Assembly: GCA_008501735.1 (NCBI GenBank)
Contig: QQUF01000056.1
Location: 53,091-117,090, forward strand
Source of the DNA: Calditrichota bacterium
GTDB taxonomy: Bacteria > CLD3
Length of the DNA: 64,000 nucleotides
Direction of reading: 5' to 3'
In this document: one piece after another, positions 1-64,000 of the stretch
Layout: each line of letters starts with the position of its first letter
Position numbering within the stretch: the stretch's first letter is position 1
Notes under the pieces: model-generated
Told to the model about the DNA's origin: nothing
Databases searched by the model: none
What the model saw: only the letters and a program-made list of their open reading frames with translations
Made by a program: the position numbers and the translations under genes

Positions 1-1
1 T

Positions 2-235
2 GTAACAGTCGGCGACATTACAATGGAAGCTGCTAAAAAAATGTTACTCGAAGCTGATTGTTCAGTTGAAGCCGCAGAAGAAATTTACAAATTGACAACA
101 CTTTGTACTTTTGACGACAGATTTGTAATTCCTCCTGCACATCGTGAAGAAGCGATTGAAATGATGAAAGACCCTCTCGAATACAAACAACAAGTTGGTT
201 TTGGACTTCGTGAAGAACCAATGAGAGGTGCGTAA
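2..235 (+). CDS. narH: Respiratory nitrate reductase beta subunit, C-terminal fragment
   Basis: This is the last 77 codons of a gene that starts outside the window; the frame is open from base 2 to TAA at 233-235. NarH carries the Fe-S clusters that pass electrons from the haem b subunit NarI to the molybdenum subunit NarG on the cytoplasmic face of the membrane. The visible piece holds no cluster cysteines. The tail (a DDRFVIPPAHRE segment followed by the Gly-Phe-Gly end) resembles NarH C-termini. The call rests mainly on the next two genes being narJ and narI, which normally follow narH. narG is expected just upstream. Confidence 0.85.
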   Translation, partial: VTVGDITMEAAKKMLLEADCSVEAAEEIYKLTTLCTFDDRFVIPPAHREEAIEMMKDPLEYKQQVGFGLREEPMRGA

Positions 236-236
236 A

Positions 237-878
237 ATGTTGGACACAACTAAAATTTTTACAAATTTCTCTTTTCTTTTCACTTATCCTGAAACTCATT
301 TTGACGAAATAATAAAACAAGTACTCAACGAATTAGTACTAGTAGGACAATCGGAAGTCGTGGAAACGTTAAATCGTTTGCACGACTTTTTTAAAAGTCC
401 AAAGTTTTCAGATGTTGAAGAGACGTTCACGAGGACTTTTGATATGAATCCTGCCTGTTGTTTGGAAGTTGGTTGGCATTTATTCGGTGAAGATTACAAA
501 CGAGGTGAATTTCTTGTACTGATGAGACAATCTTTGGCAGAAGAAAGAATTCCTGAATCTACTGAATTACCTGACCATTTGAGTCATTGCCTACAACTTT
601 TAGCAAAATTGGAAGATGAAGATGGATATGAATTTGCAAGAGTTTTTATTCTTCCGGCTTTAGAGAAGATTCAACACGGTTGCAAAGACAAAGTAACAAA
701 TCCTTACACACAACTAGTTGACGCATTGATGGTTTTATTAAAATCAGTTTATGAGATAAAAGAGATTCCTTCGTCTTCTCCAAAGCACACTGATCCAAAA
801 TTAAATTTTCAAGAAAGTTTTCACCTTCAAAATACTGGAAACGGTGTTTTGAACAATCATTCGGAAAAAATGCTATGA
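237..878 (+). CDS. narJ: Nitrate reductase molybdenum cofactor assembly chaperone
   Basis: A 213-residue protein of the NarJ/TorD chaperone family. NarJ binds the NarG apoprotein and is needed for cofactor insertion and for attachment of NarGH to NarI; it is not part of the final enzyme. The N-terminus has the family's Phe-Leu-Phe-Thr-Tyr-Pro motif and the body is an all-helical acidic protein of usual length. The ATG at 237 is chosen over an in-frame GTG at 228 because AGAGGTG at 224-230 is well spaced for it and it follows the narH stop by one base. The 3' end overlaps narI by ATGA, so the genes are probably translationally coupled. Confidence 0.9.
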   Translation: MLDTTKIFTNFSFLFTYPETHFDEIIKQVLNELVLVGQSEVVETLNRLHDFFKSPKFSDVEETFTRTFDMNPACCLEVGWHLFGEDYKRGEFLVLMRQSLAEERIPESTELPDHLSHCLQLLAKLEDEDGYEFARVFILPALEKIQHGCKDKVTNPYTQLVDALMVLLKSVYEIKEIPSSSPKHTDPKLNFQESFHLQNTGNGVLNNHSEKML

Positions 879-1606
879 ATGAAAATACCTTTTTCGACTA
901 CTTAAACCTCTTTTGGTTTACAATTTTGCCTTACGTTGCATTGTTTACATTTTTCATTGCAACAATTCAACGTTATCGTGGAGAGGCTTTTACTTACTCA
1001 AGTTTGTCCTCTCAGTTCTTAGAAAACAAAGTTCATTTTTGGGCAATGGTTCCTTTTCACTACGGAATTTTGACAGTTCTTTTTGGGCATTTAATTGGAT
1101 TTTTGTGTCCTGCCGAATTGTTGGCTTGGAATAGCGAACCGATTCGACTTTATATTTTTGAAGTTACAGGTTTCATCGCAGCAATTTTTACTTTGGTCGG
1201 TTTGTTCAACATCATTATTAGACGAACTTCAAACGCCAGAATAAAAATGGTTACAACAACTGCTGACTGGGTTGTAATAGCAATCATAGTTTTTCAAGTT
1301 ATCACGGGAGTTTACACAGCAGTTTTCCACAGTTGGGGAAGCTCTTGGTTTGCATCTTCGATGGCTCCTTATCTTTGGTCAATCGTTCAGTTCAGCCCTG
1401 AAATCGCTTACGTAACACCTTTACCAATTATGGTAAAACTTCACATTATCAGTGCTTTTGTAATTGTTACACTTTTCCCATTTACAAGGTTGGTTCACGT
1501 TCTTGTTGTGCCGAATCCTTACCTCTGGCGAAAACCACAAGTTGTTCGTTGGTACTGGAACAGGAAAAAAATTCGTACTACAAGTTTCAAAATTGACAGA
1601 AAATAA
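875..1606 (+). CDS. narI: Respiratory nitrate reductase gamma subunit (haem b)
   Basis: A 243-residue integral membrane protein with five likely transmembrane helices. It oxidises quinol at the outer face and passes electrons through two b haems to NarH. The four expected haem ligands are visible: H62 and H72 (10 residues apart, in FHYG and GHLIG) and H190 and H208 (18 apart, in KLHII and RLVHVL). This is the same spacing as the ligand pairs known in E. coli NarI. It overlaps narJ by 4 nt. A 48-nt gap separates it from the first transporter gene, so narHJI and the transporters may share a transcript. Confidence 0.95.
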   Translation: MNENTFFDYLNLFWFTILPYVALFTFFIATIQRYRGEAFTYSSLSSQFLENKVHFWAMVPFHYGILTVLFGHLIGFLCPAELLAWNSEPIRLYIFEVTGFIAAIFTLVGLFNIIIRRTSNARIKMVTTTADWVVIAIIVFQVITGVYTAVFHSWGSSWFASSMAPYLWSIVQFSPEIAYVTPLPIMVKLHIISAFVIVTLFPFTRLVHVLVVPNPYLWRKPQVVRWYWNRKKIRTTSFKIDRK

Positions 1607-1654
1607 TTTACTAAATATTGAATTTAAAAATACGGATTAGTCCAGAGTTTGGTT

Positions 1655-3202
1655 ATGCAAAAACCTGAATTACTTGATTTTAGTCAGCCGAGAATAAAGA
1701 CTCTACATTATACTTGGATTGCATTTTTTATAACATTTTACGTTTGGTTTAACTTAGCTCCGTTAGCTACAACAATGCTGAAAAGTATGAATTGGCTAAC
1801 GAAGGAACACATCAAAATTTTACTCATTTGTAACGTTGCTCTAACGATTCCTGCAAGGATTGCTGTTGGTGCAATGATTGACCGTTACGGACCAAAGGTC
1901 GTTTTTTCCGGTCTGATGATTATTATGGCAATTCCTGCTTTTGTCTTCGCATTTGGCGATAATTTTATGCAATTGATGATTTCAAGATTAATTCTTGGAA
2001 GTATCGGAGCGGGATTTGTAATCGGGATTAAAATGGTTGCAAACTGGTTCCCGCCAAAAATGATTGGACGAGCAGAAGGATTTTATGCTGGTTGGGGAAA
2101 CTTTGGTTCAGCTTGGGCAGCAATGACTCTTCCTTGGATTGCAATTACAGTTTGTAAAGAATGGCTTGGACTCGGTGAAGACAGTTGGCGTTGGGCATTA
2201 TTCATTAACGGAGCAGTTTCTTTAATTTATGGAATCGCTTACTACTTTCTTGTAGATGATATGCCGGAAGGTAAAAAGTTTGAGGGAACTAAAAAAGCCG
2301 GTCCGATGACAGTTACCTCTTACAAAGATCTTGTCCAATACGTGATTTGGTCTATTCCATTAATTGGAGCAATGATTGTTTTGGCTTGGAGACTTTCGAC
2401 TGTAAAAGTGAACGGAACTCCAATAATTGACGAAACAATTCTTTACATCACTTACGGTGTCTTAGGGCTTTTCTTAGTCGGACACATTGTAAAAGTTTTA
2501 CAAGTAAATTTGCCATACCTAAAAGCTGGAGTTCCTGAAAATGAAAAATATAATTGGGGAAGTGTAGCCGCTTTAAACAGTACTTACTTTGCAAATTTTG
2601 GCTCGGAACTCGCAGTTGTTTCGATGCTTCCAATGTTCTTTGAAAGCACTTTCAGTAGTCTTCAAGATGCAAGTGGAAATTACATAATGACAGCAACAAT
2701 GGCTGGACTAATCGCAGCTTCTTTTGCTTTTGTAAATCTTTTTGCACGTCCTCTTGGCGGATTGCTTTCTGACAAAATGAAAAACAGAAAACGAACAATG
2801 CTATTTTATATGCTCGGAATTGCAATCGGATTTTTCTGTATGGCAAATATCGGACAGTACGGAAATATTACTCCCGAAGGTGTCCAAGAAATTATTCCAA
2901 TGTTTGACGGAATGTGGTGGCTTGGAGTTTCTGTTGTGATAACTGTAATTTGTTCAATTTTTGTTCAAGGAGCAGAAGGTGCAACTTTCGCTGTGATTCC
3001 ATTGATTAACAAAAAAATGACAGGGCAAATTGCGGGAATGGCTGGAGCTTACGGAAATGTTGGAGCAGTTTGTTACTTGGTGTTATTCTCACTTGTTGAT
3101 GCAAGGACTTTCTTCTTCATCACAGCTACTGGAGCTTTTATCAGCTTTCTTTTCTGCTGGTTTATGCTTGAAGAACCAAAAGACTCTTTCGCTGACGAAT
3201 AA
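1655..3202 (+). CDS. narK: MFS nitrate/nitrite transporter, NarK type (first copy)
   Basis: A 515-residue major facilitator protein with about 12 hydrophobic segments. It most likely moves nitrate in and/or nitrite out for the adjacent nitrate reductase. Family marks include the loop 2-3 motif (GAMIDRYGPK, near residue 75), a NarK-like signature (ANWFPPKMIGRAEGFYAGWG), and GSELAVVSMLP in the C-terminal half. An insertion of about 60 residues lies between the two six-helix halves. The ATG at 1655 is preferred to an in-frame TTG at 1649; no clear Shine-Dalgarno is seen for either. It is clearly diverged from the second copy downstream, so this is not a recent duplication. Confidence 0.85.
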   Translation: MQKPELLDFSQPRIKTLHYTWIAFFITFYVWFNLAPLATTMLKSMNWLTKEHIKILLICNVALTIPARIAVGAMIDRYGPKVVFSGLMIIMAIPAFVFAFGDNFMQLMISRLILGSIGAGFVIGIKMVANWFPPKMIGRAEGFYAGWGNFGSAWAAMTLPWIAITVCKEWLGLGEDSWRWALFINGAVSLIYGIAYYFLVDDMPEGKKFEGTKKAGPMTVTSYKDLVQYVIWSIPLIGAMIVLAWRLSTVKVNGTPIIDETILYITYGVLGLFLVGHIVKVLQVNLPYLKAGVPENEKYNWGSVAALNSTYFANFGSELAVVSMLPMFFESTFSSLQDASGNYIMTATMAGLIAASFAFVNLFARPLGGLLSDKMKNRKRTMLFYMLGIAIGFFCMANIGQYGNITPEGVQEIIPMFDGMWWLGVSVVITVICSIFVQGAEGATFAVIPLINKKMTGQIAGMAGAYGNVGAVCYLVLFSLVDARTFFFITATGAFISFLFCWFMLEEPKDSFADE

Positions 3203-3208
3203 AATTTT

Positions 3209-3241
3209 AGACCTGAAAGGTTTTCAAAACCTTTCAGGTCT
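3209..3241 (+). repeat. Palindromic repeat / likely terminator after first narK
   Basis: Two perfect 16-base arms (AGACCTGAAAGGTTTT and its complement) flank one unpaired base, 7 nt after the narK stop and followed by a short T-run, so it can act as an intrinsic terminator or attenuator before the second transporter. A sister copy with one compensatory base-pair change lies at 52557-52588, which marks it as a dispersed element and not a private terminator. Confidence 0.85.
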
Positions 3242-3292
3242 TTTACAAAACAAAAATTTTGAAAATACAAATCAAAATCGGAGATAAAATAG

Positions 3293-4915
3293 ATGACTGA
3301 CCTTACAAAATGGAATCCCGAAGACGCAGTTTTTTGGGAGAAAGAGGGCAAGTCGATAGCTACACGGAATTTATGGATTTCGATACCAAGTTTATTAGTT
3401 GGATTTGCTGTATGGTTAATGTGGGGAATCATTACCGTTCAGATGAAAAATATGGGTTTTACTTTTGGTAAATCACCTGAAGAAGCAATGGGATTGTTGT
3501 TCATTCTTTCATCGGTTGCAGGTCTTACAGGAGCAACTTTAAGAATTCCAAGTTCATTTTTTATTCGGTTAGCTGGCGGAAGAAACACGATTTTTTTAAC
3601 AACTGCTTTTCTAATGATTCCGTCAATCGGAACTGCAATAGGTTTGCAAGACCCGAATACTTCATTTGAATTTTTTGTTGTGATGGCATTTCTTTCAGGT
3701 TTAGGAGGTGGAAACTTTGCCTCTTCAATGAGTAACATCAGTTTCTTTTATCCCAAAAAATCTCAAGGTTACGCTCTCGGAATGAATGCAGGTTTGGGGA
3801 ATTTCGGTGTTACAACAATGCAAATCCTAATTCCGCTTGTAATGACAATTCCAATGCTTGGTGCTTTGAGCGGTGAACCGATGATTTTGAAAAGTAGTAG
3901 CGGAACGATTTTTAAACAAATTGCGGCAGGTTCACAAACTTGGCTTCCAAATGCTGGTTGGGTTTGGATGCTTTGGCTCATTCCATTGGCATTTTTCGGT
4001 TGGTTCAAAATGAACAACATCAAAACGGAAAATGTTACACCGAACTTAAAGAACCCACTTGTTTCTTTTGGAAGAATTACTTGGCTTTTGATAATCGGAT
4101 TCATTACTGCGGCAATTGGACTTTACTTCATTTTAGAATTTAAATCTTTGACTTGGGTGAAATGGATTGCCTTACCTGTTGTCATTTTCCTGACTGTTTT
4201 TCTGATGAAAGTTCTTTCACCTGGTGAAATTAAAGCAAACCTTGAACGTCAGTACAAGATTTTCAATAACAAACACACTTGGATAATGACAATCATTTAC
4301 ACAATGACTTTTGGTTCATTCATTGGATTTGCTGCTGCGGTTGGACTTGCAATAAAATTCATCTTTGGTGTTCAACACGTAATGGTTGATGGAGTGATGA
4401 CTCACAATTTGCCAAATCCTGACGGACCTGCAACTTTTATGTACGTTTGGGTTGGAGCTTTCGTTGGTGCTTTGATTCGTCCAATCGGTGGAAAAATCGC
4501 TGATAAAGTCGGTGGTGCAATTGTAACACAAGTTGTCGCGATTGTAATGGTTTTGGCTTCGATTGGAGTTGGTTACTACTCTGCTTTGGCTTACCAATCT
4601 GCAACTCCACAAGACCATTTTATGCCATTTTTCGTACTCATCGTGATTCTTTTTGCCGCAACTGGAATTGGGAATGGCTCGACTTTTAGAACAATCTCAA
4701 TGGTTTTTAATGTTGAGCAAGCTGGACCTGTTTTGGGTTGGACTTCTGCTGTTGCCGCTTACGGAGCATTTTTGATTCCGAAAGTTATCGGTGAGCAAAT
4801 GAAAGCTACAACTCCCGAAGTTGCGATGTATGGATTTGCAGTGTTTTATGCAGTTTGTGCTGTTTTGAATTGGTGGTATTACTTAGGTCCAAAAGCCGAA
4901 TACAAAAATCCGTAG
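3293..4915 (+). CDS. narK: MFS nitrate/nitrite transporter, NarK type (second copy)
   Basis: A 540-residue NarK-family transporter with about 12 hydrophobic segments. It carries the nitrate signatures well: GGGNFASSMSNISFFYPK near residue 140 and AGLGNFGVT near 167. A second Gly-rich segment lies near residue 460 (ATGIGNGSTFRTISMVF). Conserved Arg in TLRIPSSFF and in the STFRTI segment fit the two substrate-binding arginines of the family. Compared with the first copy it looks like the classical NarK branch. Tandem NarK1/NarK2 pairs are known in denitrifiers, where one may favour proton-nitrate import and the other nitrate/nitrite exchange; which is which cannot be read here. Confidence 0.92.
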   Translation: MTDLTKWNPEDAVFWEKEGKSIATRNLWISIPSLLVGFAVWLMWGIITVQMKNMGFTFGKSPEEAMGLLFILSSVAGLTGATLRIPSSFFIRLAGGRNTIFLTTAFLMIPSIGTAIGLQDPNTSFEFFVVMAFLSGLGGGNFASSMSNISFFYPKKSQGYALGMNAGLGNFGVTTMQILIPLVMTIPMLGALSGEPMILKSSSGTIFKQIAAGSQTWLPNAGWVWMLWLIPLAFFGWFKMNNIKTENVTPNLKNPLVSFGRITWLLIIGFITAAIGLYFILEFKSLTWVKWIALPVVIFLTVFLMKVLSPGEIKANLERQYKIFNNKHTWIMTIIYTMTFGSFIGFAAAVGLAIKFIFGVQHVMVDGVMTHNLPNPDGPATFMYVWVGAFVGALIRPIGGKIADKVGGAIVTQVVAIVMVLASIGVGYYSALAYQSATPQDHFMPFFVLIVILFAATGIGNGSTFRTISMVFNVEQAGPVLGWTSAVAAYGAFLIPKVIGEQMKATTPEVAMYGFAVFYAVCAVLNWWYYLGPKAEYKNP

Positions 4916-4923
4916 TTTTTTAC

Positions 4924-4966
4924 AGGAGCACAGTCTTTAGGCTGTTAGTAAATTGAAAATGCTCCT
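4924..4966 (+). repeat. Inverted repeat between narK and actA
   Basis: AGGAGCA at 4924-4930 pairs with TGCTCCT at 4960-4966, and ACAG/CTGT inside the left part can form a small second stem. There is no long T-run, so terminator function is uncertain. It is the only notable structure in the 105-nt gap before the ACIII operon. Confidence 0.4.
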
Positions 4967-5020
4967 AAGAATTTTTGTTTTTACAGTAAAAAATTAGTTT
5001 TAGGAATAAAGTGTAAAATT

Positions 5021-5677
5021 ATGACAAACAAAAATATAACAATCATCATTTTAATTGCGTTGATAATGGGTACTTTGATTTATGCACAAAGTATTGACAT
5101 AAATTTGCCTGACAACAATCAAGGTTATGCACCAAAACAACCAATTAATTTCTCACACAGATTGCACGCTGGCGATTTACAACTTGATTGTCTTTATTGC
5201 CACACAGGAGCTGATAAAAGTCGGCACGCAGGAGTTCCGCCTGCAAGTGTTTGTATGAATTGCCACAATTTTGTAACTGCTCCTTGGGATATGGTTCAAC
5301 TTGAAGAAGAAAATGCTAAAAAAGAGAATCGAGACCTTCAAATCCCTGTTTCAGATGAGTTAGCAAAACTTTACGCAGCTGTTGGTTTTAACACCGAGAA
5401 AATGAAATACGACGAAAGTCTTACCAAAAAGCCAATCGAATGGAATCGCGTTCACAACATTCCTGCTTACGTTTATTTCGACCACAGAAGACACGTAAAT
5501 GCAGAAGTTTCTTGTCAACAATGTCACGGAGCTGTTGAAACTATGGAAACTCTTTCACAAGAAAGCGACCTTTCGATGGGTTGGTGTGTGAATTGTCACA
5601 GAGACGTTAATTCAGGTAAACTTTCAGATTTAGTAGGCAAAAATGCTTCTACAAATTGTGCAGGTTGCCATTACTAA
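5021..5677 (+). CDS. actA: Alternative complex III, pentahaem cytochrome c subunit ActA
   Basis: A 218-residue exported cytochrome with an N-terminal hydrophobic signal/anchor (residues about 5-22) and five CxxCH haem c motifs, at C57, C78, C165, C189 and C213. Five haems is the known content of ActA, which relays electrons from the quinol-oxidising core of alternative complex III toward a c-type acceptor. The spacing (two motifs near the N-terminus, a gap of about 85 residues, three near the C-terminus) fits the family. It is the first gene of an actABCDEF set on the same strand. No lipobox Cys is seen at the signal end. Confidence 0.92.
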   Translation: MTNKNITIIILIALIMGTLIYAQSIDINLPDNNQGYAPKQPINFSHRLHAGDLQLDCLYCHTGADKSRHAGVPPASVCMNCHNFVTAPWDMVQLEEENAKKENRDLQIPVSDELAKLYAAVGFNTEKMKYDESLTKKPIEWNRVHNIPAYVYFDHRRHVNAEVSCQQCHGAVETMETLSQESDLSMGWCVNCHRDVNSGKLSDLVGKNASTNCAGCHY

Positions 5678-5972
5678 ACAGTGAACAATGAACAGTTAAC
5701 AGTGAACAGTAAAGAGAATTTGGCTTTGCCAAATTTCAAAATTGTAGGGTAAACTTGTTTGTTTGCTCAAAAAAAATAGGACGAACAAAAAATACGAAAA
5801 CAATGAAAAGTGAACAGTTAAATATTTCGCTTCGCTCAAAATTAGGAAATTGCGGTGCTACGATTTCCTGTCGTAGTAACGCTTAATTTTCAGGAACAAA
5901 GTTTGCGAGTTGCACGCTTTTTGCGGGCTTCACGCTTTTCGTTTTTAAAAATGATTAATTATTGGAACTAAA
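5678..5972 (+). repeat. Repeat-rich, foldable spacer between actA and actB
   Basis: A 295-nt gap, long for an otherwise compact operon. It holds four or more degenerate copies of a GTGAACAGTTAA-like unit (about 5682-5712 and 5808-5822). A nested hairpin follows at 5838-5890: outer AAAATTA/TAATTTT, then GCG/CGC, then CTACGA/TCGTAG around a 7-nt loop. Twin ACGCTTTT words occur at about 5934. No ORF is evident. It may be a dispersed intergenic element that landed inside the operon, or a processing/attenuation site. Confidence 0.5.
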
Positions 5973-8900
5973 ATGTCAGAAAAAAATACTAAAAAATATT
6001 GGAAAGGTGTTGAAGAACGAGAATTCACGCCTGAATTTGCACAAACCTTAGAAAGCGAATTTCCTGCCAAACCAGAAGAAATTGAAGATTTTTTGACCTC
6101 TCCAAAGCCTAAAACTTCAAGGCGGTCATTTTTGAAAATTGCAGGATTTTCCGTTGCAGGTTCAATGATTGCTTCTTGCGTTGGCGGTTCGATTGAAAAG
6201 TCAATTCCTGTTCTCATCAAACCCGAAGAAATCACTCCCGGAAAGGCTTACTGGTACGCAACGACTTGTGCAGGTTGCAGTGCTTCTTGCGGAATTTTGA
6301 CAAAAAACCGTGATGGAAGACCAATAAAAGTCGAAGGAAATCCACAACATCTTTTGTCAAAAGGCGGAGTTTGTGCAGTCGGTCAAGCAATGGTTTTAGG
6401 GCTTTACGACACACATCGTTTGCAAAAACCAAAAGCTAACGGACAAGACACAAGCTCAATGGAAATTGACAGTGCAATTACTTCAAAATTAGCTGGAATT
6501 AACGACAACGTTTACTTCTTAACAGGAACTTTGTCGAGTCCAAGCACCAAAGCAACAATCCAAAAATTCCTTAGCAAGTATCCAAACTCGAAACACATCG
6601 AATACGATGCTGTTTCTTACTCAGCAATTTTAGATTCACACGAAATAAATTTTGGACAACGAGTTCTTCCTCACTACAATTTTGACAAAGCTGACGTGAT
6701 TGTCAGTTTTGACGCAGATTTTCTTGGAACTTGGATTTCACCTGTGGAATTTACAAAAGCTTACACAAGCGGTCGAAAACTCGAAGGGAAATCTCCAAAA
6801 ATTAACAAGCATTTCCAATTAGAAGGAAGAATGTCAGTTTCGGGTGCAAATGCAGACCGAAGAATTAAAGCTACACGAGAAGAAGAAGTAGCGATTCTTT
6901 TGGCGATTGCAAATAAAATTGCACAAAGAAGCGGCTCGGAATTTCCAAGTTGGCAAGGTAAAAATGCAGATTCAAAAGTTGTTAATGAAATCGTTGACAG
7001 TCTTTGGAGTGCAAAAGGAAAAAGCCTTGTGATTAGTGGAATCAACGATGTTAATGTTCAAAATGTCGTGAATTTCATTAATGAAAAATTAGGAAATTAC
7101 GGTCAAACTCTTGACATCGAAAATGCTTCAAAACAGTGGAATGGAAACGATTCAGACGTTAAAGAATTAATCGGAAAAATGAAAAACGGTCAAGTGAACG
7201 CTCTTTTTGTAGCTGACTCAAACCCTGCTTACAGTTTGCCAAATTCAGAAGAATTTAAAACTCTTTTTTCAAAAGTTCCTCTGACAGTTTCTTTCGCAGA
7301 ACACATTGACGAAACTTCAAGTTTGGCAAAATTCATAATTTCCACACCTCATTTCTTGGAATCTTGGAACGACACAGAAGTTGTTTCGGGAATGATGAGT
7401 GTTACACAACCGACTGTTCCTGCTACAAAAGAAAATCGAACAGTTCGCCAAACTCTAAGCACTTGGCTCGGCGAATCAACAGACGACCTTAAAATTTTGC
7501 AAAATTATTGGCAAGAAAATATTTTCTCAAGAGCAGAAGGACTTTCAACTTTCCAAACATTTTGGGATAATTCGGTTCACGACGGTTTTGTAAAAATCAA
7601 GCCTCAAGAACCAGTAGAATTTACAGAATTTGCGTTAGGGCAAAATGCACCAAAGGTTCAATCTGTTTCAGGAGATTCTTATGAATTAGTGCTTTACCAA
7701 AAAGCAGCAATGCTTGACGGAAAACACGCTCAAAATGCTTGGCTTCAAGAATTATCTGACCCTGTAACAAAAGCAGTATGGGATAATTACGTTTGTCTTT
7801 CACAAAAAACTGCCGAAAAATTTGGCGTTGTGAATGGCGATGTCTTGAAAGTTGATTCTGACGGAGTAACTGTAAACTTAATGGCACAAATTCAGCCCGG
7901 ACAACACGACAATGTTGTTGCGATTGCAGTTGGTTACGGAAGAATGGGAACAGAAAGATTTGCCAAAATCGGTCCAAAATGGATTGAAGGAAAAGGCACT
8001 TTGGAAGAGGGCAAAAAAGTCGGTAAAAATGCTTACCACTTCACACAACAAAAAGCAAAAAATATTTCATTTAGCAATAAAGTTCAGCTTTCAAAAACAG
8101 GTGAACACAGAGATTTGGCTTTGACCCAAACTCACCACACAATTACTGAACCCGAAAAATTTGGCGGAGAAAGAAGAAATATGGTTCGTGAGACGACTCT
8201 TGCGAGTTACATCAAAGATCCTTCTTCCGGAAATCATCGTCCACATATGACACCTGAACTTTGGGAACAAGATTTCAAATACGAAGGTCATCATTGGGCA
8301 ATGTCAATTGATTTGGGAAAATGCACTGGCTGTTCGGCTTGTGTAATTTCTTGTCAAGCTGAAAACAACATTCCAGTCGTTGGAAAAGATGAAGTTTTCC
8401 GTCGTCGTGAAATGCAGTGGATGAGAATTGACAGATATTATTCAGGTGATGACGGTGATGTTGATACTTTGCACCAACCTGTAATGTGTCAACATTGCGA
8501 CCACGCTCCTTGTGAAGGTGTTTGTCCTGTTTTGGCGACAGTTCACAGCGACGAAGGTTTGAACCAACAAATTTACAACCGTTGTGTCGGAACTCGTTAC
8601 TGTGCAAACAACTGTCCTTACAAAGTCCGTCGTTTCAATTGGTTCGATTATTGGAATCAAGGAGAAAAGGAAAACTTGGTCCTGAATCCTGACATTACAA
8701 CTCGTTCTCGTGGAGTTATGGAAAAATGCTCAATGTGTGTTCAGAGAATTCAAGAAGCAAAAACGGAAGCGAAAAGATTGAACAAACCGCTTGCTGACGG
8801 GGACATTCAACTTGCTTGTCAACAATCTTGCCCGGCAGATGCAATTGTTTTCGGAGATGTAAATGACAAGGAAAGTGTAGTTTCAAAAGCAATTGCTGAT

Positions 8901-9008
8901 GCTCGTAATTACACAATGCTTGAAGAAATGAACTTCAGAACAGGAGTTAGCTACTTAACCAAAGTTCGTAACCGTGGCGAAATTTCTGACGACAAACACG
9001 GACACTAA
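5973..9008 (+). CDS. actB: Alternative complex III, ActB (molybdopterin-like plus ferredoxin-like)
   Basis: A 1011-residue fusion typical of ActB. A twin-arginine motif (SRRSFLK, R50-R51) precedes a hydrophobic stretch, so it is probably a Tat substrate. Residues about 80-740 resemble the catalytic subunit of molybdopterin oxidoreductases, with CAGCSASCG near residue 94 and a fourth Cys in GGVCAVGQ. Residues about 770-980 form an Fe-S domain with four cysteine groups: CTGCSACVISC; CQHCDHAPCEGVC; CVGTRYCANNC, whose atypical second position suits a 3Fe-4S cluster; and CSMC with CQQSCP. In ACIII the N-terminal half is known to lack the Mo cofactor and the clusters carry electrons to ActA. ATG at 5973; actC begins 37 nt downstream. 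Confidence 0.95.
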   Translation: MSEKNTKKYWKGVEEREFTPEFAQTLESEFPAKPEEIEDFLTSPKPKTSRRSFLKIAGFSVAGSMIASCVGGSIEKSIPVLIKPEEITPGKAYWYATTCAGCSASCGILTKNRDGRPIKVEGNPQHLLSKGGVCAVGQAMVLGLYDTHRLQKPKANGQDTSSMEIDSAITSKLAGINDNVYFLTGTLSSPSTKATIQKFLSKYPNSKHIEYDAVSYSAILDSHEINFGQRVLPHYNFDKADVIVSFDADFLGTWISPVEFTKAYTSGRKLEGKSPKINKHFQLEGRMSVSGANADRRIKATREEEVAILLAIANKIAQRSGSEFPSWQGKNADSKVVNEIVDSLWSAKGKSLVISGINDVNVQNVVNFINEKLGNYGQTLDIENASKQWNGNDSDVKELIGKMKNGQVNALFVADSNPAYSLPNSEEFKTLFSKVPLTVSFAEHIDETSSLAKFIISTPHFLESWNDTEVVSGMMSVTQPTVPATKENRTVRQTLSTWLGESTDDLKILQNYWQENIFSRAEGLSTFQTFWDNSVHDGFVKIKPQEPVEFTEFALGQNAPKVQSVSGDSYELVLYQKAAMLDGKHAQNAWLQELSDPVTKAVWDNYVCLSQKTAEKFGVVNGDVLKVDSDGVTVNLMAQIQPGQHDNVVAIAVGYGRMGTERFAKIGPKWIEGKGTLEEGKKVGKNAYHFTQQKAKNISFSNKVQLSKTGEHRDLALTQTHHTITEPEKFGGERRNMVRETTLASYIKDPSSGNHRPHMTPELWEQDFKYEGHHWAMSIDLGKCTGCSACVISCQAENNIPVVGKDEVFRRREMQWMRIDRYYSGDDGDVDTLHQPVMCQHCDHAPCEGVCPVLATVHSDEGLNQQIYNRCVGTRYCANNCPYKVRRFNWFDYWNQGEKENLVLNPDITTRSRGVMEKCSMCVQRIQEAKTEAKRLNKPLADGDIQLACQQSCPADAIVFGDVNDKESVVSKAIADARNYTMLEEMNFRTGVSYLTKVRNRGEISDDKHGH

Positions 9009-9045
9009 GGGTAAAAAATTAAATTAGCGGAGATTTTAAATAAAA

Positions 9046-10473
9046 ATGTCAACTCATTATTCCACACTTAGAAAGCCCATCATTGAAGGGAATAAAAGTC
9101 TAAACCAAGTTACCGAAGATGTTGCACGACCTTTAGAAAGAAAAGCAACACCACTTTGGTGGGTTGCGTTTCTGATTTCATTTTCCGTTTTGATGGTTGG
9201 AGTCGTTGCTGTTGTCTATCAGATTAAAACAGGAATTGGAACTTGGGGACTTAACAAAACAGTCGGTTGGGCTTTTGACATCACCAACTTTGTGTTTTGG
9301 GTCGGAATTGGACACGCAGGAACTTTGATTTCAGCGATTTTATTTCTCTTTCGGCAACGTTGGAGAACTTCAATTAACCGTTCTGCAGAAGCGATGACGA
9401 TTTTTGCGGTAATGTGTGCAGGAATTTTCCCGATAATTCATATGGGAAGACCTTGGCTGTTTTATTGGATTGCTCCTTATTTCAACTTTCGTGGTCCTTT
9501 GTGGGTGAATTTCCGTTCGCCTTTGCTTTGGGATTTCTTTGCGATTAGTACTTATTTCACAATTTCTTTTGTCTTTTGGTACATCGGATTAATTCCTGAC
9601 TTAGCGACAATGAGAGACCGTGCAACTTCTAAAGTTAAAAAAGCAATTTACAGATTCACAAGCTTTGGCTGGAACGGTTCGGTTCGGACTTGGAATCGTT
9701 ACGAAACAGTTTATATGCTTCTTGCGGCATTGGCGACTCCTTTGGTTGTTTCTGTTCACACAATCGTTAGTATGGACTTTGCAACTTCTGTGATTCCCGG
9801 TTGGCACACAACAATTTTCCCACCTTACTTTGTTGCAGGAGCTATTTTTAGCGGTTTTGCAATGGTGTTGACTTTGATGATTATTGCCCGAAAAGTTATG
9901 AATTACGAAGAATACATCACAGTTGACCACATCGAGAAAATGTGTAAAGTGATTATCGCAACAGGTGGAATTGTTGGTTTAGCTTATGCAACAGAAATGT
10001 TTATGGCTTGGTACTCAGTTAATCATTACGAAAGATTTGCTTTTATGAATCGTGCAATAGGACCTTTTGCTTGGGCTTATTGGACAATGGTTACTTGTAA
10101 CGTGATTTTACCACAGTTGCTTTGGTTCAAAAAATTACGCCGAAGTATTCCTTTTGTATTTTTAATGACAATCATTGTAAATATTGGAATGTGGTTCGAG
10201 CGTTTTGTAATTATTGTTACTTCGATTCACCGCGATTTCTTGCCTTCAAGTTGGGCAGATTATTCACCGTCAATTATTGAAATTACAACTTTTATCGGAA
10301 GTTTTGGACTATTCTTTACGGCATTTTTACTTTTTGCACGTTTTGTTCCTTTCATCGCAATCGGCGAAGTAAAAGGTGTTTTGAGTTATGGTAAGCAACG
10401 CAAACACGAACCCGAAAAAGAAGTTGAAACCGTAAAAATCCTTGAACCTAAACTTGAAGTTGTGGAGGACTAA
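9046..10473 (+). CDS. actC: Alternative complex III, quinol-oxidising membrane subunit ActC
   Basis: A 475-residue NrfD/PsrC-family protein with about ten transmembrane helices. ActC binds menaquinol next to the ActB clusters and is one of the two large membrane subunits of ACIII. Characteristic stretches are the GHAGTLISAILFL helix near residue 88 and FPIIHMGRPWL near residue 125, whose charged/His residues are near the known quinone pocket. The C-terminus is a charged cytoplasmic tail. It ends 3 nt before actD. Paralogous to ActF but longer. Confidence 0.94.
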   Translation: MSTHYSTLRKPIIEGNKSLNQVTEDVARPLERKATPLWWVAFLISFSVLMVGVVAVVYQIKTGIGTWGLNKTVGWAFDITNFVFWVGIGHAGTLISAILFLFRQRWRTSINRSAEAMTIFAVMCAGIFPIIHMGRPWLFYWIAPYFNFRGPLWVNFRSPLLWDFFAISTYFTISFVFWYIGLIPDLATMRDRATSKVKKAIYRFTSFGWNGSVRTWNRYETVYMLLAALATPLVVSVHTIVSMDFATSVIPGWHTTIFPPYFVAGAIFSGFAMVLTLMIIARKVMNYEEYITVDHIEKMCKVIIATGGIVGLAYATEMFMAWYSVNHYERFAFMNRAIGPFAWAYWTMVTCNVILPQLLWFKKLRRSIPFVFLMTIIVNIGMWFERFVIIVTSIHRDFLPSSWADYSPSIIEITTFIGSFGLFFTAFLLFARFVPFIAIGEVKGVLSYGKQRKHEPEKEVETVKILEPKLEVVED

Positions 10474-10476
10474 AAA

Positions 10477-11004
10477 ATGGATTCTCAATTATTTTTAGGT
10501 GTATTTACAGACGAACACGACATTTTAGAAGCTACGAAAGCTACTAACAAAGCAGGTTACACAATTCACGATGTTTACACTCCTTATGCAGTTCACGGAC
10601 TTGAAAGTGCAATGGGTTTGAAGCCGAGCAGACTGACTTACGTTTGCTTGATTTTTGGACTTATTGGTTTGTCGCTTGGAGTTTATGCTCAGTTTTGGAT
10701 TGGCTCAATTGATTGGCCCCTAAACATTGGTGGAAAACCTTTTAATTCTTTACCTGCTTACTTACCTGTAATTTTTGAATTGACAGTTTTAATTGCCGGA
10801 TTGGGAGTTGTTTTCTCAATGTTTTTCCGCACGAAACTTCGTCCCGGAGGGAAAAACTTTATGCCTGATTTAGGTGTAACAAACGACAGATTTGTTATTG
10901 CTTTGGAGCAAAAAGACACTTCGTTCAATCCTGAAACGGTAACAAAACTTTGGGAAAAATTCAATGTCCTTGAAGCTCGAAAATGCGAGGAGGTTACAAA
11001 TTGA
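10477..11004 (+). CDS. actD: Alternative complex III, ActD (DUF3341)
   Basis: A 175-residue DUF3341 protein. An N-terminal soluble alpha/beta part begins LGVFTDEHDILEATKATNKAGY. Two transmembrane helices follow (about 50-75 and 88-113), then a short charged tail with the typical RPGGKNFMPD motif. ActD is a structural subunit of ACIII at the cytoplasmic/membrane side. Its stop (TGA at 11002-11004) overlaps the proposed TTG start of actE, which points to coupled translation. Confidence 0.93.
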   Translation: MDSQLFLGVFTDEHDILEATKATNKAGYTIHDVYTPYAVHGLESAMGLKPSRLTYVCLIFGLIGLSLGVYAQFWIGSIDWPLNIGGKPFNSLPAYLPVIFELTVLIAGLGVVFSMFFRTKLRPGGKNFMPDLGVTNDRFVIALEQKDTSFNPETVTKLWEKFNVLEARKCEEVTN

Positions 11005-11570
11005 AAAAGTTAATAGTTTTAGCGTTAATCGTAATCGGGATACTTTTTGTTCTTGAGCAAATTCTTGGCAAAGACCCAAGCAAAAGAAGTTTGGAATTTA
11101 TGCCTGATATGGTTTACTCAGTTGCTTACAGAGCAGAATCACCGAATCCTCATTTTGAAAACGGAATCACTCAGCAAAATCCTGTTGAAGGCACAATTGC
11201 TCGTGGTTACAAACCTTACCACTACGAAAATTCCGTTGAAGACGCAGTTCGTGCCGGAGAAGAAATTTTCAGTCCTTTCAGCGAGGAAAATCCTGCGAAC
11301 TTAAAACGCGGTAAAAAAATGTATCAAGTTTACTGTCAGGTTTGTCACGGAGCAGGAGGAGAAGGAAACGGAACAGTAACAAAACGCGGTTATCCTCCAC
11401 CACCTTCTTTGCTTTTGAACAATGCGAAAAATATGAAAGACGGGCAACTTTATCACATCATCACAAAAGGTTACAAAAATATGCCTGCTTACAGTTCACA
11501 AGTTGAACGTCAAGACCGTTGGCAAATTGTTTCTTACATAAGAAAATTGCAGGAGGTCAAAAATGATTAG
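11001..11570 (+). CDS. actE: Alternative complex III, monohaem cytochrome c subunit ActE
   Basis: A 189-residue membrane-anchored cytochrome: hydrophobic helix at residues about 4-20, then a periplasmic domain with a single CQVCH haem motif near residue 116 and the GYPPPPSL loop near 138. ActE is the likely exit point of electrons from ACIII to soluble cytochrome c or an oxidase. The TTG at 11001 is chosen because GAGGAGG (10986-10992) is ideally placed before it; the in-frame ATG at 10983 lies upstream of that ribosome site and would add GGY-rich residues before the anchor. It overlaps actD by 4 nt and actF by 8 nt. Confidence 0.92.
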   Translation: MKKLIVLALIVIGILFVLEQILGKDPSKRSLEFMPDMVYSVAYRAESPNPHFENGITQQNPVEGTIARGYKPYHYENSVEDAVRAGEEIFSPFSEENPANLKRGKKMYQVYCQVCHGAGGEGNGTVTKRGYPPPPSLLLNNAKNMKDGQLYHIITKGYKNMPAYSSQVERQDRWQIVSYIRKLQEVKND

Positions 11571-12747
11571 TTCAGTTTCAAATTTTAAAATTCTACCAAA
11601 AATTACTCGATTTGTAGCAATTTTGGGACTTTTGGGATTAGTAACTTTTATTTGCGGACTTTTCTTCGCACCTCAAAGAATCTGGGCAAATTTCCTAATT
11701 AATTTTTTCTACTTCACAGGACTTGGCGTTGGAGCAGGATTTTTAATTGCTATTCAATACGTTGCAAACGCAGGTTGGGGAATTGCGATTCGGAGAATTC
11801 CTGAAGCGATTACTTCCACTTTACCTTTTGCAGCAGTTGGCGGATTAGTTCTGATTTTTGGAATTCACACGCTTTACGAATGGAGTCACGAAGCAGTGGT
11901 TGCACAAGATACAATTTTATTGGAAAAAAGTGTTTGGATGAACGAGCCTTTGTTCATTGCAAGAATTATCGGCTACTTTGTTGTTTGGATTCTACTTTGC
12001 AAATTCCTTGTCAAAAATTCTGTCAAACAAGACGAAGACGGCGATGTGAAATACACAAAACGAAACGTCAGAAATTCGGTATTTTTCTTAATTCTCGGAA
12101 TTTACACCTTTTGTTTGGCAAGCATTGATTGGATAATGTCTTTACAACCACATTGGTACAGCACGATTTTTGGTTGGTTAAATTTGGCAAGTGTTTTTGA
12201 AAGTGCGATTGCGGCGACAGTGATTGTGGTTGTAATTTTGAGACACATCGGTTACAAGCAAATTTTTAAAACTGTGCATTTGCACGAACTCGGTAAATTG
12301 ATGATGGCATTTTGTTTCTTTTGGGTTTATATGTGGGTTTCACAACATATGTTGATTTGGTATTCCAACATTCCGGAAGAAACTTCTTACTATATTTTTA
12401 GGCACTTTGGCGGTTGGGGTTCAGTCTCATTCGTGAATTTAGCTCTAAATTGGTTAGTTCCATTCTTAATGCTTTTACCACGAAAAACTAAAGAAAATGA
12501 CAAAGTGATGTTCCAAGCAGCAATAATTTTGCTCATCGGACATTGGGTTGATTTATACATTATGATTATGCCTTCACAATTTGGAGCAGAACCAATGTTA
12601 GGAATTTGGGAAATTGGACCATTTATAGGAATGATTTCAGGATTTTTCTGGTTGGTTTTCAAATCGCTCACAAAACACAATTTGATTCCGACAAGAGACC
12701 CTTACTTAGTCGAAAGTTTGCCTGAATTCGAGGCTACAAAAAGTTAA
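11563..12747 (+). CDS. actF: Alternative complex III, membrane subunit ActF
   Basis: A 394-residue NrfD-like membrane protein with about ten helices, the shorter paralogue of ActC. ActF sits beside ActC in ACIII and has been proposed to take part in proton movement. A ribosome site GGAGG lies just before the ATG inside the end of actE. The motif YATTLPF seen in many NrfD proteins is replaced by ITSTLPFAAVGG. It is the last gene of the operon and is followed 26 nt later by a terminator. No actG-like or cytochrome oxidase gene follows. Confidence 0.93.
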   Translation: MISSVSNFKILPKITRFVAILGLLGLVTFICGLFFAPQRIWANFLINFFYFTGLGVGAGFLIAIQYVANAGWGIAIRRIPEAITSTLPFAAVGGLVLIFGIHTLYEWSHEAVVAQDTILLEKSVWMNEPLFIARIIGYFVVWILLCKFLVKNSVKQDEDGDVKYTKRNVRNSVFFLILGIYTFCLASIDWIMSLQPHWYSTIFGWLNLASVFESAIAATVIVVVILRHIGYKQIFKTVHLHELGKLMMAFCFFWVYMWVSQHMLIWYSNIPEETSYYIFRHFGGWGSVSFVNLALNWLVPFLMLLPRKTKENDKVMFQAAIILLIGHWVDLYIMIMPSQFGAEPMLGIWEIGPFIGMISGFFWLVFKSLTKHNLIPTRDPYLVESLPEFEATKS

Positions 12748-12772
12748 AATTCTTTACTACCAATCCTTTAGT

Positions 12773-12818
12773 AAAAGCCATAAAAAATCTTAATTGATTC
12801 TTTTATGGCTTTTTTATT
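12773..12818 (+). terminator. Intrinsic terminator of the ACIII operon
   Basis: A perfect 13-bp stem AAAAGCCATAAAA (12773-12785) with TTTTATGGCTTTT (12801-12813) encloses a 15-nt loop and runs into further T residues. It sits 26 nt after the actF stop. Confidence 0.9.
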
Positions 12819-13058
12819 AACCTCTAATAATTTTTTTGTGTTCTTCGTGAACGAAAAGGTACATTTTGCATCAAGTGAGATTGAAAAGAAAACATAAATT
12901 GAATGGCTTCGAAAACTGCAAGTAGCTTAAAATATTCGGTTTATGTAAAATTATTTTGTGATTGAAATCAATTTCTAAATTTTTGGCACAAAATTTACTC
13001 AATAACAAAAATGAAAAGAAAAGATTAACGAATGAATCCAAAGAAGAACCTATTAAAA
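12819..13058. other. Spacer with no recognised gene
   Basis: This 240-nt AT-rich stretch holds no convincing ORF. A TTGGCACAAAATTTACT string at about 12981 resembles a sigma-54 -24 box but lacks the -12 GC, so no promoter is called. Confidence 0.5.
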
Positions 13059-14237
13059 ATGAAAAGATTAATTTACATCGCACCTTTATTTTTATTTTCT
13101 GCTTGTGCAGACGAGTTGGACAGCACAAATAAAATTTTGACTCCAACAATTACTTCACCTGCTGCTTTTGCAAACGTTTCAGGAGAAGTTACTGTTAAAA
13201 CTTTAGTAACTCCCGAAGACCAATTTTCCTCACTTGAGCTGCTTCTTGATGGAGAAACAGTTGCAACCCTTACTGAAAATCCAGCAAGTTTTGCTTGGCA
13301 AACTGACGGTTTAACAGATGCTCACACAATTCTTGCGATTGCAAAAAATAAAGACGGTGATTCCTACCAATCTGAAAAAGTAACAGTTTACATTGAGGAG
13401 GAATCGGAAGACAATATTAACCCATTTGTAAATATTACAAGTCCTGCAAGTTTTGTTACGATTGACGGAGACGTAACAATCTCAGCCACAGCACACGACG
13501 ATTCAGGAATTGAAAGAGTAATTTTCTACACAAACGGTGATTCGTTAACAGAACTTACTTCCGAGCCTTACACTTATGTTTGGGATACAAATGGACTTTC
13601 GGGAACTTACTCGATTACAGCAAGAGCTTACGACACAAGTGGAAATTTCGCCGAAGCTTACCCTGCAAGTGTAACAGTGAATCCAAAAGATGAATTTGCT
13701 CCAACGGTTTACATCGCACAACCTGCAAATTTCGACAAAGTTGAAGGAATCGTGAAAATTGTTGCTTCTGCTTCCGATAACAAAGGTGTTGAAAATGTTG
13801 TTTTTTACATTGATTCAGATTCAGTTGGAGTTGACTCAGAAGCTCCTTACGAATATTCTTGGGACACAAACGGACTTTCGGGAACTTTTGCGATTTCGGC
13901 AAAAGCTACTGATTTGAGCGGGAATTTTAGTTTCGCTTATCCTGCTTCCGTTGAAATTGAAGAAGTAATTCCTTACGTCCAAATTCTTTCTCCTGCACAG
14001 TTTGAAATCTTAACAGGTCAGGCAAGCATTGTCAGTCAAATTGAAGAAATCGAATCAGTTGACAGTTTGAGATTTTTTGTTGACGGAGTTTTTACAGAAA
14101 TTGCTTTTCAAAACTTAGAGACAATTAATTACAACACAAACTTAATACCTAACGGAAATCATACATTTTTGGTAAAGGTTTTTGCCGGTGAGCAAGTTCA
14201 AAATTCACAAGTCGTAACAGTAGTAATTCAGAACTAA
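13059..14237 (+). CDS. Lipoprotein with four Ig-like repeats
   Basis: A 392-residue protein with a lipoprotein signal (MKRLIYIAPLFLFSAC, lipid Cys at residue 15) followed by four tandem domains of about 90 residues, each starting with a PxVxIxSPAxF-type strand. Domains two and three share an almost identical YxWDTNGLSGT motif. These resemble bacterial Ig-like (Big) domains, common in surface adhesins and carbohydrate-binding lipoproteins. There is no catalytic domain, so a binding or spacer role is inferred. The ATG at 13059 is chosen because it starts the signal peptide; the in-frame ATG at 13032 would add nine charged residues before it. It ends 4 nt before the next gene. Confidence 0.8.
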   Translation: MKRLIYIAPLFLFSACADELDSTNKILTPTITSPAAFANVSGEVTVKTLVTPEDQFSSLELLLDGETVATLTENPASFAWQTDGLTDAHTILAIAKNKDGDSYQSEKVTVYIEEESEDNINPFVNITSPASFVTIDGDVTISATAHDDSGIERVIFYTNGDSLTELTSEPYTYVWDTNGLSGTYSITARAYDTSGNFAEAYPASVTVNPKDEFAPTVYIAQPANFDKVEGIVKIVASASDNKGVENVVFYIDSDSVGVDSEAPYEYSWDTNGLSGTFAISAKATDLSGNFSFAYPASVEIEEVIPYVQILSPAQFEILTGQASIVSQIEEIESVDSLRFFVDGVFTEIAFQNLETINYNTNLIPNGNHTFLVKVFAGEQVQNSQVVTVVIQN

Positions 14238-14241
14238 AACA

Positions 14242-14997
14242 ATGAAAAAGCTAATCTTAAATTTCTTGCTTCTTTTAGTTTGCAGTAGTGCAAATGCTCA
14301 AAGCAAATTTTCAACTGCGAGCTTCTACACTTTCGGAAATTTCTCAGGGGAAAACGAAGATTCTGACGAGTTTAGTCAGTACACAACTTTGTTTTTACCG
14401 AACTACACGACTTTGATTTTAGGTTACGATTTTCTAAAATATCCAAGTTACGAGCAAGACCATTTTGTTTTGAATTACAGAAGTTATTGGAAACAAAGAA
14501 CAGCTTTCGGTTTGCACTACTTTCGAGTTGGTTCGCCAGAGACTCAGCTTGTTAATTCTTACGGTTTGAATTTCTGGCTCAAAGAAAAATATTTTGCAGA
14601 ATTTGATTACTCTTACTACGACGAACCTACACGAAATTTCAGCGTTTACCAAAGCACTTTAGGTTATAAATTTTGGTATGATTACTTCCCACACACTGTA
14701 AAATTGAACTTGCAAAAATCACCTTACAATTTACTTTCAAGTGTTACTTACAGCAGTTTTTACGAGATGAGTGGGTTTGGAATGAGTTGGGGTTTGTCTT
14801 ACGGTAAAAAACAATTTTTCGTGGATTCGGAAACTTTACTCTTAGAAAACAATGAAGACTTAGAAAATTATTCTCTCAAGTTTCAGCCTTACTACAATTT
14901 TAAAAATAAATTAAAAATTAGCTATTCTTACAAATTCAAAAACTTTGATTCTTACAAAGTTCACTACAACACTTTTGGAGTTAAAATAACGTTATGA
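14242..14997 (+). CDS. Exported protein, probable outer-membrane beta-barrel
   Basis: 251 residues with a cleavable signal peptide ending near ANAQ (residue 20). The mature part is a run of short amphipathic strands rich in Tyr and Phe, often alternating polar and aromatic residues. The last residues end in a hydrophobic strand (FGVKITL), as in outer-membrane barrels. Overall it resembles YaiO-type barrels, but the family cannot be fixed by eye. It lies between the Ig-repeat lipoprotein and a small exported protein and overlaps the latter by 4 nt, so the three probably form one transcript for an envelope function. Confidence 0.6.
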   Translation: MKKLILNFLLLLVCSSANAQSKFSTASFYTFGNFSGENEDSDEFSQYTTLFLPNYTTLILGYDFLKYPSYEQDHFVLNYRSYWKQRTAFGLHYFRVGSPETQLVNSYGLNFWLKEKYFAEFDYSYYDEPTRNFSVYQSTLGYKFWYDYFPHTVKLNLQKSPYNLLSSVTYSSFYEMSGFGMSWGLSYGKKQFFVDSETLLLENNEDLENYSLKFQPYYNFKNKLKISYSYKFKNFDSYKVHYNTFGVKITL

Positions 14998-15395
14998 AAA
15001 GGCTTTTGACAACTCTGGTAATACTGCTAATCGCAGTTCCAATTTTCGCAGAAGAAATTTCTTTTGAGTACAAAAAAAACATTCCTACAAAAATCAAAAT
15101 TGAAGGAAGAGCAGAGCAAACTTTTTGGATTGGAATTTCCTTTTACCCTTTCGGAGTGAAAGACGGATTGACGGAAGGTTTACACCTGTATCGCGAAGTG
15201 AAAACCGGAAAGTTCAATGAAACAATTGAAATCGACAAAAAATTTTACGGTGGAAGTTATGAAGTTGCTTTCTGGGGTAAGAAACTTACTTCAAAGGATT
15301 GTAAAAATGACGACTGCAAGTATTGGGTCAAAAAGCGTGGATTTTATTTTGACCAATTGAACTTTTACAAAACAGGTTACTTCAACGGTTACTAA
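14994..15395 (+). CDS. Small exported protein of unknown function
   Basis: 133 residues with a signal peptide (MKRLLTTLVILLIAVPIFAEE) and a mature beta-rich domain with two nearby cysteines in KDCKNDDCKYW (near residue 105) that could form a disulfide. No known family was recognised. The start overlaps the preceding barrel-like gene by ATGA, so it is coupled to it; a joint periplasmic role is likely. No terminator is evident in the 122-nt gap to the next gene. Confidence 0.6.
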   Translation: MKRLLTTLVILLIAVPIFAEEISFEYKKNIPTKIKIEGRAEQTFWIGISFYPFGVKDGLTEGLHLYREVKTGKFNETIEIDKKFYGGSYEVAFWGKKLTSKDCKNDDCKYWVKKRGFYFDQLNFYKTGYFNGY

Positions 15396-15517
15396 TTTTT
15401 CGAAATAAATTTTCATTTAAACTTGAATAAAAAATTTAAAACTCAATTTTGAATTTTGAAATTGAAACACACCAATCGTACGTAAAAAATATAAAAATAG
15501 AATAAAGGAACTAAAAA

Positions 15518-15778
15518 ATGGAATCTCACGAAATCAGTCAACGCAATTTTGACGAAGATTTTACAATCAGTCCAAACGGCTTTTTATTCGATCACGTTTC
15601 AGGTCTGACTTACACTTTAAACAAAACTTCACTTTTTATTATCCGAAGAATTGCAGAAGGCAAGTCAGCTTTAGAAATTGTTGATGGAATCGCTGATAAA
15701 TTTGATGTTAGCCACGAAAGAGCTAATTCGGATTTACAAGAGTTCATCACTCAATCCAAAGAATTTGGAGTACTCTAA
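15518..15778 (+). CDS. PqqD-like small protein (peptide or carrier chaperone)
   Basis: 86 residues with the PqqD winged-helix pattern: an N-terminal strand pair (FLFDHVSGLTYTLNKTS), the helix start FIIRRIAEGKSALEIVDGIADKF, and a C-terminal helix. PqqD domains bind precursor peptides for modifying enzymes (RiPP recognition) or act as small protein partners. A weak AAGGA lies 10 nt before the ATG. The gene ends one base before an ATP-grasp gene, with a PLP decarboxylase gene after that. No radical SAM enzyme or obvious precursor peptide is adjacent, so it could itself be the substrate carrier. Fold call is fair; role is open. Confidence 0.75.
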   Translation: MESHEISQRNFDEDFTISPNGFLFDHVSGLTYTLNKTSLFIIRRIAEGKSALEIVDGIADKFDVSHERANSDLQEFITQSKEFGVL

Positions 15779-15779
15779 A

Positions 15780-16853
15780 ATGGCTAATTTAAACGTAGCA
15801 ATTACAGGACTTCAAGCTGCAGATTCGCCAGCTCCAGGAGTTCCTGTTGCAAGGTCAATTTTACACGAAGGAAAATGGGACGGGAAAATTATCGGGCTTG
15901 GTTACGATTCTTTCGACACAGGGATTTATGACGAAGGAATTTGGGACGAAGCTTACTTGATTCCTTATCCGTCAGAAGGTGAATTTAACGTTCTCGCTAG
16001 AATCCGTGAAATCCACAAAATTACAAGGATTGATGTTTTAATTCCAACTCTTGACGCTGAACTCAATTGTTTTATGAAAATCCGTGAAGAACTTGAAGAA
16101 CTTGGAATCAAAGTTTTACTGCCTTCTAACAAAAGCCTAAAAATGCGTTCAAAACCTTACTTAGCGAATTTTTGTGAAAAGTATGACATTCCATTTCCAA
16201 AGACAAAAGTCGTTTTTGACTATGCAGGTTTAAACCAAGCAATCAGCGAATTCGGTTATCCAATTGTTGTTAAAGGTGTTTTTTACGATGCTCATTTGGC
16301 TTACTCCGAATACGAAGCTCAAGGTTACTTCAACAAAATTTCTGCTGAATGGGGTTTTCCAATTGTAGTTCAAGAATTCATCAAAGGCGAAGAATACGAC
16401 GTTTGTTGTCTCAATGATTATGACAAAAATATTATTGGCAAAGTTCCAATGCGAAAATTGAAAATCACTCCAAAAGGAAAAGCTTGGGCAGGAATTACAA
16501 TCGCTGACAAGGAGCTTGCTGAACTCGCTGACAAAATTCTGGAAAGAATGGAATGGAACGGACCTTGCGAAATCGAACTTCTCAAAGCTGATAAAAACGG
16601 AAAATATTATATGATTGAAGTGAATCCTCGTTTTCCTGCTTGGATTTACCTTTCTGCTGGAGCAGGAACAAATCTTCCTCACACAGCAGTCCGAATAATT
16701 TCAGGAGAAAAAGTTGAACCAATGCCGACTTGCAAACCCGGAGTAATTTTTATGCGACACGCAACAGACATAATTGCTCCTCTTGAACACCTTGAAGCTC
16801 TCACAACTTTTGGTTCACTTGACTTTAACAAAAACGAAAAAAATAAGGAATAA
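15780..16853 (+). CDS. ATP-grasp ligase
   Basis: A 357-residue ATP-grasp enzyme. The N-terminal part is a Rossmann-like pre-ATP-grasp domain (VAITGLQAADSPAPG). The central part holds the ATP-binding lysine (FGYPIVVKG, near residue 165) and the QEFIKGEEYDV acidic strand. The C-terminal part has the Mg-binding ELLKADKNGKYYMIEVNPRFPAW block near residue 285. Such enzymes join a carboxylate to an amine through an acyl-phosphate. The ATG follows the PqqD-like stop by one base and the next gene is 5 nt downstream, so the three act together. Carbamoyl-phosphate synthase-like and peptide-ligase branches are both possible; substrate unknown. Confidence 0.85.
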   Translation: MANLNVAITGLQAADSPAPGVPVARSILHEGKWDGKIIGLGYDSFDTGIYDEGIWDEAYLIPYPSEGEFNVLARIREIHKITRIDVLIPTLDAELNCFMKIREELEELGIKVLLPSNKSLKMRSKPYLANFCEKYDIPFPKTKVVFDYAGLNQAISEFGYPIVVKGVFYDAHLAYSEYEAQGYFNKISAEWGFPIVVQEFIKGEEYDVCCLNDYDKNIIGKVPMRKLKITPKGKAWAGITIADKELAELADKILERMEWNGPCEIELLKADKNGKYYMIEVNPRFPAWIYLSAGAGTNLPHTAVRIISGEKVEPMPTCKPGVIFMRHATDIIAPLEHLEALTTFGSLDFNKNEKNKE

Positions 16854-16858
16854 ATAAA

Positions 16859-18214
16859 ATGGCAACTCAAAAAGAATATTATGAAAAGCCCGTAATTTTA
16901 CGTCACACAGTTGGGCTTACAAATAAATTTGGTAGAAACCCTGCAACAACTCCAATGAAAATGATAGACGGAGCTCACATCTCAAAATTAATTGAAGACC
17001 ACGGTTCTCCACTTTACGTCGTTTCAGAGGCCACTTTGCGTAGAAAATACAGAGATTTAAAACGTGCTTTTGAGTCACGTTATCCAACTGTTCAGATTTC
17101 TTACTCTTTCAAGACTAACTACCTTTCTGCAATTTGTGCAACTTTGCAAGACGAAGGTGCTTTTGCGGAAGTCGTTTCATTTTTTGAATACGAAATTGCC
17201 CAAAGACTCAACTATTCAGGTCAAGACATAATTTTCAACGGACCTGACAAATCGAAAGAGCATTTGGAAGTTGCCGTTGACAGTGGTTCAATTATCAATG
17301 TTGACTCAATGGAAGAAATTGCTTTGCTCGAAGAAATTGCCAAAGAAAAAGGCAAAGTCATTGAAATTGGAATCCGTTTGAATATGGAATTGAATTATCC
17401 TCCTTGGAGTAGGTTCGGTTTTAATTACGAAAACGGGCAAGCTTTTGAAGCTGTGAAACGTGCAGAAATTAACGGATTACTAAAAGTTGTCGGTTTGATG
17501 ACTCACGCAGGAACTTACGTTGATGACGCAACAATTTACCAAAAAATGGCGATTAAATACGTTGAATTCTACCAAGCAATTCACGAGAAACTTGGTGTAA
17601 CTTTGAAAAATATTGACATTGGTGGTGGTTTTGCAACAATTAACACACTTCACCAATCTTGGCTTCCAGGAAGTCAAACTTGCCCAAGTTTTGATGATTA
17701 CGCAGATGCAGTTTGTCCAATTTTATTAGCAGGTTTTGCAAGAATGGGTGTAACTCCTCCTAGACTTTTTATGGAACCGGGAAGAGCTTTAGTTGATGAA
17801 GCAATGCACTTAATTGCAACAGTAATTTCGGCAAAAAGACTTACAACAGGTGAAAAAGGTCTCGTTGTTGACGCAGGTGTAAATTTACTTTCTTCAAACC
17901 AATGGTACCGATACGAATTTGCAGTTGCTCAAGAGTGTGGAACAATGGTTGAAAACACAAACGTTTTTGGAAACTTGTGTATGAACATTGATGTTTTGAG
18001 AAGTGCAGTTCCGCTTCCTGCTTTGCACAGAGGAGACAGAATTGTTGTAAAAAATGTTGGTGCTTACAACTTTTCACAAAGTTTGCAATTTATTCAGTTC
18101 AGACCTGCGATTGTAATGGTTAGGCTAAACGGAGATGTTGATTTAATTCGCAAACGCGAAGACACAGATTACCTTTTGAGACTTGAAGCTGTTCCTCAAG
18201 ACCTAAAGAAATAA
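16859..18214 (+). CDS. PLP-dependent decarboxylase, fold type III (LysA-like)
   Basis: 451 residues, alanine-racemase-type barrel plus C-terminal beta domain. The PLP lysine is K85 in YSFKTN. Other family marks are the HAGT strand near residue 222, the GGGF phosphate loop near 258, the EPGR motif near 306, the Cys/Asp element CMNIDVL near 379 and the GAYNFSQS tyrosine near 399. It resembles diaminopimelate, ornithine and carboxynorspermidine decarboxylases. The company of an ATP-grasp ligase and a small PqqD-like protein suggests a specialised substrate, possibly an amino acid tethered to a protein or peptide, and not lysine synthesis. It is closed by the terminator at 18282. Confidence 0.85.
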   Translation: MATQKEYYEKPVILRHTVGLTNKFGRNPATTPMKMIDGAHISKLIEDHGSPLYVVSEATLRRKYRDLKRAFESRYPTVQISYSFKTNYLSAICATLQDEGAFAEVVSFFEYEIAQRLNYSGQDIIFNGPDKSKEHLEVAVDSGSIINVDSMEEIALLEEIAKEKGKVIEIGIRLNMELNYPPWSRFGFNYENGQAFEAVKRAEINGLLKVVGLMTHAGTYVDDATIYQKMAIKYVEFYQAIHEKLGVTLKNIDIGGGFATINTLHQSWLPGSQTCPSFDDYADAVCPILLAGFARMGVTPPRLFMEPGRALVDEAMHLIATVISAKRLTTGEKGLVVDAGVNLLSSNQWYRYEFAVAQECGTMVENTNVFGNLCMNIDVLRSAVPLPALHRGDRIVVKNVGAYNFSQSLQFIQFRPAIVMVRLNGDVDLIRKREDTDYLLRLEAVPQDLKK

Positions 18215-18281
18215 ATATTGTTCTCTATAAAATGTGGGTATTCGGTTTTGTTCCGATTTACCTGCTTTTAATAATTTTATG

Positions 18282-18303
18282 AAAACCTCCATAGGTTTTT
18301 TTA
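18282..18303 (+). terminator. Terminator of the PqqD/ATP-grasp/PLP cassette
   Basis: AAAACCT and AGGTTTT form a 7-bp stem around CCAT and run into eight T residues. It closes the transcript 67 nt after the decarboxylase stop. Confidence 0.85.
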
Positions 18304-18351
18304 TTAGTTTGTGTAGCTTCTAAATAAAGCTCCTAAAGTTACACAAACTAA
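18304..18351 (+). promoter_or_regulatory. 12-bp perfect inverted repeat just before a lipoprotein gene
   Basis: TTAGTTTGTGTA (18304-18315) and TACACAAACTAA (18340-18351) are exact complements around a 24-nt loop, ending 9 nt before the ATG at 18361. Its right end overlaps TAATTTTG (18349-18356), which matches the Bacteroidota -7 consensus TAnnTTTG; if used, transcription would begin at or near the ATG. It could be an operator, an mRNA hairpin or a dispersed repeat. Confidence 0.5.
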
Positions 18352-18360
18352 TTTTGTTAA

Positions 18361-19419
18361 ATGAAAATCACCTACTTTCTAATTTTAACTTTTGTAGCAA
18401 TTTTTATGAACTCTTGTGAAGATTACGGAAATAATTGTGCAGTTTACGATTTCCCACTTTGTTCGGAAAGTAGTGGTACAATCCTCACCAAAGCCGAATT
18501 CTTCGCACAACTTCCGTCTGAAAAAATTCTTTCGTTTTCAGATGAAAATTGCAAACACCAACTTGTTCACCCTGACGTTTTATTTTTTGAAAACAGAGAT
18601 TTTGGAAAGCAATTTTTTATGGCTGTAACTCCTTATCCGAAAAGTCAAGATTTCTACGAAAATCCTGTTTTTCTCGCAAGCGACAATGGCGTTGATTTTT
18701 GTGAACTCGAAGAAGGAATGAACCCTTTAGCAAGAGCTCCTTTTGGTGGTTACAACAACGACACTGATTTGAGTTTTGACGAAGAGAGTAGAGAGTTCAG
18801 AATTTTTTATCAAGAAACAGACATTTCAGATTCTCAAAAAGTCGTTCTTCTCAGAAGTAAAAATGGTTTTGATTGGCAAAGACAAGAAGTTTTTCACTTG
18901 GATTTATCGAGTCCAAATGAAGACCTTTTTTCACTTTCGCCGACTTTAGTAAAAAAGGACAGTTTGAATTATTTATTTGTCGTGAATGGAAGAGGGGAAA
19001 ATTCGATTCAGTTTCTCACAAGTGAAAACGGACTTTCTTGGGACAAAAATAACAGAACTACAATTCAAATTAACAAACCTGAAAACTTCGACTTTTGGCA
19101 CATTGACATTTTTCAAAACGACTCGACTTACTACTTGCTCACAAACGGATTTTTCGGAAGAGAAAATTTTACGAATCAAAACCTTTACATTGGAAGAAGC
19201 ACAGATCTTTTGAATTGGGAATTAATCGAAGAACCGATTCTCAAAAATTCTAAGGATTTTTACAGTTCAGGTTACATTTACAGAAGTTCAGGAATTGTGA
19301 GCGGAGACAGTCTTGCGGTTTGGTTTTCTTACAGAACAGAAGAAAAGTTTGGAGTTTTTGGTAAGGCTTGGAGAGTTGGTTTAAAGAAATTTTCACTTTC
19401 GGAGATTTTTCCTAACTAA
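18361..19419 (+). CDS. Lipoprotein with beta-propeller (glycosidase-like) fold
   Basis: 352 residues. The signal ends in a lipobox (MNSC, lipid Cys 19). The rest repeats short strands with S-x-N/D-G-x-x-W/F loops (ASDNGVDF, RSKNGFDWQR, TSENGLSWDK, RSTDLLNWEL). This pattern is seen in five-bladed propellers of GH32/43/68-like enzymes and sialidase-like Asp-box proteins. Catalytic residues cannot be assigned confidently. No recognisable Shine-Dalgarno precedes the start. The stop overlaps the next ATG (TAATG), so it is coupled to the urea-transporter/M23 fusion. Confidence 0.6.
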   Translation: MKITYFLILTFVAIFMNSCEDYGNNCAVYDFPLCSESSGTILTKAEFFAQLPSEKILSFSDENCKHQLVHPDVLFFENRDFGKQFFMAVTPYPKSQDFYENPVFLASDNGVDFCELEEGMNPLARAPFGGYNNDTDLSFDEESREFRIFYQETDISDSQKVVLLRSKNGFDWQRQEVFHLDLSSPNEDLFSLSPTLVKKDSLNYLFVVNGRGENSIQFLTSENGLSWDKNNRTTIQINKPENFDFWHIDIFQNDSTYYLLTNGFFGRENFTNQNLYIGRSTDLLNWELIEEPILKNSKDFYSSGYIYRSSGIVSGDSLAVWFSYRTEEKFGVFGKAWRVGLKKFSLSEIFPN

Positions 19420-20999
19420 TGAACGACAAAATCCAAAAAATTTGCCAAGAGAATCCTTACTTCGATTTTGCTGAAACCGTCTTTTCAACTTACGGAAAAA
19501 TCCTCTTTTCAAACAGTTACGCTTCAAGTTTCTGTTTCCTTTTAGCTACTTTTTTCAATGTCAAAATCGGACTTTTCGCACTCTTGGGAAATGTCCTTGC
19601 TAATCTTTTTGCACAACTTCTTGGAGTGCACAAAGGTTACTTGAAAGCCGGAGTTTTTGGAATCAACGGAGTTTTTACAGGAATTGCAATTGCTCAAACT
19701 TTTATTCTTAGCACCAAAATGGCGTTAATTTTTGTGCTTACAATCTTTCTTCTTACAATTTTGGTAATCGTTTTTTTGAGGCTTTTTAAATATTGGGATT
19801 TTCCTGTTTTGACAGTGCCGTTTTTATTTGCTTTTTGGGCAATGAATCTTGGTTTCTTCCGTCTAAAATCCACTGAAGAGACAATTTCAGAAGTTGGAAG
19901 TTTGGTTACAATTCCTTACTTAAATGATATTTTTGAAGCATTTAGCTCGGCACTTTTTCAGCACAATTGGCTTTCAGGGATTTTGGTTTTAGTCGGAATA
20001 TTTTTGGTTTCGAGAATCAATTTTTTCTACGCGATTTGGGGATTTATTCTGGGATTAGTTTTTTACTTCATCTTGAATGATTCACTTGACGGATTTCTCG
20101 CAACTTCAATTCCGCTAAATTCAATTCTTACCTCTCTTGCAGTTGGTGGTTTTTTTGTCGTTCACTCAAAAGAGAATTTCATTTTTACGACTTACATTGT
20201 TTTGGTTGCTTGTTTTTTGACGGGACTTTTCGATACTTTGCTTGGGATTTACGGAATTCCTGCTTACGTAGCTTCTTTTAATGCAACTGTAATTCTGGCA
20301 CTTTTGGCACTCAAATCCGATTTGCTTCCTCAAAGGAAATTGAATATAATTTCAGTTCCACTTTACTTGATTGATAATCCTGAAGCTCATCAAAAATGGT
20401 GGCAGGAAGTGCTTGAATACGAGAAATCACAAAAGACAGTTTTGAGTTTGCCGTTTTGGGGAGAGTGGAAAGTTACACAAGCACATTTCGACAGTGAAAC
20501 TCACAAAGGTCTTGACGGTTATGCTTTGGACTTTAAAATCGTGGATTTCGACGACAACACTTACCAAGGGCTTGGACTGAATTTGACAGATTACTACTGT
20601 TTCCAAAGACCTGTTTCAGCTCCTGCTGACGGAGTTATAGTTGCAGTTGAAAACGACATTGCAGACAATCCAATTGGCACAGTGAACAAAGTTAAAAATT
20701 GGGGAAATTACGTAATTATTGACCACGAAAACGGTGAGTTTAGTGAAATCAGTCATTTCTTTCAAGGTTCAATCAAAGTGGAAGAAGGCGACAAAGTAAA
20801 ACGTGGAGAAATTCTCGGACTTTGCGGAAATTCAGGAAATTCACCTGAACCTCACATTCATTTCCAATTGCAAAAAGGCGACAAAGTCGGCAGTGAAACA
20901 ATAGAAGGCAAATTCTCAAACTACATCGAAGACAAAGAAAAGATTGCCGAAGGGATTCCGACTAAGGGAAGTTTGGTGAAGAATGGGAGTGTGAGTTGA
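19419..20999 (+). CDS. Urea transporter fused to M23 metallopeptidase
   Basis: A 526-residue fusion. Residues about 15-300 form a polytopic membrane domain resembling the UT/SLC14 urea-channel family (GVFGINGVFTGIA near 78-90 and its inverted repeat near 225-295). Residues about 340-510 form an M23 (LytM/lysostaphin-like) domain with the full active-site set: H362 and D366 (HKGLD), H446 (SH), H479 and H481 (HIH). The peptidase would cut peptidoglycan cross-links in the periplasm if exported by the membrane half. No urease genes lie nearby. The start overlaps the upstream lipoprotein stop (TAATG). Fusion is read in one uninterrupted frame. Confidence 0.8.
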   Translation: MNDKIQKICQENPYFDFAETVFSTYGKILFSNSYASSFCFLLATFFNVKIGLFALLGNVLANLFAQLLGVHKGYLKAGVFGINGVFTGIAIAQTFILSTKMALIFVLTIFLLTILVIVFLRLFKYWDFPVLTVPFLFAFWAMNLGFFRLKSTEETISEVGSLVTIPYLNDIFEAFSSALFQHNWLSGILVLVGIFLVSRINFFYAIWGFILGLVFYFILNDSLDGFLATSIPLNSILTSLAVGGFFVVHSKENFIFTTYIVLVACFLTGLFDTLLGIYGIPAYVASFNATVILALLALKSDLLPQRKLNIISVPLYLIDNPEAHQKWWQEVLEYEKSQKTVLSLPFWGEWKVTQAHFDSETHKGLDGYALDFKIVDFDDNTYQGLGLNLTDYYCFQRPVSAPADGVIVAVENDIADNPIGTVNKVKNWGNYVIIDHENGEFSEISHFFQGSIKVEEGDKVKRGEILGLCGNSGNSPEPHIHFQLQKGDKVGSETIEGKFSNYIEDKEKIAEGIPTKGSLVKNGSVS

Positions 21000-21002
21000 A
21001 TT

Positions 21003-21023
21003 CAATAAAATTAATTTTTATTG
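21003..21023. terminator. AT-rich hairpin between convergent genes
   Basis: CAATAAAA and TTTTATTG pair across a 5-nt loop in the 35-nt gap between two convergent genes. It could serve as a weak bidirectional terminator, but it has no G/C stem. Confidence 0.35.
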
Positions 21024-21034
21024 GATTGGATATT

Positions 21035-22234
21035 TTATTCATTTCGTAAATTTAGAAATACACTTCTAATATTAGGTTTATTTTGAGCATTCGTTAATAA
21101 GTTTAGTTCTTCAATTCTAAATCTTACAGATATTTTACTAGTGTTAAAATAATTTGAAAGGTGTTCTACAGTTTTTTTGTAGTCTTTTTGATTAATAATT
21201 TGATTGTCTAAAAATATGTGTTCTGGATGTCTTTTTATCCCCATTTCTTTTCTAAAATTAATTAATTCTCTCAAAAATAAAGTTTTTGGTAGGAATAGAG
21301 AAATTGCAAATTTATTAGCCTGCCATTCTATCCAATTTTTATCATTTTCTAATTTGAATTTATCTGTAAAAAAATCATACTCCGAATCTTCAAAATCATT
21401 ATAGACTTCTTGATTCATCTTAAGTCCATTGTGGAGGAAAAAATGACCTAATTCGTGTCCTAATACAAATGGAAACTGATTGGTTTCCTGAATTGAGTTA
21501 TCAATAAAAACTTTATTTTTTTTAATATCATAATACCCTTTAATTTTCTTTCCATTAAGAGAGTTCAAGTTTTTAGTAAATTCAAATTTTAATTTGAATT
21601 CCTTTTTTAGGTATTCGATGAAGGAGCAAATTTCAATAGGAGAGGATAAATTATTATATTTTTCTAAAATGGACACTGCATGCGATTCTATTTGCTTAGT
21701 AGAAAGTTTTTTTAAACCAATTACTTTCTTAGCCCCTAATGTCTTTTTGATAAAACTTAAGAAAATTTCATCAATACTTTTCTTCGGGGCTAATTTTCTT
21801 TCTGCTCTATGAAGAATAATTGAGTGAGTGTCATCTTTGTAAACTTCAATTAACATCATTCCCCTATTTTTAGCAAAAGTAACACCACCGCTCTGAAATG
21901 AATTATCTGAAATCATTACACCTTTAACATTAACTCCTGCAACTTGTCGAATCTTTCCATAAAATTCTTCAACATCATCAACAGGAACTTTCTTGGAATT
22001 TGAACTTTTACACTCAATTAAGAAAAGTATTGTAAATCTTTTCGCATTTTTAGGCCATATTTCTATTGATAAATCAAAGATTATGTCTTTTTCTCTATCT
22101 TTTGAATAATAACCTTTCTTTTGAAATATTTTCGAATTATTTGGGGAAACTCCTAATTCAAAATCCTTGATTGCCTTTAAAATAAGTTTATAGGATTTAT
22201 CCTCAAAATTATCACCAATTTTGACAGTATTCAT
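21035..22234 (-). CDS. PD-(D/E)XK-like nuclease domain fused to ImmA/IrrE-type metallopeptidase
   Basis: 399 residues with two parts. Residues about 1-145 look like a restriction-endonuclease-like fold: D54 in IIFDLSIEIW, then E74-x-K76 in LIECK, spaced as in PD-(D/E)XK enzymes such as Mrr. Residues about 180-390 look like an ImmA/IrrE peptidase: HELGH (H260, E261, H264) and a downstream EWQANKFA block whose Glu is the likely third zinc ligand. ImmA cleaves repressors in mobile elements; the nuclease half suggests defence or DNA-damage response. The gene is a single minus-strand insert among plus-strand genes, AT-richer than its neighbours, and has no obvious partner repressor. Confidence 0.7.
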   Translation of the reverse strand: MNTVKIGDNFEDKSYKLILKAIKDFELGVSPNNSKIFQKKGYYSKDREKDIIFDLSIEIWPKNAKRFTILFLIECKSSNSKKVPVDDVEEFYGKIRQVAGVNVKGVMISDNSFQSGGVTFAKNRGMMLIEVYKDDTHSIILHRAERKLAPKKSIDEIFLSFIKKTLGAKKVIGLKKLSTKQIESHAVSILEKYNNLSSPIEICSFIEYLKKEFKLKFEFTKNLNSLNGKKIKGYYDIKKNKVFIDNSIQETNQFPFVLGHELGHFFLHNGLKMNQEVYNDFEDSEYDFFTDKFKLENDKNWIEWQANKFAISLFLPKTLFLRELINFRKEMGIKRHPEHIFLDNQIINQKDYKKTVEHLSNYFNTSKISVRFRIEELNLLTNAQNKPNIRSVFLNLRNE

Positions 22235-22345
22235 TTAATTCCAATTAGTCTTTAATACTGAAATAAAATTTAACAATTAAAATCTTATCTTAAAATGAAA
22301 TTTAGAAAAATTAATTTTTTTTAGGTATCTGTTTTTTGTTGTCTC

Positions 22346-22462
22346 AATCACGGATTTTTAAGGATTACTCGGATTCCACAGTTTTTTTGGTTCAGCAGTA
22401 AAAGTTAAGTTTTAATGCAAATCCAATCCGAGCAATCCGTGAAATCAGTTTAATCCGTGATT
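22346..22462. repeat. Imperfect long inverted repeat (AATCCGTGATT family)
   Basis: AATCACGGATTTTTAAGGATTACTCGGATT-like sequence at 22346-22375 is complementary to 22425-22462 apart from an 8-base insertion and a few mismatches, with a loop of about 49 nt. The spacer 22235-22549 otherwise holds no gene. It looks like a dispersed intergenic element of the Bacteroidota type. Confidence 0.65.
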
Positions 22463-22549
22463 CTAATAATGAGAAAATTTACCTTAAAATACGATTTCCT
22501 TTTCGTATTTTTTTGTATCTTAAAGTTCAACCAAAAGAAAAGTAAACAA

Positions 22550-22750
22550 ATGAAAAGTAAAATTTCCCACAGTTTTCAAGATGAAACACAAAAGGCTAAA
22601 GCACTCTGGTTTCAATCTTTAACCCTTGAAGAAAGAATGGACTATTTCGTTTGGATTACTGACTTAATTCTCCAAAACAATCCTGAAATTTTAGAAGTTA
22701 AAAATGCTCAACAAACTACAGGAAGTATTCAAATACTTTCAAAAGCATAA
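22550..22750 (+). CDS. Small protein paired with a nucleotidyltransferase
   Basis: 66 residues, no known domain recognised; helical and charged (SFQDETQKAKALWFQSLTLEERMDYFVW). The ATG at 22550 is chosen because the longer in-frame start at 22457 would begin inside the upstream inverted repeat and add a hydrophobic stretch. It overlaps the following nucleotidyltransferase gene by 47 nt in another frame, an arrangement typical of co-evolved two-gene modules such as toxin-antitoxin pairs. Functional pairing is inferred from the overlap only. Confidence 0.6.
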   Translation: MKSKISHSFQDETQKAKALWFQSLTLEERMDYFVWITDLILQNNPEILEVKNAQQTTGSIQILSKA

Positions 22751-23153
22751 TGTAAAATATGTTACAATTGGTGGAATTGCAGCTGTTTTACACGGAGTTC
22801 CAAGAGCAACTTTTGATTTGGATATTTTAATTGAGGCAACTCCTGAAAATGTTCAAAATCTTTTAGATGCTTTAATTGAAGCTAATTTTGGTACTGCAAC
22901 TATGACAAATGTAGAAAATATTTTGAAAAATGAGATTACCGTCTTTCAAGATAAAGTTAGAATTGACGTTCAAACCTCAACTCCAGGTTTGACTTTTGAG
23001 ATTGGTTGGAAGAATAAAAAAATTATGAAATACGGGAAACAAGAATTTTATGTCGTTTCTTTAGACGACTTGATTGATTCAAAGTCTGCTGCTAAAAGAA
23101 AAATTGATTTAGAAGATGTTCAATTATTGAAACAGAGAAAAGCGAAAAAATGA
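22704..23153 (+). CDS. Nucleotidyltransferase-fold protein (AbiEii/DUF6036-like)
   Basis: 149 residues. GGIAAVLHGVPRATFDLDILIE near residues 23-44 gives the Gly-Gly loop and the paired acidic residues (D-x-D) of the polymerase-beta nucleotidyltransferase fold; a third acidic residue is plausible in VRIDVQT near 95. The C-terminal SLDDLIDSKSAAKRKIDLEDV segment is typical of AbiEii-like or DUF6036 stand-alone transferases, some of which act as toxins or antitoxins. It starts inside the small upstream gene and its stop overlaps the next ATG (ATGA). Confidence 0.75.
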   Translation: MLNKLQEVFKYFQKHNVKYVTIGGIAAVLHGVPRATFDLDILIEATPENVQNLLDALIEANFGTATMTNVENILKNEITVFQDKVRIDVQTSTPGLTFEIGWKNKKIMKYGKQEFYVVSLDDLIDSKSAAKRKIDLEDVQLLKQRKAKK

Positions 23154-24946
23154 TACGAAATCTGAGCGATTTTATCCAAATCCTTAAGCAAGAAAATGAA
23201 ATTATTGAAATTCAATCTGAAGTTGACCCTTACCTCGAAATTGCCGAAATCCACAGAAGAGTAATTGCCGCAGAAGGTCCTGCTTTGCTTTTCACAAATG
23301 TAAAAGGAAGCAAATTTCCAGTTGTTACGAATCTCTTTGGAAATGACAAAAGAGTTAACTTGGCTTTTGGGAAAAAACCTTACGAATTCATCAAAAACGC
23401 TGCAAAACTTCCCGAAGAATTAATGCCTCCTTCTCCAAAGAAAATTTGGGAGAAAAAAGATTTTTTCCTCGATTTTCTCAAAGTCGGATTGAAAAATAAA
23501 AGTGACGGAGCAGTCAGACAAGTTAAAGTTTCGCCTCCAAAACTCACCGAACTTCCAATGCTCACAAGTTGGATTGAAGACGGCGGAGCTTTTGTTACTC
23601 TTCCTTTGGTTTACACCGAACATCCTGACAACAAAACTCACAATTTGGGAATGTACAGAATCCACCGTTACGACGATGAAACAACAGGAATTCATTGGCA
23701 AATCGGAAAAGGTGGCGGATTTCACTACCAAATCGCAGAATCAAGAAACCAAGCTCTTCCTGTAAATTTGACGATTGGTGGACCTCCTGCACTAATTTTA
23801 AGTGCAATTGCTCCTTTGCCCGAAAATGTTCCTGAACTAATTCTTAGCTCTTTGCTTCTTGGTGGAAAACTTGACCTTTGCAAAAATCCTAACGGAGGTT
23901 TGCCACTGATTTCAGAAGCTGAATTTGTCGCAGTCGGAAAAGTTCCACCTCACAAACGTCGCCCCGAAGGACCTTTTGGCGACCATTACGGTTATTATTC
24001 TTTGCAACACGATTATCCAGTTTTTGAAGTCGAAACTCTTTTCCACAAAAAGAATGCGATTTACCCTGCGACAGTTGTTGGTAAACCAAAACAAGAAGAT
24101 TTTTTCATTGGCGATTACTTGCAAGAATTATTGAGTCCACTTTTTCCGATTGTAATGCCCGGAGTTTTGGACATTTGGTCTTATGGAGAAACAGGTTATC
24201 ATTCTCTTAGCGGAACAGTTGTGAAAGAACGTTATCCGCGAGAAGGAATGATGAGTGCTTTTAGGATTTTGGGAGAAGGACAACTTTCACTCACAAAATT
24301 CCTTTTGGTAACGGACAAACCACAAGACTTAAAAGACTTCAAATCATTTTTTACATACATTTTGGCAAGAGCTGATTTTTCAAGAGATTTATTTATTTTT
24401 GATAACCTTTCAATGGACACACTCGACTACTCAGGACCGGAAGTGAACAAAGGAAGCAAAGGAATTTTGCTTGGCTTTGGTGAGCCGATTCGTAAACTTC
24501 CACAATCAATTCCTGCTCTGGAAAATCCAATTCGAGATGCAAAAGTTTACTGTCCGGGTTGTTTGGTTGTGGAAAGTCAAAGTTTTTCGGAAAATCCAAA
24601 ACTACCTGAAGTCATTGCAAAACTTGAATTTCTGAAAGAATTTCCACTTGTTGTTTTGGTTGACTCGGCAGAAGAAGCGACTCGCACAACTTCAAGATTT
24701 TTGTGGACGGTTTTCACAAGGTTCGAGCCTGCTGCGGACATTTATGCAAATGATACAAAATTAGTCAGAAATTCAATCTCTTACACTCCTCCGATTGTCA
24801 TTGACGCAAGGAAAAAGCCAAGCTACCCGAAAGAACTTTTCTGCGACGAAGGCACAGCAAAACTTGTGGACAAAAAGTGGAAAACTTACTTCCCAAGTGG
24901 AAAAGTCGAAATGGGAGAAAGCGATAGAGGACATCTCGATTACTAA
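23150..24946 (+). CDS. UbiD-family prenylated-FMN decarboxylase
   Basis: 598 residues, full UbiD length. Conserved stretches: WQIGKGGGFHYQIAE near 180, the prFMN site region NLTIGGPPALILSA near 205, SEAEFVAVG near 259 and RRPEGPFGDHYGYY near 270, whose Glu residues match catalytic acids of the family. UbiD enzymes remove a carboxyl group from aromatic or unsaturated acids, using a cofactor made by UbiX, which is not in the window. A role in menaquinone biosynthesis is plausible since a MenG/UbiE lies 22 kb away. The start overlaps the nucleotidyltransferase stop, probably by chance of compaction. Confidence 0.88.
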   Translation: MIRNLSDFIQILKQENEIIEIQSEVDPYLEIAEIHRRVIAAEGPALLFTNVKGSKFPVVTNLFGNDKRVNLAFGKKPYEFIKNAAKLPEELMPPSPKKIWEKKDFFLDFLKVGLKNKSDGAVRQVKVSPPKLTELPMLTSWIEDGGAFVTLPLVYTEHPDNKTHNLGMYRIHRYDDETTGIHWQIGKGGGFHYQIAESRNQALPVNLTIGGPPALILSAIAPLPENVPELILSSLLLGGKLDLCKNPNGGLPLISEAEFVAVGKVPPHKRRPEGPFGDHYGYYSLQHDYPVFEVETLFHKKNAIYPATVVGKPKQEDFFIGDYLQELLSPLFPIVMPGVLDIWSYGETGYHSLSGTVVKERYPREGMMSAFRILGEGQLSLTKFLLVTDKPQDLKDFKSFFTYILARADFSRDLFIFDNLSMDTLDYSGPEVNKGSKGILLGFGEPIRKLPQSIPALENPIRDAKVYCPGCLVVESQSFSENPKLPEVIAKLEFLKEFPLVVLVDSAEEATRTTSRFLWTVFTRFEPAADIYANDTKLVRNSISYTPPIVIDARKKPSYPKELFCDEGTAKLVDKKWKTYFPSGKVEMGESDRGHLDY

Positions 24947-24961
24947 TTATTAATGTTTAAT

Positions 24962-25081
24962 CAATAGTTCGGACATTTCTGATTTTTACGAAAATTTTGT
25001 TTTGGAGGCGCACCGCCGTGCGTCTATACGCAGTTTCTTTTTTTTGAAAAATGGAAAATCTTAAAAATGTTCGAACTATTG
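24962..25081. repeat. Hairpin-type intergenic element with GC-rich core
   Basis: CAATAGTTCGGACATTT (24962-24978) matches the complement of 25065-25081 with one mismatch. Between them lies an unusually GC-rich core, GGCGCACCGCCGTGCGTC at about 25015-25032, which is itself nearly palindromic. A 9-bp inverted repeat CTCATAGAA/TTCTATGAG follows at 25105-25134. The 361-nt gap 24947-25307 contains this element, the promoter-like boxes and the hairpin listed separately, and no gene. Confidence 0.6.
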
Positions 25082-25192
25082 TTTAATGAATAATGATTAA
25101 TATTCTCATAGAACGGTTTTCGTAATTCTATGAGTTGTTGAAAACACCTCTCAAATAAAATTGTTATCTCTTGATTTTGCACGATTTACGAA

Positions 25193-25222
25193 TTGGTAAA
25201 ATTCTTTTAAAGACTACCTTTC
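25193..25222 (+). promoter_or_regulatory. Promoter-like boxes before the diheme/MbnP locus
   Basis: TTG at 25193-25195 and TACCTTTC at 25215-25222 are separated by exactly 19 nt. This fits the Bacteroidota consensus TTTG-N19-TAnnTTTG, with mismatches at the first T of the -33 box and at the last base of the -7 box. They lie 86 nt before the first diheme gene. Confidence 0.4.
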
Positions 25223-25261
25223 CCAAATTTTAAGGAAAATTTATTGGTACTCCTTTTGTAA

Positions 25262-25301
25262 GCTTTTAAATGTTAATTAGTTAACTTTTAAAAGCAGGAG
25301 G
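25262..25301 (+). promoter_or_regulatory. Hairpin abutting a strong ribosome-binding site
   Basis: GCTTTTAAA (25262-25270) and its complement ending at 25295, with GTTAA/TTAAC inside, form a near-perfect stem of 13 of 15 pairs. AGGAGG begins at 25296, immediately after the stem, 6 nt before the ATG at 25308. Such a structure could control translation or be an operator for the metal locus. Confidence 0.5.
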
Positions 25302-25307
25302 TTTCAG

Positions 25308-26309
25308 ATGAAAAAACTCACACTTACTTTCTTGGTATTTATGCTTTTGTTTTTGGGGGTAAGTTGTAGTGATAATTCTGATGATACTAATCAAAACTCA
25401 GATTCACCAACTCTTGTGGAATTCAATAAACCGAAAGGTTTCCCAAATGTTGTTATTCCAGAAGATAACCCGCAGACAGTCGAAGGAATTAAGCTCGGAA
25501 GAATGCTTTACTACGACAGGATTCTTGACAAAGACAGTAGCAGAGCGTGTGCAAGTTGCCATTTACAAAATTTGTCTTTTAGCTCTCCTGGAGCAGGAAG
25601 AGATGTTATGGCTCACGTAAATATGGCTTGGCAAAGTCAATGGTTGTGGGATGGAAAAGTCGAAGGAACTCTTGAAGAAGTGATGATTTTTGAAGCTAAA
25701 GATTTTTTTGAAGCAAACTTAGACAGGCTAAGAAATCACCCAACTTATCCTGATTTGTTCGAAGATGCTTTTGGAACTGATAAAATTACTTACCAAGCTT
25801 GTGCAAATGCTTTAGCACAGTTTACTCGAACAATGGTTTCTTTCAATTCTAAATACGATAAGTTTTTGAGTGGTCAAGCTCAGTTTTCGGAATCCGAAGA
25901 ACGAGGCTATGATTTGTTTTATTCTGAAAAAGGCGATTGTTTTCACTGTCACGGAAATGCACTTTTGACTGATAGAGTTTTTCATAACACAGGAGTTGAT
26001 CCGGCTTTAATTGACATTGGTTTGGGTGCTGTAACAGGAAAAGTTGAAGATTTTGGAAAATTCAAAACTCCAACTTTAAGAAATATTGAAATGTCTGCAC
26101 CTTATATGCACGACGGAAGATTTCAGACTTTGGAAGAAGTTTTGGATTTTTATAATGCAGGTGGAGGTTTTGGAACAAATGTTGACCCATTGATGAGACC
26201 ACTTGGTTTGGACGAACAAGATAAATCAGACTTAATTGCTTTTTTGAAAACATTCACAGATTCAACATTTTTAACTAATCCTAAATTTGCAAACCCATTT
26301 GAAGAGTAG
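25308..26309 (+). CDS. MauG-like diheme lipoprotein (diverged copy)
   Basis: 333 residues of the cytochrome c peroxidase/MauG family with lipoprotein signal (lipid Cys 20). Two haem motifs are present: CASCH at 81 and CFHCH at 211, plus the KTPTLRNIEMSAPYMHDGRF block near 252-271. Compared with the paralogue at 28646, the region after the first haem is shorter and the FGPVVNPVEM segment is missing (here EEVMIFEAKDFF). That segment carries a conserved Glu near the active haem in MauG/CcpA proteins. So it may not be a standard peroxidase. It begins a metal-related gene group with a strong AGGAGG site. Confidence 0.85.
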   Translation: MKKLTLTFLVFMLLFLGVSCSDNSDDTNQNSDSPTLVEFNKPKGFPNVVIPEDNPQTVEGIKLGRMLYYDRILDKDSSRACASCHLQNLSFSSPGAGRDVMAHVNMAWQSQWLWDGKVEGTLEEVMIFEAKDFFEANLDRLRNHPTYPDLFEDAFGTDKITYQACANALAQFTRTMVSFNSKYDKFLSGQAQFSESEERGYDLFYSEKGDCFHCHGNALLTDRVFHNTGVDPALIDIGLGAVTGKVEDFGKFKTPTLRNIEMSAPYMHDGRFQTLEEVLDFYNAGGGFGTNVDPLMRPLGLDEQDKSDLIAFLKTFTDSTFLTNPKFANPFEE

Positions 26310-26378
26310 TATTTTGGTGTTTACTTTGAATATTTTTTTTAGCATTTTACAACTTCAATCTTATTAAAAGAGTTTACT

Positions 26379-26702
26379 TTGACGGGTAATAAAAATACAT
26401 TTTTTTCTATTATTGCGATACTGGTTGCAGTCTTTGTACTTGGGGATTTTGTCTCAATGCCATTTCTGTTCAAGCAATGTCATTGTAATGAAAAAACTAC
26501 TCCTCTGAAAAATTGCCCAACAGGAATTTCTAGTCTTTTACAAAACATTTTTCATTCAGGAGCAGTTCCAACTCTAGAGATTAATTTTAATCTTCCTATT
26601 GAATTAGAAGAAAAAATTCTCTCATTTCAGAAAGAATCTAAATTTTGTACGAATTTGATTCTTGCAAATCTTCACGAAAGAGCTCCTCCTTTTTTATCCT
26701 AA
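26379..26702 (+). CDS. Small Cys-containing membrane-anchored protein
   Basis: 107 residues. An N-terminal transmembrane helix (about 7-27) is followed by KQCHCNEKTTPLKNCPTG near residue 33, a compact cluster of three Cys and one His that could bind metal, and a tail ending ERAPPFLS. The overall plan resembles small HYC_CC_PP/DUF2946-like proteins found with copper genes in Bacteroidota; that link is tentative. The TTG at 26379 is the only usable start after the in-frame stop at 26340; no good Shine-Dalgarno is seen, so the start is uncertain. Confidence 0.55.
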   Translation: MTGNKNTFFSIIAILVAVFVLGDFVSMPFLFKQCHCNEKTTPLKNCPTGISSLLQNIFHSGAVPTLEINFNLPIELEEKILSFQKESKFCTNLILANLHERAPPFLS

Positions 26703-26911
26703 AATATAATTTCTCAAAATCTGTACGTATTACTCAAACTTGAAAACAAACTAATAAACTACGATTAGTCCGTACGAATCTCTCTATTTACAAAAAAAAT
26801 GAAAACAAACTTTTGAATATGAAGGATAAGTGGTTTTTTCTGCTTGTCCTTTTGTGAAAAAGATTAAGTTTTCTAACTAAGAAAAACTCAAAAGAAGAAA
26901 AAGGATAAAAA

Positions 26912-27790
26912 ATGTTTACTAAGAAAATGATTAAACTTTTAATTTTATTAGCTATCGGAACTTTCACTTTTATTTCTTGTGATGACGACGATGATGAGCA
27001 TTCTCACGACGAGCAAGAAGCGGTCGGACTTAATTTGACTGTGAGCGATACAATTGCTGTTACTCAAGATGCTGACGGAAATGTTTCAGGTCATTTGATG
27101 ACTCACGAAAATTCTGCAACAACTGTTTACCTAAAATTCATTGACAAAGATGGAGAAACTTTTATTCCTCATCTTGATGATGGATTTTCAGCACATTACG
27201 AAGTTGGCGATACAAACATTGCGATTGTTCACGATGTTTCTGGTGGAACAAGTCATAATCACGGTGACACAACAAGCACTTCTCATTGGGAATTTCACGT
27301 TCAAGGAAAAGCCGCAGGAATGACGACTCTCAAAGTCAGAATTCTCCACGAAGACCACACAAACTTTACTTCTGAATTCATAAATATTCACGTTCACGAA
27401 GCAAGTACTTCTGGTGGAACTCCAAGTAAAATGATTCTCAAAAATCATAGTGGAGCTGAACTTGCAACTACTAATGCAGATTCAACAACAGGAATGGTAA
27501 TGGCAGAATTAAACACAATGACTCACATTTTTGTTAGCTTCCTTGATTCAGATGGAAATATGACAATGCCTGACACAACAAATCGTTTTGTTGAAGCTGA
27601 AGCTGCAGACGGTTCGATTGCAACAATTATGAATGCAGGAAACGATTCTGCTCCTTGGGAATTTATGGTAAATGGAGTTGCTGAAGGAATGACTACAATT
27701 AAATTGAAACTTGTTTTTTTGCACGAAGGACTTCACAGAGTCGAGGAAATTGTTGGAACTCCGATACAAGTTCACGTTCACACACCTTAA
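26912..27790 (+). CDS. His-rich lipoprotein, probable metal-binding protein
   Basis: 292 residues; lipid Cys 23 followed by an Asp-rich stretch (CDDDDDEHSHDE). The protein contains 21 His, many as HxH pairs or near Asp/Glu. It is built of two related domains of about 125 residues, each ending in a WEF..(N)G.A.GMTT(L/I)K segment (near 130 and 250). The composition and the neighbours (diheme enzymes, MbnP-like protein) suggest capture of copper or another transition metal at the cell surface. No named family was recognised. AAGGATAAAAA precedes the ATG. Confidence 0.7.
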   Translation: MFTKKMIKLLILLAIGTFTFISCDDDDDEHSHDEQEAVGLNLTVSDTIAVTQDADGNVSGHLMTHENSATTVYLKFIDKDGETFIPHLDDGFSAHYEVGDTNIAIVHDVSGGTSHNHGDTTSTSHWEFHVQGKAAGMTTLKVRILHEDHTNFTSEFINIHVHEASTSGGTPSKMILKNHSGAELATTNADSTTGMVMAELNTMTHIFVSFLDSDGNMTMPDTTNRFVEAEAADGSIATIMNAGNDSAPWEFMVNGVAEGMTTIKLKLVFLHEGLHRVEEIVGTPIQVHVHTP

Positions 27791-27856
27791 TTTGAATTTT
27801 TATAGCTTAAGGGCGTTTGAGCATTTAACTAAAAAACAAAACTTTTAGAGAAGAAA

Positions 27857-28630
27857 ATGAAATTACAAAACTTTTTAAACTCAACTTTAATCGTTGCTTT
27901 AGCTTCTGTAACTTTTGTGTCTTGTGGCGACGATGATGACGATGACAAAGCTACAACAGGAGATGTTACATTCTCAGTTGAGCATTTTGTGGGAAACGCA
28001 GCTTTAGAATTTGATTCACAAGATTACCCTTACACAAATGAATTTGGTAACGAATACAGAGTAACAAAACTTCTTTACTACCTTTCGGATTTCAAATTAC
28101 ACAACTCAACTGAAACGGTTGGTCGAGATAACAATTCAAGTTACCTTTACATTAACGCTAAAGATTCAACGGATTTTACTTACAAATTAGAAGAAGTTCC
28201 GAATGGCGAATACACTTCGGCAACTTTTTACTTCGGACTTGACGAAGACAAAGTTCCTTTTGGTGAACTTCCTGCAACTACTGAAAATATAAATATGGAA
28301 TGGCCAACTCAAATTTTTGCTGGTGGAGGTTACCATTATATGAAATTTGAAGGAAAATTTATGGCTCCTGATACAATAAAAGGTTTTGCAACTCACGCTG
28401 GTCCGCATACAGCACAACAATATTTTTTCCAAATTACGCTTAACTTTACAAATCCAATTGTTGTAAACGGTGATGACAACGAAGTTAAAATCAAAGCTGA
28501 TTTGAACAACTGGTACAAAAGTCCTAATACTTGGGATTTTAACAACTATACAAATGGAATAATGATGAACGCTGATGCTCAGATGAAGTTGATGCAAAAT
28601 GGAAATGACGTTTTTAGCTTAGCTAACTAA
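27857..28630 (+). CDS. MbnP-like copper-associated lipoprotein
   Basis: 257 residues; lipid Cys 23 followed by GDDDDDD, then a beta-rich domain with YRVTKLLYYLSDFKL near 70, EVPNGEYTSATFYFGLD near 115 and a YHYMKFEGKF segment near 160, typical of MbnP proteins. In methanotrophs MbnP is the periplasmic partner of the diheme enzyme MbnH, which oxidises one MbnP tryptophan to kynurenine and enables copper binding. Here Trp occurs in NMEWPTQIF, NNWYK and NTWDF; which one might be modified is not known. The MbnH-like gene follows 15 nt later. No methanobactin genes are seen. Confidence 0.8.
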   Translation: MKLQNFLNSTLIVALASVTFVSCGDDDDDDKATTGDVTFSVEHFVGNAALEFDSQDYPYTNEFGNEYRVTKLLYYLSDFKLHNSTETVGRDNNSSYLYINAKDSTDFTYKLEEVPNGEYTSATFYFGLDEDKVPFGELPATTENINMEWPTQIFAGGGYHYMKFEGKFMAPDTIKGFATHAGPHTAQQYFFQITLNFTNPIVVNGDDNEVKIKADLNNWYKSPNTWDFNNYTNGIMMNADAQMKLMQNGNDVFSLAN

Positions 28631-28645
28631 CAGGAAAAATTCATT

Positions 28646-29701
28646 GTGAAAAAAACTTTAGTTTTACTTTTACTTGGATTTTCGATTTTCGGTTGCGACG
28701 AGGGTTCCGACGATAAAATTATTGTCGAGAATCCTCTTCAAACGGTAAGAGAATTTGAGACTCCTCCAAGATTCCCAATTCCCAAAATTCCTGAAGACAA
28801 CCCTTTGACAGAAGAAGGAATTGCTCTTGGGAGAATGCTTTTTTACGACCCGATTCTCTCGGCTGACAGTACTCAATCTTGCGGAAGTTGTCACGTTCAA
28901 GAGTTTGCTTTTACTGACAACGGAAGACGTTTTAGTGTTGGAATTGATAGCATTCAAGGAGACAGAAATTCAATGGCAGTAATTAACGTCGCTTGGATTG
29001 AAGATTTGTTTTGGGACGGAAGAGCAAAAGGCGTTGAAGAACAAGCTTTTGGACCTGTTGTGAATCCTGTTGAAATGCACGAAACTTGGGAAAATGCCGT
29101 TGCAAAATTAAAAAGACACGCGATTTATCCTGACCTTTTTACAAAAGCTTTCAGACAAGCGGAAGATGAGGTCATCGAAATTGACTCGGTTTTTGTTGTT
29201 AAAGCAATTGCCCAATTTGAAAGAACTTTGATTTCTTCAAATTCTAAGTACGACAAGTTTTTGAGAAATGAAATTGAATTCTCAGATTCTGAAAGACGAG
29301 GTTACGATTTGTTCTTTACTGAAAAAGCCGATTGTTTTCACTGTCACGGAAATGCACTTGGAACGGACAATGTTTTTCATAACAACGGAAGCGACCCAGC
29401 AGGAATTGACCCTGGACTTTTCAAGGTTACTGGAGATTTTAATGATTACGGAATGTTTCGGACACCAACTTTGAGAAACATTGATTTAACAGCTCCTTAT
29501 ATGCACAATGGAAGTTTTAATACTTTGGAAGAAGTTGTGAATCACTATAATTCTGGTGGTGGACTTTTTCAGCCAAACAAAGACCCTTTAATTAGACCGC
29601 TTGGACTTACGGAGCAAGACAGAGAGGATTTGGTAGTTTTTTTAAAAACTTTAACCGATTCAACTTTTATTACTAACCCAGATTTTGCAAACCCATTTTA
29701 A
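28646..29701 (+). CDS. MauG/MbnH-like diheme oxidase lipoprotein
   Basis: 351 residues; lipid Cys 17. Two haem c motifs, CGSCH at 79 and CFHCH at 230, with the complete NSMAVINVAW, FGPVVNPVEM (near 136-145) and RTPTLRNIDLTAPYMHNG motifs of cytochrome c peroxidase/MauG enzymes. Its place directly behind the MbnP-like gene supports an MbnH-type role, oxidising a residue of its partner, over plain peroxide removal. The start is a GTG at 28646 preceded by CAGGAAA. The C-terminal ends of this and the 25308 protein are nearly the same, showing duplication. Confidence 0.85.
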   Translation: MKKTLVLLLLGFSIFGCDEGSDDKIIVENPLQTVREFETPPRFPIPKIPEDNPLTEEGIALGRMLFYDPILSADSTQSCGSCHVQEFAFTDNGRRFSVGIDSIQGDRNSMAVINVAWIEDLFWDGRAKGVEEQAFGPVVNPVEMHETWENAVAKLKRHAIYPDLFTKAFRQAEDEVIEIDSVFVVKAIAQFERTLISSNSKYDKFLRNEIEFSDSERRGYDLFFTEKADCFHCHGNALGTDNVFHNNGSDPAGIDPGLFKVTGDFNDYGMFRTPTLRNIDLTAPYMHNGSFNTLEEVVNHYNSGGGLFQPNKDPLIRPLGLTEQDREDLVVFLKTLTDSTFITNPDFANPF

Positions 29702-29707
29702 TTTTAG

Positions 29708-29734
29708 AGGCAAGTTTAATTCTTGCCTTTTTTT
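29708..29734 (+). terminator. Terminator of the diheme/MbnP locus
   Basis: AGGCAAG and CTTGCCT form a 7-bp stem with a 7-nt loop and run into seven T residues, 7 nt after the diheme gene stop and abutting the end of the convergent gene. Confidence 0.9.
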
Positions 29735-30482
29735 ATGCATTTAAATTAATGATTCTTTCTTCACCAATGTAGGGAACGGTATTGTCGTATTTTAAATTCT
29801 GAATTTTGGAAATGGTTTTAGCAATTCGTTCACCCGCATTCTCAATTTTCGCTAAATATCTGTCAACTTTTTCAGGAGAATTTTTGGAAATACTAAGAAG
29901 TTCAATGTTTCCTAAAAGCACAGTTAATGGTTGATTTAATTCGTGTGCAGTTGCTCCAGCAAGTTCGAGAAGTGCTTTTATTCTTTCTTCTTTAATTATT
30001 GTCTCTTGTTGTTTGAGAATCCTTGCATTTGCCCTTTTGAGTTCTTCGAGCAAATTATGCCTCTCAATTGCGTATTCCACAGAACGTCTAAGTGAATACC
30101 TGTCAATTTTTCCTTTGAGTAAGTAGTCTTGAGCTCCGTTTTGTACTGTTTTCATTGCTAATTTTGAATCTTCTACTCCACTTAAAACAATTATTGGAAT
30201 GTTATGAGCGTTGTTAAAAACGGCTTGAAAAGTGCTATAACCTTCACTGTCTGAAAGAGTTAAATCTAAAACGATTAGTTCAAAAAAATCACTTTCCAAG
30301 TAATCTAGACCTTTTTCAAGCGTTTCTGCATTGATTAGTTCGAATTTTCGATTTTCGATTTCTCCAAGCATTGCTTTGAATAAAAGGAAATCTGCTTCGT
30401 GATCTTCAATGACAAGAATTCTGCTTTTATTGTTTTTAAGGTCTGTTAGCTTCATTTGCTTCTCCGCATCAATTTTTTTCAT
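29733..30482 (-). CDS. Response regulator fused to an H-box (DHp) domain, no ATPase domain
   Basis: 249 residues. Residues 20-140 are a complete receiver: acidic pair E26/D27, phospho-acceptor D73 (LIVLDLTLSD), and K123. A helical linker leads to a dimerisation/histidine domain with H180 in AGATAHELNQPL, the H-box of histidine kinases. The protein stops about 60 residues later (EERIINLNA) with no N, G1 or G2 boxes. It thus has a phosphorylatable Asp and His but cannot use ATP by itself. It follows the PAS kinase by 54 nt on the same strand and probably works with it as a phosphorelay element. An alternative start is Met10. Confidence 0.85.
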   Translation of the reverse strand: MKKIDAEKQMKLTDLKNNKSRILVIEDHEADFLLFKAMLGEIENRKFELINAETLEKGLDYLESDFFELIVLDLTLSDSEGYSTFQAVFNNAHNIPIIVLSGVEDSKLAMKTVQNGAQDYLLKGKIDRYSLRRSVEYAIERHNLLEELKRANARILKQQETIIKEERIKALLELAGATAHELNQPLTVLLGNIELLSISKNSPEKVDRYLAKIENAGERIAKTISKIQNLKYDNTVPYIGEERIINLNA

Positions 30483-30536
30483 AACATATTGCTTAAGTAA
30501 GTAAATGCAGAAATTCTTTTAGAAATTTCCAAAAAA

Positions 30537-32561
30537 TTAATTGAAAAAAGGGATTGTGAAAAAGAAGGTTGTTCCATCATTTGATTTAGGTTTATACCAA
30601 ATCCTTCCGTTGTAAGATTCGACAATTTTTTTGCAAGTCGCAAGCCCAATTCCCGAACCCTTAAATTCAGTTCTCGTGTGAAGTCGTTTAAAGATTGTAA
30701 AAACTAATTCAGATTTTTCAGGCTGAATTCCAATTCCGTTGTCTTCGATTGCAAAAAGCCACTCATTAGTTTTTTCTTCAACAGAAATTTTTATTATTGG
30801 TGTCTTTTCGTTTGAGACAAATTTTATTGAGTTACTAATTAGGTTCTGGAACAAAGCGAAAATTTCATACTTGTTTGCTAAAATTGTAGGCATTTGGGAA
30901 TAAGTTATTTTCGCTTTCCTTTGTTCGATTGTTGATTGCAAGTGTTGAAAAATTATTGCATCAAGTATTGAATTTAAATTAATGTTTTTTAGCTCTTTTT
31001 CACCAGTTCTAACTCTCGAATACTGTAAAAGACTCTCAATCATCTCTTGCATTCGATTTGAATTTTGTAAGCACAAATCAATAAATTGTAAAGAATCAGA
31101 GTCGAAATTATTTTTGTGCTTTCGCTCCAAAATTCCCAAAAAACCTGAGATAGTTCTTAAAGGTTCTTGCAAGTCGTGTGAAGCTGAGTAAGCGAATCTT
31201 TCCAAATCATCATTGCTTTTTTTCAAAGCGGAAGCATATTCACTCAGTTTACTTTCGTAATTCACTCTTTCTGTAACGTCTCTTGAAGAAGTAACTATAT
31301 TTATAACTTGAGAGTTTTGGTCTAAAATAGGTTGTGAGTAAGTTTCAAACCAAATATGAGATTTGTCCTTTTTACGAAATCGGTAAACAATTAGAGAATG
31401 ATTTTCCCCTTTAAGAATCTGTTCGTGAGATTCCTTTTGAATTCTTTCCTTGTCGTCTTCGTGAAAAAAGTCGTAAGGGTTTTTGCCAACTAATTCTTCT
31501 GGTCTGAATCCAAGAATTTCCTTACAAGAATGGCTTACGTAAACAAATTCTCCATTTGGTTTGTGCAAACAAATTAAATCATTAATATTTTCCGCTAAAA
31601 GTCTGTAACGTTCTTCGCTCTTCTGCAAAGACTCTTGAATAGTTTTGCGGTCTTGAATCTCTCGTTCCAAAATGGCATTTGTCAAATTCAGTTTATCAGA
31701 CTTTACCAATAATTCCTTTTTGACTTTTATTGAGTTTGTTATGTCTGTAACAGAAACAAAAACTCTCGACCAATCATTTCTGAAAACTTCTGGAATGAAT
31801 ATTTTTAAACGAATGTGGAGCAAACGACCTTTTAAGTCTTTGTTTAGTGTTTCAGTTTCGAAAGTAGCTTCTCCGTTATGAAGAGTTACAATTTCTTCTA
31901 AAAAGGTTTTTAAAGACTCATTTGTAAAAAATTCTGAAAAGTTATTTAAAATTTCTTCCTTATTTCTTCCGTTATAAAGTTTCACTGTCTCTTCATTTAT
32001 AGAAATAATTTTTATGAGATTAAGGCAAGAAGTCAATTTTGCTGGGTTTTGCTTGAAGTATTTTTTTATGTCAACAAGCCCTTGCTCAACTAAAGAATCA
32101 AGGTAGATTTTTAATTGTGAGAAATCTTGTTCCCATAAAGAATTAGGAGAGTTTTCAAAAAGCACTTCAAAATGAGATTTTCTTTTTATCAGTTTTTGCT
32201 GCGAAATAAATAGCGAATTTGTGTAACGTAAGATTCTCTCTAAATCTTCAGGATTTAAGTCTGAAGTTACTAAATAATCAGTTGCACCATTTGAAAGCAT
32301 TTTTTTGCCATTTTGAGAACTCTTTACTAAAGCAATTATTGGAATTTTTAAGGCTTTGGCAAATTCTTGGATTTGAAAAAGGGAACTGACAAATGCAATT
32401 ACAAATTTTTCTGACTTTCTTAGTAGGGTTGTCTCGTCGTAACTTTGGACACAAAAAATTTCTAAACCAAATTCATTACAATTTTGGAAAAGCGTTTTAA
32501 GTTGGAGAAGTTCATTTTCTTTTGGACTTACGACAAGAATTTTTAATTTTGGATTTTCCAT
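30537..32561 (-). CDS. Sensor histidine kinase with degenerate receiver and two PAS domains
   Basis: 674 residues, no transmembrane helix, so cytosolic. Residues 5-115 have a receiver-like fold, but the acidic pair and the phospho-Asp are lost (IAFVSSLF where LLD is expected). Two PAS domains follow (about 140-265 and 310-430; the second has the classic NDLICLHKPNGEFVYVSHSCKEILG). The H-box is SASHDLQEPLRTI near 460, with an N-box (NLISNSIKF), a G1 box (DNGIGI) and a G2 box (GSGIGL) near 585-645. It resembles phytochrome-type HisKA kinases. It probably phosphorylates the receiver-DHp protein encoded just downstream. Confidence 0.88.
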   Translation of the reverse strand: MENPKLKILVVSPKENELLQLKTLFQNCNEFGLEIFCVQSYDETTLLRKSEKFVIAFVSSLFQIQEFAKALKIPIIALVKSSQNGKKMLSNGATDYLVTSDLNPEDLERILRYTNSLFISQQKLIKRKSHFEVLFENSPNSLWEQDFSQLKIYLDSLVEQGLVDIKKYFKQNPAKLTSCLNLIKIISINEETVKLYNGRNKEEILNNFSEFFTNESLKTFLEEIVTLHNGEATFETETLNKDLKGRLLHIRLKIFIPEVFRNDWSRVFVSVTDITNSIKVKKELLVKSDKLNLTNAILEREIQDRKTIQESLQKSEERYRLLAENINDLICLHKPNGEFVYVSHSCKEILGFRPEELVGKNPYDFFHEDDKERIQKESHEQILKGENHSLIVYRFRKKDKSHIWFETYSQPILDQNSQVINIVTSSRDVTERVNYESKLSEYASALKKSNDDLERFAYSASHDLQEPLRTISGFLGILERKHKNNFDSDSLQFIDLCLQNSNRMQEMIESLLQYSRVRTGEKELKNINLNSILDAIIFQHLQSTIEQRKAKITYSQMPTILANKYEIFALFQNLISNSIKFVSNEKTPIIKISVEEKTNEWLFAIEDNGIGIQPEKSELVFTIFKRLHTRTEFKGSGIGLATCKKIVESYNGRIWYKPKSNDGTTFFFTIPFFN

Positions 32562-32661
32562 TCTCGGTTTGCTACTTTTCTAAAGATTACATAAATTCTC
32601 AAACTAAATTTATGCTCCTGAAATTCCTAGTTTCTAAATAAAATTTTAAGTCAACACACAA

Positions 32662-33012
32662 ATGAAGAAATATTTTCTAGTTTTTTACAGCGATAAACCA
32701 ATCACGATTTTTGCTCCTTCAAAAGATGAGCTTTTCAGAAATTGTGTCGAACAACTTGCCGAGGAGTTGAAGTGCTTTAAAGTAGTTTCATTTTTTCCTA
32801 ACGAGGTTGGAGACACAGTAGGAGAAATTACCGATTACTTAGAAATTGATTCTTGTGGAAACAAAACAATTGCTTTTTACCCAAGACATAACATTTCTGA
32901 AAATCCGCCTGAACGACAGATATTTTTAGACCCAAAAGAAGCAGCATCTTTTTATGTTGAAAAATATTTCCAATCTAAAGCCTTCGAGTTTGAGGAAAAT
33001 GAAAATGTTTAA
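32662..33012 (+). CDS. Small protein of unknown function before coaE
   Basis: 116 residues with no recognised domain and no signal peptide; an alpha/beta composition beginning MKKYFLVFYSDKPITIFAPSK. It overlaps the start of coaE by 14 nt in another frame, so the two are probably co-transcribed and coupled. ATG at 32662 has no strong Shine-Dalgarno. Confidence 0.6.
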   Translation: MKKYFLVFYSDKPITIFAPSKDELFRNCVEQLAEELKCFKVVSFFPNEVGDTVGEITDYLEIDSCGNKTIAFYPRHNISENPPERQIFLDPKEAASFYVEKYFQSKAFEFEENENV

Positions 33013-33610
33013 GTTAGGAGTAACAGGTGGAATCGGTTCTGGAAAATCAACCGTTACGAAAATCTTAGTAGAAAATTATAATGCTTACGAATTTGAAGCT
33101 GATATCGTTGCAAAGAAAATAGTTGCTGAAAATGAGCAACTTAAAGAAGAGTTTAAACAAACTTTTGGAAGCCGATTCTTCGATGAACTTGGAAATTTGA
33201 AGCGAAGAGAATTTGCAGAATTTGTTTTTTCAGACAAAGAAAGAACGAGGAAACTAAATTCTTTAGTTCACCCAAAAGTCAAAGAAGCTGCTACGGAGCA
33301 TTTTCAAAAAGCTAAAGACGAAGGTCGCAGTTTCTTTGTTCACAACGCACCTTTGATTTTTGAAGCAGGAATTGAAAAGCAACTTGACGCTGTTTTGGTT
33401 GTTGCTGTTAGCGAAGAAAATGCTCTAAAACGCACAATCGAAAGAGATAAGACCACTGAAAATGAAGTAAAATTACGAATGTCAAAACAAATGCCTTTAG
33501 CAGAAAAAATTGCAAAAGCTGACTTTGTAATTTGGAACGACGGAGGTTTTGAGAAATTAAAAACAGCAGTTGAAAATTTTTATGAAAAACATTTAAAGGA
33601 TAAATTATAG
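32999..33610 (+). CDS. coaE: Dephospho-CoA kinase
   Basis: 203 residues, normal CoaE length. It catalyses the last step of CoA synthesis, phosphorylating dephospho-CoA on the 3' hydroxyl. The P-loop GGIGSGKST is at residues about 9-17; the substrate region (FEADIVAKKIV) and the lid with ERDKTTENEVKLRM near 158 are in place. The ATG at 32999 is chosen because TGAGGAAA precedes it; an ATG two codons later is also possible, and a far upstream in-frame start at 32954 would add 15 unlikely residues. Confidence 0.93.
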   Translation: MKMFKLGVTGGIGSGKSTVTKILVENYNAYEFEADIVAKKIVAENEQLKEEFKQTFGSRFFDELGNLKRREFAEFVFSDKERTRKLNSLVHPKVKEAATEHFQKAKDEGRSFFVHNAPLIFEAGIEKQLDAVLVVAVSEENALKRTIERDKTTENEVKLRMSKQMPLAEKIAKADFVIWNDGGFEKLKTAVENFYEKHLKDKL

Positions 33611-33669
33611 AGATTCACGGTTGTGCGTCTTTCTTTCGTAAAAACATTTAAAAATGAAGATTTAAAAAT

Positions 33670-34638
33670 ATGGATTACTTAATTATTGGAGCAGGTTCGA
33701 TTGGTTCAGCACTCGGAGCGAATTTACAGAAAAATGGCTTTTCGGTAACGCTTGTTGCTAACTCTGAACACACAAAACAAATTAACCAAAATGGACTTTC
33801 GGTTGTTACTCAAGATGGGAGTTTTAAAGTAAAGATTCCTTGTTTTGATTCAATTGAGAATATCAGAATTTCTGAGAAAACGATAATTCTAATGACAATG
33901 AAATTCGACAGAAGATTTGAAAAAACACTTTTAGAAATGAAAGAAAAAGGCTTTTGTGAGAACCCAATTGTTTGTTTCCAAAATGGAGTAGAGGCGGAAA
34001 AAATTGCAATGAAATATTGTTCAAAACTTTATGGAGGAGTTGCAAGAATGACTTGCACAATCCGAAAATGGGGCGAACTTTCTTACGCAAAACAAGGGAT
34101 TTTCATTGTCGGAAAATATCCAAGTGGAACAGATGAAATTTGTGATAAAATCAAAGCTAACCTCGAAAATGTTGGTTTTAAAATTGGAATTGCTCCAGAA
34201 ATTATTTCAGATGAATATTTGAAGATTTTGGTAAATCTCAACAGTGCAACTCACGCACTTTTCAAAAATATTACTGAAAACCCCGTTAAACTTGCTGAAA
34301 TTAAATTCAATGTTTTAAGAGAAGGAATTGAAGTTTTTGAGAAAGCAGGAATCAACCCTTATCCTTCGTGTGGTTTGGGAAGTACAAAAGAAGAAATGCT
34401 TGAAAATTTCAAAGAACCAAAAGAACAGAAGTTCCGTTTCCAGACCTACAACTCAACTTGGCAAAACCTTTACTGGCAAAAAGAAGATACTGAAACGAAA
34501 TATTTTAACGGCTTGGTTATAAGTTTAGGTCGTGAGTTAGGAATCACAACTCCTTATAATGAAAGAATTTGTGAACTCGTTGCAAAAGCACACACAGAAA
34601 AATTAGGTCCTGACTACTTCGATATTAATATTTTTTAG
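33670..34638 (+). CDS. Ketopantoate reductase family protein
   Basis: 322 residues of the PanE/ApbA family. The N-terminal NADPH fold shows GAGSIGSALG at residues 7-16; the second half has the conserved KILVNLNSATHAL helix near 187 (catalytic-type Lys then Asn) and the STWQNL segment near 265. PanE reduces ketopantoate in pantothenate synthesis, and the position right after coaE fits a CoA-related role. The family also includes other 2-oxoacid or opine-like reductases, so the exact substrate is inferred. The gap before it (33611-33669) holds a short GTGCGTCT string like the core of the 25.0 kb repeat. Confidence 0.8.
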   Translation: MDYLIIGAGSIGSALGANLQKNGFSVTLVANSEHTKQINQNGLSVVTQDGSFKVKIPCFDSIENIRISEKTIILMTMKFDRRFEKTLLEMKEKGFCENPIVCFQNGVEAEKIAMKYCSKLYGGVARMTCTIRKWGELSYAKQGIFIVGKYPSGTDEICDKIKANLENVGFKIGIAPEIISDEYLKILVNLNSATHALFKNITENPVKLAEIKFNVLREGIEVFEKAGINPYPSCGLGSTKEEMLENFKEPKEQKFRFQTYNSTWQNLYWQKEDTETKYFNGLVISLGRELGITTPYNERICELVAKAHTEKLGPDYFDINIF

Positions 34639-34782
34639 TAATTTAAAAGGCTCTAAAAACATTTTTATCAATAATTTATGTTTTGGAGAAAAGATTAAAG
34701 TTTCAATAAAGATTGTGTTAACTTGGCACGTCTTTTTTTGAAAGACAATCTTATTTTTTATAATAAATTTATTTAGGTTTAA
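34639..34782 (+). promoter_or_regulatory. Structured leader before the DEAD-box helicase gene
   Basis: AAGATTGT (34709-34716) pairs with ACAATCTT (34745-34752), and a competing inner stem GTCTTT/AAAGAC (34730-34735 with 34741-34746) shares bases with it, so two alternative folds are possible. Cold-shock helicase genes often have regulated leaders; that link here is inference. Confidence 0.4.
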
Positions 34783-36516
34783 ATGGAAAAATTAGCAAAA
34801 TTTGCAGAACTCGGAATTTCCGATAATATTCTCCAAGCATTAAAGAAAAAAGGTTTTGAAGAACCTACTCCAATTCAAGCAAGAATTATTCCCATAATTT
34901 TAGATTCAGACAAGGATTTAGTTGGACAAGCTCAAACAGGCACAGGAAAAACAGCCGCTTTTGGTATTCCGATTCTCGAAAAAATTCAAAATAATTCTAA
35001 AAATGTTCAAGCAATAATTTTAACACCAACAAGAGAATTAGCGATTCAGGTTTCGGAAGAAATCAATTCTCTCAAAGGTAAAAAAAGATTTCAAGTTGTA
35101 CCGATTTATGGTGGACAATCAATCGAAATCCAAATTAACAGATTGAAAAGAGGAGTTGACATTGTTGTCGGAACTCCGGGAAGAATCAAAGACCATTTGA
35201 GAAGAAGAACTTTGGATTTGAGTGAAGTCTCTTTTGCGGTTCTTGATGAAGCCGATGAAATGTTAAATATGGGATTTATTGAAGACGTTGAAGAGATTTT
35301 GGAAGCTACAAATGAAGACAGAACAACTTTACTTTTCTCAGCAACAATGCCAAGGGAAATCAAACAAGTTGCCAAAAAGTATATGCGAGAATACGAACTT
35401 GTCGCAGTAAAAGCTGAACAAATCACAACAGAACTAACAGACCAAATTTACTTTGAAGTTTCAAGGTCTGACAAGTTTGAAGCTCTTTGCAGAATTATTG
35501 ACATTGAAGCTGAATTTTACGGAATTATTTTTTGTAGAACTAAAGTTGATGTTGATAATATTACAAATAATTTGTCAGACAGAGGTTACGAAGCAGAAGG
35601 ACTTCACGGAGATATTTCGCAATTCCAAAGGGAAAAAATTCTCAACAAATTTAAGAAAAAGAGAAGCAATATTTTAGTTGCTACTGACGTTGCTGCAAGA
35701 GGAATTGACGTAAACGACTTGTCTCACGTGATAAATTATGCAATTCCACAAGACCCTGATTCTTACGTTCACAGAATCGGGAGAACAGGAAGAGCAGGGA
35801 AAGAAGGAACAGCGATTACTTTCATTACTCCTGATGAATACCGAAAACTCAGATTTATCCAAAAAATTGCTAAAACTGACATTCGTAAAGAACAACTTCC
35901 AAGAGCTAAAGAAGTAATCAACGCTAAGAAAGAACGCCTCAAAAATGAAATCGAAGAAATCGCACAAACAGTAATTGCTAAAGAATTTTATGACTTGGCA
36001 GAATCACTTTTGAGCAACTTAGAACCTGAAACAGCACTTGCTTCGGTTCTAAAACACACTTTTAAAGATGAATTGAATGTTGAAAATTACAATGACATTC
36101 GCGACTCTTATCCGCAAATTAAAGGGAAAACTCGCCTCTTTGTTGCCAAAGGTAAAAAAGACAATCTTTCAAAGAGAGATTTAGTAGATTTTATTTGCCA
36201 AAGTTCAGGTGTTGACCAAAGAAAAATCCAAGACGTACAACTTTTTGAAATCTATTCTTTTGTAACAGTTCCTTTCCAAGAAGCTGAAAGAATTATTGAT
36301 AGTTTCAAATCAACAGGAAGACGGAAACCACTTGTGGAAATGGCACAAAAACGCGGTTCAGGCGGAAGTTCTGACAGAGGAGAATCAAATCGTTCTAGCT
36401 CAAGACGTTCTTCTGGCGGAGATTTTAAACGTTCTCGTTCAAACCACTCTGGTGGCGGAGATTCAAACCGTTCTGGCGGAAAGAAACGTACAAATCGAAA
36501 ATATCGCTCAAATTAA
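34783..36516 (+). CDS. DEAD-box RNA helicase (DeaD/CsdA type)
   Basis: 577 residues. All helicase motifs are visible: Q motif (GFEEPTPIQ, near 25), AQTGTGKT, PTRELA, TPGR, DEAD near 155, SAT near 186, then ARGID, HRIGRTGR in the second RecA domain. Residues about 440-515 form a DbpA-type RNA-binding domain (RLFVAKGKKDNLSKRDLVDFI). The tail from about 525 is rich in Gly, Ser, Arg and ends KKRTNRKYRSN. It unwinds RNA duplexes in ribosome assembly or decay, particularly in the cold. The start at 34783 has no strong Shine-Dalgarno. Confidence 0.95.
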   Translation: MEKLAKFAELGISDNILQALKKKGFEEPTPIQARIIPIILDSDKDLVGQAQTGTGKTAAFGIPILEKIQNNSKNVQAIILTPTRELAIQVSEEINSLKGKKRFQVVPIYGGQSIEIQINRLKRGVDIVVGTPGRIKDHLRRRTLDLSEVSFAVLDEADEMLNMGFIEDVEEILEATNEDRTTLLFSATMPREIKQVAKKYMREYELVAVKAEQITTELTDQIYFEVSRSDKFEALCRIIDIEAEFYGIIFCRTKVDVDNITNNLSDRGYEAEGLHGDISQFQREKILNKFKKKRSNILVATDVAARGIDVNDLSHVINYAIPQDPDSYVHRIGRTGRAGKEGTAITFITPDEYRKLRFIQKIAKTDIRKEQLPRAKEVINAKKERLKNEIEEIAQTVIAKEFYDLAESLLSNLEPETALASVLKHTFKDELNVENYNDIRDSYPQIKGKTRLFVAKGKKDNLSKRDLVDFICQSSGVDQRKIQDVQLFEIYSFVTVPFQEAERIIDSFKSTGRRKPLVEMAQKRGSGGSSDRGESNRSSSRRSSGGDFKRSRSNHSGGGDSNRSGGKKRTNRKYRSN

Positions 36517-36557
36517 AATTCTAAGTTGAATTTGTTTTCTAAAACAGGAATTGAAAA

Positions 36558-37181
36558 TTGATTGAATTTATCAGTGGAACTTTAGTATCGAAAAATCCGA
36601 CTTCCGTTGTTGTTGAGGCAAATGGAGTCGGTTATAAAATTCTAATTTCGGTTACGACTTACCAAAAACTTCCTTCTAAAAATGAAAACTGCAAATTGCT
36701 TACTTATTTTCACGTTCGTGAGCAAGAGCAAACTCTTTACGGCTTTTCTTCTGAAGAAGAAAGAAGTCTTTTCTTACAGCTAACTTCTGTCTCAGGAATT
36801 GGACCAAAGTTGGCTCAAGGAGCTCTTTCGGGTGCAACTCCAAGAGAGTTGAAAAAAGCAGTTGTTTTGAATGACATAAAATATTTGACTTCAATTCCAG
36901 GAGTTGGAAAGAAAACAGCTCAAAGACTTGTTGTTGAACTCAAAGAAAAATTCAGCAAAGAAACTGGAATTCCGATTGCAGAACTTGAGGAAAGTTACTC
37001 ACTTGAAACTTTCGGAGAAGAAAATGATACTTTCAGCGAGTCATCAGAAGCAGTTTTGGCTTTAGTAAGTTTAGGCTACTCAAGGCAAGTTGCAACGAGT
37101 GCAATTCACAGAGTTCTCAAAGCTCACCCAGAAGGATTGGCGGTTTCAGAATTAATAAAGAGAGCCTTAAGACATACCTAA
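36558..37181 (+). CDS. ruvA: Holliday junction branch migration protein RuvA
   Basis: 207 residues. RuvA binds the four-way junction and loads the RuvB motor. The N-terminal OB domain starts MIEFISGTL, as in other RuvAs. Two helix-hairpin-helix motifs follow (LTSVSGIGPKLAQ near 76-88 and LTSIPGVGKKTAQRL near 111-125), and the C-terminal three-helix RuvB-binding domain is near 155-205 (EAVLALVSLGYSR). The TTG start at 36558 is set by homology and by AGGA about 9 nt upstream. ruvB and ruvC are not adjacent. Confidence 0.95.
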   Translation: MIEFISGTLVSKNPTSVVVEANGVGYKILISVTTYQKLPSKNENCKLLTYFHVREQEQTLYGFSSEEERSLFLQLTSVSGIGPKLAQGALSGATPRELKKAVVLNDIKYLTSIPGVGKKTAQRLVVELKEKFSKETGIPIAELEESYSLETFGEENDTFSESSEAVLALVSLGYSRQVATSAIHRVLKAHPEGLAVSELIKRALRHT

Positions 37182-37198
37182 AAGAATTTCGAATTTTG

Positions 37199-37229
37199 TA
37201 GAGAGCAAAATTTTTGTTCTCTATTTTTT
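37199..37229 (+). terminator. Terminator and palindrome after ruvA
   Basis: TAGAGAGCAAAA pairs with TTTTGTTCTCTA (one G-T pair) around a single T and is followed by six T residues. It covers the stop codon of the convergent gene. Its sequence is a variant of the 42-bp palindrome at 43306-43347. Confidence 0.85.
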
Positions 37230-37736
37230 CTTCAGAATCAAATCTGCGTAAGCACAAGAGATTAAGTCTTCTGACTTAATCTCCAACTTTTCCATCAAAT
37301 CCTTTGCAATTTTATGACCTTCTTGAGAATCTTGATTTGGTTTTAAAACAACTTCAATCTCCATAAAATTACCTAAGTTTTCAACCTCATCTAAGTGAAT
37401 CCGAGTTTGTCCGACAAGGTAAATTAGTCTTTTTTTCTTGACGGTAACAATTTCTTCAAGTGATTCTGAAAGTATCCCTTGAAGTGAATTTGGATTCTCA
37501 GTTTTAAAAATTTTATAATTTGATTGTTTCGCTTTTTTTGTATCAGGTCGAAAGTAACTAATCAGATTTCCAATTTCTGAATTTATGATTCTTAACTTGA
37601 GCCTTCCTTTTTTCGATTGATAAAAAATATCTTTTTGATACTGAATTTCACAACTTGTATCAGAGATTTTTTCAGCTAAAATTTGGAGTTTTTTTAGATT
37701 GTTGATTTTTGCTTTAATTTCAATGTTTGAAGGCAT
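37221..37736 (-). CDS. CYTH-domain protein (class IV adenylate cyclase/triphosphatase-like)
   Basis: 171 residues. It opens with the CYTH signature ExExK (NIEIKAK, residues 4-10), continues with alternating charged strands (RLKLRI, LISYFRPD, HLDEVENLG, FMEIEVVL) and ends with the long helix expected for the tunnel fold. CYTH enzymes act on inorganic triphosphate, thiamine triphosphate or ATP with Mg2+. The family does not reveal the substrate here. Convergent to ruvA; nothing adjacent suggests a pathway. Confidence 0.8.
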   Translation of the reverse strand: MPSNIEIKAKINNLKKLQILAEKISDTSCEIQYQKDIFYQSKKGRLKLRIINSEIGNLISYFRPDTKKAKQSNYKIFKTENPNSLQGILSESLEEIVTVKKKRLIYLVGQTRIHLDEVENLGNFMEIEVVLKPNQDSQEGHKIAKDLMEKLEIKSEDLISCAYADLILKKK

Positions 37737-37823
37737 TTTTTCACTTTAATTTTTCTGCTTTTGGTAAATGAAAATTTCAAATTAAATTAGGGAACAATTT
37801 TGAAAAATAAAAAGGTGAAATTA

Positions 37824-38021
37824 ATGGAAACTAAAACAATAAAAATTGACGGAATGTCTTGTGGGCATTGCGTACAAGGTGTCAAGAATGCACTTTCAGA
37901 ATTAGATTTGGAAGTCATTGAAGTGGAAATAGGTTCAGCAAAAGTAAAGTTCGATTCTGCAAAAGTTTCGGAAAACAAAATTGCAGAAGCAATTGACGAC
38001 GCAGGTTTTGAAGTAGTTTAA
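37824..38021 (+). CDS. Heavy-metal-associated domain protein (CopZ-like)
   Basis: 65 residues consisting of one HMA ferredoxin-like fold with the metal motif GMSCGHC at 10-16, then the usual VKNALSELDL helix and the DDAGFEV end. Such proteins carry Cu(I) to a P-type ATPase, which is not in the window. AAAGGTG before the ATG at 37824 decides the start over an upstream in-frame TTG at 37800. Confidence 0.9.
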   Translation: METKTIKIDGMSCGHCVQGVKNALSELDLEVIEVEIGSAKVKFDSAKVSENKIAEAIDDAGFEVV

Positions 38022-38041
38022 ATTTTAAAAAGGTAGAAAAA

Positions 38042-38524
38042 ATGCCTACAAAATTGGAAATTCAGAAGCAAATTGCAAAACTTGGTGATTTGCCCAAAAT
38101 CCTACAAGAAGCTGTTGACGGCTTGAACGATGAGCAACTTGACACTACTTACAGAGAAGGTGGTTGGAGAATTCGGCAAGTTGTTCATCACATTATGGAT
38201 TCTCACGTTCACGGTTACATTCGGATGAAATTTACTCTTACAGAGGAAAATCCGACATTGAAGCCTTACGATGAAAATGTTTGGGCAAAGCAAAAAGATG
38301 GCTCAGAAAATCCTGTTGAAGATTCAATTTTAGTTCTTCAAGGATTGCATAAACGTTGGGCTGATTGGCTGAATTCTTTGATTGATGAGAATGTTTGGAA
38401 AAGACCAAGTTTGCATTTGGAAGAAGGTGAGATGAGTTTTTGGGATTTGTTGAAAGATTATGCCGAACACGGCGAACATCACGTCAAACAAATTCTTGGT
38501 TTGAGAGAAAAAATGAATTGGTAA
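38042..38524 (+). CDS. DinB-fold protein, YfiT/BstA-like
   Basis: 160 residues of the DinB/YfiT four-helix family. The three metal-binding His are seen in WRIRQVVHHIMDSH near 47-60 and EHGEHHVKQILGL near 142-154. Related proteins (YfiT, BstA) are metal-dependent transferases of bacillithiol or related thiols; others are uncharacterised hydrolases. AAAAAGGTAG precedes the ATG, 20 nt after the CopZ-like gene. The two may be co-transcribed. Confidence 0.85.
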   Translation: MPTKLEIQKQIAKLGDLPKILQEAVDGLNDEQLDTTYREGGWRIRQVVHHIMDSHVHGYIRMKFTLTEENPTLKPYDENVWAKQKDGSENPVEDSILVLQGLHKRWADWLNSLIDENVWKRPSLHLEEGEMSFWDLLKDYAEHGEHHVKQILGLREKMNW

Positions 38525-38547
38525 AAATTTAAATTTAAAGGTGATTT

Positions 38548-39138
38548 TTGTTAGTCTTAATTTTATTTCTACAACTTATAATTTTTGCAGGTTGTTCTGC
38601 TGAAAATAAAAAACAATCCGAAACCACAAAACCACAAGAACGAGGTGAAATGCAGTTTACGCTTCACCAAGAATTTATGGGAGAGTTGGTGAATGATGTG
38701 AACTTAGGAATCGCATTTAATGTTCCGAATGGTTGGTTGCCAATTCCAGATTCTACTAAAAATTATATGAACGAGTCTTCTGGTGGAGCAGTTCAATTGA
38801 GCTACGTTTATACTGATGCAAATCAAATTGATGCAATTATGGTTTCTGCACTTCAAACAAAAGAAGGCGAAAACACTGATAGTTTAACAACAGAGTTAGT
38901 CAAACTCAATGCAGAAAGATTTGGAATTAGTGAAGAAAGTATTGGGATTTTTTACCACAATGGTATTAAATTCAGGCAACTGAGAATTACAACTGAACAA
39001 AATGTTATTTATAAATTGTTCGTTTTGCCGAAGTCTAAGAAAATAATTCAATTCGACTTAATAGTTACTTTGAAAAACGTAGAAGAAAAAACAAAAATTT
39101 TAGAAACCGTAATTGGTTCAATTAATAATTATTTTTAA
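38548..39138 (+). CDS. Putative lipoprotein of unknown function
   Basis: 196 residues. A short signal ends in FAGC (lipid Cys 16), followed by a polar linker and a domain of about 150 residues with a FNVPNGWLPIPDS motif near 54 and a C-terminal helix ETVIGSINNYF. It resembles the PsbP/DUF-type small domain of secreted proteins that share an FxVPxGW motif, but no firm family is assigned. TTG start at 38548, with AAAGGTGA 6 nt upstream. Confidence 0.65.
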   Translation: MLVLILFLQLIIFAGCSAENKKQSETTKPQERGEMQFTLHQEFMGELVNDVNLGIAFNVPNGWLPIPDSTKNYMNESSGGAVQLSYVYTDANQIDAIMVSALQTKEGENTDSLTTELVKLNAERFGISEESIGIFYHNGIKFRQLRITTEQNVIYKLFVLPKSKKIIQFDLIVTLKNVEEKTKILETVIGSINNYF

Positions 39139-39167
39139 CTAAAAAACTTAAAGAGGAGTTTTTTTAA

Positions 39168-39455
39168 ATGAAAAAACTATCAACTTTAATCTTAATCGTT
39201 GCTTCATTAATGATGGCAAGTTGTGCTACTCATATGCACACTGTCGGAGATGGTGCAAAAGGAAACAATGTCGAATCTAAAAGACAATGGTATCTTTTTT
39301 GGGGACTTGCTCAATTGAATGATGTAAACACAGCGCAGATGGCTGGTAACGCAAAAGATTATCAGATTAAAACACAACAAAATTTTGTTGATGGATTAAT
39401 TAATGTTTTAACATACGGAATAGTTCACCCACGTTCTGTTACTGTTACTAGATAA
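39168..39455 (+). CDS. Bor/Iss-family lipoprotein
   Basis: 95 residues with a lipoprotein signal (MMASC, lipid Cys 19) followed by ATHMHTVGDGAKGN and a C-terminal TQQNFVDGLINVLTYGIVHPRSVTV. The last block matches the conserved end of lambda Bor and E. coli Iss, outer-membrane lipoproteins linked to serum survival in enterobacteria. In this group the role is unknown. AGAGGAG lies before the ATG and a strong terminator follows directly, so it can be an independent or last gene. Confidence 0.8.
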   Translation: MKKLSTLILIVASLMMASCATHMHTVGDGAKGNNVESKRQWYLFWGLAQLNDVNTAQMAGNAKDYQIKTQQNFVDGLINVLTYGIVHPRSVTVTR

Positions 39456-39464
39456 TTTTAAAAT

Positions 39465-39497
39465 TTCCGCTTCAATATTTTGGAGCGGAATTTTTTT
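39465..39497 (+). terminator. Terminator after the Bor-like gene
   Basis: TTCCGCTTCAA pairs with TTGGAGCGGAA (11 bp, one G-T) around TATT and is followed by seven T residues. Confidence 0.92.
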
Positions 39498-39594
39498 CTA
39501 CTCCTAAAATTTTTTCCGAATAAATTTTCTCCTCTCCTTGTTTTAAAATTCCTTTTATTTTATATTTCGAGCCAATTTTTGAAAGAAAAACTCA

Positions 39595-40932
39595 ATGTTT
39601 AATGTTTCTGCTTTAGTAATAATTTTGTTTTGCTCGAATCTTTTTGCTCAAAATAGAATTGCTCCACAAAAAAAAGTCTTTGAAGCCCGCGACAAAATTA
39701 TGCCAGCTCTTGTCCACATCGAACCTGTAAAGGAAATTTACAGCGAAGGTAAAAAACGTAAAAGAACGGTAACAGGAAGCGGTGTAATCTTTTCAAAAGA
39801 AGGTTACGTTGTTACAAATAATCACGTCGCAGAAAAAGCTAAAAAAGTAAATTGCATTCTCTCGAACAAAGAGGAAGTTTCTGCCGAAGTTATCGGAACT
39901 GACCCTTTTACCGATATTGCCGTTCTCAAACTCAATCTTGACAGTATAAAAACTAAAATCGAATGGGCAGAATTTGGAACTTCTTCGACTTTGGAAATGG
40001 GACAAGCTGTTTTTGCCTTTGGAAGTCCACTTGGTCTTTCTCGTTCGATGTCTCTTGGAATAATTTCTTCACTTGACAGATATTTTGAAGATAGTGGCGG
40101 AATGCTTTCACCTTACAATTTGTGGATTCAAACAGATGCTGCAATTAATCCGGGAAATAGTGGTGGACCGCTTGTTGACATTAATGGAAAAGTTATCGGA
40201 ATCAATGCACGTGGAATTCGCTCAGGTGAAAACCTTGGTTTTGCAATTCCAATTGACATTGTTAAAGAAGTCGTTGAGCAATTAATCCAAAATGGCGAAG
40301 TCAAAAGAAGTTGGATTGGAGTTACAATTCAGAATCTCAAGGAATTTGAAAAAATTCTTAAAATTAAAGACCAAAATGGTGTTTTAGTTTCAAGTGTTGA
40401 AGAGGATTCGCCTGCACAAATTGCTGGAATTTTGCCACGAGATATTTTAACAGAGTTTAATGGCACAAAAATCTCTGCTCGTTTTGAAGAAGAACTTCCC
40501 AAAATCCGCAAACTCTTTGCCGATGCTCCAATCGGAAGCAATGTGGAAGTTAAAGGGATTCGCAACGGCTCACCAATTAGCTTTGAATTAACAACAGCAC
40601 TAAAAGGCAAATACGAAGAAGAAGAATTTGAATTTTCAGAATGGGGCTTTTCAGCGAAACAACTTACCCAAAGACTTTCGAGATTTCTTAAAGTTCCTAA
40701 AGATTACGGGATTTTTGTAACAGGAACTGAAACTGGAAGTCTTGCTCAAAAAGCAAAATTGCGAACAGGCGACTTAATACTTTCGATTGACGGACAAGAC
40801 ATTAATTCTTTGGAAAGTTTCAAAGAATTCTACAGAAAAGCAACTTCCTCAACTGAAAACAGGTTTCTACTTTTGACTGAAAATCGAAAATCAAGAAGGT
40901 TCAAACTAATAGTTACAAAGGAAGAAGGTTAA
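39595..40932 (+). CDS. DegP/HtrA-like serine protease
   Basis: 445 residues with a signal peptide (cleavage near FAQ, residue 19), a trypsin-like domain and two PDZ domains (about 245-340 and 355-440). The catalytic triad is intact: H77 (TNNHV), D107 (FTDIAVL) and S189 (NPGNSGGPL). It would degrade or refold damaged periplasmic proteins. Two nt separate it from the next gene, which encodes a protease-dead paralogue, so the pair is made together. Confidence 0.92.
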   Translation: MFNVSALVIILFCSNLFAQNRIAPQKKVFEARDKIMPALVHIEPVKEIYSEGKKRKRTVTGSGVIFSKEGYVVTNNHVAEKAKKVNCILSNKEEVSAEVIGTDPFTDIAVLKLNLDSIKTKIEWAEFGTSSTLEMGQAVFAFGSPLGLSRSMSLGIISSLDRYFEDSGGMLSPYNLWIQTDAAINPGNSGGPLVDINGKVIGINARGIRSGENLGFAIPIDIVKEVVEQLIQNGEVKRSWIGVTIQNLKEFEKILKIKDQNGVLVSSVEEDSPAQIAGILPRDILTEFNGTKISARFEEELPKIRKLFADAPIGSNVEVKGIRNGSPISFELTTALKGKYEEEEFEFSEWGFSAKQLTQRLSRFLKVPKDYGIFVTGTETGSLAQKAKLRTGDLILSIDGQDINSLESFKEFYRKATSSTENRFLLLTENRKSRRFKLIVTKEEG

Positions 40933-40934
40933 AG

Positions 40935-42296
40935 TTGAGAGTTATTAATTTGAAGGCAATTTTTCTAATTCTATTTGTGAGTAATTTTGTTTGTGCAGAA
41001 ATTTCTCCAAAAGTGTTAGCAGAAATTTTTGAAAAAAATAAAAATGCGATTGTTCAAGTAAATTTTCTTTCAGACATCACAGGACCTTTTGCTTCACAAG
41101 GAAGTAAGTACGAAAGTAATACAATTGGAGTTGTCATTGCAGATTCTGGGGTTGTGATGATTGGCGACCACATTTTTCCAAACACAACTTTCAGCCCGAC
41201 AGCAAAAGTCGAAGGCTTTGAAGTTGTTCTTTCCGACGAGTCTAAAGTTAAAGCAAAATTTCTTGGAAAAGATGAAGACGCTGGAGTTGCTTTTATCCAA
41301 ATTGAAGAGCGAGAAAAGTTTCCTAAAAAGTATTTGAAGTTTAGCGAAGAAGAACTAAAACTTGGTGACGAAGTAATTTCGATTACTACTTTGAATAAAG
41401 AAGAAAATTTTGCAAAAGTTTTTAATGGTGGTTACGTAAACGGAATTTTGACAACACCAAAAAATTTCGCAAGTGTATTTCTTCCTTCGATTGACACAAA
41501 TCTCGGAGCTCCTGTAATTTCTATGAAAACAGGTTTGGCTATTGGAGTAATCAGCGGAACAGATTTGGGAAGACTCGTTTCTCACAACACTTTGATAAAA
41601 ACAACAAGCCATTTTGCAAACTCACTCAAAGAAATTCCCAAAAATCCTGAAGAGTCGAACACAAAGGCTTGGTTGGGAATCGAAACTCAACCGCTCACAA
41701 AAGAATTGGCAATTTATTGGGGAATTGAGGAACGTGAAGGAATTGTGATTTCAACAATAATCGAAGATTCTCCTGCCGATGAAGCAGGTTTAAGTGAAGG
41801 CGATATTGTAACTTCAATAAATTCAGTAAAAATCTCAGTCAGCGAAGACTACGAAATTGAGAGCTTTAGGAATTTGATTCGTCAGTACAAACCAAATGAA
41901 ACAGCAATTTTTACAGTGATTCGAGATGGTGAAGACCAAATTTTTAATGTCAAATTTGGCGATATTCCTAAAAGTTCATTTTTTGCGGAAGAATATAAAA
42001 ACGATGAATTTGGGATTTCAGTGGTAGAAATTACTTTTGACTTAAGAAGAACTTTCAATCTTGAATCTTCTGCAAAAGGTGTTTATGTAGCTGACGTTGA
42101 ACCTGCAAGCTGGGTTTCTTTGGCAGGAATCTCACTTGGCGATGTAATTCAAAAAGTCAATTCTGATAAAATCGAAAACGTTACAGATTTCAAAAATGCA
42201 ATTGCTAAAGTCATAGAAAACAAAGATGAAGAAGTTACCTTTTTCGCTTTACGTGGAGTTGGGACAATTTTATTTTTAGTTAAGACAGAATTCTAA
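40935..42296 (+). CDS. Degenerate HtrA-like protein (protease-dead paralogue)
   Basis: 453 residues with the same plan as the upstream protease (signal peptide ending near residue 21, protease-like domain, two PDZ domains at about 255-335 and 360-445). The His position may survive (H79 in GDHIFP), but the Asp is replaced (DEDAGVAF, Gly117). The serine loop reads IDTNLGAPV with Leu190 at the serine position. It should therefore lack proteolysis. It could form mixed oligomers with the active protein or act as a chaperone. TTG start at 40935, with no alternative ATG before the signal peptide. Confidence 0.8.
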   Translation: MRVINLKAIFLILFVSNFVCAEISPKVLAEIFEKNKNAIVQVNFLSDITGPFASQGSKYESNTIGVVIADSGVVMIGDHIFPNTTFSPTAKVEGFEVVLSDESKVKAKFLGKDEDAGVAFIQIEEREKFPKKYLKFSEEELKLGDEVISITTLNKEENFAKVFNGGYVNGILTTPKNFASVFLPSIDTNLGAPVISMKTGLAIGVISGTDLGRLVSHNTLIKTTSHFANSLKEIPKNPEESNTKAWLGIETQPLTKELAIYWGIEEREGIVISTIIEDSPADEAGLSEGDIVTSINSVKISVSEDYEIESFRNLIRQYKPNETAIFTVIRDGEDQIFNVKFGDIPKSSFFAEEYKNDEFGISVVEITFDLRRTFNLESSAKGVYVADVEPASWVSLAGISLGDVIQKVNSDKIENVTDFKNAIAKVIENKDEEVTFFALRGVGTILFLVKTEF

Positions 42297-42356
42297 TTTT
42301 ATAAAATTTTTTCGCACTAATTTCAAGAAATAATTTTCAATTATTAAGGCACTAAA

Positions 42357-43295
42357 ATGAAAACAGGATTTGTTTACTCAACTGAATATTTGAAGCACAG
42401 CACAGAAGTGAATCATCCAGAATGTGCAGGAAGATTGGAAGCAATTTTAGAAAGACTCACTAAAACAGGAACTCTTGCAAAGTTAGAAGAGATAACCCCT
42501 AAACCAGTAGCGGAAGAATGGATTGCGACAATTCACGACAAAAAATACATCGAAAGTGTAAAACGTTACTGTGAAACTGGAATCCGATTGGTTGATTTTG
42601 ACACACAAATAAGCAAGGAATCTTTTGATGTTGCGAAGTTGGCAGTTGGCGGAGTTCTAAAAGCAATTGACAAAGTTCAGGTTGGTGAAATCCAAAACGC
42701 TTTTTGTGCAGTAAGACCGCCAGGACATCACGCAGAAGCTGACAAAATTATGGGTTTTTGCCTTTTTAACAATGTTGCAATTGGTGCAAAATACTTACAG
42801 CAAAAATACGGTCTTAAAAAAATCGCAATTGTAGATTTCGATGTTCATCACGGAAATGGAACGCAAAATTCTTTTTACAATGACGATTCAGTACTTTTTA
42901 TTAGTTCACACCAAGTTCCACTTTACCCAGGAAGCGGAATGGAATTTGAAAGAGGAGCAGGCAAAGGCAAAGGTTTTACTTTAAATATTCCTTTAAAACC
43001 AGAATCAGAAGATATTCACATTTTAGAAAAATATTTCAATTTAGTCATTCCGAAACTTGAAGAATTTAAACCTGAGTTTATTTTAATTTCCGCAGGTTTT
43101 GATGCTCATATTTTAGACCCACTTAGCAATTTACGAGTTTCAACAGAGTGTTTTGGTAAAATTACTCAAATGCTAAAAAGCGTTGCTGAAAAGTGTTGTG
43201 AAGGAAAAATTGTTGCTACTTTAGAAGGTGGTTACAATTTGAAGGCTCTTGGGGAATCCGTAGAATCTCACATCAAAGTTTTAGCAAATATTTAA
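42357..43295 (+). CDS. Histone deacetylase-family protein (AcuC/HDAC-like)
   Basis: 312 residues, standard length for bacterial class II-like deacetylases. Active-site marks: RPPGHHAE near 119-126 (paired His), the zinc ligands in VDFDVHHGNGTQ near 160-171, ISAGFDAH near 241-248 with a further zinc Asp, and LEGGYN near 291-296 with the tyrosine. It likely removes acetyl groups from lysine or polyamines. Start ATG at 42357 with AAGGCA upstream. It is a single-gene unit followed by the 42-bp palindrome. Confidence 0.92.
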   Translation: MKTGFVYSTEYLKHSTEVNHPECAGRLEAILERLTKTGTLAKLEEITPKPVAEEWIATIHDKKYIESVKRYCETGIRLVDFDTQISKESFDVAKLAVGGVLKAIDKVQVGEIQNAFCAVRPPGHHAEADKIMGFCLFNNVAIGAKYLQQKYGLKKIAIVDFDVHHGNGTQNSFYNDDSVLFISSHQVPLYPGSGMEFERGAGKGKGFTLNIPLKPESEDIHILEKYFNLVIPKLEEFKPEFILISAGFDAHILDPLSNLRVSTECFGKITQMLKSVAEKCCEGKIVATLEGGYNLKALGESVESHIKVLANI

Positions 43296-43305
43296 AATTC
43301 CAAAA

Positions 43306-43347
43306 AAGGATTGTAGGGAACAAAAATTTTTGTTCCCTACAATCCTT
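43306..43347. repeat. 42-bp perfect palindrome
   Basis: AAGGATTGTAGGGAACAAAAA (43306-43326) is followed immediately by its exact complement (43327-43347). It lies 11 nt after the deacetylase stop and may terminate it in RNA, though no T-run follows. A variant lies at 37199-37223. The 389-nt gap 43296-43684 holds this and the minus-strand unit described next. Confidence 0.9.
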
Positions 43348-43363
43348 CCTTACAATCACAAAT

Positions 43364-43399
43364 AAAAAAACCTCTTCCGAATTTTCATTCAGAAGAGGT
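43364..43399 (-). terminator. Intrinsic terminator reading on the minus strand
   Basis: On the minus strand ACCTCTTC and GAAGAGGT pair, with an inner ATTC/GAAT extension past one mismatch, loop TTTC-like, then seven T residues. The T-run is on the minus-strand side only, so it ends a leftward transcript. The only candidate is the mini-gene at 43501-43554. Confidence 0.85.
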
Positions 43400-43412
43400 C
43401 TATTCAAAATTT

Positions 43413-43455
43413 GTTTCTTTAATGCAAAAGACTAATTCTGCATATTTAAAGAAAC
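43413..43455 (-). ncRNA. Stem-loop in the 3' part of the minus-strand mini transcript
   Basis: GTTTCTTTAA (43413-43422) is complementary to TTAAAGAAAC (43446-43455), and TGCA at 43423-43426 pairs with TGCA at 43439-43442 past a 3-nt bulge, leaving a 12-nt loop. It lies between the small ORF and the terminator and suggests a structured RNA. Confidence 0.55.
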
Positions 43456-43500
43456 GACTTGGTTATTAGCAAATTGTCATCACTAACAATAAAATTAAAT

Positions 43501-43554
43501 TTAGCTGTTAATGATTGGACGGCTAATGCACCAAGTTGATTTTTCACTATTCAA
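43501..43554 (-). CDS. Candidate micropeptide ORF (17 residues) with near-perfect Shine-Dalgarno
   Basis: The minus strand reads GGAGGTGAT, a nine-base complement of the usual 16S rRNA 3' end (43558-43566). A TTG follows at 43554, 7 nt after GGAGG. The frame encodes MNSEKSTWCISRPIINS and a TAA. No family was recognised. A second overlapping frame, from GTG at 43547 to a TAA ending at 43446, would give 33 residues (starting MKNQLGALAVQSLTAKF) but its GTG lies 14 nt from GGAGG. Most genes here have much weaker ribosome sites, which makes this one stand out. It is not proven to be translated; it could be a leader of a structured RNA. Confidence 0.5.
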   Translation of the reverse strand: MNSEKSTWCISRPIINS

Positions 43555-43600
43555 TGCATCACCTCCATTCGATTAAATTAAACTTACAATAATTACGATT

Positions 43601-43632
43601 TAAATGTAAATCGGAACAGGTTCAGAAGTCAA
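43601..43632 (-). promoter_or_regulatory. Promoter-like boxes for the minus-strand mini-gene
   Basis: On the minus strand TTG (43632-43630) and TACATTTA (43608-43601) are 21 nt apart. This fits a relaxed -33/-7 pair of the Bacteroidota type (TTTG ... TAnnTTTG, last base of the -7 box differs). It lies 34 nt upstream of the Shine-Dalgarno. Confidence 0.4.
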
Positions 43633-43684
43633 TGCAAAAAAAATATTTTTTTTGTAAGTTTATAAAAACTAAAAAGGAAATAAA

Positions 43685-44224
43685 ATGTTAGATAAAAATT
43701 CAACAGCTTTAGTAATTATTGACGTTCAAGAAAGGCTTATGAATGTCATTTTTGAAAAAGAAAAATTAATTCAAAATTTGGTAAAATTGATTGAAGGTGC
43801 TAAGGTTCTTGGACTCCCAATAATTTGGACAGAACAGTACCCAAAAGGGCTTGGGGAAACTATTCCTGAATTAAAGTCAATTTTAGAAGAAATTAAACCG
43901 ATTGAAAAAATCCATTTTAGCTGTTGTGGAGAACCCAATTTTAGATTCGAACTTGAAAAAGTAAGTGCTCATACTTTGCTCGTTGCAGGAATTGAATCTC
44001 ACGTTTGTGTTTACCAAACGGTTGCCGATTTAATCGACAGTAGTTTTCAAGTTGAAGTTGTTACAGACGCAATTTCTTCAAGAACTAAAGAAAGTCGCGA
44101 ACTTGGAATCAAGAAATGTAATGATTTAGGTGCTTCTTTAACCTCGGTTGAAATGTGTTTGTTTGAGCTTTTGGAACAAGCAGGAACTTTTGAGTTTAAA
44201 GCAATTTCAAAAATTGTTAAGTAA
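43685..44224 (+). CDS. Isochorismatase-like cysteine hydrolase
   Basis: 179 residues of the isochorismatase-like hydrolase fold (YcaC/nicotinamidase relatives). The likely triad is visible: D18 in VIIDVQERL, K79 near EKIHF, and the nucleophile Cys in GIESHVCVYQTV near 105-116. The true substrate is not predictable; amides or imides are usual. AAAAGGAAAT precedes the ATG at 43685. It converges with the minus-strand channel gene, only 4 nt apart, with no clear terminator between them. Confidence 0.88.
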   Translation: MLDKNSTALVIIDVQERLMNVIFEKEKLIQNLVKLIEGAKVLGLPIIWTEQYPKGLGETIPELKSILEEIKPIEKIHFSCCGEPNFRFELEKVSAHTLLVAGIESHVCVYQTVADLIDSSFQVEVVTDAISSRTKESRELGIKKCNDLGASLTSVEMCLFELLEQAGTFEFKAISKIVK

Positions 44225-44228
44225 AATA

Positions 44229-46160
44229 TTAAAAATAAGTTGTAAGAACGACTAACTCTAAATTCTTTTTAAGTTCTAATTTCTCATCTTTTGGTGGGTT
44301 TAAAAATAATTTTTGATGTTTTGAATCTTGGTAATAAATACCTAAAAGAATGTCACCTTTTGAGAAAATCTTTTTTTGTAAGGCATTGAAAGTTAATTCT
44401 TTTTCTTTGATAGAATATGTCTTTGGACTTTTGAAGTAAATTTCTGCTCCACCAACTGTAAAAAGTTCGTCATAAATTTGGCTAATTTCCCTCTTTAAAG
44501 AAATTTGTGCAATCATATGACTGACAATTGCAGGTGTAAAAAGAGCTTCTCCTATTTCATCTTGAATAATTTTTTCGTTCTCTTTGTCAAATAACTCAAC
44601 CAAAACGTCAGGATTTAGATTCTCTTCTTTAAGTATTTTTTGTAAAACCAAATAGCCTAAAATAGTTCTCGCATCAGAAGCTTGGTGCGTTTCAAGCCTA
44701 TCACTTCCAACTAAGACAATATTGTCGTAATTATTTTTTATTGCTTTCTTGACTTCATATGGTGAAGTAAAATCGCCGATGTTATTTGTAAATTTAATGT
44801 TTTCAGTCAAGACATTAAATTTTTGTAACTGAGCTTGCCTCACGTCTATTGGCACTAATGATAAAACATCGATTTCAAAATTTTCATTTGCGTAAGAGTC
44901 GAATTCTTGAATTATCAACGGCACTCTATGATTCCAACCTAAGAACAAAATCCTTTTATTAATTACTTCGTGAAAAGGTTTTATTTCAAAATTAGGTTTT
45001 TCGGATTTAGAATCTGCATTTTTAATAAATTTTGCATTCTCCAAAGACTCCGAAATCATTATTATTTTATCGTCTTTGTGAATTTTAAGTTCGTCAGTTG
45101 GGTTAAGGATAGTTTGAGTTTCTTCTCCTTCATTTCGGACAACACCAATAGCAATACCTTTAGGAAAAATATCAATTAGCTCATAAAAATTTTTTCCTTC
45201 GAATTTTTTAAATTCGGCAAGGAAAATGTTATTGTCTTTAGTATCAGTAAGTTCAGTGTAAACAGTAGAAAGTCCTCTGTGCCTTACATTTTGAGCAATT
45301 AGCCTTGTAATAATTTCATCACTTGTGAGAACTTCAATTTCGCCTTCATAAGTGTCTTTTGCAATTTCGTAAAGTCTTGTGTCAAAAAGTTCCAAAACTA
45401 CATAAGGTAGTTTTTTTGCACCTTTATCTTTTGAATTATTCATAATTGAAAGCAAAATTTTTATTCCTCTTGCATCAATTACGTCAGATTTTCCAATTGA
45501 AAATTCATCGCCTGTAATTATGATTACACTCGCATTTTTGAAATCGACTCTTTCTAAACTTTCGATGTTCAGAGGATTCCCTGTTCGGAAGGTAATTTGC
45601 CAAGGGTTCCATTTTTTACCTAATTCTTGTTGTAATTCGTAGCTTAAATTTGAATCGACTTCTTCAGTGAGAATAACAATTTTTAGATTTCTTGAACCGA
45701 TTCGTTTCAAAAATCTTTTGGTTCTTTCGGTAGAACTGACAATCTCACTAACAATCGTTGGAGTGCGGTTAGTCCAGCCAAGAATTAAAATATGGTTTTT
45801 GTCAGTGATTGGAGTTAAACCACTTTCGAGTTTTTTAATTTTACGATTGAGCCACTGAGTCATAATCGCAATCAAAGCACCCATAAAAAAGACATAGCCA
45901 CAAATTGTTACAAAGGTAGAAATACTTCTTAAAATAATTCCTTGGTCATCGCCCAAATAACCTGGGTCAGTTAGACGCAAAAAAGCCCACCAAATTGCTT
46001 CTTCAAGTTTGAAAGCATCTGTAAATAAGAAAGCAGAGATTCCTGCTAAAATTGCAATTAATAAAATTAATGAGGCAATGAAAGCGAGTTGGTAAAACGC
46101 TCCTCTGACCAAAAGTCTTTCGAGTAGGAACTTAATTTTATTTATGAATCTGTCTAACAT
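44229..46160 (-). CDS. CASTOR/POLLUX-like ion channel with RCK-type domains
   Basis: 643 residues. The first about 110 residues hold two transmembrane helices and a pore-loop-like stretch (FLRLTDPGYLGDD near 62-74). The rest is a large cytosolic part with two TrkA/RCK-like nucleotide-binding folds, each opening HILILGWTNRTP (near 123) and RILFLGWNHRVP (near 410). This layout matches the CASTOR/POLLUX/DMI1 family, cation channels of plant nuclear membranes with bacterial relatives. It probably conducts K+ or Ca2+ under ligand control. It ends the minus-strand operon that begins with the M50 protease. Confidence 0.85.
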   Translation of the reverse strand: MLDRFINKIKFLLERLLVRGAFYQLAFIASLILLIAILAGISAFLFTDAFKLEEAIWWAFLRLTDPGYLGDDQGIILRSISTFVTICGYVFFMGALIAIMTQWLNRKIKKLESGLTPITDKNHILILGWTNRTPTIVSEIVSSTERTKRFLKRIGSRNLKIVILTEEVDSNLSYELQQELGKKWNPWQITFRTGNPLNIESLERVDFKNASVIIITGDEFSIGKSDVIDARGIKILLSIMNNSKDKGAKKLPYVVLELFDTRLYEIAKDTYEGEIEVLTSDEIITRLIAQNVRHRGLSTVYTELTDTKDNNIFLAEFKKFEGKNFYELIDIFPKGIAIGVVRNEGEETQTILNPTDELKIHKDDKIIMISESLENAKFIKNADSKSEKPNFEIKPFHEVINKRILFLGWNHRVPLIIQEFDSYANENFEIDVLSLVPIDVRQAQLQKFNVLTENIKFTNNIGDFTSPYEVKKAIKNNYDNIVLVGSDRLETHQASDARTILGYLVLQKILKEENLNPDVLVELFDKENEKIIQDEIGEALFTPAIVSHMIAQISLKREISQIYDELFTVGGAEIYFKSPKTYSIKEKELTFNALQKKIFSKGDILLGIYYQDSKHQKLFLNPPKDEKLELKKNLELVVLTTYF

Positions 46161-46178
46161 TTAATTCTCAAAATTAAG

Positions 46179-46901
46179 TTAAACTGTCATTGTGTAAACT
46201 GTAACAATGCCGAATGTTAGAGGTTTCAGTTCGATTTCGGTAAAACCAGTTTTTTCGAGGATTCGGTAAAATTCTTTTCCGTGTGGAAATTGCATAACGG
46301 ACTCAGGAAGATATTTGTAAGCGTCATTATGTTTGGAAAGAATATTTCCAATCAATGGCAAAACATTTTTGAAATAAAAAAGATAAAGTTGTTTGAAAAA
46401 TGCGTTTTCGGGTTGAGAAAATTCTAAGATTGCAATTTGTCCATTTTTTCGAGTAACTCTTTGCATTTCGCTTAGAGCTTTTTCTACATTTTCGCAGTTT
46501 CTGATTCCGAAAGCAATTGTGCAAGCATCGAAAAAATTATCTTTGTAAGGAAGTTTTTCTGCGTCGCCACAGAAGAATTTTATTTTTGGTTTATCTGTAA
46601 TTTTGTGCAAACCAGCACGAAGCATTTCTTTAGCAATGTCAGTTCCATAAATTTCTGCTCCGTATTTTTTGTGAATCTGAATTGCCAAATCACCAGTTCC
46701 AGTTGCAAGGTCAAGGACTTTAGAATCTTGGTTTAGATTTCTTAACTTTTTGACTGTTACTTTTCTCCAATAAAAGTCAATTCCCATACTCAGAAGGTGG
46801 TTCAGTAAATCATAAGTTTTAGCGATTGAGTCGAACATTCCACGAACGTAAGTTTTTTTACCGTCAGTAGTTCCGAGTTCGTAGTTAAGATTTTGAGACA
46901 A
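46179..46901 (-). CDS. menG: Demethylmenaquinone methyltransferase
   Basis: 240 residues of the UbiE/MenG/COQ5 family. The SAM site is VLDLATGTGDLAIQ near 61-74 and the family signatures are YDLLNHLLSMGIDFYWRK near 29-46 and FGIRNCENVEKAL near 132-144. It methylates demethylmenaquinone, the last step toward the menaquinone that would feed the nitrate reductase and ACIII at the left end. Ubiquinone use is unlikely in this group but not excluded. Eighteen nt before the channel gene, 12 nt after a small membrane protein gene. Confidence 0.93.
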   Translation of the reverse strand: MSQNLNYELGTTDGKKTYVRGMFDSIAKTYDLLNHLLSMGIDFYWRKVTVKKLRNLNQDSKVLDLATGTGDLAIQIHKKYGAEIYGTDIAKEMLRAGLHKITDKPKIKFFCGDAEKLPYKDNFFDACTIAFGIRNCENVEKALSEMQRVTRKNGQIAILEFSQPENAFFKQLYLFYFKNVLPLIGNILSKHNDAYKYLPESVMQFPHGKEFYRILEKTGFTEIELKPLTFGIVTVYTMTV

Positions 46902-46913
46902 TTTTTAAGCCTT

Positions 46914-47135
46914 TTAATTCATAAAAAATTTAATAAAGATGAAAAGTGTGATGATAAGTGCTGCCATAACTTTTGTTTTTTTTCGATTCTTTTCTAAGTC
47001 AACATAAGGAAGTTCAAAACGGCGAGTTTTTTTGAAGTCGAATCTTTTGCCACTGTCTTCTTTTTCCTTTTCAATTCTGTCGTAAGACCTTGGAGCATAA
47101 GTAAATTCTCTTGTTTTTGGGCTTTTCATAAACAT
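46914..47135 (-). CDS. Small membrane protein with C-terminal anchor
   Basis: 73 residues: a very charged N-terminal 50 residues (KTREFTYAPRSYDRIEKEKE) followed by one hydrophobic helix at the C-terminus (AALIITLFIFIKFFMN), so probably tail-anchored with the charged part in the cytosol. AAAGGAG sits well before the ATG at 47135. No family recognised; it is 12 nt from genes on both sides. Confidence 0.65.
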   Translation of the reverse strand: MFMKSPKTREFTYAPRSYDRIEKEKEDSGKRFDFKKTRRFELPYVDLEKNRKKTKVMAALIITLFIFIKFFMN

Positions 47136-47147
47136 TGAATTTCTCCT

Positions 47148-47813
47148 TTAAGCTAAAATTGAAATGACTTGATTTAATCCTGTATAAATTACTGCCATAA
47201 TTGGAAGCATTACTTTGCCAAGAACTCCGACGTAAAGAAGTCCGATTAAAATGAAAAACCCATAGGGCCAAAGCATTCCAAATTTATCGCCTATTTCATC
47301 AGGCAAAGAATTTTTCAAAACGTGAGCTCCGTCAAGAGGAGGAATTGGAAGCATATTAAAAACGGCAAGTAAAACATTCCATTGAATCCCAGTTTGAAGG
47401 AGAAGCTCAATCCCTGGATAAGAATTGATAATACTTGCTGGAATGAAAGCAAAACCTAAAGTGAAAATTAGAGCCAAAATTAAATTTGAACCAGGTCCTG
47501 CAATTGCGACTAAAATGTCGTCTTTTTTAGGATTTTTAAAGTAAGTTGGATTCACAGGAACAGGTTTCGCCCAAGCAAAAAAGAAACTGAAATTCAGCAC
47601 AAGGCAAATTACAGGAAAAAGAATTGTTCCGACTGGGTCAATGTGAGGAGTTGGATTAAGAGTCAATCTTCCTGCAATTTTTGCAGTTGGGTCTCCAAGT
47701 CTGTAAGCAATATAGCCGTGAGCAACTTCGTGAACAATCACACTAATCCCGAGCACAACAAGAGTGATAACAATTTTATGAATGTCAATTGACATAAAGT
47801 CCATTTTGAACAA
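47148..47813 (-). CDS. M50-family site-2 protease, small YwhC-like type
   Basis: 221 residues, about six hydrophobic segments. The zinc motif HEVAH is at residues about 28-32 in the first helix, and the second metal site PPLDGAHVL near 158-166 supplies the Asp (equivalent to NPDG). Compact M50 proteases of this type cut substrates within the membrane; their targets are mostly unknown. It is the first gene of a four-gene minus-strand operon with the small anchor protein, menG and the channel. Confidence 0.85.
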   Translation of the reverse strand: MFKMDFMSIDIHKIVITLVVLGISVIVHEVAHGYIAYRLGDPTAKIAGRLTLNPTPHIDPVGTILFPVICLVLNFSFFFAWAKPVPVNPTYFKNPKKDDILVAIAGPGSNLILALIFTLGFAFIPASIINSYPGIELLLQTGIQWNVLLAVFNMLPIPPLDGAHVLKNSLPDEIGDKFGMLWPYGFFILIGLLYVGVLGKVMLPIMAVIYTGLNQVISILA

Positions 47814-47877
47814 CTTTCAGATGTTAATTTTTCGGCTAAAATGTAAGTAAATTAATAGCTAATGACTAATATTTAAA

Positions 47878-47910
47878 TTAAGAATTTGAATTGAAAATTT
47901 GAATTCTTAA
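47878..47910. repeat. AT-rich inverted repeat between M50 and amidase genes
   Basis: TTAAGAATT and AATTCTTAA form a 9-bp stem around 15 nt in the 134-nt gap. No T-run; could be a weak terminator of the amidase gene. Confidence 0.35.
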
Positions 47911-47947
47911 GGTTTTGAGTCGTTGTAAGTTTTAAGTTTTTAATTCT

Positions 47948-49441
47948 TTAGTAAGTATGAACAAATTTTCTGAGCCCGTCAACAATCGCTTTCGCAATTT
48001 TTGTTTGGTGGGAAGGATTCGTGAGTTTTTTTTCCTCTTCAGGGTTTGAAATAAAGCCTGTTTCAATCAAAATGCTTGGCATCGAAGTCCTCCAAAGAAC
48101 AAGAAATCCTGCTTGTTTGACTCCTCTGTCTCTGACAGTAAGGTTTTTTTCTACACTTTTCTGAACGTAAGCAGCAATGCTCTGGCTTTCTTTTACAAAT
48201 TCGCTTTGCATCATTGAAGCAACAATAAATCCTGCATCGTCAAAACCTTCGTAAATACTTTGGTCATCTTCATAATTGATTACAGCATTTTCTTTCTCTG
48301 CGACTTCTGCGGCTTTTTCAGATTTACTTGGGCTTAAAAAATAAGTCTCAAAACCGTGACTTTGTTTATTCTTATTCGAATTTGCGTGAATGCTAATGAA
48401 AAGTTTACCGTTTGCTTCATTTGCGATTTGACCTCTTTTGAAAAGTTCGACAAATTCATCGGTCTTTCGAGTGTAAATTACCTTAATACCTAATTCTTTC
48501 TCAATCATTTTACCCAATTTTAAAACAATTGCTAGACAAACATCTTTTTCTAAAGATTTGTTCCCGATTGCTCCAGGATCTTTTCCTCCGTGACCAGCGT
48601 CTAAAACAATTGTATCAATTTTCCAAAGTTCTTTTTGGGTTTCAAGTTGGGCAAAGTAGTCGTCTAAAGATTTCGAGCGTTGGTCTCTTAGGGTCAAAAC
48701 AATAAAACTTGGATTTTGAGTTTGGTAAACGTCAAGCTCCTCAACTTTTTCGGATAGTTTAAAAGAAATTTGTGCTGATTCTTCGTTTTGAACAAGAATC
48801 ACTTCTTTGATTATTTTAGGCAAATTTGAAATCTTGAAGTTGTTGGTGTCTAATTTCCCGTTGTGAACGGTCAAGTAAAGCCAACCTGAGTCGTGAACCC
48901 AACTTTGAATACTTTCGTCAGGAAATGGTTTTGGAGTTCGTATTTTTATTAAAGTACCGTTTAGTTTTTCATCAAACTCGACACTTACCAAATTATTATC
49001 GCCAAATTTTAAGTGATACTTTGTAACTGTTAGATGGAATTTTGGTTTTCTTGTGTAATCAAATCTGCCTTCAAAAATCTGCTTGTTCAAAAGGCTAACA
49101 AGAGGACGAAACGGAACGCAAACATTTCCGCCTGACCAAATCGAATTGACAGGCAATTTATAAATGTCGTTATCAACTCTAAAGTAAGGACTGTCTGCAA
49201 AGAAAGTGAGTTCTGAATCTTCAAAAATAAAAGTACTGATTTTAAGATTTGTCTTTGTCGTACCTTCTAAGCCAATTTTGTTTCTCATTTCAGCAACAGA
49301 AATGTAAGAAACATCTTTATTGATAAAAGCCTTTAACTCAGACTCAAAATTAACGTCGCCTTGAACGGTGAGGTTAATCTTTTGTCCAAAAAGTAAATTT
49401 GTACTTAGAAAAAAGAGAAGAAAAAGAAATCTAACTTTCAT
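47948..49441 (-). CDS. N-acetylmuramoyl-L-alanine amidase (AmiA/B/C type)
   Basis: 497 residues with a signal peptide (cleavage near residue 19, FGQ). The N-terminal 260 residues are an AMIN-like/copper-amine-oxidase-N-like substrate-targeting region. The catalytic Amidase_3 domain covers about 275-495, with zinc ligands in VLDAGHGGKDPGA (near 278), an E-containing N-terminal helix, SIHANS near 351, and the essential Glu of ILIETGFISN near 463. It splits the stem peptide from glycan strands, aiding daughter cell separation. No neighbouring division genes. Confidence 0.92.
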   Translation of the reverse strand: MKVRFLFLLFFLSTNLLFGQKINLTVQGDVNFESELKAFINKDVSYISVAEMRNKIGLEGTTKTNLKISTFIFEDSELTFFADSPYFRVDNDIYKLPVNSIWSGGNVCVPFRPLVSLLNKQIFEGRFDYTRKPKFHLTVTKYHLKFGDNNLVSVEFDEKLNGTLIKIRTPKPFPDESIQSWVHDSGWLYLTVHNGKLDTNNFKISNLPKIIKEVILVQNEESAQISFKLSEKVEELDVYQTQNPSFIVLTLRDQRSKSLDDYFAQLETQKELWKIDTIVLDAGHGGKDPGAIGNKSLEKDVCLAIVLKLGKMIEKELGIKVIYTRKTDEFVELFKRGQIANEANGKLFISIHANSNKNKQSHGFETYFLSPSKSEKAAEVAEKENAVINYEDDQSIYEGFDDAGFIVASMMQSEFVKESQSIAAYVQKSVEKNLTVRDRGVKQAGFLVLWRTSMPSILIETGFISNPEEEKKLTNPSHQTKIAKAIVDGLRKFVHTY

Positions 49442-49503
49442 TAAAACCCACTTTCTTGGAAAACAATCGGATAGAATAAAACTATCCGATTGATAAAATT
49501 ATC

Positions 49504-52500
49504 TTAAGCATTTTTCTGTGCTTGTGCAGCAACTTCAGCTTCTTGCTGAATTTCTTGAATTAATTTTTCAAATTCTACTTTACCAAGTTCGTTAGCAATT
49601 TCATCAAGACTTTTTCTTGAAGTTTCAGATGCTGGTGAGCCTATTTTTTGTAAAATTTGGAAACTTGAAACTAAGTTTGCAATTGCGGCTTTTGGATTGT
49701 TTTGGGCTCTGAAAATATTTCCGATTTGTCCCAAAGTCATTCCAATACCTTGCCCGTCTCTTGTTTCGTTGTGAATTTGAAGCGATTCATTTAGGCAGTT
49801 CATTGCACGTTCCAAATCTTTTTGGCGAATGTAAACATTCCCCATATTGTAAAGAGTGTAACCTAAAGCAGGTTTCATTTGTAACTCTTTTAGAAATTCA
49901 CCAGCTTTTTGGTAAGAACGAATTGCGTCTTTTTCTTTACCTTCGATTTTGGAATTCAAATTTCCAAGATTGTTGTGAACAGAAGCTAAACCTTGTTTAT
50001 CGTTAATTTCCTCAAACTTGCTTACAGCTTGGTTGAGGTAATTTGCAGCTTTATCATATTTAGCTTCATTCAAGTAATTTGTTCCGATTGAATTGAGAGT
50101 TAAGGCAACTCCGTGAGTGTTGTTTGCCTCTTTGCAAATTGTTAAGATTTCTTGGAAAACTTTAAGTGCTTTTGTGAATTCTTTCGCTCCTGAGTAGCTT
50201 GTTCCAAGCGAATTTAAGGCTTTAACAGTTCCATTTACGTCTTTTACTTCTTTAAGAATTTCGATTGCTTTGATAAAATATTCTTGAGCCTGTTCTGAAT
50301 TTCCACCGTTTTGGTAAATTGAACCAATGTTCATTAAAGAATTCGCAATTCCTGGTTTGTGCTGTAATTCTTTTAGGAGTTCGAGACTTTCATTGAAAGA
50401 TTCAAGAGCCTTCTCAGGTTGGTTTATGTGAAGGAAAATTGAGCCAAGGTTTTGCAAACTTTGGGCTGTTCCACCGATTTCACGAATTTCTTTGAGAATT
50501 TTAATTCCTTCTTGGAATTTCGTGATTCCTTCTTCGACTTTTTTCTCGTTCATCAAAACTGCTCCCATTGAGTTGAGTGCAGCTGCAGAGCCGTTCAAAT
50601 CACGAATTTCACTAAAAATATCGAAACTTTTTTGGAAGCCTTCGATTGCTTTTTCTGTTTCTTGTTGGTTCGAAGCAATTACTCCACGAAGATTCGCAAC
50701 TGAAGCTAAAACAGATTTTTTGTCAGTTCCGAGTTCTTCAATTTTGTTCAAACCTTCTTCTGCTTTGCCAAAATCAGAATCTTGGACAGCGTAAACAGCT
50801 TTACTCAAATTAAGGTAAACTAACTTCTCCTTTGGCATTCCTTGAGAAATTTCTTCTGCTTGTGCAATGAGTTGATTGATTGTTGGCAAGTTGTCTTTTA
50901 CATTTTGCGGTGAAGCAAGTTGTTTTGAAAGAAGAGTCAAATACTCAAATATTTCTGTTTTATAATCACCACTTTTGAAAATATTTGCACAAGCTTTGTA
51001 ATAATTCAAAGCATCAGCTAAAATGTAGTGCTGAGTTCTTGATTTATTAATTTCAATAAATTTTTGCTCATTTTCGGCATCGCCTGAAATTTTGTAAAGT
51101 TTATCAAGAACACTTGAGAAAAATTCTTTATCAACGTAGAAATTTTCATCAAGAGTTGTAGAAAAAAGTTTAGCAAATTCAATAACTTCTTCTTTAGAAA
51201 TTTGGCTTCTGAAATGACTCCAGTAGAGGAAATCTACAAATTGGTAATTTGGATGTGGTTTGTATTTTAGGTTAATCCAACCAGCTTCTTTGAAAAATCC
51301 TTTTTTAGTTACTTGGTCATAAACTAGAACATCGTCAAGGAAATCAATTACAAAATCTTCTGAAAGGTCGAATGCTTTTGCAATTAAGTTCGCAGAGAAA
51401 TTTCCACCCATAAAAGCTGCGAAACGAAGCCATTTACTTAAATTTTCATAATTTACATTTGAGTTTGCCATTTCGTGCTCTGTTGCTTCAAAAACAACTT
51501 TTTCGATAGCTTTTGGAGTGAATTGCTCAATGCTTGATTTCCATTCGTTTCCAAGTTTCCAAGAGAATTGAGTTTTTTCAAGTTGTTTGGTAAGAACTAA
51601 TCTGTCCAAAGCCATTTTGATAGCACCAGGGTTTCCAGTAGAGATTTCAAAAACAATGTCTGTAAGTTCTGCTAAATTAGGATTCTCTTGGATATTTTTT
51701 TCAATTAAAGAAGAAGTTTCTTCTTTGCTCAAGTTTCCGATTTTAATTTTGTCTAATTCCACATTTGTTTCAACATTTGCTTCATTTTCGATAACACTTA
51801 TGTAAGAATTTGTTAGAATTACAAAAATATTTTTCTTCTCAGCTTTAACTTGTGGTAAAAATTGTTCCCAAAGGAATCTTTTCCAAAGTAAAGGAAGGTG
51901 TTCTGTGTCGAGCAAAGCCAAAATTATATTTTTAGTCTCTGCAGCGTGAAACAAGACTTCCTTAAAAACTTCGAAAGTTTTTGAGTAAGGTTCTGTCTTT
52001 TCGTTTTCAGTTAAAATGCCTGATATTTTTTCGTAAATTTCACCTGGATTTGAAATTGAATCCAAAACTGGTGCTAAAATTCTTACTGCCAAAGCAATGC
52101 TGTAAAGTGTTTCGTGTCTTGGAGGATTAAATTTTGCAAGTCTTTCAAAGTCATTGATGAACAAATTGTGAAGTCTTTGAAGATGATTTGCACCTTTTTG
52201 TGAAGGATTAATTTTCTTGTAAGTTTCAGAAATGTTTGTTTCTCTTTGAACAACTTGAGGATTCAAAAATACAGCTTTTGAGTAGTAAAAGGAATGTCCT
52301 GCTCCTCTCGCTTTTTTTACGAAGTTCTTAACAATTTCTTTTTTCCCTACGAAATTCTCACCCTCAAGCAAAACGATTCCGTTTCCCTTACCGTCTTTAA
52401 ATTCTGTAAGGTGATTTAAGACTAAATTTGTTTCTGTATCTCTACCGACAAAACTTGGCGTAAAAAGCTGCACTTGGTTTTGTTGTTGTGTATTTTGTTG

Positions 52501-52509
52501 GTTTGCCAT
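49504..52509 (-). CDS. Large ATPase-like/TPR protein (STAND-like)
   Basis: 1001 residues, cytosolic. Residues about 18-290 look like an AAA/STAND NTPase module (PSFVGRDTETNLVL, then a P-loop-like GENFVGKK at 50-57 and a Walker-B-like ILALLDTEHLP near 195). The last P-loop position is Lys in place of Ser/Thr, so nucleotide binding may be altered. A helical region follows (about 330-540), then about 10 TPR repeats of 40 residues (about 560-960; ALNSMG, SLQNLGSI, SLMNIGS and so on). Such proteins act as signalling switches or scaffolds. It is preceded and followed by unrelated genes; no partner is evident. Confidence 0.8.
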   Translation of the reverse strand: MANQQNTQQQNQVQLFTPSFVGRDTETNLVLNHLTEFKDGKGNGIVLLEGENFVGKKEIVKNFVKKARGAGHSFYYSKAVFLNPQVVQRETNISETYKKINPSQKGANHLQRLHNLFINDFERLAKFNPPRHETLYSIALAVRILAPVLDSISNPGEIYEKISGILTENEKTEPYSKTFEVFKEVLFHAAETKNIILALLDTEHLPLLWKRFLWEQFLPQVKAEKKNIFVILTNSYISVIENEANVETNVELDKIKIGNLSKEETSSLIEKNIQENPNLAELTDIVFEISTGNPGAIKMALDRLVLTKQLEKTQFSWKLGNEWKSSIEQFTPKAIEKVVFEATEHEMANSNVNYENLSKWLRFAAFMGGNFSANLIAKAFDLSEDFVIDFLDDVLVYDQVTKKGFFKEAGWINLKYKPHPNYQFVDFLYWSHFRSQISKEEVIEFAKLFSTTLDENFYVDKEFFSSVLDKLYKISGDAENEQKFIEINKSRTQHYILADALNYYKACANIFKSGDYKTEIFEYLTLLSKQLASPQNVKDNLPTINQLIAQAEEISQGMPKEKLVYLNLSKAVYAVQDSDFGKAEEGLNKIEELGTDKKSVLASVANLRGVIASNQQETEKAIEGFQKSFDIFSEIRDLNGSAAALNSMGAVLMNEKKVEEGITKFQEGIKILKEIREIGGTAQSLQNLGSIFLHINQPEKALESFNESLELLKELQHKPGIANSLMNIGSIYQNGGNSEQAQEYFIKAIEILKEVKDVNGTVKALNSLGTSYSGAKEFTKALKVFQEILTICKEANNTHGVALTLNSIGTNYLNEAKYDKAANYLNQAVSKFEEINDKQGLASVHNNLGNLNSKIEGKEKDAIRSYQKAGEFLKELQMKPALGYTLYNMGNVYIRQKDLERAMNCLNESLQIHNETRDGQGIGMTLGQIGNIFRAQNNPKAAIANLVSSFQILQKIGSPASETSRKSLDEIANELGKVEFEKLIQEIQQEAEVAAQAQKNA

Positions 52510-52556
52510 TTTTTTCTAAGATTTCCTTTTCAAAATTTTTTTTAATTCATTTTAGA

Positions 52557-52588
52557 AGACCTGACAGGTTTTAAAACCTGTCAGGTCT
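52557..52588. repeat. 32-bp perfect palindrome (sister of 3209-3241)
   Basis: AGACCTGACAGGTTTT followed directly by its exact complement. It differs from the 3209 copy by one base in each arm, a compensatory A-T to C-G change. It may terminate the minus-strand gene 52593-54299. Confidence 0.85.
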
Positions 52589-52592
52589 AATT

Positions 52593-54299
52593 TTATTTAA
52601 TTCTAAACCCGTTTTCTTCTTTCTCAAAAACCCAACTTGCTACTTTTCCGATGTCGATTTCCGAATCTCTGTTTCCAAATCGAATTTCAAAATCGAAGCC
52701 TGAACCAGTCTGTCCATTATTTTTTTTGTCAAACTCAGCGACAAGTTTTTGAGCTCTTTCTTTCCAAAGTGCGAAATTTTCTTTTCTCAAATCAATCCAA
52801 CCGTCGTAAGCCCATTGGTCAAAATCGTCTGCGTTAAATTCAATTTTTGTCTGCCGTGGAAGCAAGACAGGAATTTTCATTTGTGGTGAACGGAGCAAAG
52901 ATTTTCCATCACCAAGCAAAATTGGAATTCCAACTGAAATTGCTTCACTACGTATTTTGGAATCTGATTGAATTAGATTTTGAGCTTTTTCTTGTAGTTC
53001 TTCCACTGACTTTGATAAAACAGTTCCTAAATTTCCACAAGTTTTTTTGAGTAAAAATACTTCATAAAGTAATTTTGAAAGTCTTGGAGGACCAAGTAAT
53101 TCAAAAGCTACACTTTCTGTGTTGTGTTTCTTTTCGAGTTCACGCATTTTTTCTAAAGCAGAATTCCTTAAGAAACCAGCTCTGTAAGTTGGATTTAAAA
53201 CGGAAGCATCAAGAGCTGCAACAATGTCATTTCCTGTGTTTCTTCCTTGAATTTCAAAAACAACTTTTTGTGCAATTTCCTCAGGAGTAACCATTTCCAT
53301 TTGTTGAAGCGAAGAAATCGTTGTGTATTCTCCAGTTGAAAAAATCCCGTTTTCACCTGTGTCAATGAAAACTGATTTTAAAGTTTCATTAAGCTTTTTT
53401 GCTTTGGATTCTGTTTTGTCCAAAATTCCATTTGAAAGGTCAATTGCTTCCGTTTCTGTGCAGTCATAAAGTTCAACAGGCATTCCACCTTTTTTAACTT
53501 CACCGTATTCAATTTTTTTCCAAGCAATTGCCGCAGAAGGTTTGATTTCTTTAACAATTGGGGAATCGTAAGTTCTTCCAAGCAAAAATAAAAGTAGAGA
53601 ATGAGCTCCGGCAACGGAAGATTTTGCCAAAAGAACTCGAGAGGGTTTTTCTTCGCTGTGAGTGTAAGGAATGTTTAATCCCATTCCACCAGTTCCACTT
53701 GTTCCGACTTTTACATAAACGGAAGATTTTGCTTCTTTCATTGAATCGTAAAGAACTTGAATGTGCCGAATAAGTTGCGGAATGTAAATTGACGTAAGTA
53801 ATTTTTCAGATTCTTCAAGTAATAGTTCAGGGTCATCTTTAGAGTTTTCGATTGCACCTCTTAAAGAATTCCCACCAACGAAAACGTTTTGGTAAGCAAC
53901 GCCAGTCGCAGTGTTTACACAATCGACAATCGCATCAGGTTCGTGTTCAACGAGAATTTGGTAAAGTGTTGAATCTTTTAAAATATCTTCTGAAAGGCTA
54001 TCAAAAACGTCAGCGATTAAGGTTCTTCTGTTGTCTTTGTTTTCGATAAGGTCATTTCTTGAAAGTTCTGAGAAGCCTTTTCTAACGAAAATATTTCCCC
54101 AAGTCGGTGTGAATTTAATGTCAAAACCATTTTCGGTAGATTCTTTTTGAAGCATTTCTATGGCTTCAAAAGCTTCTTCTTTTTTGAGAGAGTGTAAAAT
54201 AATTTCTTTTGGTTGTTCCTCGAAAAGTCTTCTGCAAACAGCAAGACCAACAAGTCCCCAACCACCAAAAACTAAAACTTTATGATTTTTGATGTTCAT
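52593..54299 (-). CDS. NAD(P)-binding Rossmann-fold protein, large, unknown
   Basis: 568 residues. It starts with a dinucleotide-binding loop (VLVFGGWGLVGLAVCRRL, residues 9-26) as in epimerases and short-chain dehydrogenases. A PDAIVDCVNTATG stretch near 120 follows, and VYVKVGTSGTGGMGLNIPYTHSEE near 190 may belong to the active region. Downstream there is a long C-terminal part with no recognised domain. It is much longer than usual family members. It ends a tight minus-strand operon with the RluB-like gene 4 nt upstream. Reaction and substrate unknown. Confidence 0.65.
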   Translation of the reverse strand: MNIKNHKVLVFGGWGLVGLAVCRRLFEEQPKEIILHSLKKEEAFEAIEMLQKESTENGFDIKFTPTWGNIFVRKGFSELSRNDLIENKDNRRTLIADVFDSLSEDILKDSTLYQILVEHEPDAIVDCVNTATGVAYQNVFVGGNSLRGAIENSKDDPELLLEESEKLLTSIYIPQLIRHIQVLYDSMKEAKSSVYVKVGTSGTGGMGLNIPYTHSEEKPSRVLLAKSSVAGAHSLLLFLLGRTYDSPIVKEIKPSAAIAWKKIEYGEVKKGGMPVELYDCTETEAIDLSNGILDKTESKAKKLNETLKSVFIDTGENGIFSTGEYTTISSLQQMEMVTPEEIAQKVVFEIQGRNTGNDIVAALDASVLNPTYRAGFLRNSALEKMRELEKKHNTESVAFELLGPPRLSKLLYEVFLLKKTCGNLGTVLSKSVEELQEKAQNLIQSDSKIRSEAISVGIPILLGDGKSLLRSPQMKIPVLLPRQTKIEFNADDFDQWAYDGWIDLRKENFALWKERAQKLVAEFDKKNNGQTGSGFDFEIRFGNRDSEIDIGKVASWVFEKEENGFRIK

Positions 54300-54303
54300 T
54301 TTA

Positions 54304-55041
54304 TTACTCTGATTTTATTTTCTTTTTGGTAATGTCCTTGAGTTGGCGGACTTCGTGAGCTCTAAGAATTCTCCAAGTTGCTCTTTTGAGTCCTCTGTGT
54401 GTAATTCCTGCAAAACTAATTCGGTCTAATGCAGTTACTTCATTTCCGATTACTTCAAACATTCGGCGAATTTGTCTGTTTCGACCTTCTTTGAGTGTAA
54501 GTTCAAAAAGGGTTCTTGCAGCATTTAAAATTACACCTGAACAAGGTAAAGTTTTACCGTCTTCAAGTTGAACACCTTTCATTAATTTCGCAAAATCAAG
54601 CTCTGAAACAGGATTTTTTGACTCAACAAGGTAAGTTTTTTTCACTTTGAAATTTGGGTGAGTAAGTTTGTTCGCAAGGTCGCCGTCGTTTGTGAGAATT
54701 AGAGTTCCTGTTGTGTTTCTATCCAATCTTCCAATCGGAAAAACTCTTTCTTTCACTTTGACGAAAGTTAAAACGGTTTTTCGGTTTGAAGTGTCTTGTG
54801 AAGTTGTAATGCAGTCTTTTGGCTTGTTAAAAGCGATATAAATGAGTTTTTCTTCGCGAGTAACTCTTTGGTTGTCTAAGTAAACTTTGTCTTGGTTCGG
54901 ATTAATTTTAGTTCCGAGATTCTTCACCATTTTGGAGTTTACTTTTATTCTTCCTTCTGCGATAATTTCATCGGCTTTTCTTCTTGAAGCGATTCCACAA
55001 GAGGCTAAAAATTTATTAAGTCTTACTTCTTTTGCTTCCAA
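54304..55041 (-). CDS. Ribosomal large-subunit pseudouridine synthase, RluB/RsuA family
   Basis: 245 residues: N-terminal S4 RNA-binding domain (RLNKFLASCGIASRRKADEII, residues 7-27) and a synthase domain with the catalytic Asp in VFPIGRLDRNTTGTLILTND (near 96-115) and NRQIRRMFEVIG near 192. It likely makes a pseudouridine in 23S rRNA; the RsuA (16S) branch cannot be fully excluded. Part of a four-gene minus-strand operon with 2-4 nt gaps. Confidence 0.9.
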   Translation of the reverse strand: MEAKEVRLNKFLASCGIASRRKADEIIAEGRIKVNSKMVKNLGTKINPNQDKVYLDNQRVTREEKLIYIAFNKPKDCITTSQDTSNRKTVLTFVKVKERVFPIGRLDRNTTGTLILTNDGDLANKLTHPNFKVKKTYLVESKNPVSELDFAKLMKGVQLEDGKTLPCSGVILNAARTLFELTLKEGRNRQIRRMFEVIGNEVTALDRISFAGITHRGLKRATWRILRAHEVRQLKDITKKKIKSE

Positions 55042-55043
55042 AT

Positions 55044-55343
55044 TTAAAACCCACTCGTTACGGCATTAATCATTTGTCCAATCAAATAGACGAGTAAAAC
55101 TCCAATTGCAGAAAAAATAAATAGTGAAGGAATCATCACCAAAGGATGTTTATACCAAACATTTGAACCTCTTTTATTTTCGCCATAAATTAATGATTGC
55201 CAGAAAGTCTGCCTTCTACGAAAATGCCTATGGATTTTGACTTTTACTTCATTCCGGCAACTTGAGTCTGTGCATTCATAAATTTTGTGTTCGAGAGAAT
55301 TTTCTACCAAATTCATTTCGGAATCACATTTTTCACAAGTCAT
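55044..55343 (-). CDS. Small zinc-ribbon-like membrane protein
   Basis: 99 residues. CEKC at 3-6 and a second Cys pair in YECTDSSCRN (near 23-29) suggest a small zinc ribbon. A basic stretch follows (HRHFRRRQTF) and one or two transmembrane helices at the C-terminus (about 68-92). It probably sits on the inner membrane. It lies 3 nt and 2 nt from its neighbours, so it is co-translated with the NlpC/P60 and RluB-like genes; their joint meaning is unclear. Confidence 0.65.
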   Translation of the reverse strand: MTCEKCDSEMNLVENSLEHKIYECTDSSCRNEVKVKIHRHFRRRQTFWQSLIYGENKRGSNVWYKHPLVMIPSLFIFSAIGVLLVYLIGQMINAVTSGF

Positions 55344-55346
55344 TTA

Positions 55347-56159
55347 CTACTCCTGACTTTCAAAAATTCTTTTAGCTCCAGCAAACCAATCATTCAAGTC
55401 GGGAGCAAAATTAGATTTATTTTTATCAAAGCTATTTATTTTTACCCAACCCGAAGAATGGATAAAATCCGTTTTGTTTAAAGCAATTCCAACGTGACTA
55501 ACTTGTGAAGAATTATTTTCCGCAAAGAAAACCAAATCACCTTGCTTAATTTCATTTTTATCGATTTCAGTTCCAACTAAAAATTGGTCTTTAGAATCTC
55601 TTGGCAAATTTGTTCCAACTAAATTAAAAACTTTTTGAACTAAACCAGAGCAGTCAAAACCTTTTGGAGATTTTCCGCCCCAAACGTAAGGAGTGCCGAG
55701 AAAAGATTTAGCTAAAGCACAAACTTTCTGCTGTGAAGAGTCTGCACTGATTTTACTTTTTAATCTTTTTGAAAGAATAAAACCTTCACCAAACGGCAAA
55801 AGTATTTTTACCCAATCGCCATTTTTAGAGATAACGGGAAGTTTTGTTCCAATCACAACTTCACAAACAGGGTCTGAGTTTAGGCTTTCTTCAGATTGAA
55901 TTCGAGTAACAGTTTTCCAAACGATTTGCGTTGGCAAAGATTGAATTTCTTTAATTTCTGCATCAGGTAGAATTTTCACTTGTGAATGATAAATCCAGCC
56001 TTCGTAGTTGTCAGAAAGTCTAACTTTTAGCCATTTATGATTTGAATCTTTTTTAAGGACTTCAACAAATTCCCAAAGTACGCCTTCAGTAACTTTTTCT
56101 GCACGAAAAGTTGCTTCTTTGAATACATCAGCTGTCGAAACTTGAATTATGCCTTTCAT
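55347..56159 (-). CDS. NlpC/P60 cysteine endopeptidase with SH3-like domains
   Basis: 270 residues. Two SH3-like wall-targeting domains (about 5-75 and 80-150) precede an NlpC/P60 domain (about 155-268). Its nucleophile lies in FDCSGLVQ near 185, a His in SHVGIAL near 230, and another polar site follows in FIHSSG near 240. It would cut the gamma-D-Glu/diaminopimelate bond of the peptidoglycan stem peptide. No signal peptide is visible, so the protein may act on recycled muropeptides in the cytosol. The ATG at 56159 is chosen for MKGIIQVS; an in-frame start 10 codons earlier is less likely. Confidence 0.85.
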   Translation of the reverse strand: MKGIIQVSTADVFKEATFRAEKVTEGVLWEFVEVLKKDSNHKWLKVRLSDNYEGWIYHSQVKILPDAEIKEIQSLPTQIVWKTVTRIQSEESLNSDPVCEVVIGTKLPVISKNGDWVKILLPFGEGFILSKRLKSKISADSSQQKVCALAKSFLGTPYVWGGKSPKGFDCSGLVQKVFNLVGTNLPRDSKDQFLVGTEIDKNEIKQGDLVFFAENNSSQVSHVGIALNKTDFIHSSGWVKINSFDKNKSNFAPDLNDWFAGAKRIFESQE

Positions 56160-56262
56160 CTGAAACTCTAAATTAATTAAGCGAGACAAGGTAAATAAAA
56201 TCGTGGTTTAAGTCAATTCACATTTAAGTCAGTTGGGCTCAGATTATTGTTTACCTAAAATG

Positions 56263-56294
56263 AAAAAAGCCTGTCCGAAATGAACAGGCTTTTT
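56263..56294 (-). terminator. Terminator of the Wzc-like gene
   Basis: AAAAAGCCTGT and ACAGGCTTTTT form a perfect 11-bp stem with a 9-nt loop, 7 nt after the minus-strand stop at 56302. Reading leftward it runs into Ts. Confidence 0.92.
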
Positions 56295-56301
56295 ATTTAT
56301 T

Positions 56302-58884
56302 CTAAGAATTTTTATCACCATCACGGTCAGCATCATAACCATAACTACTTCCATAACCAGGACTACTTCCGCCGTAACCTCCGTAACCTCCGTAACCTCC
56401 GTAACCGTATTTTCCGTATTTGTATCTATAAAGAGATTTACGTTTTGAGCCTTTTCTATCTTTAAGTTTTTTATCTCCACTGTAGTAGTAGTAGTATTGA
56501 TAATAGTAACTGTAAGAACCGTAATGCGAACGAATGTCAACGTTGTTAAGGACTGTTCCAAGCAAGTTAATACCAACATTTGCCAAAATTGCTTTTGCTC
56601 TTTTCACAGAGTCAGTTGTAGTTACTCCAGAGTAAACTATTAGTACGCAACCATCAACTTTTGAAGCTAAAACGCTTGAGTCTGTTACAGCTATTGTTGG
56701 AGGAGTATCGAAAAGAATTATGTCGTATTTCTTTTTCATATCCTCAATTACTTCTGACATTTTAGGTGAACCTAATAACTCAGCAGGGTTTGGAGGTAAA
56801 GCTCCAGAAACTAACAAATCTAAGTTTTCGATTCCTGTATCTAAAACAGCATCGTTAAGGCTAATTCTTCCTGATAAGATTGATGTAAGTCCAATGTCTT
56901 TTCTAAAACCAAAAACTGTGTGAAGAACAGGTCTTCTTAAATCCGTATCAACGAGTAAGGTTTTTAAACCAGCATTTGCATTAGTGATTGCCATATTTGA
57001 AACAGTTGTTGATTTACCCTCACCAGGATTAGAACTTGTAATTACAAGTGCTTTTGAAGTATTTGGCTTGTCTTTGTTACTTAATAGAAACTGTAAGTTT
57101 GTTCTTGCAATTCTGTAAGACTCAGAAATTGGCGAACGTGGATTTAAGTAAGTAATAAGACGAGTTTCCACTCTTCTTGGTGCAACAGTTTCACCTTCAG
57201 CTTCACCTTCTTTTGCTGGCATTGCTGTTGTTAACTGAACAGTTGTTCTTGCACCTTTAGCTTTTCTTTCAGTTTCAATAATAGGGATAGCACCAAGCAC
57301 TTTAAAACCTAATCTTTCTAGGTCTTGGAGTGTTTTTATAGAATCATCTAGGAACTCAAGTAATAAGGTAATACCAACACCAAAAGCCAATCCAATAATT
57401 GCACCAAGTAAAATATTCAATCTTTTGTTCGGACTTACAGGGTTTTTGGGTTCAGTTGGAGCATCAACAATCTGTAGATTACCCGTTTGCGAATATTCTT
57501 GAATTCTTATTTCCTGATACTTTTCTTGCATTAAAAGAAAAATTTTCTCATCTACTTGAGTACTTCTTTGTAAACGAATAAATTGTAGAGATTTTTCAGG
57601 TAGGCTTTGCAATTTTTGTGAATATGTTTGAACTACATCTCTAAAAGCATCTGCAGTAGCTTTTTCTGATTCAGCTTTGACTTCTAATTCCAAAATTTGC
57701 TCGACCAACTCTTGTGAATAGTTAAGCGGGTCTTGAGGCGATAATTCAGAATTAATAAATCTTTTAGTTTCGGCAATTAAATCTTTACGAATAAAATCTC
57801 GCTTTTTCTTTAGAGCAGAAATTCTTTCGTGAGTTTTTTCAATTCCAGAAGCGATGTAAGTGGCTATAATTCTGTCAAGTGCAAGCATTTCCTCTCTTAA
57901 GGAAACGATTTTAGGACTTGAAGCATTTGCCATCACGTCAACAAGATTTAACTTTGTTTTGTCAAGTTGACTTTTAAGAACATCTAATTGTTTTTGTGTT
58001 GATAGATAACTTGTTTGGGCATTAATTTCTAAAACCTCAAATTGAGTTAACTGGTCAATCAAAGATTCTACTTCTGATTCCAAAGCAATTACATTTTCTG
58101 TTTCTTTGAATTGTTTTAGTAACTCTTCTGAATTTCTTAAGTCAGTTTGAATTCTTTGAAGAGATGCTTCAATGAATTTTTTAACAGAGCTAATTTCATT
58201 TTTATTGTAAAAAATATTATTTCTTTTATACTGTTCAGTGATTACTCTAGCAATAAAAGCCACTTCAAAAGGAGAAGCACCTCTTACAGTAATCTCAAGA
58301 ATATCTGACTCTTTTAATGGTTTAATTCCTATTGAACCCTTTAATGATTTGATTAAATTTTGTTTCTTACTTGAAATTTGAGTCGGTGAGATAGTGCTTG
58401 AAATGCTTATAGAATTATTATTGTTTGAAGACTCATTTTCTCTTTTTAGGAATTTGTTAACAAATGCTCGGGCTTTATTTTGCAATTGCGTAACTAATAC
58501 ACTAAGGAACGAAGATTTCTCTTTGATATCCTTATCTTGATTTCCTAAAATTTCTAACCTATTCTTAAATGGTGAGTTCATTAGAGAATCAGCTACTTCA
58601 CCTAAAATAATATTGCTTCTTAAAATTTCCATTTGGTTAGTAAGCTTTGTATCTCTTCCAAAACCTTCAAGTAAAAACTGCCCAGGTGTAACTTTATTCT
58701 TTTGATTAGGGTCTTCAATTAAAATTTTAGTTTTTGTTTCAAATATTTGTTTTGCCGTAAAAGTGTAGTAAACAGTTAAAGAAAGGATAGAAATAAAAGA
58801 AGTAATAATTATCCATTTCCCTTTTCGGATTATCCTAAGGTAATCCTGAAAATTTAACTGCTTAATGTCTTCGTTGTTGTCCAA
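56302..58884 (-). CDS. Wzc-like polysaccharide copolymerase/tyrosine autokinase
   Basis: 860 residues. A Wzz-type part has a first membrane helix near 30-50 and a second near 495-515, with a long coiled-coil periplasmic region between. The cytosolic BY-kinase follows (about 590-790): Walker A SNPGEGKSTT, Walker A' LLVDTDLRRP and Walker B IILFDTPP. The tail from about 800 is extremely Tyr-rich, with SYYYQYYYYYSG and GYGGYGGYGG, giving about 20 Tyr in 60 residues that serve as autophosphorylation sites in this family. It controls export and chain length of a capsule or exopolysaccharide. The SLBB gene precedes it by 33 nt; no transferases, Wzx or Wzy are in the window. Confidence 0.92.
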   Translation of the reverse strand: MDNNEDIKQLNFQDYLRIIRKGKWIIITSFISILSLTVYYTFTAKQIFETKTKILIEDPNQKNKVTPGQFLLEGFGRDTKLTNQMEILRSNIILGEVADSLMNSPFKNRLEILGNQDKDIKEKSSFLSVLVTQLQNKARAFVNKFLKRENESSNNNNSISISSTISPTQISSKKQNLIKSLKGSIGIKPLKESDILEITVRGASPFEVAFIARVITEQYKRNNIFYNKNEISSVKKFIEASLQRIQTDLRNSEELLKQFKETENVIALESEVESLIDQLTQFEVLEINAQTSYLSTQKQLDVLKSQLDKTKLNLVDVMANASSPKIVSLREEMLALDRIIATYIASGIEKTHERISALKKKRDFIRKDLIAETKRFINSELSPQDPLNYSQELVEQILELEVKAESEKATADAFRDVVQTYSQKLQSLPEKSLQFIRLQRSTQVDEKIFLLMQEKYQEIRIQEYSQTGNLQIVDAPTEPKNPVSPNKRLNILLGAIIGLAFGVGITLLLEFLDDSIKTLQDLERLGFKVLGAIPIIETERKAKGARTTVQLTTAMPAKEGEAEGETVAPRRVETRLITYLNPRSPISESYRIARTNLQFLLSNKDKPNTSKALVITSSNPGEGKSTTVSNMAITNANAGLKTLLVDTDLRRPVLHTVFGFRKDIGLTSILSGRISLNDAVLDTGIENLDLLVSGALPPNPAELLGSPKMSEVIEDMKKKYDIILFDTPPTIAVTDSSVLASKVDGCVLIVYSGVTTTDSVKRAKAILANVGINLLGTVLNNVDIRSHYGSYSYYYQYYYYYSGDKKLKDRKGSKRKSLYRYKYGKYGYGGYGGYGGYGGSSPGYGSSYGYDADRDGDKNS
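56372..56407. repeat. 9-bp tandem repeat inside the Tyr tail codons
   Basis: CCGTAACCT is repeated three times exactly and a fourth time with one change. On the coding strand it encodes repeated Gly-Gly-Tyr. Slippage would add or remove Tyr-Gly-Gly units without a frameshift. Confidence 0.85.
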
Positions 58885-58917
58885 AGTATGACCTCATTTA
58901 ATGAGTAAAATTTAAAT

Positions 58918-59412
58918 CTATTTTCTTGTTATTATATCCCAAATTACAACAATTTGGAAGATGAAACTGAGAGCACCTGTAATCTTCGGAAATAAAGTTC
59001 TTGGGATAACAACTGTATCTCCTGGTTGTAAAATCGGAACTTCTTCTTTGTATTCATTTTTAAGCCATTTCTTTGCGTTAAAAACAATTACTTCTTTGTT
59101 CTCACCTTCTCCCCTAACAATTTTAATTTCATCTATTTTAGAGCTTGCGGTTGGACCACCTGTCAGTGAAAGTGCACTAATTAAATCAGTTTTGTCAGGA
59201 ACTTCATAAACTCCAGGTCTTCCAACTTCCCCCCAAATGTTTATAGAGATTAAAAGTACTAAATCTCCACCTTCAGAATCTCCACCTAACGCGTTATCAC
59301 GAGCAATTCGGTATTTTTGAGGTCCTACCAATTGTACTGCTTGAGCAAAAATGATATTTGAAAAACAAAGAATCAAAAGTATTGAGACAATTTTTATTGA
59401 CTTTGGAGACAT
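58918..59412 (-). CDS. SLBB-domain protein linked to polysaccharide export
   Basis: 164 residues with a signal peptide (cleavage near FAQA, residue 24). One SLBB beta-grasp domain (INIWGEVGRPGVYEVPDKTDLISALSLTGG near 57-86, then DEIKIVRG and LQPGDTVVIP) is followed by a C-terminal hydrophobic helix (about 142-158). Wza-like exporters also contain an N-terminal poly-export domain, which is absent here. The helix would place it in a membrane near the Wzc-like protein. It may be an accessory of the export machine, or a split Wza whose other part is elsewhere. Confidence 0.8.
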   Translation of the reverse strand: MSPKSIKIVSILLILCFSNIIFAQAVQLVGPQKYRIARDNALGGDSEGGDLVLLISINIWGEVGRPGVYEVPDKTDLISALSLTGGPTASSKIDEIKIVRGEGENKEVIVFNAKKWLKNEYKEEVPILQPGDTVVIPRTLFPKITGALSFIFQIVVIWDIITRK

Positions 59413-59514
59413 AAAAAATCCAATTTAAAATATGTAAGAAATTTCAAGTTTAAACAAGTCTGCCAATATAAAACCAAAGTCTGAATATTGTCAAATGAAA
59501 TAAACTTTTTTTCT

Positions 59515-60354
59515 CTAAAATTTTACTACTAAAAACGACCATTCTTTTTTGAATTTTTCATTAAGAATTTGACCATTTAACTCCAACACTTTCGATTTTA
59601 CTTTTTTTGCTTCTTCATTTAAAATCCCAGAAAGTATAAACTCAATGCCATTAAAAGATGAAAAAGCAGGTAAAAGTTCAAGAATTACCGAAGTGTGAAT
59701 ATTGACAAGTACCAAATTAAAGTCATTTTTTTCTTCTAAACTATGCAAAGCGTCACAAATCTTCAATTTAATTTTATCGGAAACTTCATTAATCTCGACA
59801 TTCTCTTGAGCATTCAAAATTGAATCTTCATCAATGTCTGAGGCAAAAATCTCTTTTGCTCCGAGTTTTGCTGCTCCAATTGCTAAGATTCCGCTTCCTG
59901 TTCCTAAGTCCAAAATTATCGAACTTGGTTTTACGTAATCTTTCAAACTTGCAAGAATCAGCTGAGTCGTCTCGTGGCTCCCTGTTCCAAAAGCCATTTT
60001 AGGGTCGATTTTTATTAAAATCTCATTAGGTTTTAATTCAGGATTTTCCCAAGTTGGTGCGACTACAAAAGGCGGAATCGAAATCGGCTGAATTGTTTTC
60101 TTCCAAGTCTCAAACCAATTTCCGTCGTCAAGCCACTCGTTAACTTCGATTTCCAAATTTGGCTCAAGTTGCTTTAAAATATTTTGTAACTCGTCTGTGA
60201 AATTTTCTTTTTCGATGTAAGCAGTCAGCCCGTTTTTATCTTCAATGATTCCTTCTGCTCCATAAAAACTCAAAATCCCTGTAATTTCCTCATTTTCAGT
60301 TTCCATTTTCAGTATTAACCAATCGCCTTTTCCTTTGTAAGTGAAAGTCTGCAT
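59515..60354 (-). CDS. prmA: Ribosomal protein L11 methyltransferase
   Basis: 279 residues. The N-terminal substrate-recognition domain is short and acidic. The SAM domain has LDLGTGSGILAIGAAKLGA near 147-165 and the NIHTSVI motif near 219 in place of the usual NI(L/V)A. The FGTGSHETT stretch near 126 is the PrmA signature. It trimethylates lysines of L11. Its start overlaps the stop of the aminotransferase gene (TGATG). Confidence 0.92.
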   Translation of the reverse strand: MQTFTYKGKGDWLILKMETENEEITGILSFYGAEGIIEDKNGLTAYIEKENFTDELQNILKQLEPNLEIEVNEWLDDGNWFETWKKTIQPISIPPFVVAPTWENPELKPNEILIKIDPKMAFGTGSHETTQLILASLKDYVKPSSIILDLGTGSGILAIGAAKLGAKEIFASDIDEDSILNAQENVEINEVSDKIKLKICDALHSLEEKNDFNLVLVNIHTSVILELLPAFSSFNGIEFILSGILNEEAKKVKSKVLELNGQILNEKFKKEWSFLVVKF

Positions 60355-61406
60355 CAGATTTCCTTTAAAACTTTATTAGTAATTTCTACAACTTTTTCTG
60401 CTTCTTCGCCCGTTAATGAAGGGTAAAGTGGAATGGAAACTCCATTTTCAAACCATTCGACTGTTTCAGAAAATCCTTTGTCTTTTTCTCCGAGCATTCT
60501 ATTCAAAGGAAAAAAGACTGCGTCTCCGCAAGCAATTCCCAAACTTTCCATTCTTTCGCGAAAGTTTTTAGCAGGTGTTTTTAATTTAAAAACGAACCTG
60601 TAAAAACAAGGTTCACAGTTTGGTTCGGCTTTGAGTTTCTCGATTTTTTCAGAAATAATATTTTTATCATAAAATTCGTAGAGCTTTTTTCTTCGCAAAA
60701 TAAATTCGTCAAGTTTCGCTAATTGAACGTTTCCGATTGCTGCACAAACATTATTTAGTTTGTAGTTAAACCTAAGTTTCGAATCCGTTTTTCCGCCGTA
60801 GTAAGTTCGGTCTTTTACGTCTTCAATTAATTCTTTTTGATTCGAAAGAACCATTCCGCCGTCAATTGACGTGAGAACTTTCGTCGCATAAAATGAAAAA
60901 ACAGAAATGCCTGAGAAAGAGCCGACTTGTTTCCCTGAAATTTTTGCTCCAATAGTTTGGGCACAATCTTCAATCACAGGAATTCCGAAAGAGTTAATTT
61001 CTTCGATTTTACAAGGGAAACCAAAATGATGAGGTGCAATTATGCAAGAGGTCTTCGAAGTGATTTTATTTTTCAAAGATTGAACTGAAATGTTACAGTC
61101 GTAGGAGTTTGTGTCAATTAAAACAGGTTTTGCCCCTGACATTCTGACAGCGTTAAGCAAAGCTGCACAAGCTGAGTTTGGAATTGCGACTTCGGATTTT
61201 TCTCCGATTCCAAGCGATAACAAAGCTAAATGTAAAGCTGCTGTGCCATTTACAACTGCTGCTGAATATCGTACTCCAACGTAGTTTGAAAGATTGGCTT
61301 CAAATTTGCTAATTTCGTCGCCAACGGCAAGTTGTCCGTTTCGGAAAAGGTTTTCCAAAATTTCAAATTCTTTGTTAGAAATCGAGGGCTTTGAGTGGTA
61401 AATCAA
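60354..61406 (-). CDS. DegT/DnrJ/EryC1-family sugar aminotransferase
   Basis: 350 residues of the PLP fold type I DegT family. GTAALHLAL near 59-67 is the PLP phosphate region, EDCAQTIGAK near 147-156 holds the PLP-stacking Asp/Gln, and SFYATKVLTSIDGGM near 175-189 holds the lysine that binds PLP. These enzymes aminate nucleotide-linked keto-sugars for lipopolysaccharide or other glycans. It lies 1 kb upstream of the Wzc-like/SLBB pair on the same strand, which fits polysaccharide work, although PrmA separates them. Confidence 0.88.
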   Translation of the reverse strand: MIYHSKPSISNKEFEILENLFRNGQLAVGDEISKFEANLSNYVGVRYSAAVVNGTAALHLALLSLGIGEKSEVAIPNSACAALLNAVRMSGAKPVLIDTNSYDCNISVQSLKNKITSKTSCIIAPHHFGFPCKIEEINSFGIPVIEDCAQTIGAKISGKQVGSFSGISVFSFYATKVLTSIDGGMVLSNQKELIEDVKDRTYYGGKTDSKLRFNYKLNNVCAAIGNVQLAKLDEFILRRKKLYEFYDKNIISEKIEKLKAEPNCEPCFYRFVFKLKTPAKNFRERMESLGIACGDAVFFPLNRMLGEKDKGFSETVEWFENGVSIPLYPSLTGEEAEKVVEITNKVLKEI

Positions 61407-61503
61407 CTTTTATTAAAATTTAGTTTTAAGTTCCGAACTAGGTGAAAGTTAGTAAATTTCTACTTACTTTTATACTTTTCATTAAAATATTTTTGGTCTT
61501 AAT

Positions 61504-61896
61504 TTGGCGTTATTAGAATTCACCTTTAACGATTACATCGGAATCGAAATTTTATTTCAAAAAGATGGAGTTTGTGAGGCTCAAATTCAATTGGATTCTG
61601 CAAAACATTTGAACAGTCTCGGTTGGGTTCACGGAGGAATTTTGCTCACAACTTTAGACAGTGTAATGGGTTATGCAGTCGGAAGTTTAATCGAACCTGA
61701 AAAAGACGAGTGGACTGCAACAACTCAAATTTCTTACCAATTTATTAACGCTGCAAAACCTGATGCTCTTTTAAAAGGAATTGGGAAAGTTGTTAAGTTT
61801 GGTAAAAAGAATGCTTTTATCGAAGGTGAAATTTATGACGACGAAGGAACATTAATTGCGAAAAGTCACGGAATTTGGGCAGTAAAACGAAAATGA
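61504..61896 (+). CDS. Hotdog-fold thioesterase, PaaI type
   Basis: 130 residues with the hotdog signature [23 protein letters not shown] near 38-60. The His-Gly-Gly and the following Asp are the usual acyl-CoA site. It likely hydrolyses aromatic or medium-chain acyl-CoAs. TTG start at 61504 (reads MALLEF), with no better ATG in frame. It is followed by hslV 22 nt later. Connection to hslUV is probably only positional. Confidence 0.82.
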
Positions 61897-61918
61897 AAAA
61901 TTATTGGAGAAAATTAAA

Positions 61919-62464
61919 ATGTTAGAAATAAAAGCAACAACTATTGTTGCAGTTAAAAAAAATGGTCAAAGTGCAATCGCAGGAGACGGACAAGTTACTC
62001 TCGGAAATACAGTTATGAAAGGAAGTGCAAACAAAATTCGCAAGCTTTACAACGGAGACGTTCTCGCAGGTTTTGCGGGTTCTGTTACAGACGCTTTCAT
62101 TTTGTTTGAGCTTTTCACAAAACAACTTGAGACTTACAAAGGAAACTTGAAACGCTCAGTTGTAGAATTTGGAAAAGAGTGGCGAAATGACAAATTTCTT
62201 AGACGTTTGGAAGCAATGTTAATTGTGTTAGACAAAGACAATCTTTTTGTCCTTAGTGGAAACGGAGACATTGTTGAACCTGACGACGATATTGTTGCAA
62301 TTGGTTCAGGTGGAATGTTTGCACTCTCAGCAGGAAAAGCACTTTTACAAAACACAGAATTGAATGCGGACGAAATTGTCAGAAAATCCTTAGAAATTGC
62401 TGCCTCGATTTGCATTTACACAAACACAAATATTATTGTTGAAAAAGTAGGAGACAAAAAATAA
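61919..62464 (+). CDS. hslV: ATP-dependent protease subunit HslV
   Basis: 181 residues. HslV forms the two hexameric rings of the proteolytic core. The N-terminus [12 protein letters not shown] suggests removal of six residues to free the catalytic Thr (second block TTIVAV), as in related HslV proteins. [13 protein letters not shown] near 23-35 and the [14 protein letters not shown] region near 122-135 are family marks. The ATG at 61919 is preceded by GGAGAAAAT; an upstream in-frame TTG at 61904 is less likely. The stop is directly followed by the hslU ATG. Confidence 0.95.
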
Positions 62465-63790
62465 ATGGAAACTCTCACGCCAAGACAAATTGTAAATGAA
62501 CTTGACAAATACATCATCGGACAAACAAACGCTAAAAAATCAGTTGCCATCGCTCTTAGAAATCGTTGGAGAAGGCAGCAAGTTGAAGGAAGTTTGAAAA
62601 ATGAAATTATGCCAAATAACATAATTTTAATTGGTCCAACAGGAGTTGGGAAAACAGAAATTGCACGCAGGCTTTCAAAACTTGCAAAAGCACCTTTCGT
62701 AAAAGTCGAAGCCTCAAAATTCACAGAAGTCGGTTACGTCGGAAGAGATGTTGAATCAATTGTTCGAGATTTAATGGAAATTGCAGTAACAATGGTTAAA
62801 GCAGAAATTTCAGTAAAAGTTGAAGCAAAAGCAAAAATTAACGTCGAAAACAGAATTTTAGAAATTTTACTTCCGGGCTACAAAGACATCAAAAGTGATT
62901 CTGAAAATCTTCCAACTTGGGACAAAATGAAAGACAGGCTTCAAAAAGGTCTTCTTGACGAAAAAGAAATTGAATTTGACCTCAAAGAAGATTCTGGAAA
63001 AATGTTGCAAGTTCTCGCTCCAATGGGAATGGAAGATTTTGGCTCAAACCTAAAAGATATGTTTGGTGGAATGATGCCGAAGAAAAAGAAAAAAAGAAAA
63101 ATGAAAATTTCCGATGCTCGAAAAGCCTTGCTCGAAGAAGAAGTTTCAAAACTCATCGACCACGACAAAGCAATCGAAGAAGCTGTTCGTAGAACCGAAA
63201 ATTCAGGAATCGTTTTTCTTGATGAAATTGACAAAATCGCTGGAGGAGGAAAAGGGAAAAATGGACCTGACGTTTCTCGTGAAGGAGTTCAGCGAGACAT
63301 TTTGCCGATTGTCGAAGGTTCAACAGTTTCCACAAAATACGGAAGCGTAAAAACCGACCACGTTCTTTTTATTGCAGCAGGAGCTTTTCACGTCGCAAAG
63401 CCTTCGGACTTGATTCCTGAACTTCAAGGACGTTTTCCAATTCGTGTTGAACTTGACAGCCTTTCGGAAGAAGATTTCAAACGAATTTTGACTGAGCCTG
63501 AAAATGCTTTAATCAAGCAATACACAGCACTTTTGGAAACAGAAAGCGTAAAATTAGAGTTTAGTGAAGACGCAATTGACGAAATCGCAAGCCTTGCTTT
63601 TATTGCAAACGAGCAAATGGAAAACATCGGAGCAAGAAGACTCCACACAATTATGTCGAAACTTTTGGAAGAAATTCTTTTTGACACTCCAGACAGATTC
63701 AAAGGAAATATTATGATTAATCAAGAAATCGTGAAAAGTGCTTTGGCAGAAGTGATTAAAAATCCAGACTTGAGCGAATTCATTCTTTAA
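62465..63790 (+). CDS. hslU: ATPase subunit HslU
   Basis: 441 residues, the AAA+ unfoldase partner of HslV. The N-terminus [17 protein letters not shown] is typical, followed by Walker [15 protein letters not shown] near 59-72, the pore/sensor GYVGRDVES near 91-99, the intermediate I domain with a Lys-rich stretch near 200-212, Walker [12 protein letters not shown] near 243-253, and the C-terminal tail ending SEFIL, which docks into HslV. It starts at the base after the hslV stop. This pair is a clear housekeeping operon. Confidence 0.96.
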
Positions 63791-63799
63791 AAGGTAAAA

Positions 63800-64000
63800 A
63801 TGGAATTTTCTGATTACTTCAATAAAGCCTTTAACACAAATTATTGGTTGTCATTTCATATGTTTGCAGGTGCGTTTTTTAGCTACTTGCTTCTTAAGAA
63901 ATTTGAACCTAAAGTTGTCTTTCTGATAATTTTGGTTTGTGGCTTGGGTTGGGAAATAATCGAATTCTCAGAGTGCTATTTTTTCAATGACTTCAAAGTT
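63800..64000 (+). CDS. Membrane protein, N-terminal fragment
   Basis: The first 67 codons of a gene that runs off the window. It starts with ATG at 63800, preceded by AAAGGTA, 9 nt after hslU. It has at least two hydrophobic segments (FHMFAGAFFSYLLL near 19-32 and VVFLIILVCGLGWEIIEF near 39-56) reminiscent of VanZ-like or DUF2238-type small membrane proteins, but too little is visible to assign a family. Confidence 0.6.
   Translation, partial: MEFSDYFNKAFNTNYWLSFHMFAGAFFSYLLLKKFEPKVVFLIILVCGLGWEIIEFSECYFFNDFKV

Follow-up and report, generated by a model that had tools for sequence, protein, structure and literature searches.

Locus organization

Does the minus strand of a short gap between two plus-strand genes hold a gene of its own and, if so, is its product a peptide or an RNA? 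The gap spans 389 nt (43296-43684) of the 64,000-nt window, by which we mean the whole stretch of DNA analysed, and is flanked as originally predicted by two plus-strand genes, whose products match Hist_deacetyl (PF00850) on one side and Isochorismatase (PF00857) on the other. Read along the minus strand, it presents in order TTGACT-N18-TACATT, the Shine-Dalgarno (SD)-like word GGAGGTGAT, two overlapping short open reading frames (ORFs), hairpins and a terminator (Table 1). All of the sequence elements named in the original prediction lie where it had placed them, but its inventory missed two further hairpins, the burial of the SD-like word and an adjacent palindrome.

This arrangement is real and non-random, and on sequence grounds a small RNA gene, rich in hairpins and equipped with its own promoter and terminator, very probably lies in the gap. 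On balance we favour, as the probable product, a structured small RNA of ∼230 nt that would be independently transcribed from the minus strand, most likely noncoding and lineage-specific. The original prediction had left three options: a micropeptide gene, a leader-type regulator or a small RNA of about this length. The leader-type regulator fails as an option, since there is no downstream minus-strand gene: past the terminator, the leftward strand enters the antisense side of the deacetylase gene. At 44224-44229, the isochorismatase gene converges with a gene for a Castor/Pollux-like channel, with 4 nt separating the two stop codons and no terminator seen between the genes.

Table 1. Features in and around the candidate RNA gene, in window coordinates (., no strand assigned).
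Feature	Position	Strand	Remarks
Possible isochorismatase promoter TTCAGA-N17-TATTTT	43621..43649	+	Putative, weak match; overlaps the leftward promoter
Promoter TTGACT-N18-TACATT	43603..43632	-	Of the motif type enriched in this genome; tRNA-Lys promoter alike
Predicted leftward RNA, ∼230 nt	43364..43596	-	MFE -69.4, z -7.3; 5' end placed from the -10 box
Hairpin 1, 5' arm = GGAGGTGATGCATTGAA	43516..43567	-	z -3.2
SD-like word GGAGGTGAT	43558..43566	-	Mostly paired, unpaired probability 0.02-0.22
17-codon TTG ORF	43501..43554	-	Unsupported as coding
33-codon GTG ORF	43446..43547	-	Unsupported as coding
Hairpin 2	43479..43515	-	z -4.4
Hairpin 3, 17 bp with 3-nt bulge	43413..43455	-	z -5.0
Intrinsic terminator: 15-bp stem, 4-nt loop, T run	43364..43401	-	From terminator scan; fold z -6.9
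Perfect palindrome, GTAG-type REP element, core GTAGGGAACAAAAATTTTTGTTCCCTAC	43306..43347	.	Adjacent to the RNA region, separate from it

Promoter and terminator

The promoter-like pair of the original prediction, a TTG spaced by N21 from a second box, is present on the minus strand as TTG(ACT) at 43632-43627 and TACATTTA at 43608-43601. Calibrated on an 857-kb sample of the same genome, the motif TTGAC-N17-19-TANNTT occurs in 15 of 239 upstream regions, as against 1.2 in shuffles, and its density is ∼14-fold higher upstream of genes (3.97 per 10 kb) than in coding DNA (0.285). The promoter of the tRNA-Lys gene is nearly identical (TTGACA...TACATTTG). Because the motif is enriched upstream and the tRNA-Lys box is alike, we take the leftward box TTGACT...TACATTTA to be of the genome's own promoter type. 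Intergenic strand outside the upstream class (58 kb) has only three copies, of which this is one; a second lies ahead of a gene whose leader is longer. An independent intergenic small RNA should have a promoter of its own, and one is found here.

Such a gene should also end at an intrinsic terminator that does not belong to a neighbouring gene. The predicted terminator with a T7 run on the minus side only was recovered at 43401-43368; it has no T run on the opposite strand and no leftward gene ahead of it except through the isochorismatase gene, so that it can be taken as the candidate's own, with read-through from the convergent minus-strand operon as a rival account. Across the intergenic regions of the 857 kb there are 60 strict hairpin-plus-T sites, 47 of them preceded by a gene on the same strand, while the remaining 13 are mostly partners of two-way terminators or REP palindromes. 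No other intergenic region in the sample combines, on one strand, a promoter and a terminator that are both unassigned. Elsewhere in the genome, a 672-nt gap contains at C48:79600-79780 a candidate small-protein gene, a short ORF that has a GGAGG site and, after it, a terminator with no other assignment.

Fold of the predicted RNA

Transcription would run from ∼43596 to ∼43364. With its 237 nt, the leftward strand reaches a fold energy of -69.4 kcal/mol, compared with -40.4 ± 4.0 kcal/mol in dinucleotide shuffles (z -7.3), and without the terminator it still stands apart from shuffles (z -4.3); each hairpin taken alone also beats them (Table 1). By fold energy the region ranks second of 121 intergenic regions in the 857 kb, behind a tandem tRNA pair; the ranked interval includes the adjacent palindrome, but the RNA stretch alone (43366-43570, -66.2 kcal/mol) would remain near the top. 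The plus strand of this stretch also folds well (z -4.0), since inverted repeats necessarily fold on both strands, and part of the fold signal is therefore strand-symmetric. The bulged stem-loop of the original prediction is present at 43455-43413, although with 17 bp and a 3-nt bulge rather than the 14 bp proposed.

Sequence gives good support to the predicted leftward transcription unit, because a genome-type promoter, a strand-specific terminator and an unusually stable fold coincide. The same evidence, with the terminator assigned to no neighbouring gene, favours the small-RNA option among those first proposed.

The Shine-Dalgarno-like word and the short ORFs

The nine-base match to the anti-SD sequence, GGAGGTGAT at 43566-43558, is confirmed and is unique in the window (shuffles give an expectation of 0.2); both ORFs are confirmed too, the 17-codon TTG frame (43554-43501), with its start 7 nt 3' of GGAGG, and the 33-codon GTG frame (43547-43446). 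We assumed the standard anti-SD sequence for duplex energies because 16S rRNA was not found in the assembly, from which it is probably missing. On that assumption the duplex here reaches -16.7 kcal/mol, while the best of 693 genes reaches -14.1 and the median is -5.1. The claim that most genes in the window have far weaker ribosome sites is borne out by that median, but here a strong SD is no mark of a gene start: GGAGGTGA has 17 copies in the 857 kb, none of which (0/17) is near any of the 693 gene starts, and none of the five copies of GGAGGTGAT is near a listed gene start. Moreover, in the predicted RNA GGAGGTGAT is sequestered inside an arm of hairpin 1. The argument from a 'perfect ribosome site' accordingly falls, and we read the word as a paired arm of hairpin 1 and not as a working ribosome site. 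In genomes like this one, a textbook SD match tells little about where genes start, unlike promoter and terminator signals derived from the genome's own sequence, which are informative.

Codon scores gave neither ORF a coding signal like that of the genome's genes: set against gene pieces, the 33-codon frame falls at the 4th percentile and the 17-codon frame at the 14th, both within the range of intergenic open frames. The 33-residue peptide had no match in Pfam, no membrane segment was evident, and a peptide search of the relatives returned just three weak, unconvincing matches (E 0.13-0.8). The two that were inspected (L010, L011) lie opposite longer open frames and were rejected. With poor codon scores, a hidden SD-like word of a kind never near gene starts and no convincing homologue, a micropeptide gene is not supported by the sequence.

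Search for relatives

Conservation of the SD, ORF or stem in relatives, whose absence the original prediction had named as counting against it, was so far not found in nine genomes of the phylum, only one of which (G001) is of the same family. DNA, peptide and covariance-model searches of these genomes, the last with two single-sequence models (R1 and R2), gave no homologue; a phage search gave no match, and a plasmid search nothing beyond one 40-nt match at E 0.1. As no homologue was found in any of these sets, there is no covariation to draw on. Rfam returned no family at gathering or relaxed thresholds, and weak PyrR and PyrG-leader scores were rejected because they are positioned over the terminator. 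Scanned in full with covariance models, part of G001 and the 857 kb of this genome gave false matches only. Of the best foreign covariance matches that were inspected, L098 proved to be a stem-loop just 3' of a hemB-like gene, and L080, in G001, an ordinary terminator. A DNA match (L003) lies inside a long coding frame of an unrelated genome, and a 23-nt match at C41 (L068), which appears to sit in a cyclase-like coding gene, was treated as chance.

The RNA region is single-copy in its own genome. Among named genomes, a scan with the flanking deacetylase reached only distant organisms, at 47% or less except for a single short fragment at 52%. G001 encodes a deacetylase 71% identical and an isochorismatase 73% identical to the flanking products, but on different contigs and among other neighbours; because the two genes are not adjacent there, the locus has no counterpart in G001, and the gap is a synteny breakpoint relative to that genome.

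Alternative explanations

The transcript might instead be a small mRNA for the 17- or 33-residue peptide, its ribosome site sequestered and translated only once hairpin 1 opens, in the style of a type I toxin or regulated micropeptide. The TTG placed 7 nt after GGAGG, a duplex (-16.7 kcal/mol) stronger than that of any of the 693 genes and the occurrence of another unassigned terminator (C48:79756) after a short ORF with a GGAGG site all speak for this, and the hidden SD-like stretch before a tiny ORF resembles that of SD-sequestered small mRNAs. Yet GGAGGTGA is never near gene starts, codon scores are like those of intergenic DNA, and the peptide has no homologue, no Pfam match for the 33-mer and no evident membrane segment; nor is it a typical toxin peptide, and no antisense partner was identified. 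We consider this reading unlikely. A good deal more doubtful is a new kind of structured RNA, in a sparsely sampled phylum, whose hairpin hides an unusually strong ribosome-binding sequence and exposes it under some condition; the locus would then be either a micropeptide gene that can be switched or an RNA that binds ribosomes.

About as improbable as the peptide mRNA is a read-through model, in which leftward transcripts from the minus-strand operon that finishes at 44229 would run antisense through the isochorismatase gene, in an excludon-like overlap, and end at this terminator. The stop codons there converge 4 nt apart, our scan shows no minus-strand terminator before 43401, and such overlaps are known in bacteria (PMC7154746); ∼830 nt of read-through would be required, however, and the promoter at 43632 and hairpins 1-3 would go unexplained. 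Less likely still is a chance or decayed cluster of palindromes in REP-rich intergenic DNA, with no RNA function. A REP palindrome does adjoin the region, which sits at the breakpoint relative to G001, lacks conservation and folds well on its plus strand too, but the REP stops at 43347, the RNA region occurs just once in the genome, and promoter and terminator stand in order on one strand.

Likeness to known RNAs and possible function

The predicted small RNA resembles intergenic bacterial small RNAs with their own promoter and intrinsic terminator in size, isolated position, promoter, hairpins and terminator; it differs in that no homologue or target was found and the genome has no detectable Hfq. 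It is similar in length to 6S RNA, but 6S RNA is one long rod with a central bubble, in contrast to the tandem hairpins here, and the locus has no Rfam match; Rfam searches also found no 6S RNA elsewhere in this genome. The locus is probably a new small RNA gene, ordinary in kind, with no relatives found among the genomes searched. It would add one probable small RNA gene to a phylum with very few sequenced species, in a genome without detectable Hfq.

The RNA might act by base pairing that does not depend on Hfq, using its linkers and its 5' end, which is AU-rich and single-stranded. The Hfq profile (PF17209) detected nothing in this genome, while the same profile found Hfq in 5 of 14 control genomes; with no Hfq found here, a mode that depends on it is unlikely. 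No target was found for the predicted RNA. Alternatively, it may act in cis: because the leftward promoter overlaps the possible isochorismatase promoter, competition between them would be a simple role of this kind.

Adjacent and dispersed palindromes

The palindrome beside the RNA region (43306-43347) recurs across the genome, at roughly 20 places, with arrays that start with GTAGGG lying beside a Y1_Tnp transposase gene (L007). Its GTAG tag matches REP elements with RAYT transposases (PMC2817692, PMC3733652), and a dispersed, GTAG-tagged palindrome together with a Y1 transposase in the genome identifies this neighbouring element alone as REP; unlike it, the RNA region is single-copy and not REP. 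A diverged GTAG palindrome copy at 37198-37224 is followed by a T run and possibly serves as a terminator. A second dispersed family of perfect palindromes, AGACCTGACAGGTTTTAAAACCTGTCAGGTCT, occurs at 52557-52588 and 3209-3241 in the window, and at ∼17 places in the genome overall.
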